From positions 1-33,343 of the forward strand of contig NZ_ARQI01000097.1 in assembly GCF_000384655.1 (NCBI RefSeq): 33,343 nt of DNA. Reading direction: 5' to 3'. This DNA is from Brachyspira innocens ATCC 29796 (GTDB taxonomy: Bacteria > Spirochaetota > Brachyspiria > Brachyspirales > Brachyspiraceae). The translations under genes were made by a program, and so were the position numbers. The stretch's first letter is position 1. Each line of letters begins with the position of its first letter. The notes beneath the pieces are model-generated. The model was not told the origin of the DNA and searched no databases. It saw only the letters and a program-made list of their open reading frames with translations. Below, piece by piece: positions 1 through 33,343 of the stretch.

Positions 1-73
1 TTACTTTTGAACAAGCTGTTGAGAATAAAGCTAAAGCTGTTAAAACTAAAGCTATTTGTAAAATTTTTTTCAT
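1..73 (-). CDS. N-terminus of a lipoprotein, cut by the window edge
   Basis: Only the first 24 codons are inside the window; the gene continues to the left of position 1. The peptide starts MKKILQIALVLTALALFSTA and continues CSKV. This is a short charged N-terminus, a hydrophobic core and a lipobox-like STAC, so the product should be a lipoprotein with the lipid on Cys21. An AGGAGT ribosome binding site lies just upstream of the ATG at 71-73. The function cannot be told from this piece. A 7-bp tandem repeat lies about 180 bp upstream of its start. Confidence 0.75.
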   Translation of the reverse strand, partial: MKKILQIALVLTALALFSTACSKV

Positions 74-255
74 TTGTTTTACTCCTATTATTTTTTATTA
101 ATAAAAAGTTATATCTCGAGCTATAACCAATTATTTGAGAAATTAATTTTTTTGAATGCAATGCCAAAAGATGTATTGCTTTATATAATATAGAAAAAAT
201 ATAAAAATATTTATTTATGAATAATAAAGAAATAACAAATAAATTATTGTTAGTT

Positions 256-321
256 ACTGTAGACTGTAGACTGTAGACTGTAGACTGTAGACTGTAGACT
301 GTAGACTGTAGACTGTAGACT
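256..321. repeat. Heptanucleotide tandem repeat (actgtag)n
   Basis: Nine perfect head-to-tail copies of actgtag run from 256 to 318, followed by a 3-base partial copy. It lies in the 374-bp spacer between the lipoprotein start (73) and the end of the peptide-binding protein gene (448), upstream of the lipoprotein gene. The unit is not a multiple of three and lies outside any gene, so copy-number change would alter promoter spacing, not a reading frame. Apart from this repeat, the spacer 74-447 shows only AT-rich sequence and a weak short hairpin near 160-180. Confidence 0.95.
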
Positions 322-447
322 TGCCTTTAATATAAGAAATTGCTTTTAATATCATAGTAAATGAATTATACATTATACAATTAAAATGTCAATTAAATTT
401 ATATATAAATCATTAAAATATTGCATATTATTATTAACTATAATATT

Positions 448-2052
448 TTATTCTATATAAGCATTTCTAAAATCATATACAGAAAAAATATCGTATTTTA
501 CACCATGAAGTTTTTTACTTTGCATAACAGTAGCCTTATCATAGTATATTGGTATTATAGCCATATCCTCTTCTATAAGTATGCGTTCTGCATCATAAGC
601 TGCTTTTATTCTTATATCTTCGTTAGCATTAGTCATAGCGATATCAACTAAATAATCATAAACTTCATTAGTATATCCGCCGTCATTACCAAGTCCTTCA
701 AGCTGAAAAAGTCTTAAATATCCAGCTGCCTGATTATAAGCTACACTGGTACCAGCCTTAATCATTTGAAAACTTCCGTCTTTTATTGACTGCAAATATG
801 ATGTAGGCTCTTCATATCTTAATTTTAAATCTATACCTAAATTATTTTTATACATGTTTTGAATAGCTTCTGCTACAAATAAAGATGAAGGATTAGTAGT
901 TGTGATTAATTCTATAATAGGGAATTTTTTTATATCACTGTATCCTGCATCTGAAAGAAGTTTTTTAGCATCTTCTATATTTTTCTGATAATCGCTTTCT
1001 TTTAGAGAAATATATTCTGGAGCATGCTCTCTGAAATCATTAGTACCTATTTTTACATTTATAGGCACAAATCCGTCAGCAGCAACTCTCCCTCCTCCTA
1101 AAACATTATTGACTATATAGTTTCTGTCTATTCCAAGTGCTAATGCCTTTCTAACCAAAGGATTAGTAAATGGTTTTCTTTTCAAGTTTACCATATAGTA
1201 TGCAATAGATGTTATATCTGCTTCTCTTCCTATACCCTGCTCTATTAAAGAAGCCCTCTCATTTTCTGGAGCCTCTGGATAAAATAATATACTGTCTCCG
1301 TAAATTGCCGCAACTGCAGTATTTACATCTTCCAAAAACTCAAAAGTAATTTTTTGAGCCTTTACATTATCTTTATCCCAATAATAAGGATTTTTCTCCA
1401 TAACTATTTTTATAGCCTCGTCATATTCCGTTATGATATAAGGACCATTTCCAATATAATGATCTTTGCTCAAAGCCCAATCCTCTCCGTAAGTTTCTAT
1501 GATATCACTTCTCACAGGTGAAGCAATATCACTAGCCATAGCCTCTTCAAAATAAGGAAGCGGTATATCAAGTTCTATCTTCAAAGTATAATCATCTAAT
1601 GCATATACTCCAAGCTCTTCTAAACTCTTTTCTCCTTTCATTATACTTTCTGCATTCTTTATTATATCAAACCCTAAAGAAAATGGAGAAGCTACTTTAG
1701 GGTCTATTAATCTTCTTAATGTATAAACAAAATCATTTGCTGTAACTTCTTTACCGTCTGACCATTTTGCATTATCTCTTAAATGAAATATATAAACAGT
1801 ATTATTGCTCATAGCCTCCCAGCTTTCAGCAAGTGCAGGAATTATAGTACCGTCTTCATCTCTTTGAGTTAATGTTTCAAAAGCATGTGTTATATAAACT
1901 GCTGTATTTATGCCTTTGGCAAATGCTGGGTCTAAACTGCTTGGCATTCCTCCTACAGAAACTACTATACCTTCATTAGATGATTTATTACCAGAACATG
2001 ACAATAAAAATATATTTGCAATAAAAATTATTATAAAAATATTCTTCTTCAT
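448..2052 (-). CDS. Peptide/oligopeptide ABC transporter substrate-binding lipoprotein (SBP family 5, OppA-like)
   Basis: The 534-residue product has the length and layout of family 5 extracellular solute-binding proteins, which capture oligopeptides outside the inner membrane and hand them to an ABC permease. The N-terminus is a lipoprotein signal with lipobox LLSC (Cys19) followed by SGNKSS. Family features are the early SLDPAFAKG segment, the FHLRDNAKWSDGKEVTANDF stretch near residue 95, and RKALALGIDRNYIV around residue 300, typical of OppA/DppA-like proteins. No permease or ATPase genes for this uptake system lie next to it, so it may be an orphan binding protein that shares a transporter encoded elsewhere. 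The ribosome binding site is weak (AGAG about 13 nt upstream). The exact ligand (peptide or nickel, for example) cannot be told. Confidence 0.9.
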   Translation of the reverse strand: MKKNIFIIIFIANIFLLSCSGNKSSNEGIVVSVGGMPSSLDPAFAKGINTAVYITHAFETLTQRDEDGTIIPALAESWEAMSNNTVYIFHLRDNAKWSDGKEVTANDFVYTLRRLIDPKVASPFSLGFDIIKNAESIMKGEKSLEELGVYALDDYTLKIELDIPLPYFEEAMASDIASPVRSDIIETYGEDWALSKDHYIGNGPYIITEYDEAIKIVMEKNPYYWDKDNVKAQKITFEFLEDVNTAVAAIYGDSILFYPEAPENERASLIEQGIGREADITSIAYYMVNLKRKPFTNPLVRKALALGIDRNYIVNNVLGGGRVAADGFVPINVKIGTNDFREHAPEYISLKESDYQKNIEDAKKLLSDAGYSDIKKFPIIELITTTNPSSLFVAEAIQNMYKNNLGIDLKLRYEEPTSYLQSIKDGSFQMIKAGTSVAYNQAAGYLRLFQLEGLGNDGGYTNEVYDYLVDIAMTNANEDIRIKAAYDAERILIEEDMAIIPIYYDKATVMQSKKLHGVKYDIFSVYDFRNAYIE

Positions 2053-2431
2053 AAATATTTATTCTCTTTTTTTATTAATATATATTTAATGATAAGTCAA
2101 TATATAATTATGTCAACTATATTATGTTAATAAATAATATTATAATATATAATTAAAAACTTTACTTTAATCCCCGCCCTTTATAGTTTATAAATCAATT
2201 AAGAAAATTAAAGCATATTTATTTTTTGTATCTATTTAGAAAAAGAACACCCACCCAAGTTTTGTTTAACTCATAAGAACATCATTAACGCACGGTTAGC
2301 GGCACTATATTTACATAAAAAATTATGTTATTTTAATGCGTGCATAGTTTTTCAATCTATTTAACGTGCGTTGTGTAAGTGAAAAATATAAATAAAACCA
2401 ATGTTTTTTGAATGCATTCTTATTAAAACTT
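2053..2431. other. Intergenic region with a GC-richer island and a short inverted repeat
   Basis: This 379-bp spacer separates two minus-strand genes and holds no convincing gene. Most is AT-rich, but about 2170-2375 contains islands of higher GC (taatccccgcccttta, acacccacccaag and acgcacggttagcggcac). An 8-bp inverted repeat pairs aacgcacg (2287-2294) with cgtgcgtt (2365-2372). The ggttag...gcac wording loosely resembles the complement of the repeat at 10667-10690, so it may be a decayed member of that repeat family. This is a weak inference. Confidence 0.4.
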
Positions 2432-3010
2432 CTATTCAATAATGCCCAAAATATATTTTGAATCTGCATAATCACAAAGCCAAACTTTATTTTCTGATAA
2501 ATAAAACTTAATACCGTCTTCATACATTTGTTTAGCATTAATCTTTATTACAGCAGGCTTTCCATGACGCTCACCCACTTTTTTGGCAATATCTTCTGTT
2601 AATGATAAATGCACATGAAGTCTTTTCATTTTTTTAATACCATATTTTTTTATGCTATCTATATTATCAATGGAAGTACCATGAAATAAAATATCTGGAG
2701 GTTCTTTCTCTTCAAACTCTAAATCTACATCTATACTATGTCCTTGATTCGCCCTTATTAAAGTATGATTTTCATTAAAACTAAATCTCTTTTTATCATT
2801 ATAAAGCACCACTCTCTCAAGTATATTTTTATCAATATTTTTTCCTTTTGATTTTATTTTCTCTATTAGTTCATAAACATTAGCCCATCCGTCTTTTGAT
2901 AATTTAAGCCCTATATACTCTGGTCTGTGCCTCAATACCATACTTACAAACTTACTAATTTTTACTTCTTCTTTAGTTAATTTATCATTATTCAATTTAT
3001 TATCTATCAT
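2432..3010 (-). CDS. kptA: RNA 2'-phosphotransferase (Tpt1/KptA family)
   Basis: This 192-residue protein matches the KptA/Tpt1 family, which transfers an internal RNA 2'-phosphate to NAD+, giving ADP-ribose 1'',2''-cyclic phosphate. Visible hallmarks are SKFVSMVLRHRPEYIGL near residue 25 (the RHR substrate-binding set), DGWANVYELI, the HGTS motif near residue 110, and HVHLSL near residue 132. The C-terminal part holds GKPAVIKINAKQMYEDG followed by FYLSENKVWL. The length is normal for bacterial KptA. The start ATG at 3008-3010 is preceded by AGGAAA. The cell role in bacteria without tRNA splicing is not settled; repair of damaged RNA is one idea. It stands alone between non-related genes. Confidence 0.93.
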   Translation of the reverse strand: MIDNKLNNDKLTKEEVKISKFVSMVLRHRPEYIGLKLSKDGWANVYELIEKIKSKGKNIDKNILERVVLYNDKKRFSFNENHTLIRANQGHSIDVDLEFEEKEPPDILFHGTSIDNIDSIKKYGIKKMKRLHVHLSLTEDIAKKVGERHGKPAVIKINAKQMYEDGIKFYLSENKVWLCDYADSKYILGIIE

Positions 3011-3139
3011 TTTTATTTCCTAACATTTAATAAATAAAAGATAATATCAATCTAAAATTATGTCAACCATATTAATTATGCCTTGTAAAAAAATTATTTT
3101 GTTTTAATATATACCCCAAATATTTTTAAGGATTGAGTT

Positions 3140-3856
3140 ATGGCTGTTATAGGTTTATCTGGAAATCTCTTATATGAAAATACTTCTATACCCAAAGCAT
3201 TTGTTAATCGTTCATATGTTGATTCTGTTATAAGGTCAAAAGGAATACCTTTTTTGATGCCTATTACAGAAGATGAAGAAATAATAAAAAAAATGCCTGA
3301 AAATGTCGACGGTATTATCATGACTGGAGGTGTTGATGTTCACCCTTTTAGATTTAATGAAGAGCCTATAGAAAAAATCGGTACTATATCTGATGAAAGA
3401 GATGATTTTGATTTTAAATTGATGAAATATGCTGCTGAAATGAATAAACCAATACTTGGAATATGCCGAGGAATACAGGTTATAAATGTATATTTCGGAG
3501 GCACTTTAATACAGGATATACCCACTCAAAGAAATACAAATATACTTCACAGCCAAACTGCCGAATATCATGTAGCCACACATAAAATACAAATAGTGAA
3601 AGACAGTATTATTTATGATATGCTTGGTGAGAGTTCAGAAGTTAATAGCTTTCATCATCAGGCTATAGACAAATTAGCTAAAGACTTCAAAGTAACAGCA
3701 ACTGCAAAGGACGGAATAGTCGAAGCTATAGAATACAAGAAAAAAGATTCTTTTATTTTAGGAGTACAATGGCACCCAGAATTAATGAGTGCTAAAAGTG
3801 TAAAAATGCAGAATCTTTTTGATATGTTTGTAGAAGTTTGCAGGTCAAGAAAATAA
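3140..3856 (+). CDS. Class I glutamine amidotransferase-like hydrolase, peptidase C26 (PuuD-like)
   Basis: The 238-residue protein belongs to the gamma-glutamyl hydrolase/PuuD branch of class I glutamine amidotransferases. These cytoplasmic enzymes cleave gamma-glutamyl amide bonds, for example gamma-glutamyl-GABA in putrescine degradation. The nucleophile is Cys109 in GICRGIQVINV. The catalytic His212 and Glu214 sit in VQWHPE near the C-terminus. The intermediate motifs GGVDVHP, FGGTLIQD and NSFHHQAID are all typical. AAGGA lies about 7 nt before the ATG. It is the only plus-strand gene in the left half and has no putrescine genes beside it, so the true substrate is uncertain. Confidence 0.88.
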   Translation: MAVIGLSGNLLYENTSIPKAFVNRSYVDSVIRSKGIPFLMPITEDEEIIKKMPENVDGIIMTGGVDVHPFRFNEEPIEKIGTISDERDDFDFKLMKYAAEMNKPILGICRGIQVINVYFGGTLIQDIPTQRNTNILHSQTAEYHVATHKIQIVKDSIIYDMLGESSEVNSFHHQAIDKLAKDFKVTATAKDGIVEAIEYKKKDSFILGVQWHPELMSAKSVKMQNLFDMFVEVCRSRK

Positions 3857-3880
3857 TAGTAAAAAAATAATTTTTATATT

Positions 3881-4170
3881 AGACTTGTTTCAAAACTAAT
3901 TTTATTTATAATTGTTGGGACTAGCCCATCGCTCTGCGAGCATTCATAAGCGAAAGGTTATATTTCAGGCTAAATTTAATAATTTATTCTACATGTAAAA
4001 CATGGTTATTACTATTTAGTATTATTTTTAGATTTTCACTTTCGCGAAGCGTGCCTTTGGCAGCAGCTTTGACGAAGTCCGCCTGCGACCGAAGGAAGTA
4101 CTGTTAAGTATGGTGTACGGCTGGCTTCGCCAAAAGTTGAGTAAAAAAATTGACAAACTTAAAAATTTTT
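3881..4170. repeat. Dispersed intergenic repeat, copy A (GC-rich core, ends shared with copies B and C)
   Basis: This lies in the 338-bp spacer between two convergent genes. Its left 42 bp (3881-3922) match the complement of 15961-16002 at 37 of 42 positions. Its right end contains acaaacttaaaaatt (4153-4167), the exact complement of 10624-10638 in copy C. The core has blocks around 3917-3955 (gggactagccc, cgctctg, agcgaaag) and 4041-4140, where 54 of 100 bases are G or C in otherwise very AT-rich DNA. No open reading frame of note crosses it. It may be a MITE-like or other non-coding dispersed element. A TTGACA hexamer (4150-4155) with TATTAA 17 bp on could be an outward promoter on the plus strand. 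Confidence 0.6.
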
Positions 4171-4194
4171 AGTATTAAAAAATTTTTAACTAAA

Positions 4195-7100
4195 TTAATT
4201 AATAAGATTTTTTACTTCGTCCCAGCTTAATTTATTTATGTCGCCCATAGAGTCCCCTACAACAGTATCAATTAGTACTCGCTTTTTATTTTGAAGTTCA
4301 AGTATCTTCTCTTCTATAGTGCCTCTTGTGATGAGCTTATAATTAGTTACAACGCGTTTTTGTCCTATTCTGTACGCTCTGTCAGTAGCTTGATCTTCTA
4401 CAGCTGGATTCCACCATAAATCATAATGCATAACAGTATCCGCCTGAGTTAAAGTAAGTCCAGTACCTGCTGCTTTTAAGCTTAGTAAAAATACAGGTGC
4501 TTCTCCTGCATTAAATCTATGAACTAAATCCATTCTGTCTTTTGTAGCACCGTCCAAATAAAAATAATCTATACCTAATTTTTTGAAAGCACTACGCATA
4601 AGATTAAGCATTCTGGTAAATGAACTAAATACCAATACACTATGCCCGCCTGAAATAGCCTCTCTTATCATCTCTATAAACATGTTAAACTTACCGCTTG
4701 TATGACTCTCACCTCTCAAATCATCATGCATAAGTCTAGGGTGGCAGCAAACCTGTCTTAATCTTGTTAATGCTGAAAATATTTCTATATGCGACTGAGC
4801 AAAACCTTTACGTTTAACCGTTTCAAATATTTCTATTCTAGCAGCCTCAAGTATAGACATATAAAGTTCTTTTTGGTCTTTGGTTAAATCGCAGTAGCTT
4901 ACAACAGTATGTTTAGGAGGCAAATCTGTAAGTACATCAGTTTTTAATCTTCTTAATATAAAAGGAGCTATTCTTGTCTTTAAATTATCCAAAGCCTCAC
5001 TTGAACTGTCTAACCCTGCAAGTATAGGAGCCTCATAATCTTCAACAAAATCTTTATGCTTACCCAAAAATCCCGGCATAAGAAAATCAAACATAGACCA
5101 CATCTCGCTTATACTGTTTTCTATAGGCGTACCGCTTAGAGCAAGTCTTTTTAATGATTTTAAACTTTTAACCATTTTGGCATTCTGAGTATTGGCATTT
5201 TTTATATGCTGTGCCTCATCTAGTATAAGATAGTTAAACTCATTCTCACTCAATGCTTTTACATCGCGTCTTAATGTAGAATATGATATTACAGCAACAT
5301 CATAATTACTTACCGCTTTTATTTTTTTCATTCTTGTTTTTAAATTGCCTGATAATACTATTACTTCAAGAGAAGGAGCAAATTTTTTAATCTCACATTC
5401 CCAGTTTGCAACGCATGAAGTAGGAGCAACAACCAAAGAAGTAAGTTTATTTCCATTTTCTTTTTCCTTTAGTATTGCAGCTATAGTTTGAAAACTCTTA
5501 CCAAGCCCCATATCATCAGCAAGTATTCCATTTAATGACATATCAGCCAACTTTCTAAGCCATTTATACCCTACTAATTGATAACTTCTAAAATCTCCTA
5601 CTATAGTTTTTGGAGGCGTTTCATCATAATCTACCCTTTTTATATTTGCTATTGTGTCTATTGCATTATCGTCCAAGTCAAGCTCTATTCCGCTGTGTTT
5701 TTCAAGCATATCAGCAAAATAAGGAGCACTAAACATAGGAAGCAAGTATCTGTTATCCTCTTTTTGTTCTATAGGATTTTCTTTAAACATCTTGGCAATA
5801 TAATCTATTACTTCCAAATCTATAGGTACAAACGAACCGTTTTGAAGTCTTATATATTCTTTATTTTCTACTTTTACAGCCCTTACAATATCCGATAAAT
5901 CATGAAGCTCTTTAACACCTTCAAAAGAAAAATTAATCTCAAAAAAGTTAATATCTTTAGTTAAAGAAACTCTCATTTTAAGAGGCTTCACATTCAATTT
6001 TAATGATTTAAAAGATTCACTATAATAGCAAGTCCAACCTCTATCCTGAAGTGCTGGAAGTATTTTGTAGCATAAATAAAATATCTTCTCATCATCTGAT
6101 GTGGCAAAAGTATAATCTCCTACTTTCTCCAAATATTTTGATAATGTCCTACAGAAATATTCTTCTTTTTCAGTATCTCTATAAATCTCTGTAACTTCAT
6201 TATCAAACATATTGCTGCTTGTAAACTTACCAGAATAAGGGTCAACAGTAAAAGAACCATATTTAAATTTAATAGTTGAAAATACATTAGTGCCGTCATA
6301 ATCCAAAAATACCAATGCCTGAGCTGGAAAAGCTAATATATCATTTTCTCTAATATCTTCTGGAAGCTCTATATTATCAAAGTCTTTTTTTAAATTTGGA
6401 AGTACTCTTGAACAGAAATCTTTTATATAATCTTTTTTTACTATTATGCTGTCTTTAAAAATATTCTTTTTTATTTTAGGGTATGATGGATTAGTTTCAT
6501 AAAAAATATCTTTATAAAGTATAAAACCGCAGTTCTCTCCGAATGTATATACTCTATTTAAATCAACATCTTTAATGCTCAAATTAAGCACTAAATCTTT
6601 TTCTTCATTGTAATAGCTTTCTAACTGTAAGTTTAAAATTTCATCGCTGAATGTTATAACTCTGCTTTCAAGCCTTATATTTGGCACATCTTTTAATAAT
6701 AGCAAGCATTGATATGCATTGTAGTCCTTAAACCATAATTTGCCGTTTTCCTGTATTTGTTTAGCCTCAGCATACAAATTATTTAGAAATCTTATTAATT
6801 TAGCCTCTGATTTACTAAAATCTTCAAGCTCTATAGTTTTTTCAATATCTTCTATGTTCTGCTTATCTCCAATAACGCATGAAAATAAAAAACTCTCAAG
6901 CTCCCCTACTCTGTACTCTTTTTTATTTTCTAAATCTATTAATTTTAAAGAAAGTCCTAATGTTCTTTCGTTATTGTTATCTCCCCTCACAGATAAAAGT
7001 ACAGAAAGGCTGTAATATTCTCTGTAAAGATTATCTCTGTAATTATCCATTAAAGGAGATCTTGTATAATAAAGCCAATTCTTACGCGAAGGATCTATTA

Positions 7101-7290
7101 TTTGAGAGTTTTCCTCTTTTTTATTTCTATCTATTCTTTTATTATCGCTTTCTGTGATAACAACACTGTTTGCTATAGTTTTGATAGAAGCCTTTGCAAG
7201 CTCATCATTTTCTTTTGCATTTGCATTGAGATTTAAAAAAGGATTATCATTTTCCTTAATTTTCTTTTTAGACTTACCCCTAGTGTTCAT
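4195..7290 (-). CDS. SNF2-family DEAD/DEAH-box helicase
   Basis: This is a large SNF2/Swi2 ATPase of about 1031 residues that would translocate on double-stranded DNA and remodel DNA-protein complexes. The C-terminal half carries the motor. The Walker A region ADDMGLGKSFQT has Lys600 (numbered from the upstream ATG). LVVAPTSCVANW is motif Ia, LILDEAQH is the DEAQ box with Asp693, and LSGTPIENSISEMWS is motif III. In the second RecA lobe SLKAAGTGLTLTQAD is motif V and DQATDRAYRIGQ is motif VI. The N-terminal 550 residues are poorly conserved and begin with a lysine-rich stretch. Two in-frame ATGs are possible: 7294-7296 and 7288-7290. The AAGG sits only 2 nt before the first but 8 nt before the second, so the second is preferred. 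No restriction or toxin partner lies alongside. Confidence 0.93.
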   Translation of the reverse strand: MNTRGKSKKKIKENDNPFLNLNANAKENDELAKASIKTIANSVVITESDNKRIDRNKKEENSQIIDPSRKNWLYYTRSPLMDNYRDNLYREYYSLSVLLSVRGDNNNERTLGLSLKLIDLENKKEYRVGELESFLFSCVIGDKQNIEDIEKTIELEDFSKSEAKLIRFLNNLYAEAKQIQENGKLWFKDYNAYQCLLLLKDVPNIRLESRVITFSDEILNLQLESYYNEEKDLVLNLSIKDVDLNRVYTFGENCGFILYKDIFYETNPSYPKIKKNIFKDSIIVKKDYIKDFCSRVLPNLKKDFDNIELPEDIRENDILAFPAQALVFLDYDGTNVFSTIKFKYGSFTVDPYSGKFTSSNMFDNEVTEIYRDTEKEEYFCRTLSKYLEKVGDYTFATSDDEKIFYLCYKILPALQDRGWTCYYSESFKSLKLNVKPLKMRVSLTKDINFFEINFSFEGVKELHDLSDIVRAVKVENKEYIRLQNGSFVPIDLEVIDYIAKMFKENPIEQKEDNRYLLPMFSAPYFADMLEKHSGIELDLDDNAIDTIANIKRVDYDETPPKTIVGDFRSYQLVGYKWLRKLADMSLNGILADDMGLGKSFQTIAAILKEKENGNKLTSLVVAPTSCVANWECEIKKFAPSLEVIVLSGNLKTRMKKIKAVSNYDVAVISYSTLRRDVKALSENEFNYLILDEAQHIKNANTQNAKMVKSLKSLKRLALSGTPIENSISEMWSMFDFLMPGFLGKHKDFVEDYEAPILAGLDSSSEALDNLKTRIAPFILRRLKTDVLTDLPPKHTVVSYCDLTKDQKELYMSILEAARIEIFETVKRKGFAQSHIEIFSALTRLRQVCCHPRLMHDDLRGESHTSGKFNMFIEMIREAISGGHSVLVFSSFTRMLNLMRSAFKKLGIDYFYLDGATKDRMDLVHRFNAGEAPVFLLSLKAAGTGLTLTQADTVMHYDLWWNPAVEDQATDRAYRIGQKRVVTNYKLITRGTIEEKILELQNKKRVLIDTVVGDSMGDINKLSWDEVKNLIN

Positions 7291-7472
7291 TCCCATAACC
7301 TTACTATATTTTTACACATCATTTTTAATGGCTTTTATGATAATAGAATTATTAATAAAAGTCAATATTTTTAATGTATAAAAAAACATGATTTTTGTAA
7401 ATATGTAAAAAGCAATAGTTTAAAATATATTATGATAACTAAATTATGTTAATTAAAGAAAAAATAGTATTT

Positions 7473-8249
7473 TTATACATTATTTTTTGATGCCATAAAT
7501 GATAAATACTCTTTTGCATCATTGTACCCCTGCTCTATTCTTCTTGAAGCACCTTCAGGAGAGAAATCTAAAACCCCATTAAAAAAATTACCTAAGTTTT
7601 TTGAAGGATATATTTCATACACATTAATATTATCTTTTCTCTTAACATGTTTTCTCTTATCCAAATGAACAACTATAATATCCGTACAGTCTTCATAATC
7701 ATATAATGGAGATATCGGACAGTCATCTGTATAATAACCGTCAAGATAAAATCTATCATCAATTTTTTCTGTAGGAAATACAGCTATAAGTGCAGAAGTA
7801 GCAAGAAGTATTTTTTTTATTCTTTCATTAGAGCTGCCATTTAGCTTAAAATATTTAGGCTTTATAAAAAAAGGAGCTTTATACTCTGAGCATGAAGCAT
7901 ATATATTAAAATGATAATTAGAAATAAGATTAAGGTCTATATACTTATCTATAATTTCAAGCAGCCCTTCTCTTGAAAATATACCAAATAGAGAAGATTT
8001 ATTAATTTTAAAATACTCTTTAAGTTTTTTTGCTGTAAGTATTTTAGTTTTTATCTCTTCTTTCCATACTTTTTCAGCCATATTGTAATTGTTCATAGCG
8101 AAAAGACATGAGTTCAAAGCCCCTACAGAATCCCCAGAAATAGCAGACACTTTATCATATATACCAGATTCTATTAAATATTTCCAAACACCTATATGAT
8201 AAGCACCTCTTCCGCCGCCGCCGCCAAGTACAAGCCCCAATTTTTTCAT
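7473..8249 (-). CDS. Patatin-like phospholipase (RssA-like)
   Basis: The 258-residue protein has the full patatin signature. The oxyanion loop is GGGGGRGAYHIG at residues 9-20. The nucleophile elbow is GDSVG with Ser41, and the dyad Asp170 lies in YLDGYY. Proteins of this family are lipid acyl hydrolases; bacterial members may act on membrane phospholipids. No signal peptide or membrane segment is seen, so it should be cytoplasmic. It starts 16 bp after the fliD stop codon and has no clear ribosome binding site, which suggests translation coupled to fliD. The substrate is unknown. Confidence 0.88.
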   Translation of the reverse strand: MKKLGLVLGGGGGRGAYHIGVWKYLIESGIYDKVSAISGDSVGALNSCLFAMNNYNMAEKVWKEEIKTKILTAKKLKEYFKINKSSLFGIFSREGLLEIIDKYIDLNLISNYHFNIYASCSEYKAPFFIKPKYFKLNGSSNERIKKILLATSALIAVFPTEKIDDRFYLDGYYTDDCPISPLYDYEDCTDIIVVHLDKRKHVKRKDNINVYEIYPSKNLGNFFNGVLDFSPEGASRRIEQGYNDAKEYLSFMASKNNV

Positions 8250-8265
8250 AACATATAATTACAGA

Positions 8266-10470
8266 TTAATTTCCGCCCGCATTCTGATTGAGAGAAGATT
8301 CAAGTCTTTTTCTCTCTCTTTCAGCCTGCTGCAATTCACCTTGCATTTTATAATAGGAAGCAAGTCTTTGCTGTCTGTATTCTTCTATTCTGTCTTTCTC
8401 ATCATCCATTCTTTTTTTATTGTCTTCCATACGATTTCTTGTCATCATGATACTGTTTTCAACAATACCTCTTGTTTGAGAATAAGGCGTTACAAAATCG
8501 CTCATAGTATAAGCAACTCCAGTATCAGGTATGTCATCTCCAGTTATATCATTAGAGAATAGTTCTTCTATTCCGTCCATCTGAGTTTCTATTTTATTCA
8601 TAAACTTCTCTTCATCAACCTGCAAGAAACCTTTTTTTACTTTAGACCATTCCTCTCCTGCATTTCCTCTGTTTATACCTATTTGGTCAAGAAGTGCAAG
8701 TTCTTCTCCATATTCTGTTTCATAAGAATCAGCAACAATCATTCTTATACGCTGAGATATAGTACTTACAAGAGTATTTCCGCTGAATACTCCTACATAA
8801 TATAGTTTTTTCTTCAAAGCAGAATCTGACATCTCTGGATTATATTCTACACCCAAAGTAGTAGCCAAATCTATAAGCTCCGTTCTGTTCATATTTTCAA
8901 TACCATCTCTTATATCTCTGCTTAGAGGTCTTTGAGTGGTATCATTCAAAAGGTCTATAACATCATTATAAGCACTTATAAAGTTTACTATTCCGTCAAC
9001 TACCTTTTCTTTATCAACTTCAATAGTAGTAGCAAATGCTTCAGGTGTAACTTTTTTAGCTGTTATATTAAGTCCATTTACTACATCATTAAACTCATTA
9101 GTATCACTTAATACATCAACGCCATCGATTGAAGCTCTGGCATCAGTTGCTTCAGATATTAGATAATTAGGAGCATCTTCCTCTCTTCCCATATCCTCTA
9201 TAAGCAAATCTTTATAAAATACATTGTATCCTGCATTTTTATTTATTAAAACAACCTCTGTTATAACATCTCCCTCTTCAAACTGGCCGCCTATAGGTAT
9301 ATTAAGTCTCTGCCAAGATGAACTTATAGTAGGCAAAGCAAAGAATTTTTCTACTTCATCTCCTGCCTTATTAATATATTTTACTCCTATAATTTCAGCA
9401 TTAAATCCAGTAGCGTCTATTGGTTCTGGGGCTTCTGCTTCTACTCCCTCTTTGGCTTTACGCTCTGCTTCTAAAGCCTCTTTATATTTTTTTATATCTT
9501 CAAATGTTCTTGAACTGTCTGCAGGAGATAACCCTTCTCCGTATAGTTCAACATCTTTATATATTACACTGTCTATTTTGTTAAAAGTTACACCAGTATC
9601 TGGAATAGATAAATCCACTGTAGGAGGCATAATAGGAGGCTCTTCTGCATCGTCTAATGAATCTGAAACTCTCGCTGTTATTGATAAAGTAATATTTTCA
9701 TTAGCCTCTGCCTCTCTATGTAAAGGAAGTGATAATTTATTTTCGCCCTGAAGAACTATAAAGTCATTTTTTACCATATAGTTTGTAGTTAAATTATCAG
9801 ATTCATCTTCCCATTTGCTTAAAAGCTCTTGATTAAATATATGACCTAAATATCTGTAAGGTCTTCTTGTAAACATATTAAGTTCCTTTAATATGCCAGC
9901 ATCATCGCTTACAACTTCAACTATGTTTTTGGAGCCTGTTTTTACCAAATCCATAGTAAGAACCTGTAAAGTTCTTGACTTTTGAGTTATTGTGGTTTTT
10001 ATTTTTTTACCAAAGGCTTTATCCATAGCTTTTTGCAAATTTACCAAGCTTCCGCCTGCAAAATCTATAGTAGTTTCCTCTTCCCCTATTTTTAATACTA
10101 TTTTACCAGCAGGCAAAGTATCCGACATATTAAATGCTTTTGAAGAAAATTTCTGACTGGCTGCTATATCTCTAATAGCTATATCATATGTTGTTGTATT
10201 AGCAAGTCTGTTTGCTGTAACTGTAAAATAATCTGGTATACCGTCTCCAGTACCAACAAAATTTCTAAAAGGAGAACGAAAACCATATAGCTCTTTTGAA
10301 GCTGTAGAAAGAGTATCCAATCTGGCTTTCAAATCTTCATATGCTGAAATTTCTCTTTGATAATCTTTAGCATTATCAGCCAAATTGGAAAGTGTGGTAC
10401 TTCTCTTATTAACTTCAGCTTCTACTGCATTTTGATATACTTCATCAAGAAAAGCTCCTGTTGTTGCCAT
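8266..10470 (-). CDS. fliD: Flagellar filament cap protein / hook-associated protein 2 (FliD)
   Basis: This 734-residue protein is the FliD cap, which sits at the filament tip and folds flagellin monomers as they emerge. In spirochaetes the filament is periplasmic. The N-terminal region is a typical FliD_N domain: helical start, then YFTVTANRLANTTTYDIAI and AASQKFSSKAF around residues 85-120. The C-terminal FliD_C region includes VDKEKVVDGIVNFISAYNDV near residue 490 and ends in a charged coiled coil from about 670 to 728. A middle beta-rich segment (about 270-450) makes it longer than many bacterial FliD proteins. A strong AAGGAGAG lies 9 nt before the ATG. The usual partner fliS is not adjacent; a patatin-like gene follows. 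Confidence 0.9.
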   Translation of the reverse strand: MATTGAFLDEVYQNAVEAEVNKRSTTLSNLADNAKDYQREISAYEDLKARLDTLSTASKELYGFRSPFRNFVGTGDGIPDYFTVTANRLANTTTYDIAIRDIAASQKFSSKAFNMSDTLPAGKIVLKIGEEETTIDFAGGSLVNLQKAMDKAFGKKIKTTITQKSRTLQVLTMDLVKTGSKNIVEVVSDDAGILKELNMFTRRPYRYLGHIFNQELLSKWEDESDNLTTNYMVKNDFIVLQGENKLSLPLHREAEANENITLSITARVSDSLDDAEEPPIMPPTVDLSIPDTGVTFNKIDSVIYKDVELYGEGLSPADSSRTFEDIKKYKEALEAERKAKEGVEAEAPEPIDATGFNAEIIGVKYINKAGDEVEKFFALPTISSSWQRLNIPIGGQFEEGDVITEVVLINKNAGYNVFYKDLLIEDMGREEDAPNYLISEATDARASIDGVDVLSDTNEFNDVVNGLNITAKKVTPEAFATTIEVDKEKVVDGIVNFISAYNDVIDLLNDTTQRPLSRDIRDGIENMNRTELIDLATTLGVEYNPEMSDSALKKKLYYVGVFSGNTLVSTISQRIRMIVADSYETEYGEELALLDQIGINRGNAGEEWSKVKKGFLQVDEEKFMNKIETQMDGIEELFSNDITGDDIPDTGVAYTMSDFVTPYSQTRGIVENSIMMTRNRMEDNKKRMDDEKDRIEEYRQQRLASYYKMQGELQQAERERKRLESSLNQNAGGN

Positions 10471-10620
10471 ATAAACATCTCTCCTTAAAATATATTCTAT
10501 TAAATAAAACTAAAATTTCAATATTTATGTAAAAATAAATCTATTTTTTAATTTTCGGAAATATTTAAAAAATTGATAACATTATTTATTTTTTATAAAT
10601 ATTAATTTTTATCATATAGT

Positions 10621-10915
10621 AAGAATTTTTAAGTTTGTAAAAAATTAGTTTCTATATTTTTATTATTTTTGGCACTAACCAAACCGCTCTGTATAATTCT
10701 AAACAAAGCCCCAGATATAAAAATTATAAATATTATTTTAAATTATTTCATATAATAATACAATTATATACATGTGAAAAACTACAGTATATATTCTAAC
10801 ATATATTATCAGCACATAAATAATAATTATACTTTTCTATAAGCCTATACGAAATATAAAAACTCTGGCAAAGACCGAAGAGCATATACTGCAAAAAAGC
10901 TGATAATACATTTAC
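10621..10915. repeat. Dispersed intergenic repeat, copy C
   Basis: This occupies much of the 555-bp spacer between fliD and the cyclophilin terminator. It shares three landmarks with copy A. aatttttaagtttgt (10624-10638) is the complement of 4153-4167. ggcactaaccaaaccgctct (10671-10690) aligns with gggactagcccatcgctct at 3917-3935. gaccgaag near 10873, followed by tactg, resembles gaccgaaggaagtactg at about 4087-4103. It also holds an inverted repeat, tattatcagc (10804-10813) with gctgataata (10899-10908). No gene is visible. The boundaries are approximate. Confidence 0.45.
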
Positions 10916-10960
10916 AAAAATACAGAAATTAACAATTTGTAAATCATAAAATATAATAAA

Positions 10961-10998
10961 AAAGACGAAGCATATAACAAATAATATACTTCGTCTTT
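10961..10998 (-). terminator. Rho-independent terminator after the cytoplasmic cyclophilin
   Basis: Perfect 10-bp arms aaagacgaag (10961-10970) and cttcgtcttt (10989-10998) flank an AT-rich loop. Read on the minus strand, the hairpin lies just past the stop codon of the gene ending at 11026 and is followed by a run of T. Confidence 0.85.
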
Positions 10999-11025
10999 AT
11001 TTTTAGATAAAACTTTATAAGAAAA

Positions 11026-11514
11026 TTATTCTACTTCTTTAACATAAACTTTATTCATAGTAGAGTTTTCCAAAGGATTATCATTATGATCTCTTTTTAG
11101 AGAAACTATCTTATCAGCAACGTCCATTCCATTAACAACATTTCCCCAAATTGTATACTGACCGTCCAAATGAGGAGAATCAGCAACACAAATGAAAAAT
11201 TGAGAACCAGCACTGTCTGGATGCTGACTTCTAGCCATAGAACATATTCCTCTTTTATGATGTTGATTACTAAACTCAGCAGGAATATTAAATCCAGGAC
11301 CTCCAGTACCATGCAAATGTCTCTTTGTAGCATCTTTGCTTACAGGATCTCCTCCCTGTATCATAAATCTAGGTATTACTCTGTGAAATCTAATTCCATC
11401 ATAAAAACCTTCTTTAGCAAGCTTTTTTATAGCTTCTACATGCTTTGGTGCTAATTTTTCGTAGAATTCTATTTCTATAGTACCATAATCTGTTTCTATA
11501 AATAAATGTTCCAT
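11026..11514 (-). CDS. Cyclophilin-type peptidyl-prolyl cis-trans isomerase, cytoplasmic
   Basis: This 162-residue single-domain cyclophilin catalyses cis-trans isomerisation of peptide bonds before proline. Hallmarks are RFHRVIPRFMIQGGDP with the catalytic Arg, the FNIPAEF segment, SMARSQHPDSAGSQFFI and YTIWGNVVNGMDV. It has no signal peptide, so it is cytoplasmic. AAAGGAAAG lies 6-7 nt before the ATG. It is very similar to the gene just upstream (11550-12125), so the two are tandem duplicates. A terminator follows directly, which makes this the last gene of the pair. Confidence 0.93.
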   Translation of the reverse strand: MEHLFIETDYGTIEIEFYEKLAPKHVEAIKKLAKEGFYDGIRFHRVIPRFMIQGGDPVSKDATKRHLHGTGGPGFNIPAEFSNQHHKRGICSMARSQHPDSAGSQFFICVADSPHLDGQYTIWGNVVNGMDVADKIVSLKRDHNDNPLENSTMNKVYVKEVE

Positions 11515-11549
11515 TACACTTTCCTTTACTAAAAAAATTATAAAAAATA

Positions 11550-12125
11550 TTAATTAACTGTTTTTACATATACTCTGTTCATTCTAGCAGGTTCTATAGG
11601 GTTATCATTAGCATCTCTTTTTAAAGCTGCTATCTTATCAGCAACGTCCATTCCGCTTACAACTTCTCCCCAAACTGTATACTGACCATCTAAAAATGTG
11701 CTGTCAGCTACACAAATAAAGAATTGAGAACCAGCACTATTAATGCTCTGACTTCTAGCCATAGAGCATATTCCTCTTCTATGAGAAACATCATTAAACT
11801 CAGCAGGTATAACAAAATTAGGACCTCCAGTGCCATGCAAAGCTCTGTTAGGCTGTTTGCTCAAAGGATCTCCGCCCTGAATCATAAAACCCGGTATAAC
11901 TCTGTGAAAAAGAGTACCATTATAAAAACCTTCATTAGCAAGCTTTTTTATAGCTTCTACATGTTTTGGTGCTTTATCTGGAAAGAAAGCTATTTCTATA
12001 GTACCAAAATCTGTTTCAATAAATAAATGTTCTTTTGAAGTTTTAGGTTTCTGTGCTATAAGTACAGCTCCAAATACTGTAATACAAACAAGTGAAATAA
12101 GAATAATTTTTAACTTTTTACCCAA
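11550..12125 (-). CDS. Cyclophilin-type peptidyl-prolyl cis-trans isomerase, exported or membrane-anchored
   Basis: This 191-residue cyclophilin has the same catalytic core as its neighbour (LFHRVIPGFMIQGGDP, ARSQSINSAGSQFFI, YTVWGEVVSGMDV). It carries an extra N-terminus of about 30 residues, with KK, a hydrophobic run IILISLVCITVFGAVLIAQ and then a polar linker. This looks like a signal peptide or anchor, placing the enzyme in the periplasm, where it could help fold exported proteins. The start codon is TTG (12123-12125), not ATG. AAGAGG is correctly placed 8 nt upstream and no in-frame ATG lies near. The next gene starts 35 bp downstream, so the pair is probably co-transcribed. Confidence 0.9.
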   Translation of the reverse strand: MGKKLKIILISLVCITVFGAVLIAQKPKTSKEHLFIETDFGTIEIAFFPDKAPKHVEAIKKLANEGFYNGTLFHRVIPGFMIQGGDPLSKQPNRALHGTGGPNFVIPAEFNDVSHRRGICSMARSQSINSAGSQFFICVADSTFLDGQYTVWGEVVSGMDVADKIAALKRDANDNPIEPARMNRVYVKTVN

Positions 12126-12210
12126 AATATGTACCTCTTAATTTATTTTTTACTATTAAACAATTAACCAATCATAGTGATTAATAGTAATTTTTTATAT
12201 CATTTTTTTA

Positions 12211-13704
12211 TTAATTTTCGGCAGTATTATCTATTTGTTCATCTATAACTGAATTTTCTGTTTCTTCTGCTTGTTCCTGAACATCTTCTTCATCCTCTAC
12301 AACAATTTCACCTTCTTTAACAGCTGCTCTCTCTTCTGCTGTTATAGTATCTTCTTCTGCCATATCTTCATTTGCTGTTTCTTCTGTCATTTCCTCTTCT
12401 GTTACAACTTCTTCATCAGCTGTAACATTTTCATCTGCTGTCATAGTTTCTTCTTCTGCTATTTCTTCATCTACTGCTACATTCTCACCTGTTGTTTCAT
12501 TTTCTACTGCAGTTTCTTCATTGGCAGTTGTTTCAGGAGTTCTCTGATTATTAGTAGAGAAGTTTTTTATGCTGCTGTAAGTTTGATTTGAGTCATAAGT
12601 ACCTTCTCTAAGTTCACCTTTAAGGCTTGGTATAGTTAATACTTGTCCTGCTCTTATCACAGAAGGGTCTTTAATTTTATCCTTATTAGCTTCATATATT
12701 TTTTTCCATAAATTACCATTACCATATATAAAGTCATAAGAAGCTATACGCCATAAAGAGTCAGTATTAGTTTTTCTTGCCTGAACTGTATAATATTTAG
12801 GGAAAGCTCCGTCTGTTACTACAACAATCTCTTCATTATTATCGCCTGAAACACCCATTGAATTTACTAAACTAATAACATTTTTTGAATGCATTAAAGA
12901 TTCTGAATAATTATTAGCTATCAAACTTTCTCCTGCTGAAGATAAAGATTTTGAAGCTTCATTATACATATTAGGTTTGCTTTCATTATAACCGTCTTTT
13001 TTAGCTTTATCCATAGCTTCCTGAGCTTTTGCGTATTCTAAAGGAGCTTCTAATCTGTCAAGTATACTCATAGCGTCTCTTGATTTTGTTAGAGAGTTTG
13101 TATAATCATTACTTGCTAATAAGTTTGCAGATTCATCTCTTAAGTTAGTTATTTGAGTATCATTAGCATCTCCGTTAGTTAATACTGATTCGCTGATTAA
13201 ATATTCTCTTCTCAAATCTATGGCAAGTACATTATAACCTAATTCTGATTTTTCAGCAGATTTATTATATTCAAGCATAGTATTTGTATAATCTGTACTG
13301 TTAGTAGCAGAATCAAACATGTTATTTGCTGAATTAATATCATTAACTGATAAATTGTATAAGTTCATAGTAAGTTCATTAGTATCTCCGCCTACACCTT
13401 TAAATAGACTTAATTTTCTTTCAGCATCTCTTTGACTGTTTAATACATATTCATAAACGCCGTATCTGGATATAATTTTATCAGAATATTCTTTACTTTG
13501 TCTTGAATATTCTATACTTTGATTATAATCTCCAGCCTCATGTGCTTCTAAAGCCATTTCTCTGTATCTCTGTGCCAATTTATAATCATCGCTTTCCTTT
13601 ATAGATAAAGGCAAATCAGCTGGAAGTTCTGGCGGAAGTACCAATTCTTCCTGAGCATATAATAGACATGATAAAGTAATAAATAAAAATAGTCCTCTTT
13701 TCAT
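12211..13704 (-). CDS. Secreted LysM-domain protein with acidic C-terminal tail
   Basis: This 497-residue protein starts with a signal peptide (MKRGLFLFITLSCLLYAQ). Residues 20-290 are mostly helical, with repeated elements such as EAHEAGDYNQSIEYSRQ and LLASNDYTNSLTKSRDA that resemble tetratricopeptide or DUF4398-type helix pairs. A LysM domain at about 305-355 (YYTVQARKTNTDSLWRIA up to AGQVLTIP) should bind peptidoglycan. The last 110 residues are very rich in Glu, Thr, Ala and Asp with imperfect TADEEV-like repeats. The ATG has GGAG 8 nt upstream. A helical lipoprotein gene lies 62 bp upstream on the same strand, so the two are likely an operon. The role is probably structural in the envelope; the exact function is unknown. 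Confidence 0.85.
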   Translation of the reverse strand: MKRGLFLFITLSCLLYAQEELVLPPELPADLPLSIKESDDYKLAQRYREMALEAHEAGDYNQSIEYSRQSKEYSDKIISRYGVYEYVLNSQRDAERKLSLFKGVGGDTNELTMNLYNLSVNDINSANNMFDSATNSTDYTNTMLEYNKSAEKSELGYNVLAIDLRREYLISESVLTNGDANDTQITNLRDESANLLASNDYTNSLTKSRDAMSILDRLEAPLEYAKAQEAMDKAKKDGYNESKPNMYNEASKSLSSAGESLIANNYSESLMHSKNVISLVNSMGVSGDNNEEIVVVTDGAFPKYYTVQARKTNTDSLWRIASYDFIYGNGNLWKKIYEANKDKIKDPSVIRAGQVLTIPSLKGELREGTYDSNQTYSSIKNFSTNNQRTPETTANEETAVENETTGENVAVDEEIAEEETMTADENVTADEEVVTEEEMTEETANEDMAEEDTITAEERAAVKEGEIVVEDEEDVQEQAEETENSVIDEQIDNTAEN

Positions 13705-13766
13705 TTTATAAACTCCAAAATATTTTATAAAATATAAGTTATAATAAAAATAAATATTATTGTTTT

Positions 13767-14357
13767 TTATTTAGCAGATGTTTTCTCCAATTCATCAACT
13801 TGTTTAATTTTTTCTGATGCCTCTTTTATTCCTTTTACACTTTCATCATATCTTATTTTAGTTGTAAAGTATGCTTTATGATGATATTTTTTAGCATTTA
13901 AAAAACAGCTTACAGCACCTTCATAATCATTAGTGCTTAAAGCTGATAAGGCATTTATATAGTTAAGTTCAGCAAACTCATAATTATCTTTATCTACTCT
14001 ATAGGCTTTTATTTCTTTAGAATAAACTCTCTCCAAAGATGTTTCTTCTTTTAATACTTCTGCATACTGAGGCAAACCTTCATTAAGCACTGTTTGATAA
14101 CTATTTGATGCAGTAGTAAGAAGTTCTTTTACTTTTTCAGGTTCTTTATTTTCATCTATAAGAATTACAGCCTCTGAAAAATTTGCTTCAGCTATATCAA
14201 ACTGTTCTTTGGAATAGTTCTGCAAATCATACCTAATAGCTTTCTCTCTTAAAGTAGAGGCATCTTTATATTCTTTTAGAGGCATAGTTTCTGAACAGGA
14301 TATTACAAAAACTAAACTAAATAATAATGTTGTAGAAATATATTTTTTTAACTGCAT
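13767..14357 (-). CDS. Helical lipoprotein, DUF4398/TPR-like
   Basis: This 196-residue protein has a lipoprotein signal with lipobox VISC (Cys21) followed by SETMPLKEY. The rest is charged and helical. Two helix-pair elements, DIAEANFSEAVILIDENKEP and NYINALSALSTNDYEGAVSC, resemble those of the downstream LysM protein. This suggests related folds and a joint envelope role. GGAG lies 6 nt before the ATG. It is the first gene of the likely two-gene operon with the LysM gene. No enzyme motif is seen. Confidence 0.75.
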   Translation of the reverse strand: MQLKKYISTTLLFSLVFVISCSETMPLKEYKDASTLREKAIRYDLQNYSKEQFDIAEANFSEAVILIDENKEPEKVKELLTTASNSYQTVLNEGLPQYAEVLKEETSLERVYSKEIKAYRVDKDNYEFAELNYINALSALSTNDYEGAVSCFLNAKKYHHKAYFTTKIRYDESVKGIKEASEKIKQVDELEKTSAK

Positions 14358-14490
14358 AATTACTCCAAAATATTTTTCATAAGAAAAAACTATAATATAC
14401 TTTTATATTATACTACTAACTGTAAAAGTCAATACTTACTTAAAAATTTATATTATTATAATAAAACTATTTTTTATTTAAAATAAAAAA

Positions 14491-14518
14491 GCAGGATAAT
14501 AATGAAATATTACCCTGC
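14491..14518 (-). terminator. Rho-independent terminator after the META-domain gene
   Basis: Arms gcaggataat (14491-14500) and attaccctgc (14509-14518) pair at 9 of 10 positions. On the minus strand the hairpin follows the stop at 14539 and runs into a T-rich tract. Confidence 0.8.
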
Positions 14519-14538
14519 CAATTCGGTTTCAATAATTA

Positions 14539-15015
14539 TTAATTGTTAGTGTCAGCAGTAGGAACTGTTCCTTTAAAAGTATAAACCAAATTTGTACCTG
14601 AAGCTGTAGTTATAGTTAATACATCTCCATTTAAAGAAATAGTATTTGCTCCGTTTAATATTTGTAAATACTCATTTTCTACAGCCATATCTTCTTCAGG
14701 TCCTGCCATTTTAGTAGAAGCTAAGGCAGTTAATGTGATTTTTTCTCCGTCTAAAGAGAATTCTGTAGTATAGCTATTAACAGCTGATTTTCCGCCTAAC
14801 ATATTAGCTGCTGGAAAAGCTATAGTAACTTCTTTTCCTTCATACATGTTAGTAAGAGAAAATTCTTTACCTACTAAATCATCAACTGTAATTACAGCTG
14901 CTGTTATAGCTGTATCAGTAGGTGCATTAGATGATGTATCAGTTTTATTTCCTGAACATGATACTGCAAATATTGTTCCCATACCTGCGAGAACTAGTGA
15001 TAATAATTTTTTCAT
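14539..15015 (-). CDS. META/HslJ-like lipoprotein
   Basis: The 158-residue product has a lipoprotein signal with lipobox AVSC (Cys20) followed by SGNKTDTSS and a Thr/Ala-rich linker. Residues 47-150 read like a META (HslJ-type) domain: GKEFSLTNMYEGKEVTIAF, a STKMAGPEEDMAVENEYLQIL segment split by family-typical spacing, then NGDVLTITTASG and VYTF. META proteins are small beta-rich envelope proteins; HslJ of E. coli is heat-induced. GGGGA lies 8 nt before the ATG. It stands alone between terminators, so it is probably monocistronic. The molecular role is unknown. Confidence 0.8.
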   Translation of the reverse strand: MKKLLSLVLAGMGTIFAVSCSGNKTDTSSNAPTDTAITAAVITVDDLVGKEFSLTNMYEGKEVTIAFPAANMLGGKSAVNSYTTEFSLDGEKITLTALASTKMAGPEEDMAVENEYLQILNGANTISLNGDVLTITTASGTNLVYTFKGTVPTADTNN

Positions 15016-15176
15016 TCTATTTTCCCCAAAATTAAAATTTTAGAAAACATTATAATATAATTAAATTTAATTATCAATGTTATAAATAGTAATAATTATA
15101 AAAACTATTAATATTTTTTTAATAATTATTATTTTTTTATAAAAACGCTTAAATAATTAATTAAAATCAATAATAT

Positions 15177-15614
15177 TTATCTTGCTCCTGCATTCTTTAA
15201 TATTGACACTATTTCCTTATGATTTCTTTCAGAGGCATAATTTAATGCACTCTTACCATATTTATCTTTAATATTAATATCAGCACCAGCATTTACTAAT
15301 ATACGTACTATTTCTACATGACCTCTGGAAGAAGCTCTGCTCAATGCTGTTCTGTTTCTAACATTCCCTACATTAAGATTAACTTTTTTATCAACTAAAA
15401 GCTGAACTACTTCTGTTAATCCCTCTTCTGAAGCCTCTATTAATGGAGTTTCTCCCATTCTGTCTTTGCTATTGATATCAGCTCCTGAGTTTATTAATTC
15501 TATCGCTTTTTTTACATCTCTTCGCTCTAAAGCCTCCATTAATGGTGAAGCATATTGTTTTGCAAATAAACATACACTAAACATCATCATAATAAAAATA
15601 AATATGTTTCTCAT
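15177..15614 (-). CDS. Secreted ankyrin-repeat protein
   Basis: This 145-residue protein has a signal peptide (MRNIFIFIMMMFSVCLFAK) followed by about four ankyrin repeats. Examples are NSKDRMGETPLIEASEEGLT and NIKDKYGKSALNYASERNHK, each near 33 residues. Ankyrin repeats bind other proteins, and the signal places it in the periplasm or beyond. It is the first of three separate ankyrin genes in the window. No enzyme domain is attached. Confidence 0.88.
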   Translation of the reverse strand: MRNIFIFIMMMFSVCLFAKQYASPLMEALERRDVKKAIELINSGADINSKDRMGETPLIEASEEGLTEVVQLLVDKKVNLNVGNVRNRTALSRASSRGHVEIVRILVNAGADINIKDKYGKSALNYASERNHKEIVSILKNAGAR

Positions 15615-15754
15615 AAAAAATCTCCAATTATAAAATAATTATACTCTTAAAAACAGTATAACAAAAAAACAATAATTGTCAATTTTTTGTAAATAAATAC
15701 ATATTAATTTTACAATTTTAAAAATAATAAAACTTATAAAAAATACTCTGCTAT

Positions 15755-16000
15755 ACTTGTTTCAAAAGACTTGACAATATTATGTATAAAATTATCTAGT
15801 TTTTAAAATTATAAATATTATGTTTTATATATAGTATAAACTGTTATTTTAGTATATAAACATGCAGTCTTTCGCTACCGATACCACAGGGGACTTCGTC
15901 GGCACACAGAGCGTCGGCAAAATAAATTGGTGTACAGCATGACTGTGTGCTTGCAATGATAGTCCATGCAACTATAAATAAAATTAATTTTGAAACAAGT
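15755..16000. repeat. MITE-like element with 13-bp terminal inverted repeats, copy B
   Basis: acttgtttcaaaa at 15755-15767 is exactly complementary to ttttgaaacaagt at 15988-16000, framing 246 bp. The inside is AT-rich on the left and GC-richer from about 15870 to 15960. The right 42 bp (15961-16002), read on the minus strand, match 3881-3922 of copy A at 37 of 42 positions, including the inverted-repeat sequence itself. GGACTTCGTC in the core also occurs in the complement of copy A. No transposase is encoded, so any mobility would depend on an enzyme supplied elsewhere. Together with flanking sequence it fills the 529-bp gap 15615-16143, which holds no supported gene. Confidence 0.6.
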
Positions 16001-16037
16001 CTTTTGTATTTTATATTTGAATATTTACAAATAAAAA

Positions 16038-16061
16038 GCAATGCATCTAAAAATACATTGC
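16038..16061 (-). terminator. Rho-independent terminator after the secreted protein pair
   Basis: Arms gcaatgcat (16038-16046) and atacattgc (16053-16061) pair with one mismatch around a 6-nt loop. On the minus strand it follows the gene ending at 16144 and continues into ttttt. Confidence 0.75.
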
Positions 16062-16143
16062 CTTTATAAAAATTATAAAGCATTTTTAAGTTAATTACTT
16101 CAATTATTTAATAATTTTAAACTTGATTATAAATTAATCAATA

Positions 16144-16821
16144 TTATCTAGTTTTATAAGTTGCATATCCATTTATTCTATTAATTCTTGAATATTCATC
16201 ATATGTATTTAAAACTAAATCCGCCATATTCAACATATATTCTACATAATAATTCTGTAAACATTTTTGTATATATTCATTTTTATTGTTTTTTAAATTT
16301 ATGAGCTTTTTAGCACTATTTAGTATAATATCTTCAAATTCTTTATTATACACTCCTCTCCAATCTATTAGATAATATTTTAAATTTACCTGAAGTTCAG
16401 CACATAAAATAGAAATATAGTATGGTAAAAAACCTTTTTTATACATACTTTTAGGATCATTATTATTTTTAGACATTACAAAAAGCATAGCCTTCATAGA
16501 ATCAGACATGTTTTTATAATCATTATAATTATAACGTATATTTTTAGTATATACGAATTTAGATATTTCATAAAAATATTCCATATAATCAAACTCATAA
16601 CCAGTAGACCAGTCAAATACTCTTAATTTTGGTTTGTTCATAATTGTTTCTAATGATAAAATAGTATCAAAATAACATACATCAAATTCAGAATAATTTC
16701 CTGATTTCATAGTATCTTTTCCAGCAGGTCCTATAACAAGATGCGTATATTCTTTTAACTGAGCAAAAACCATACTATTAATAAAACTAATAAAAATAAA
16801 AATAATTATAATTCTATTCAT
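16144..16821 (-). CDS. Secreted protein of unknown family
   Basis: I do not recognise this 225-residue protein. It has a clear signal peptide (MNRIIIIFIFISFINSMVFA, then QLKEY) and a helical, Tyr/Asn/Lys-rich mature part with no Cys-based or catalytic motif. GGAGGA lies 6 nt before the ATG, overlapping the end of the upstream gene, which stops only 12 bp earlier. The two are therefore almost surely translated from one message. Both have FA|Q cleavage sites, similar length, a shared pattern MYKKGFLPYYISIL versus IYRAGYSFIPCVLS in the middle, and Thr-Arg at or near the C-terminus. They may be diverged duplicates. Confidence 0.75.
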   Translation of the reverse strand: MNRIIIIFIFISFINSMVFAQLKEYTHLVIGPAGKDTMKSGNYSEFDVCYFDTILSLETIMNKPKLRVFDWSTGYEFDYMEYFYEISKFVYTKNIRYNYNDYKNMSDSMKAMLFVMSKNNNDPKSMYKKGFLPYYISILCAELQVNLKYYLIDWRGVYNKEFEDIILNSAKKLINLKNNKNEYIQKCLQNYYVEYMLNMADLVLNTYDEYSRINRINGYATYKTR

Positions 16822-16833
16822 AAAAATCCTCCA

Positions 16834-17484
16834 TTATCTGGTAACATATAAATAGGTACGACTTAGTTGTATTATATTATTATGAGTAATTGCATCTTGA
16901 ACTACAATTTCAAATAATTCAGTTGTATGTTTATAAAACTGATTATTCTCTTCTTCATATGATATATCATTATATTTTTTAGTATTTTCTATAGCTTTTA
17001 ATACTTGTTCAGATGTAAAAACTTTTTTCTGATCACATGCTGCATTCTTTATTGCTACCATTGCCATTAATCTTGACAGCACACAAGGTATAAAACTATA
17101 TCCTGCTCTATATATTTCTTCTTTTGTATTATGTTTAAACATAAAATTTAATGCATCTTCTAAAGCGTAATATATGGTTAAAGGATCATAAAGAGGATTA
17201 TCATATTTATCAAATAAATAAAATTCAACATTATTATCTGAAATGATATCTTGTAAAGTTGAATATTCAAATAAATATTCTGCTTTATTTGTAATATTTT
17301 CTTCTATTTCTTCACCAAATTTTAACCTCGCTACATATTCTTCATCTATTCCAGTAAAACTATATTGTTCTAAAAATGCTTGAGCTTTTGGACCTAATTT
17401 ATATAGTCTTTTAGTAGGCAATTGAGCAAAACCTATATGTATAGTAATAAACATCAATATTATGATATATAATATATTTTTCAT
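16834..17484 (-). CDS. Secreted protein of unknown family, possible paralogue of the next gene
   Basis: This 216-residue product starts with signal peptide MKNILYIIILMFITIHIGFA followed by QLPTKRLYK. The ATG at 17482-17484 is preferred over an upstream in-frame start (17562). AGGAG sits 7 nt before it, and the extra 26 residues would spoil the signal peptide and run into a hairpin. The mature part is helical and acidic with no recognised domain. It is first in a two-gene unit with the gene at 16144-16821. The alignment of the middle regions suggests, but does not prove, common origin. Confidence 0.72.
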   Translation of the reverse strand: MKNILYIIILMFITIHIGFAQLPTKRLYKLGPKAQAFLEQYSFTGIDEEYVARLKFGEEIEENITNKAEYLFEYSTLQDIISDNNVEFYLFDKYDNPLYDPLTIYYALEDALNFMFKHNTKEEIYRAGYSFIPCVLSRLMAMVAIKNAACDQKKVFTSEQVLKAIENTKKYNDISYEEENNQFYKHTTELFEIVVQDAITHNNIIQLSRTYLYVTR

Positions 17485-17543
17485 TTTAATTCTCCTATTT
17501 ATTTTATAATTAATCTTATCAAGTAGTTTTGAAATAAATATGA

Positions 17544-17584
17544 TATAAATGCAATGTACCAAAGTTAAGTAAATTGCATTTATA
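17544..17584 (-). terminator. Perfect 12-bp inverted repeat, terminator or attenuator
   Basis: tataaatgcaat (17544-17555) and attgcattta plus ta (17573-17584) form a 12-bp stem with a 17-nt loop. It lies between the small gene ending at 17607 and the secreted protein start at 17484. The T tract on the minus strand is poor, so it may be an attenuator or a leaky terminator for the small genes. Confidence 0.5.
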
Positions 17585-17606
17585 AAAATTAAAAATAATA
17601 TTTGTA

Positions 17607-17810
17607 TTAATTACTTCCATATCCTCTTTCTTTCAATAAAGAAGCTATAGCCATCTTTTTAGCCCCAGATGCCCTTGCAAATTCTCTTTTTAATCTTTCA
17701 TCATCGTATGAAGAATATTCCATCTTGTATTTATTAAAATCATCATTAAAGTTTTTTACTTGTTTACCAACAAATTTAGCACCTGATTTAACCATATCAA
17801 AAAAGCCCAT
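17607..17810 (-). CDS. Small protein of unknown function (67 aa)
   Basis: This is a 67-residue basic/acidic helical protein (MGFFDMVKSGAKFVGKQV...) with no signal peptide or membrane segment. The N-terminal FxxMVKSGAKFVGKQVK could be amphipathic. The ATG follows a clear purine-rich GGGGGA. It lies 36 bp downstream of another very small gene (17847-18005) on the same strand, so the two probably share a message. No family was recognised. Similar small proteins with a GAKKMAIASLLKERG-type end are unknown to me. Confidence 0.65.
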   Translation of the reverse strand: MGFFDMVKSGAKFVGKQVKNFNDDFNKYKMEYSSYDDERLKREFARASGAKKMAIASLLKERGYGSN

Positions 17811-17846
17811 AATTTCCCCCTTTTTTTTGAATAAATTTTAAACGGT

Positions 17847-18005
17847 TTACCTTACACTTAAAATTTTTATATCTTTTACAAATGGATATCTGCTTTCAAC
17901 TTGTTTTATTGCAGAATAATCACTTTCTGCTTTAACGCTTACAGTCATTCCGTTCCAACCCTTTCCATCTTTAGAATACTTAAAACTAATATTATATGTT
18001 TTCAT
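17847..18005 (-). CDS. Very small protein of unknown function (52 aa)
   Basis: A 52-codon reading frame starts at ATG 18003-18005 and stops at 17847-17849. AAGAGG lies a suitable distance upstream. The protein begins MKTYNISFKYSKDGKGWNGM and ends KDIKILSVR. The alternation of strands and a central helix (SDYSAIKQVESRYP) fits a small beta-beta-alpha-beta fold that resembles short proteins found near mobile elements. No function can be given. It is first in a probable two-gene unit with 17607-17810. Confidence 0.65.
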   Translation of the reverse strand: MKTYNISFKYSKDGKGWNGMTVSVKAESDYSAIKQVESRYPFVKDIKILSVR

Positions 18006-18123
18006 TTTTTGCACCTCTTAAAATAATTATATTTACATTAATTATAGACTAAAAAAAAAAAAACAAGTATTTTTATATAAAAAATATATTTTTTATATAA
18101 AAATAAAGATTATCAATAAAAAA

Positions 18124-18149
18124 GGCGATACCTTAAAAAAGATACCGCC
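18124..18149 (-). terminator. Rho-independent terminator after the alpha-2-macroglobulin gene
   Basis: Arms ggcgatacctt (18124-18134) and aagataccgcc (18139-18149) form an 11-bp stem on the minus strand, with two wobble pairs and a 4-nt loop. The stem is followed by TTTTTT. It lies 35 bp past the stop at 18184. Confidence 0.85.
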
Positions 18150-18183
18150 CTTTAAATTTTATTCTAACAATTTAATTATTAAA

Positions 18184-21100
18184 TTATTTAGCCTCAATTA
18201 TTACTTTATACTGTCCGTCATAACCAAATACTTCTGGATTATACATCTCTTCAGCTTTAGTAGCAGGAAGCAAATATTCACCAGGAGTAGCTGCTCTAAC
18301 TACATATTTGTATACATGCTCTCCCTTATCAAGAATATCGGCAAATAATAATATTTTGTCACTATAGTTTTCAGTATGATTAAATCCGCCCCACCAGCTT
18401 GTACCTTGATTGCCGGTAATGTTTTTAACTTCAATGCTTTCTGTAGCAAATGAAGAGTTTAATATTCTCATACCAGAAGCAATAGGAGTGTCAACTACTA
18501 CAAAATGTCTCTCATAAGGAACTGTAACTTTTACTACAACAACATATTCCTCACCTTGTTTGAATTTATCTTTTGTAAGGTCTAATACTTTACCGTCTTT
18601 AGTTTGATACTCTCTAACAACTTTTATTCCAGCATCTCTATTAACAGCTAAGTCACGAGGTGCATAAGTAAGTCTTACGCCGTAATAAAGTCTGCCATCT
18701 CCGTTTCTTTTAATACTTGCTAAAGCACTTCTAGTATTTAAATTGCTTAATCTGTCATTCATAAACTCATCTAAAGCATAATTTTTTGTTAGGCTAGGCT
18801 GAGTTCTTGAACTAAATGTTTCTGCAAGTAAAGTTTGTCCCTGATATATAAACTCTGCTTTGAAATTAGGACTAACATTTTCGTATTTTTTATAATACAT
18901 ATTCATAGCAGCAAATACTGAAACATTATCCTGAGTATTTAAATATCTGCCGTTTTTTCTTGACTGAACAATCCAGCGAACCACTTTTTCATTAATAGCA
19001 TTATCATATCCTGTTTCTATTAATGCATATAAAGCTACAGAAGTATCTCTTACTGATGAAGAGTGTATCCAATAAAGATTAGCGTATCTTCCTTCAAGTT
19101 CATAATGAGCAGTAGTAGGGTCTTCTTTAATAGTATTGAGTATATACTGTCTTACATTAGTAAATGCATTATTGTCATATTTATTATAGTACATAGCCCT
19201 CATTAATTGAACCTGTCCGTAGAAAGGAATATTATTAACTTGTGGGTATATTCTGTCTATTATAGCTTTTACATCATTAGCGTTGTATCCGCCCTCAGCA
19301 AGAACTGCAGCAATATAAGCTATAGAAGATAAATTAATATATTCATCATTCCAGAAGCTAGGTTTTTCAGCATTTCCGCTTTTAGCATAATTGTTTATAT
19401 ATTCTAATGCCAACTGTAAAGAGTTTTCATCAATAGCGTATCCCTCTTTTTTAGCCTTAATCATAGCATCAGCAGCATAAGCAGTAAGCCATGGTGATAT
19501 CCAAGTTTTGCTAGGCCAGTATGAGAACCCTCCATTAAGACTTTGATATGTTGGCATAGTTTTCAAGAAATCAGTTACTGTTTTATCTAATTCTGATTCT
19601 GGTATATCAGTAAGTTTCATGTCTACTAATAATCTTTTGCTTGTTATTATAGGATAAACTCTTGATAACTGCTGCTCTAAACAAAGATAAGGATAATTAA
19701 TAAGATAATTAATTCCTCCAGAAAGTTCACTAAATGCACTAGGAGACATATAAACTTCCAAACTTCCAGCACCTCTATACGCTTCTGTAATATTAGGTAC
19801 TCTTATCATCAAATCAGTATTGTTGTTTGTAGTGCTTGAGAATACTGCAACTGACTCTGTAGTCATAGGTACATTAACCTCAAATGATTTCTCTACAGCA
19901 TCAGTATATTCTCCGCCTTTAGCAAGTATAGTAACTTTAGCCTCTCCTCTGTTTGTAGCTATAATATCAAATCTTACATCAGCATTTCCGCCTTTAGGAA
20001 CTGTTATTTTTTGTACATCATTTTCTATCATAGCATTAGAAGCAACAGCCTGAACTTCTATTTCTAAATCTTTATCAGAATAGTTATAAACTAATGTACC
20101 AGCTTTTAATTTATCTTCAACATAGGCAAACTCTGGAAGTGTAGGCATAAGCATAATATTTTTCTTAACTACAACAACATCATCAGAAGCCCCGAAATAA
20201 CCATCTTTGTTTATAGCAGAAGCCATTATTCTAAATGATGTAATATTGTCTGGTAAATTAAATGTAACTGTAGCTTTACCCTCAGCATCAGTTTTTACTC
20301 TTCCTTGATAGAAAGCAGTAGTAAGGAAATTTTTTCTTATGCTGAATACGTCCATACCCATAGCTTCAGCTTTAGCCATAAGTGAAGCATTAGCTCTCAT
20401 ACCGTCTCCGCCCGGTGTATCTCCTTTTTCTCCATAGTTACGCTGACCTATCAAATGTATTCTTGTATCGGCACTTGCTACACTCAAAGGTCTTTTTCCG
20501 TAGAATGTATTAAACCAATTAGGAGTTTTGTATCCTATTAAATTTAATACTCCCACATCAACAACACTTAACATTATCTCTGTTTCCATAGGTTTGCTTT
20601 CTTTTGTTTCAACATATAAATCAACTGTCATCTCATCACGAGGCTCTAAGCTGTCAGCAGATTTTGTTATTTTTACATTAAGCTCTTTTTCACGCGGAGA
20701 AACTGAAAGTCCTGCATAACCTATTTTAAATGACGGCTTACCTTCATCAGTTGCATAATTAGTATAAGCTTCATTTTCAACTCTCCCTTTAACAAGTGAA
20801 ACACCTACATAAACATTAGGCAAATATTCTGGTTTTATAGGTACTTCTATTAAAGCAGTGGAGCCTTCTATATTTGTTACAAAAGAATCTATTACATATT
20901 CTCTTTCAACTGTTACCAAAGCAGTAGCAGATTCATAAGGAGATTTTACCATTATTCTAGCTGTTTCATAAGGCTGATACTCTTCTTTTTCTGTTATAAG
21001 CTCCAGCAAATCATCATCAAACATAGCCCAAGGAGCATAATCTTTACCTATAACATACATATATTCATCAGAAGCAACTTCTCTGTTTTTAGAATCTTTT

Positions 21101-23934
21101 GCTCTTGCTAATACTATATAAAGTCCGGAGTTTGTAGGAGTAAAACTAAAAGATACAGGATCTTTAGCTGTTGTAACTGTAGTAGTTTCAACAACATCAT
21201 CAATCTGTTTAGATTCCCATTCAAATCTTCCGCCTGTTATAGCCTTTCTTACAGATTCCCAATGTCTTCTTATAACTTGTACTTCTATTTTTTTACCTTC
21301 AAGTCTGTTGCCTTCTGGGTCTGCTGCTATAAACTCTAATTGTGTAGGTTTATCAGTTTCCAAGAAATATCCTTGTCTTTTTATACCTATATAATAATCG
21401 CTTCCATGAACTAATACACTTTTAGTTGTGCTTACTCTCTGAGAATCCTCACCTGATACAGTTGATTCTATAGTAACATAAGCTGCATGTATTGAACGGC
21501 TTGCATCTACAGTAGGAGCATAAGCATATTCTCCTTTTTCATCTAATGAAGCTGTACCGTTTGCTATCATAGAATAATAATTGTTATAATACTCATCTTC
21601 AAACCAGCTTAATTTTGTAAATCTGAATCCTGCATTATTAGGCGGAGTAAAGAAAGTTTCATTCATAGATATATTATAATCTACCTGATTAGATATCATA
21701 GGCTCGCCGAATAAATACCAGCCAGACATTTTTATAGGCATAGTATCGCCTAAATAATAATTTTTATCTTCAACCCATAATCTGCTCTCATATTCTAAAG
21801 GTTTAAACTCTTCTACTCTGAAACTTTGTGATAAACTGTATGAGGTATTTTCCTCTCTGTCATTATTAGACTCGCTTTTAAACTCAGCATTTACATTATA
21901 ATAACCTGTAGGAGCATCGGCTGGAAGTGTGAAATCTATCAAATAAGAACCATATTCATTTAAAGTAATTGTTCCTTTATGTATCTCTTCACCTCTTGAA
22001 TTGTTTATTGTAAATGTTCCGTTTTTTAAATCACTAGGTATTTGCCAGCTGCCTATTCTATTTTCTCTTATAACACCTTTTATATGTACCTCTTCTCCTG
22101 CTTTATAAATACCTCTTTCTGTAAACATAGAGCCGTTATAATCTTTAGTAGGAGGAGCATCATTATAACTTATATCCATTCTCCAAGGTGAAACACCTGT
22201 ACCCCAGTCGCTATTTATAAAAGATACATCATCTCCTTTTGTAACTATAGCCCATTGTCTTGGTGATGACCATCTGCTTACTCTGTTTATACCTAAAGCT
22301 CTGAATCCTTTAGTAGTAGCTATTCCATTTTCATCAGTAGTAGCTTTTTCTAATACTCTGTTAAAGTCATCTCTTATTTCTACTTGAGCTCCTTCAATAG
22401 GCATTCCTGTTTTTAAATCTGTTACAAATATTGTATTTGAATCTCCTGAGAATTTTCCTGTTACTCCCATAGATGTAATTTGTATTTGTGAAGATGATGA
22501 ATAATCATACTGACTTTGATATCCAGTCTTACTTTTAAACTCTATTGATAAAAGTCCGTATTGTTTATTATTCATATAGTTTGTTAAATAAAGTGCTGTT
22601 GTGATGTATCTGTTTCTTTCAACATCTGGAGTGTACTCTGTAGTGTTATTATATCCCAATAAGTTTTTATATTGGTTTGTATAATTTCTAAACTCTGCAC
22701 TTTCATCATATCTGTATACTTCTTTATTTACAAATAAAAATGGTATGATATTTTCTTTATCAACATATCTGCTTTGTATATTAATAGTATTAGGGTTCAT
22801 TACCTGTACTGGAAGTTTTATTCCTTCATAAGATTCTACAACTCCCATTCCAGAAGGTATAGAAAGGCTTGGATTATAGTCTGTAACATTTAATGTAATG
22901 TTTTGTTCTTTTCCTAAAGTTTGTCCGTAAGCATCTTTAAGACTTCCGTTTATTTTTATATTGTATGTAACATTAGGATTAAACCTTAAAGAATAAAGTG
23001 AAAAACTTTTAGAGCTCCAAGAGTTTTGCTGTATATCTTCTTCTGTAGGAAGCTGAATTGCTGGAGTTATTTCAATATTTCTTATCAAATCCGCCCATTC
23101 AACTCTTGTAGAGAAATTAATTCTAGGAGCTTCTGGAGAATATGACGCTGTTACCGTTTGTTCACTATCTCCATTAAAATAGAATTCATCATGTGTAGAA
23201 AAAGTAAAACTGTCATTATCTGCAGTTCCCAAATTTCCATTAATAGCAGCAAGCCCTTCTTCTATATGTACTGTTATTTTATCATTCTTATCCAAAACAG
23301 TTTTAGGCTTTATAACTAGTACTTGTTCAAGTTCGTATTCATTAGTTTCCCATTCTCTTAAATCTTCCAACCTTGCATATCTAACATCAAAGTCTATATT
23401 TCTGTAAGTATTGCTTGAAATTAATTCTATATTTTCTTTGGCACTTTCAAGATATATAGGCATATTATAATAAACAACTATATTTACATCAGTAGCCAAA
23501 TCTGACTGTCTGTCATAAGGAGAACTTTTCTGCATTATAGGTCTTAAAGTATTAAAACTCCAAGTATAATCATTTTCTAATACTTCTCCTGTAAGTTCGC
23601 TTTTTATTCCTTTTTTAAGTGTAACTTCAATAGCTGTATTATCAGGCAAAGGCTCACTAGGATAAAAAGCTAAAGTATTAATAGAAAGCCATCTATAAGT
23701 ACCTTTAACATCTACATTAAAACTGAAATATTCATTAGTTACTTCTTTTATAGACTGCAAAGCAACCATCTGCTGATTGAATGTCACAGTTATTGCTTCA
23801 TAGTTATATCTGCTAGTATTTTCTCCTATTGGACTTGTTCTATCAATAGCAACAGCAGCAAACATACTTACCCCCATTATAAATAACATAATAGCAGCAT
23901 AATAAATAGTTTTCAATTTTAACATATTTAACAT
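18184..23934 (-). CDS. Bacterial alpha-2-macroglobulin with CLEQ thioester
   Basis: This 1916-residue protein is a bacterial alpha-2-macroglobulin, an envelope protease trap. Bait-region cleavage exposes a reactive thioester that captures the protease. The N-terminus has a hydrophobic segment (YYAAIMLFIMGVSMFAAVA) but no lipobox cysteine, unlike typical lipid-anchored members, so it may be anchored or free in the periplasm. A Big-like N-terminal segment with PLPDNTAIEV, MG-domain motifs (RGIYKAGEEVHIKG, TDKPTQLEF) and the KTDAEGKATVTFNLPDNITS stretch are visible. The thioester YLCLEQQLSR has Cys1418. The ATG at 23932-23934 has GGAG 6 nt upstream and is preferred over a TTG five codons earlier. 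pbpC, the usual neighbour, is absent here. Confidence 0.95.
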   Translation of the reverse strand: MLNMLKLKTIYYAAIMLFIMGVSMFAAVAIDRTSPIGENTSRYNYEAITVTFNQQMVALQSIKEVTNEYFSFNVDVKGTYRWLSINTLAFYPSEPLPDNTAIEVTLKKGIKSELTGEVLENDYTWSFNTLRPIMQKSSPYDRQSDLATDVNIVVYYNMPIYLESAKENIELISSNTYRNIDFDVRYARLEDLREWETNEYELEQVLVIKPKTVLDKNDKITVHIEEGLAAINGNLGTADNDSFTFSTHDEFYFNGDSEQTVTASYSPEAPRINFSTRVEWADLIRNIEITPAIQLPTEEDIQQNSWSSKSFSLYSLRFNPNVTYNIKINGSLKDAYGQTLGKEQNITLNVTDYNPSLSIPSGMGVVESYEGIKLPVQVMNPNTINIQSRYVDKENIIPFLFVNKEVYRYDESAEFRNYTNQYKNLLGYNNTTEYTPDVERNRYITTALYLTNYMNNKQYGLLSIEFKSKTGYQSQYDYSSSSQIQITSMGVTGKFSGDSNTIFVTDLKTGMPIEGAQVEIRDDFNRVLEKATTDENGIATTKGFRALGINRVSRWSSPRQWAIVTKGDDVSFINSDWGTGVSPWRMDISYNDAPPTKDYNGSMFTERGIYKAGEEVHIKGVIRENRIGSWQIPSDLKNGTFTINNSRGEEIHKGTITLNEYGSYLIDFTLPADAPTGYYNVNAEFKSESNNDREENTSYSLSQSFRVEEFKPLEYESRLWVEDKNYYLGDTMPIKMSGWYLFGEPMISNQVDYNISMNETFFTPPNNAGFRFTKLSWFEDEYYNNYYSMIANGTASLDEKGEYAYAPTVDASRSIHAAYVTIESTVSGEDSQRVSTTKSVLVHGSDYYIGIKRQGYFLETDKPTQLEFIAADPEGNRLEGKKIEVQVIRRHWESVRKAITGGRFEWESKQIDDVVETTTVTTAKDPVSFSFTPTNSGLYIVLARAKDSKNREVASDEYMYVIGKDYAPWAMFDDDLLELITEKEEYQPYETARIMVKSPYESATALVTVEREYVIDSFVTNIEGSTALIEVPIKPEYLPNVYVGVSLVKGRVENEAYTNYATDEGKPSFKIGYAGLSVSPREKELNVKITKSADSLEPRDEMTVDLYVETKESKPMETEIMLSVVDVGVLNLIGYKTPNWFNTFYGKRPLSVASADTRIHLIGQRNYGEKGDTPGGDGMRANASLMAKAEAMGMDVFSIRKNFLTTAFYQGRVKTDAEGKATVTFNLPDNITSFRIMASAINKDGYFGASDDVVVVKKNIMLMPTLPEFAYVEDKLKAGTLVYNYSDKDLEIEVQAVASNAMIENDVQKITVPKGGNADVRFDIIATNRGEAKVTILAKGGEYTDAVEKSFEVNVPMTTESVAVFSSTTNNNTDLMIRVPNITEAYRGAGSLEVYMSPSAFSELSGGINYLINYPYLCLEQQLSRVYPIITSKRLLVDMKLTDIPESELDKTVTDFLKTMPTYQSLNGGFSYWPSKTWISPWLTAYAADAMIKAKKEGYAIDENSLQLALEYINNYAKSGNAEKPSFWNDEYINLSSIAYIAAVLAEGGYNANDVKAIIDRIYPQVNNIPFYGQVQLMRAMYYNKYDNNAFTNVRQYILNTIKEDPTTAHYELEGRYANLYWIHSSSVRDTSVALYALIETGYDNAINEKVVRWIVQSRKNGRYLNTQDNVSVFAAMNMYYKKYENVSPNFKAEFIYQGQTLLAETFSSRTQPSLTKNYALDEFMNDRLSNLNTRSALASIKRNGDGRLYYGVRLTYAPRDLAVNRDAGIKVVREYQTKDGKVLDLTKDKFKQGEEYVVVVKVTVPYERHFVVVDTPIASGMRILNSSFATESIEVKNITGNQGTSWWGGFNHTENYSDKILLFADILDKGEHVYKYVVRAATPGEYLLPATKAEEMYNPEVFGYDGQYKVIIEAK

Positions 23935-24108
23935 AAACTTCTCCAACAAACTATATTTTTGATTTTATAAAGTTATATCATATATAATTTAAAAGTAAAC
24001 TATAAAAGTAAAAATATTTTATACTTGTTGTATTATAATATTTTTTATTTACTATAAAATTACATATTATTATATAAAACTAAAAAAATATAAAAAAGTG
24101 CTATGTTA

Positions 24109-25095
24109 TTAAATAATTTTATCATACATATTAACTTCTTTGTTAATATTTGATAATTCAATAATAGTCTTGGCAAAAGATGTGCTGTCATTTAAACAAG
24201 GACATAATATAAAATCTTTAATATTGTATTTATTAATAGCCTCTTTTCTGTATTCTATATCTATCTCATAAATTGTCTCGGAATTGTCTATAGTAAATGC
24301 CAAAGGGTATATTATCAATTTTTCACCGCTGTATTTTTTTACCATGTCTATTGTAGTAGGAGAAAGCCATTCTAATTTTCCTATTTTTGACTGATAAGAA
24401 AGTACAATATCTTTAAAATGTAATCCTTCTTTATAAAGTTTATCTTTTAGTATTTCTGCATTGCAATGGCATTCATATTTATAAGGATCTCCTTTATCAA
24501 TATGTATTTTTGGTATAGAATGTGCTGAAAATATTAATATGTATTCTTCACTGTTTTTATATTTTATACTTTCTTTTATTAATTTCACTACAGCATTATT
24601 ATAATTATCATCATAATAATATCTATCAACTATATTAATTTTTGCTTTATATTTTAATTTCTTCATAACTTTATAAATACTTTCTAATGATGATTTTACA
24701 GTAACTTCTGAATACTGCGGATACATACTGAATAATGTAATTTCTCTAACATTATTATATTTTAATTCTTTTAATACATTATAAGCTGAAGGATTACTAT
24801 AATTCATTACATATTTATAATCTTTTGAACTGTCCAATTTATTAAGTTTATTGACTAGTTTTTCTGTATATTCATTTATTGGAGATTTCCCGCCTATTGC
24901 TTCATAGTGTTTTATTACATTTGGTTTAATCTTATTTACTATCTTTTTTGCTATAATGCTTCTCATAAAACTATTTTTTATGTTTAATATATGATAATCA
25001 TTAAACATATTGATTAAAAATGTATCTACTTCTTTTATGCTATTAGCCCCTCCCATATTAAAAAGTATAACTGTTTCTTTTTTATCACTGTTCAT
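24109..25095 (-). CDS. hemH: Ferrochelatase
   Basis: The 328-residue protein matches ferrochelatase, which inserts Fe2+ into a porphyrin in the last steps of haem synthesis. Motifs in order are ILFNMGGA, GGKSPINEYT, MYPQYSEVTVKSS, SAHSIP with catalytic His192, LSYQSKIGKLEWLSPTT, and PLAFTIDNSETIYEID with Glu273. Length is normal for bacterial ferrochelatase. The CxC pairs (KYECHCNAE, ILCPCLND) are notable but not enough to claim a cluster. No Shine-Dalgarno sequence is obvious before the ATG. No other haem gene is in the window, so whether it serves full synthesis or porphyrin salvage is open. Confidence 0.93.
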   Translation of the reverse strand: MNSDKKETVILFNMGGANSIKEVDTFLINMFNDYHILNIKNSFMRSIIAKKIVNKIKPNVIKHYEAIGGKSPINEYTEKLVNKLNKLDSSKDYKYVMNYSNPSAYNVLKELKYNNVREITLFSMYPQYSEVTVKSSLESIYKVMKKLKYKAKINIVDRYYYDDNYNNAVVKLIKESIKYKNSEEYILIFSAHSIPKIHIDKGDPYKYECHCNAEILKDKLYKEGLHFKDIVLSYQSKIGKLEWLSPTTIDMVKKYSGEKLIIYPLAFTIDNSETIYEIDIEYRKEAINKYNIKDFILCPCLNDSTSFAKTIIELSNINKEVNMYDKII

Positions 25096-25355
25096 AATAT
25101 ATCATTATTAATAATAATTATTAATTAATAATAATATATATTTAATCATTAGTCAAATTTAAAATAAGATTTTTATTAATTATTATTGATAAGATAAAAG
25201 ATTTTTATAAAGATGATGTAAATACTTATAATTTAAATACATTTACATATAAATACAAGTATATTTTATAAATATAATATTTACTTTTTCTTTAATATTA
25301 GAAAGTATAATTATTTCTTTTACTTTTATTATTTGTATATTAAAAAAATAAAAAG

Positions 25356-25931
25356 TTATTTAGAGATAGTTTTTAAATAATCTGCTGCTTCTTTCTGCTC
25401 TTTACGAATAGCAAACTCCAAAGCCCTTTCTCCGTCTTTATTTTTATGCTCTATATCTGCCCCATTTTCTATTAAAAGCTTCATAGTATCAATATCTCCA
25501 ATTCCAGAGGCAAACATCAAAGGTGTTACAAGTTTGAAATTTTTAGCATTAACATCAGCACCAGCCTCAACTAATGCTTTTATTATATCATATTCTTTTG
25601 TGAGAGAAGCATAAAGAAGAGCTGAAAATAAAGGCTTATCTCTTAAATTAACATCAGCACCAGAATCTATTAAATATATTGCAATATCTTTCTGCTTTTC
25701 TGCACAGGCAAACATCAATGCAGTTATACCAGTTTTGCTTCTTGCATTGATATTAGCACCTTCTTCTACTAAAAGTTTGGCTATATCAAAATAACCTTTC
25801 TTAGCACATATCATAAGCAATGTAAACTTAGTCTCTTCATCTCTAGCATCAGATAAACTACTGTCAGATTCCAAACATTTTTTCACATTATAGAAATCAT
25901 TATTTTTTACATACTCAACTATATCAGACAT
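25356..25931 (-). CDS. Cytoplasmic ankyrin-repeat protein
   Basis: This 191-residue protein is made of about five ankyrin repeats (for example ARSKTGITALMFACAEKQKD and NKDGERALEFAIRKEQKEA). It has no signal peptide, so it is likely cytoplasmic. It begins 39 bp downstream of the ABC permease stop and is probably the third gene of that unit. It may be a partner or regulator of the transporter, but this is only inferred from position. AAGGG lies about 10 nt upstream of the ATG. Confidence 0.87.
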   Translation of the reverse strand: MSDIVEYVKNNDFYNVKKCLESDSSLSDARDEETKFTLLMICAKKGYFDIAKLLVEEGANINARSKTGITALMFACAEKQKDIAIYLIDSGADVNLRDKPLFSALLYASLTKEYDIIKALVEAGADVNAKNFKLVTPLMFASGIGDIDTMKLLIENGADIEHKNKDGERALEFAIRKEQKEAADYLKTISK

Positions 25932-25970
25932 TTTGACAAAGCCCTTTTTAATAGATTTATAAAGTTAAAA

Positions 25971-26678
25971 TTACTGCCATTTATAAGATTCTACAAACAT
26001 AGTGGATATTGCTATACAAGCAACAGCCCAAATAAAAAAGAATATAACATTCTGTATATCTATCATGCCTTTAGTAAAATCTGAAAAATATGTAGTGATG
26101 GAAATAGCATTTAATATTTTGCTAGCCCCTGTAAACATTTCACTAAGCCAATTTATGATATAGGCAAATACTCCCATAGAAACACCCAAAATAGCAGCAA
26201 CTAATTGACTTTTAGATATACTTGTAGCAATAAGTCCAAGTCCAAGTATTGCAGTACCTAAAAGAAATAAACCTAAATACCCACTGAATATAACTCCTAT
26301 ATCAGGTTTTCCAAATATCATAAGAAGTATAGGATAAACAAAAGTCATAACAAGAAGAGAGGCATAAACAACTAATACTGATAAATACTTACCCAAAACA
26401 TACTGCAAAGAAGTAATAGGTGCTGTCATTATAAGCTCAAAAGTACCAGAAGCACGTTCTTCAGCTATAAGTTTCATACAAAGAATAGAAAGAAATAATA
26501 TTGTAAAAAAACCTATATTATACATAGTGTTTTCCATAACTGCCAATCTGCTATAATAAACTTCTATAGTAAAAAAGTATCCAGTCAAAGCTAAATATAT
26601 AAATCCCAATATATAATACAAAGGCGATACATAAAAGGACTGAATCTCTCTTGAAAATACAACATATATATTTCTCAT
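25971..26678 (-). CDS. ABC-2 type permease subunit (GldF-like)
   Basis: The 235-residue protein has the ABC-2 layout: a cytoplasmic start (YVVFSREIQSFYVSPL), then six hydrophobic segments at about 18-37, 50-70, 95-116, 130-152, 157-178 and 210-228. The ERASGTFELIMTAPIT motif between segments two and three is typical of NosY/GldF-type permeases. AAGGGG lies 6 nt before the ATG. It starts 17 bp after the ATPase gene, so the two form one transporter in the inner membrane. The substrate is unknown. The GldG-like partner that often follows GldF is absent here. Confidence 0.88.
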   Translation of the reverse strand: MRNIYVVFSREIQSFYVSPLYYILGFIYLALTGYFFTIEVYYSRLAVMENTMYNIGFFTILFLSILCMKLIAEERASGTFELIMTAPITSLQYVLGKYLSVLVVYASLLVMTFVYPILLMIFGKPDIGVIFSGYLGLFLLGTAILGLGLIATSISKSQLVAAILGVSMGVFAYIINWLSEMFTGASKILNAISITTYFSDFTKGMIDIQNVIFFFIWAVACIAISTMFVESYKWQ

Positions 26679-26695
26679 TTTAACCCCTTAAAATA

Positions 26696-27712
26696 TTAAT
26701 TATTGTCATCATTTTTTTCTTTATTATCATTATAAGAAACTATTTCATCTCTTATATATTTAGATTTATCAAAATCTTCATTTTTCTTTTTATCTGTGAA
26801 GTAAATAAATACCTCTTCCAAAGATCTCTCTTTAGCTCTGATTTCCAAAACATCAAAGTTATTATTAACCAAATGCTTAACTATTGCCGCCCTAGAATCA
26901 TTACCTCTTTCACATTCTATAATTATATCTCCGAAAGCATTAGCCTCAGCCTGCACTACTCCATTAACTTCTCTCACACATAAAAGAGCGTCATTATATC
27001 TTCCAGCCACTTTAAGTTCGATATTTCCTCCCAATATCTCTCTGTCCATAGCCATTTTTAAACCTTCAATGGTGTCTTCAGCGATTAATTCTCCGCTGTC
27101 TATAATCAAAGCCCTTTCGCAGGTATCTTCTACTTCGCTTAATATATGAGTAGAAAGTATAACAGTTCTAGTTCCCCCCAAACTTTTAATGAGTGATCTT
27201 ACCTCTATTAACTGATTAGGGTCAAGTCCGCTTGTAGGCTCATCTAATATCAAAACTTCAGGATCATGAATTATAGCCTGAGCTATTCCAGTACGCTGCT
27301 TATAACCTTTTGATAAATGCCCTATTATTCTATTTCTATATTTTGTAAGTCCAGTAATTTCTATAGTATTTTCCAAAGCAGTTTTTATATGTTTTCTAGG
27401 TATGCCTTTAAGTTTGGCACAAAATCTTAAATAGTCTATTACAGTCATTTCTGTATATAGAGAAACATTTTCCGGCATATAACCTATTCTCTTTTTAATT
27501 TCTATAGGGTTGTCATATACTTCATAATCATCTAAATAAACATATCCGCTTGTAGCAGGAAGATAACCAGTAATTATACGCATCATAGTGCTTTTACCAG
27601 CTCCGTTAGGTCCTAAAAATCCTACTATTTCTCCCTTATTTATAGAATAGGATACACCTTTAAGAGCAAGATGTTCTCCATAATATTTAACTATATTATC
27701 AACTTTAATCAT
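26696..27712 (-). CDS. ABC transporter ATP-binding subunit (GldA/CcmA-like)
   Basis: This 338-residue ATPase has Walker A GPNGAGKST, Q-loop region YMPENVSLYTEM, signature LSKGYKQRTGIAQ, Walker B VLILDEPTSGLD and the switch STHILSEVE. A C-terminal domain of about 110 residues (230-338) follows the core, as in DRA/GldA-like exporters, and ends in a Lys/Asn/Asp-rich tail. The ATG at 27710-27712 is chosen because AAGGA sits 6 nt upstream; the TTG one codon earlier is less likely. It is the first gene of the ATPase-permease-ankyrin unit and should power export or remodelling by the permease. Confidence 0.92.
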   Translation of the reverse strand: MIKVDNIVKYYGEHLALKGVSYSINKGEIVGFLGPNGAGKSTMMRIITGYLPATSGYVYLDDYEVYDNPIEIKKRIGYMPENVSLYTEMTVIDYLRFCAKLKGIPRKHIKTALENTIEITGLTKYRNRIIGHLSKGYKQRTGIAQAIIHDPEVLILDEPTSGLDPNQLIEVRSLIKSLGGTRTVILSTHILSEVEDTCERALIIDSGELIAEDTIEGLKMAMDREILGGNIELKVAGRYNDALLCVREVNGVVQAEANAFGDIIIECERGNDSRAAIVKHLVNNNFDVLEIRAKERSLEEVFIYFTDKKKNEDFDKSKYIRDEIVSYNDNKEKNDDNN

Positions 27713-27873
27713 CAATAATCCTTAAAATATTTATTATAAAAATTAATGCGGTATTTTAACAGCTAAATTTTTATTTATCAAGTTATAATTATTATATTAT
27801 CGCAAAATAATATTTTTCCAATAACAAAAAATTATTAAACATCGAGTAGAAAAAAATAAAGAACATAAAAAAA

Positions 27874-27893
27874 CCTACCATTTTACTGATAGG
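27874..27893 (-). terminator. Rho-independent terminator after the HEAT-repeat gene
   Basis: Arms cctacca (27874-27880) and tgatagg (27887-27893) form a 7-bp stem on the minus strand with one wobble pair. The stem is flanked by A and T runs, with T after the hairpin. The stop codon of the HEAT gene lies at 27925. Confidence 0.8.
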
Positions 27894-27924
27894 CTTTTTT
27901 ATTAAAATAAAATTAATGTCTTAA

Positions 27925-28656
27925 TTATTGAGCTGCAGCAGTATCATCAGTAGTAGTTGTTGAAGAAGAACCGCCATTATTATCACCTGAAGAAGGTTTA
28001 ATATTTTTTATAGCATCAACAGCAGCTTGTCTAACAACTATAAAGTATTGATCATTTTGAGCCAAATCTATCAAGTCGCTTAAAGCAGCCTGATCGCCTA
28101 TTTTACCTAAAGCAACAGCAGTTTCATAAACTATAGCCTGAGTTTTAGCTAATCTTAATTGGAAAAGCAAAGCAGCTACACCTTTAGGACTTCCTATTTC
28201 ACCTAATGCCTGAGCAGCAGCTATTATATTAGAAGTTTCTTGTTCAGAATACAACATTTGAGATATGTATTCTACAGAAGTTTCTGATTTAGCAGCTTTA
28301 GCAGCTTGTAAAGCCTGATAGCGTACCATAGAATCAGAATTTTGACTGCTAGGTGCATTTAAGCCATAGCTTACATATCTATTAATTGCTTCCAATAAAT
28401 TTTCAGAACTAGCACCTTTTTCACTTAAAGCTTTGAAACATAAAGCTTTAACTTGAGGAGAACCGCTCTCTATGGCTGATATTAAAAGTCTTTCATCTTG
28501 ACTAGCTAAAGCATCTACAAAATTCTGAGACAACTCTTCTCTTGGTTTATTACCTTCTGATTCTGTTGTTGTTTCAGTAGTAGTAGTTTCTTGAGCAAAA
28601 ACAGATGATAAAGAAAATGCAAACATTAATGTTACGATAAATATTTTCTTGAGCAT
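27925..28656 (-). CDS. Secreted HEAT-repeat protein
   Basis: This 243-residue protein has a signal peptide (MLKKIFIVTLMFAFSLSSVFA) and a Thr/Glu-rich linker. Four to five HEAT-type helical repeats follow, for example QALQAAKAAKSETSVEYI, AAAQALGEIGSPKGVAALL and AVALGKIGDQAALSDLIDL. The C-terminus is low complexity (GGSSSTTTTDDTAAA). HEAT repeats are protein-binding scaffolds. AAGGGG lies 7 nt before the ATG. It is divergent from dhaK across a 278-bp spacer and ends at its own terminator, so it is probably monocistronic. The periplasmic partner is unknown. Confidence 0.85.
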   Translation of the reverse strand: MLKKIFIVTLMFAFSLSSVFAQETTTTETTTESEGNKPREELSQNFVDALASQDERLLISAIESGSPQVKALCFKALSEKGASSENLLEAINRYVSYGLNAPSSQNSDSMVRYQALQAAKAAKSETSVEYISQMLYSEQETSNIIAAAQALGEIGSPKGVAALLFQLRLAKTQAIVYETAVALGKIGDQAALSDLIDLAQNDQYFIVVRQAAVDAIKNIKPSSGDNNGGSSSTTTTDDTAAAQ

Positions 28657-28838
28657 TATACAACCCCTTAATATATTAAGTTCTATTAATAATACTATTA
28701 TTAGCCAATAATTGCAAGCAAATTTAATAAATTTATAAAAAATAATTATACTCAGACATCGTATAAAATATATAAAATGAATTTACATATTCTTTTTATT
28801 TTTTACATTATATTTATTATAAATTCTTTAATAATCTC

Positions 28839-28866
28839 TTGCAAAAAGATGTTTTATATTTATAAT
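28839..28866 (+). promoter_or_regulatory. Candidate sigma-70 promoter of dhaKLM
   Basis: TTGCAA (28839-28844) and a perfect TATAAT (28861-28866) are separated by 16 bp, about 70 bp before the dhaK ATG. The rest of the divergent spacer 28657-28934 shows only AT-rich sequence. No operator was recognised. Confidence 0.5.
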
Positions 28867-28934
28867 TATTAGTATACATAATATAACATATAAGCACAAA
28901 AATAAAAACTCATAATATACAATTGGAGGATATT

Positions 28935-29930
28935 ATGAAAAAAATCATCAATAATGTAAATAACATAATAAATGAAGAACTTCTTGGAATGCAAAAAGCA
29001 TATAATAATTTAATTAAAGTAAATTATGACCCCATATTCGTAACAAGAGCCTCTAAAAGCAGTAAAGTGGCTTTAATATCAGGCGGAGGTTCTGGTCATG
29101 AGCCTTTGCATGCAGGTTTTGTAGGATACGGAATGCTTGACGCTGCATGTCCGGGAGAAATATTTACTTCCCCTACCCCAGACCAAATGGAAGAGGCTGT
29201 TAAGGCTGTAAACTATGAAAAAGGTGTTTTATTTTTGGTAAAAAACTATACTGGTGATGTGATGAACTTCCAAATGGCTGAAGATCTATGTAAAGCTGAA
29301 AATATTGATGTTAGAAGTGTTATTATAGATGATGATGTTTCTGTAAAAAATAGTTTATATACCACTGGAAGACGCGGAGTAGGTGCTACTGTATTTTTTG
29401 AAAAGATTTGCGGAGCTTCTTCTGAAAGAGGGGATAATATAGATAAAGTTTTAGAATATGCTAATTACTGCAAAGAAAATGCTCGTTCTATGGGTATGGC
29501 TTTGACATCATGCACAGTACCTGCTGTGGGAAAACCTACTTTTGATATATCTGATGATGAAATAGAAATGGGAATAGGAATACATGGAGAGCCAGGGAGA
29601 GAAAGAATAAAATTAATAAGCTCTCAAAAAATCGCTGAAACTATGATGGAGGCAATATGTTCTGATATACCATACAAAAACGGAGATGAAGTTATATGTA
29701 TGGTTAATGGTATGGGTGCTACTCCTTTGATGGAACTTTATATATTATACAATGATGTTCAACAAATAGCTGAAAAAAAAGGCATAAAAATAGTAAGAAA
29801 TCTTATTGGAAATTATGTTACTTCTATAGATATGGCAGGTGCTTCTATAAGTTTGATAAAAGTCAATGATGATATATTAAAATTATGGGATTATCCAGTT
29901 CATACTGCAGCTTTAAGATGGGGGATGTAA
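28935..29930 (+). CDS. dhaK: Dihydroxyacetone kinase, DhaK subunit
   Basis: This 331-residue subunit binds dihydroxyacetone through a hemiaminal to a histidine, probably His217 in [12 protein letters not shown], and presents it to DhaL for phosphorylation. Other family motifs are [40 protein letters not shown] and [14 protein letters not shown]. The ATG at 28935 has GGAGGA five bases upstream; an in-frame TTG four codons earlier is not needed. It is first of the dhaK-dhaL-dhaM operon, with 41 bp to dhaL. The three products form one PTS-linked kinase that turns dihydroxyacetone into dihydroxyacetone phosphate for glycolysis. Confidence 0.96.
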
Positions 29931-29971
29931 TAAAAATAAATAAATCTTAAATTAAAGAAAAGGAGATATTG

Positions 29972-30586
29972 ATGTATAACAGCATAAAAATAAAAGAATG
30001 GCTTATTAATCTCTCTAAAGTTTATGATGAAAATAAAGATTATCTCACAAAGCTGGACGCTGATATAGGAGATGCTGATCATGGCATAAATATAAGCAGA
30101 GGTTTTAGTTTTGTAAGAGAGGCACTTAACAAAGATGAAAATGCTTCTATATCGTCTATATTCAAACAAACAGCCGCTATGCTTATAAAAAATGTAGGCG
30201 GAGCTTCTGGACCTCTATATGGTACATTCTTTCTTAATGCTGTAAGTGTATCTTCAAATAAGGAAGAATTATCATTAAACGATATAGCAGAAATATTTAA
30301 TAAAGGTACAAATGCTGTATCTGCACTAGGAAAATCAAAAGCGGGCGAAAAAACTATGCTTGATACATTATATCCTGCTGCAGAAGCCATGAAAAATAAT
30401 GCTGATAATTTAGAAAATTTCAAAAAAGAAGTGCTAATATCTGCAGAAAATGGAATGAAATCTACAATTGATATGATTGCTACTAAAGGAAGAGCGAGTT
30501 ACTTAGGAGAGAGAAGCAAAGGACATCAGGATGCAGGTGCTGCTTCCTCTTACATGATGATAAAAGAATTGATAAATATATTATAA
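29972..30586 (+). CDS. dhaL: Dihydroxyacetone kinase, ADP-binding DhaL subunit
   Basis: This 204-residue subunit carries the tightly bound ADP/ATP that passes phosphate from DhaM to dihydroxyacetone. The Asp set in LDADIGDADHG coordinates the Mg-nucleotide. NVGGASGPLYGTFF, GKSKAGEKTMLDTLYPA and GRASYLGERSKGHQDAGA are all standard DhaL motifs. Length is normal. The ATG at 29972 is preceded by AAAGGAG at the usual distance. It sits between dhaK and dhaM, 36 bp before the latter. Confidence 0.96.
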   Translation: MYNSIKIKEWLINLSKVYDENKDYLTKLDADIGDADHGINISRGFSFVREALNKDENASISSIFKQTAAMLIKNVGGASGPLYGTFFLNAVSVSSNKEELSLNDIAEIFNKGTNAVSALGKSKAGEKTMLDTLYPAAEAMKNNADNLENFKKEVLISAENGMKSTIDMIATKGRASYLGERSKGHQDAGAASSYMMIKELINIL

Positions 30587-30622
30587 AAATATTAAAAAAT
30601 AAAAGTATTAAAAGGAATTAAT

Positions 30623-32068
30623 GTGGTTAGTTTAATATTTGTTTCACATAGCTATGAGCTTGCTAAAACTACGGCTGAATATATAAAAAAAGTTACAAAT
30701 ACTGATATACCTATAGCTTTTTCTGGTGGAAGCGGAGATGATCATAAAGAGCTTGGAACTGATGCTGTAGAAGTTTTTAATGCTATAGAGAGCGTATATT
30801 CTGATGATGGGGTTATAATATTTTGCGATTTGGGAAGTGCATTGATAAGTTCTGAGCTTGCTTTATCTATGCTTGATGAAGAGAAAGCAAAAAATGTAAG
30901 AATGACTTCGGCACCTTTTATAGAAGGAGGAATTAATGCAGCTATACAGTCATCTTTGGCTAAAAATATTGATGAGGTTATTAATGAATCGCTTGAAAGT
31001 TTGACGCCTAAAATATCGTATGTTAAAGATAAATTTGATTATTCTATAAATAATAATAATTTACTTGAAGATATAGAGTTTAAAGATTATATAAAAGGTG
31101 AATATAAAATACTTTTGGAAAACGGTTTTCATGCAAGACCAGTATTTATGTTTATTAATATAATAGCTAACTCAAAAAGTAAAGTATTTATTTCTAATAA
31201 GACAAAACATAAACCGCCTGTATCCGCTGACAGTATAACTAAAGTAACATTACTTAATATAGAATACGGCGATGTAATGGAGATTTATGCTAAAGGTCCT
31301 GATGCTGAAGATGTACTTGAAAGATTTGAATATTTAGTAAATGGAAAATTTGAAACAAAATATAAAACTCAGCCTTCAAAAGATATAGAAAGTGATTATA
31401 AAGTTGTATGCGATGGGTTTGTAAGCGGTAAAGCAACATATATGTACTTTTATATAAATGTAAAAAAGGAATATATAAAAGATATAGAAGCTGAAAAAGA
31501 GAAATTTAAATCGGCAATAGAAAATGTGAAAAATGATCTTCTCGAACAAAAAAGCATTATAGAAAAAAAGAAATTACAGAATAATGAATATTTAATATTT
31601 GAAACATATATATCAATGCTTTTCGATGATTATGCCCTAAAAGAAGTTTACAGTTTAATAGAAAATAAAAAATATTCTGCTGCTTATTCATACAATAAAG
31701 TTATGAGAAATATATTCAAAAGTTTTGATTCATTAGATGACGGATACATTAAAGAAAGAAAATATGATGTAGAAGACATACTTTATCAGGTATTAAAATA
31801 CTTATTGGATATAAAAATAAACTTGCCTGAAGAAGATGATATAATACTTATAGTTGATAATATATATGCTTCCATAGTAACAGAAATAAGAGAAAATATA
31901 AAGGGAGTTATATCTATTAATGGAAGTGCTATGTCTCATGCTGCTATATTATTAAAATCATTGAATGTTCCTTATATCATATTTCCATATGCTATGCAGT
32001 TAAAGGGTAAAGAAATAGTAATAGATACAAAAAATAAGGACGGTAAAGTTATTTATTTAAAAAAATAG
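30623..32068 (+). CDS. dhaM: PTS-dependent dihydroxyacetone kinase phosphotransferase DhaM (EIIA-HPr-EI fusion)
   Basis: This 481-residue protein joins three PTS modules that relay phosphate to DhaL. An EIIA-mannose-like domain (1-130) has His9 in FVSHSYEL. An HPr domain (about 150-240) has His170 in NGFHARPVF. A shortened EI-like part (about 265-480) has His439 in GSAMSHAAILLKSLNVP. All three phosphorylatable histidines are kept, and total length is close to E. coli DhaM. The start is GTG at 30623-30625. An ATG at 30621 overlaps it but is out of frame and stops after four codons. AAAGGA lies 6-8 nt upstream. Phosphate must come from PEP through general EI and HPr encoded elsewhere. Confidence 0.94.
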   Translation: MVSLIFVSHSYELAKTTAEYIKKVTNTDIPIAFSGGSGDDHKELGTDAVEVFNAIESVYSDDGVIIFCDLGSALISSELALSMLDEEKAKNVRMTSAPFIEGGINAAIQSSLAKNIDEVINESLESLTPKISYVKDKFDYSINNNNLLEDIEFKDYIKGEYKILLENGFHARPVFMFINIIANSKSKVFISNKTKHKPPVSADSITKVTLLNIEYGDVMEIYAKGPDAEDVLERFEYLVNGKFETKYKTQPSKDIESDYKVVCDGFVSGKATYMYFYINVKKEYIKDIEAEKEKFKSAIENVKNDLLEQKSIIEKKKLQNNEYLIFETYISMLFDDYALKEVYSLIENKKYSAAYSYNKVMRNIFKSFDSLDDGYIKERKYDVEDILYQVLKYLLDIKINLPEEDDIILIVDNIYASIVTEIRENIKGVISINGSAMSHAAILLKSLNVPYIIFPYAMQLKGKEIVIDTKNKDGKVIYLKK

Positions 32069-32143
32069 ATTAAAATTCTTATTTTACATTAACAAATGTC
32101 TATTGTTATTATAAGGTATGTAATGTCATAACTGGAATAAAAA

Positions 32144-32617
32144 ATGAACATCAATATCAATACCCTGATTATAGTAATAATAGTAGCTGTTGTTATATTG
32201 TGGCCTATTATCAAAAAAATTACCAAAAATATAAAAATAGAAAACTCTGAAAGCATACATATAGCCTGTCTTTACGGCGATTTGTCTAAAATAAAAAGGC
32301 TTCTTGCTTCTGGAATAAATATTAACTCTAAAGATTTCAGCAATAAAACTCCTTTAATGTATGCAGCAGAAGACGGAGCTATAGATACTATTGACTTTTT
32401 AATAAGAAACGGTGCTAATATTAATGATACTGATGTCAGAGGAGACAGTGCTTTAATTATAGCTGTAAAAAACAATAATGTAAAAGCCTCTCAACTATTA
32501 ATAGAACTTGGGGCAGATTTAAATATCAAAAATGAAGACAATAAAGATGCTTTGAATATAGCTAAAGATTTGGGATATAAAGAAATTACAGATTTTATAG
32601 AAAATAAAGCAAAATAA
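32144..32617 (+). CDS. Membrane-anchored ankyrin-repeat protein
   Basis: This 157-residue protein starts with one hydrophobic helix (INTLIIVIIVAVVILWPII) followed by a basic stretch KKITKNIK. Three to four ankyrin repeats follow (for example NSKDFSNKTPLMYAAEDGAI). The positive residues after the helix favour the repeats facing the cytoplasm. It lies 75 bp after dhaM on the same strand and may be read from the dha message, but no functional link is evident. GGA about 8 nt upstream is a weak ribosome binding site. Confidence 0.87.
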   Translation: MNININTLIIVIIVAVVILWPIIKKITKNIKIENSESIHIACLYGDLSKIKRLLASGININSKDFSNKTPLMYAAEDGAIDTIDFLIRNGANINDTDVRGDSALIIAVKNNNVKASQLLIELGADLNIKNEDNKDALNIAKDLGYKEITDFIENKAK

Positions 32618-32650
32618 AAGAGGCATTTAATTAAATATAAACGCCTCTTT
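32617..32650 (-). terminator. Terminator between convergent genes
   Basis: Arms aaagaggc (32617-32624) and gcctcttt (32643-32650) form a perfect 8-bp stem between the stop codons of the ankyrin gene and the CxxC gene. On the minus strand it is followed by a T-rich tract; on the plus strand the T run is short. It may work in both directions. Confidence 0.75.
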
Positions 32651-32661
32651 AAAAAAATTTG

Positions 32662-32901
32662 TTAATTATTGTTATTGCTTCTTGTTATATTAGTAGAGCC
32701 GCATATAGGACAATGTGATACTGAATCCTCTATTATGTCGTCAATTTGAGTTATATCATCATCTTCGGATATATTGATTTCTTTATCATCTACTGCCCAG
32801 AAATTTGAACAGTCTTTACAATAAAAATGAATTAAATATTCTCTGTATGTAGGATAATTTCCCTCTATTTTTCTATATCCGTCTATAATATTGTGAGCCA
32901 T
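32662..32901 (-). CDS. Small CxxC zinc-ribbon-like protein
   Basis: This 79-residue protein has two CxxC knuckles, FYCKDCSNFW near residue 28 and HCPICGSTNI near residue 64, separated by an acidic linker (SEDDDITQIDDIIEDS). Four cysteines at this spacing are expected to hold a zinc ion, as in short zinc ribbons. GGAGGA lies just upstream of the ATG. It has no signal peptide and ends in an Asn run. It is convergent with the ankyrin gene. A nucleic-acid or protein-binding role is possible; no family is recognised. Confidence 0.75.
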   Translation of the reverse strand: MAHNIIDGYRKIEGNYPTYREYLIHFYCKDCSNFWAVDDKEINISEDDDITQIDDIIEDSVSHCPICGSTNITRSNNNN

Positions 32902-33158
32902 ACTTCCTCCAATTTTTAATATAAACAGAATTTAAGAATTTTTATAAAAAAGTCAATCAATATATTAATCAAATAATACATAAAGTCTATTTTTTGTATA
33001 AAAAAATCATAAATAGCTGTTTATTTCGATTTTTAATTACATAATACAAACAAAACATACATAAAATTGTAAAATATATTATATTTTTTATATACTAATT
33101 TTACCTTTTATGTAACTATATGTTTTATTATTACCAAAAAATAACAAGGAGGTAAGGT

Positions 33159-33343
33159 ATGATAAAAAATACTAAACTTTTCATCTCTATACTATTTCTC
33201 ACTATTTTGCAAGCTTCAATACTAACAGCAGCCGACATGCCTATACAAGCAAATCAGCTTCCAAAAAAAGCTCAGGATTTTATAAGTGCTAATTTTGCTA
33301 ATGACCCTGTTGTATATGCTGAACAAGACAGAAATAGTTTTAA
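33159..33343 (+). CDS. Start of a secreted PepSY-like (DUF2874-type) protein, cut by the window edge
   Basis: The first 61 codons are present and the gene runs off the right end. A strong AAGGAGG precedes the ATG at 33159. A signal peptide (KLFISILFLTILQASILTAA) is followed by LPKKAQDFISANFANDPVV, which resembles the first helix of the PepSY-like/DUF2874 family of small periplasmic proteins. The family call rests on this short piece alone. The 257-bp spacer before it (32902-33158) shows only AT-rich sequence. Confidence 0.65.
   Translation, partial: MIKNTKLFISILFLTILQASILTAADMPIQANQLPKKAQDFISANFANDPVVYAEQDRNSF

Follow-up and report, generated by a model that had tools for sequence, protein, structure and literature searches.

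The 246-bp segment and its copies

The segment at positions 15755-16000 of the window, by which we mean the whole analysed stretch of 33,343 nt, begins and ends in a 13-bp perfect inverted repeat, ACTTGTTTCAAAA at 15755-15767 and TTTTGAAACAAGT at 15988-16000, as reported in the preliminary description. Perfect inverted repeats of at least 13 bp within 300 bp occur at only three places in the window, the other two being pure A/T or nearly so, and the repeat at 15755/15988 is more than chance. The segment had also been called gene-free with a GC-richer core, and both statements held: GC content is 49% in the core (15862-15971), against 14-15% in the arms and 29% in the window, and no credible gene was found inside 15755-16000, the only overlapping open reading frame (ORF) of at least 60 aa being a 79-aa minus-strand frame that extends through the repeat. 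Recurrence of the right end at 'copy A' was confirmed by an exact 13-mer at 3883-3895. The features are:

15755-15767, plus strand: left terminal inverted repeat (TIR), 13 bp perfect, preceded by AT instead of the AG of the family TIR
15768-15861, plus strand: AT-rich left arm, CTTGACA..., conserved with about 80-87% identity among copies
15862-15971, plus strand: GC-rich variable core, ATGCAGTC..., a degenerate form of the hairpin modules of other copies
15972-15987, plus strand: short AT-rich right arm
15988-16000, minus strand: right TIR, followed by CT as in the rest of the family
3881-4176, minus strand: 'copy A', a chimera in which a GC-rich core lies between a family-A end (3881-3895) and a family-B end, TTGACAAACTTAAAAATTTTTAGTAT (4150-4176)

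The TIR of the family to which the segment belongs (family A) is 15 bp, AGACTTGTTTCAAAA, and therefore longer than the 13 bp first noted; the left end of the window copy reads ATACTTG, with one terminal base mutated. A search of the own 3.28-Mb genome with the 246 bp, as proposed in the preliminary description, led to 57 matches rather than a single copy, that is, to tens of copies with common ends, in which the left 120 bp and the right 40 bp are conserved and the core is not. At up to one mismatch the 13-mer occurs 170 times genome-wide, compared to 27 times for the reversed pattern as control. Fifty complete TIR-bounded copies were collected from the own genome for analysis; most are 200-370 bp long, and one of 666 bp carries a second copy nested in it. 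When a 233-bp copy was used as query, matches were detected in 26 of 26 Brachyspira species genomes, a few of them with just one or two weak matches. No DNA match to the element was found in the phage and plasmid collections, and an origin from either was rejected on these grounds. The segment is therefore short (below about 600 bp), non-coding, bounded by TIRs and dispersed in copies with common ends, as expected for a MITE. All 46 copies whose context could be resolved are outside ORFs, 17 of them between convergent, 5 between divergent and 24 between tandem genes, counts that rest on simple ORFs as gene calls and are indicative only.

Target duplication and the history of the window copy

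A 3-bp target duplication, AAT/ATT, follows both from sites that are empty in the two closest relatives and from the flanks of the 50 copies. When the joined flanks of 22 copies were searched against these relatives, about 10 own copies other than that at 15755-16000 had an empty orthologous site, seen as a single match across the junction, so that the outcome named in advance as speaking against mobility, the lack of any empty-site allele in relatives, did not occur. The cleanest empty sites (L026, L058, L066, L041, L054) agree with a 3-bp duplication of AAT/ATT and not with TA: the sequence in the relative falls 3 bp short of the length expected for TA, as it would with a 15-bp TIR next to AAT/ATT. 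Left and right 3-mers are equal in 31 of 50 copies (shuffled right flanks: mean 16.3, maximum 26 in 2000 shuffles), and 29 of these 31 are AAT or ATT. The short target duplications that had been suggested as a check were thereby found, with the window copy itself retaining none. Two further empty sites (L030, L056) are not clean to the base, and a third site (L031) is not clean due to different MITEs there in other species. At L031 (1400-1633) and its orthologous sites L146, L147, L153, L155 and L156, different MITE-like inserts were observed depending on the species, and none in others; this intergenic site is an insertion hotspot. One insertion (L035) is common to the own genome and both closest relatives and missing in three more distant species. 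At L028 (1326-1633) a 13-bp direct repeat, AATAAATTACTAT, flanks the copy and is present once in the relative, exceeding the usual 3 bp.

The 3-mers flanking the window copy differ (GCT and TTT), with no matching duplication. In Brachyspira sp. G79 homology stops 10 bp short of the element, and two other genes occupy the interval. In the other closest relative (G009) the ankyrin gene is separated from the large gene (18184-23949 in the window) by only a few hundred bases, which lack the element. No other species yielded a match to the right flank. Both closest relatives thus lack the element at the orthologous position, which lies at the margin of a variable patch; since the copy is decayed and its right flank species-specific, its own insertion was inferred from this absence rather than from a clean empty site. 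It is an old, decayed member of family A. The variable patch itself (15615-18184) spans from the ankyrin-repeat gene to the large gene; it is reduced to a few hundred bases in G009, holds two 5'-nucleotidase-like genes in G79, and consists of the MITE and small genes in the window, where the nearest stretch matches no other species.

Candidate parent elements of two MITE families

According to a published survey, bacterial IS5 elements duplicate a 5'-ANT-3' target (PMC4482050), a pattern to which the 3-bp duplication of family A conforms. As an A-W-T duplication of this length predicts an IS5-type parent, the genus was then searched for DDE_Tnp_4 (PF13359), and matches were obtained in 2 of 26 species, at three places, each adjoining a family-A TIR. 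One relic (L180), in a sister species, has TIRs at both ends, 754 bp apart, with a decayed transposase between them, and its left end is similar to the first bases (about 27 bp) of the MITE left arm. The best-preserved transposase fragment gave its best NCBIfam score with 'IS5 family transposase' (model IS5_4; E 7.6e-28), under the model cut-off as the ORF is partial, and exceeds the Pfam cut-offs for both PF01609 and PF13359. Protein searches with this fragment showed that many contigs of B. pilosicoli PC5538III-hc (G011) terminate inside the element. At least 12 contig ends of this strain share one identical 110-bp IS end with the exact 15-bp TIR, and AAT/ATT follows the TIR in 11 of the 12. 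Such identical ends are what a recently multiplied IS leaves when assembly collapses it; the repeat collapses at contig ends, and no complete assembled copy was seen. An IS5 transposase with a TIR identical to that of the MITE is present in B. pilosicoli, and decayed IS5 relics were found in two other species (G018 and G004), the one in G004 adjoining a TIR-like end. The upstream part of an open frame at L178 (1381-1520), which overlaps another transposase-like ORF, matches short repeats at about 110 places in the same B. pilosicoli genome, probably a second abundant IS there.

DDE_Tnp_4 and protein searches revealed no transposase of the family-A type in the own genome, for which reason the copies there are probably stranded. 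Inside the TIR, homology between MITE and IS is limited to the first left-arm bases, and over 75 bp similarity is mostly within shuffled controls. Plasmids carry only distant IS5 relatives of the transposase, and no relatives were found in viral contigs. IS5-family insertion sequences with ANT targets are classed in the ISL2 group, and family A may derive from it.

The same GC-rich core also lies between ends of a second type (family B), TATACTAAAAATTTTTAAGTTTGTCAA ... TTGACAAATTATATTTGTTTAGGTATA; read outward, each of these ends gives TTGACA-N17-TATA. Ends of this family flank a decayed IS630 (DDE_3) transposase in Brachyspira sp. G79 (L115, about 750-1820), the only one in 26 species, and this relic is likely the parent of family B. 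Chimeras with one A and one B end were found at window positions 3881-4176 and at L032, L050, L095 and L096, as read by eye, since the patterns of the automatic arm classification are loose and some copies, L027, L031 and L054 among them, are mislabelled by it. The chimera at 3881-4176 arose probably by recombination within the shared core; its family-B end reads outward TTGACA-N17-TATT. A degenerate family-B end with three differences from the consensus is located at 10615-10641 of the window.

With an IS630 relic in the genus, family A might itself be attributed to a transposase of the IS630/mariner type that duplicates TA at the target, and the reading ...TA|G...C|TA... of most copies indeed resembles such a duplication. 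This parentage was first assumed from the flanks and was rejected by the empty sites, which are 3 bp shorter than TA requires, and by the own genome, in which no DDE_3 gene was found. In addition, the IS630 relic bears family-B and not family-A ends, while all three DDE_Tnp_4 matches adjoin family-A ends. Family A shows neither the 2-bp TA duplication nor a DDE_3 parent with matching ends, and we regard an IS630 origin as highly improbable.

From the copies, the 3-bp duplication, the empty sites and the transposase genes with matching ends in sister species, the segment at 15755-16000 is, with a probability of roughly 0.93, an IS5-derived MITE that would be moved by an IS5 relative recognising the 15-bp ends, in line with the preliminary description of a MITE or other non-autonomous element. 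Under the proposed mechanism, a full-length IS5 relative would supply a transposase that recognises AGACTTGTTTCAAAA on either side of the short element, moves it in trans and integrates it into AT-rich intergenic DNA at AAT/ATT, with duplication of those 3 bp. The GC-rich core, with its conserved hairpin pairing and modular length, is in this reading a passenger, as mobility can be explained without it. As the own-genome copies come with no transposase, this mobilisation, including the mover and the presumed stranding of the copies, is reconstructed from sequence and not observed.

The hairpin core and comparison with known systems

Common to the cores are ATGCAGTC and two hairpins, the first being (C/G)TTCTTT..loop..AAAAGAA(G/C) and the second closing with GGGG..CCCC. 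Among 16 short-loop cores 98.8% of cells are paired, five pairs have changed on both sides, and the covariation score was reached by none of 500 shuffles, a count that overstates the strength of the covariation, related copies not being independent. In 41 cores, hairpin 1 has C-G as its outer pair 29 times and G-C 12 times, with no mismatch. This supports a conserved pairing of the core, as RNA or as DNA, or else a repair process that perfects palindromes. Loop lengths in the first hairpin range between 8 and 59 nt, and at L035 the copy of Brachyspira sp. G79 lacks a loop module that is present in the other two orthologous copies; constant ends thus enclose variable middle modules that alter in place, as in BOX elements. 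At two places (L089, L090) the core was observed lacking A or B ends, within short AT-rich inverted repeats that differ by site; no clean empty site in relatives was found for either as an insertion of the core alone.

Such pairing raises the question of whether the element acts mainly as RNA or in regulation, as a riboswitch, terminator or sRNA that was duplicated round the genome, with the inverted repeats as part of its fold. The compensatory changes in the core would agree with this, as would the position of copies outside genes, with more convergent than divergent pairs (17 and 5), and the plus strand, which folds better than shuffles (z -3.8). Against it stand the 3-bp duplications and empty sites, which indicate transposition, the existence of a transposase with identical ends, and a core that is highly variable and partly lost in one orthologous copy. 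As the Rfam search of the element also gave no meaningful family match, a known RNA family was rejected, and the reading as a duplicated functional unit is very unlikely. A chance palindrome or non-mobile local duplication, conceivable in an AT-rich genome with other perfect inverted repeats elsewhere in the window, is refuted for practical purposes by tens of copies with matching ends and arms across genome and genus.

Beyond the assignment as an IS5-derived MITE, the core might be a genetic module of its own that was passed between the IS5-type A and IS630-type B families, either through recombination or by moving itself, and was kept genus-wide by selection on the paired structure; we consider this rather doubtful. 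The element is a well-supported but mostly ordinary mobile repeat, its unusual part being a GC-rich hairpin core common to an unrelated transposon family. Family A has matches in 26 of 26 species genomes and its candidate parent IS was traced to B. pilosicoli; as copies are polymorphic between sister species, they are usable as insertion markers. The shared core offers a testable case of how two unrelated transposons come to have one hairpin module between their ends.

Compared with IS5-family insertion sequences (relatives in the PHIS superfamily; PMC4482050), the element is alike in its short TIR and 3-bp A-W-T duplication, and its proposed parent in the DDE transposase (PF13359/PF01609, NCBIfam IS5). 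In contrast to these, the window element has no transposase gene; all that it keeps, around an unrelated core, are the ends and a few left-arm bases. The Correia/NEMIS elements of Neisseria and RUP of pneumococcus are likewise 100-250-bp intergenic MITEs, Correia carrying promoters and RUP being tied to IS630 via its ends (PMC10969869, PMC3049150), but they have other ends and another parent family, whereas the duplication here is 3-bp AWT. BOX of Streptococcus pneumoniae and S. suis (PMC3049150) is also modular: its end modules are fixed, and its hairpin middle varies and is resized in place. One boxB middle is found between two different pairs of ends in S. suis (PMC3049150), an arrangement resembled by families A and B around one core, and the principle of two ends with one middle is therefore not new. 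Family A works like BOX in this respect, with differences in other points: sequence, host and ends differ, the core consists here of nested hairpins instead of a tandem boxB array, and for both end types there are candidate parents, IS5 for family A and the IS630 relic for family B.
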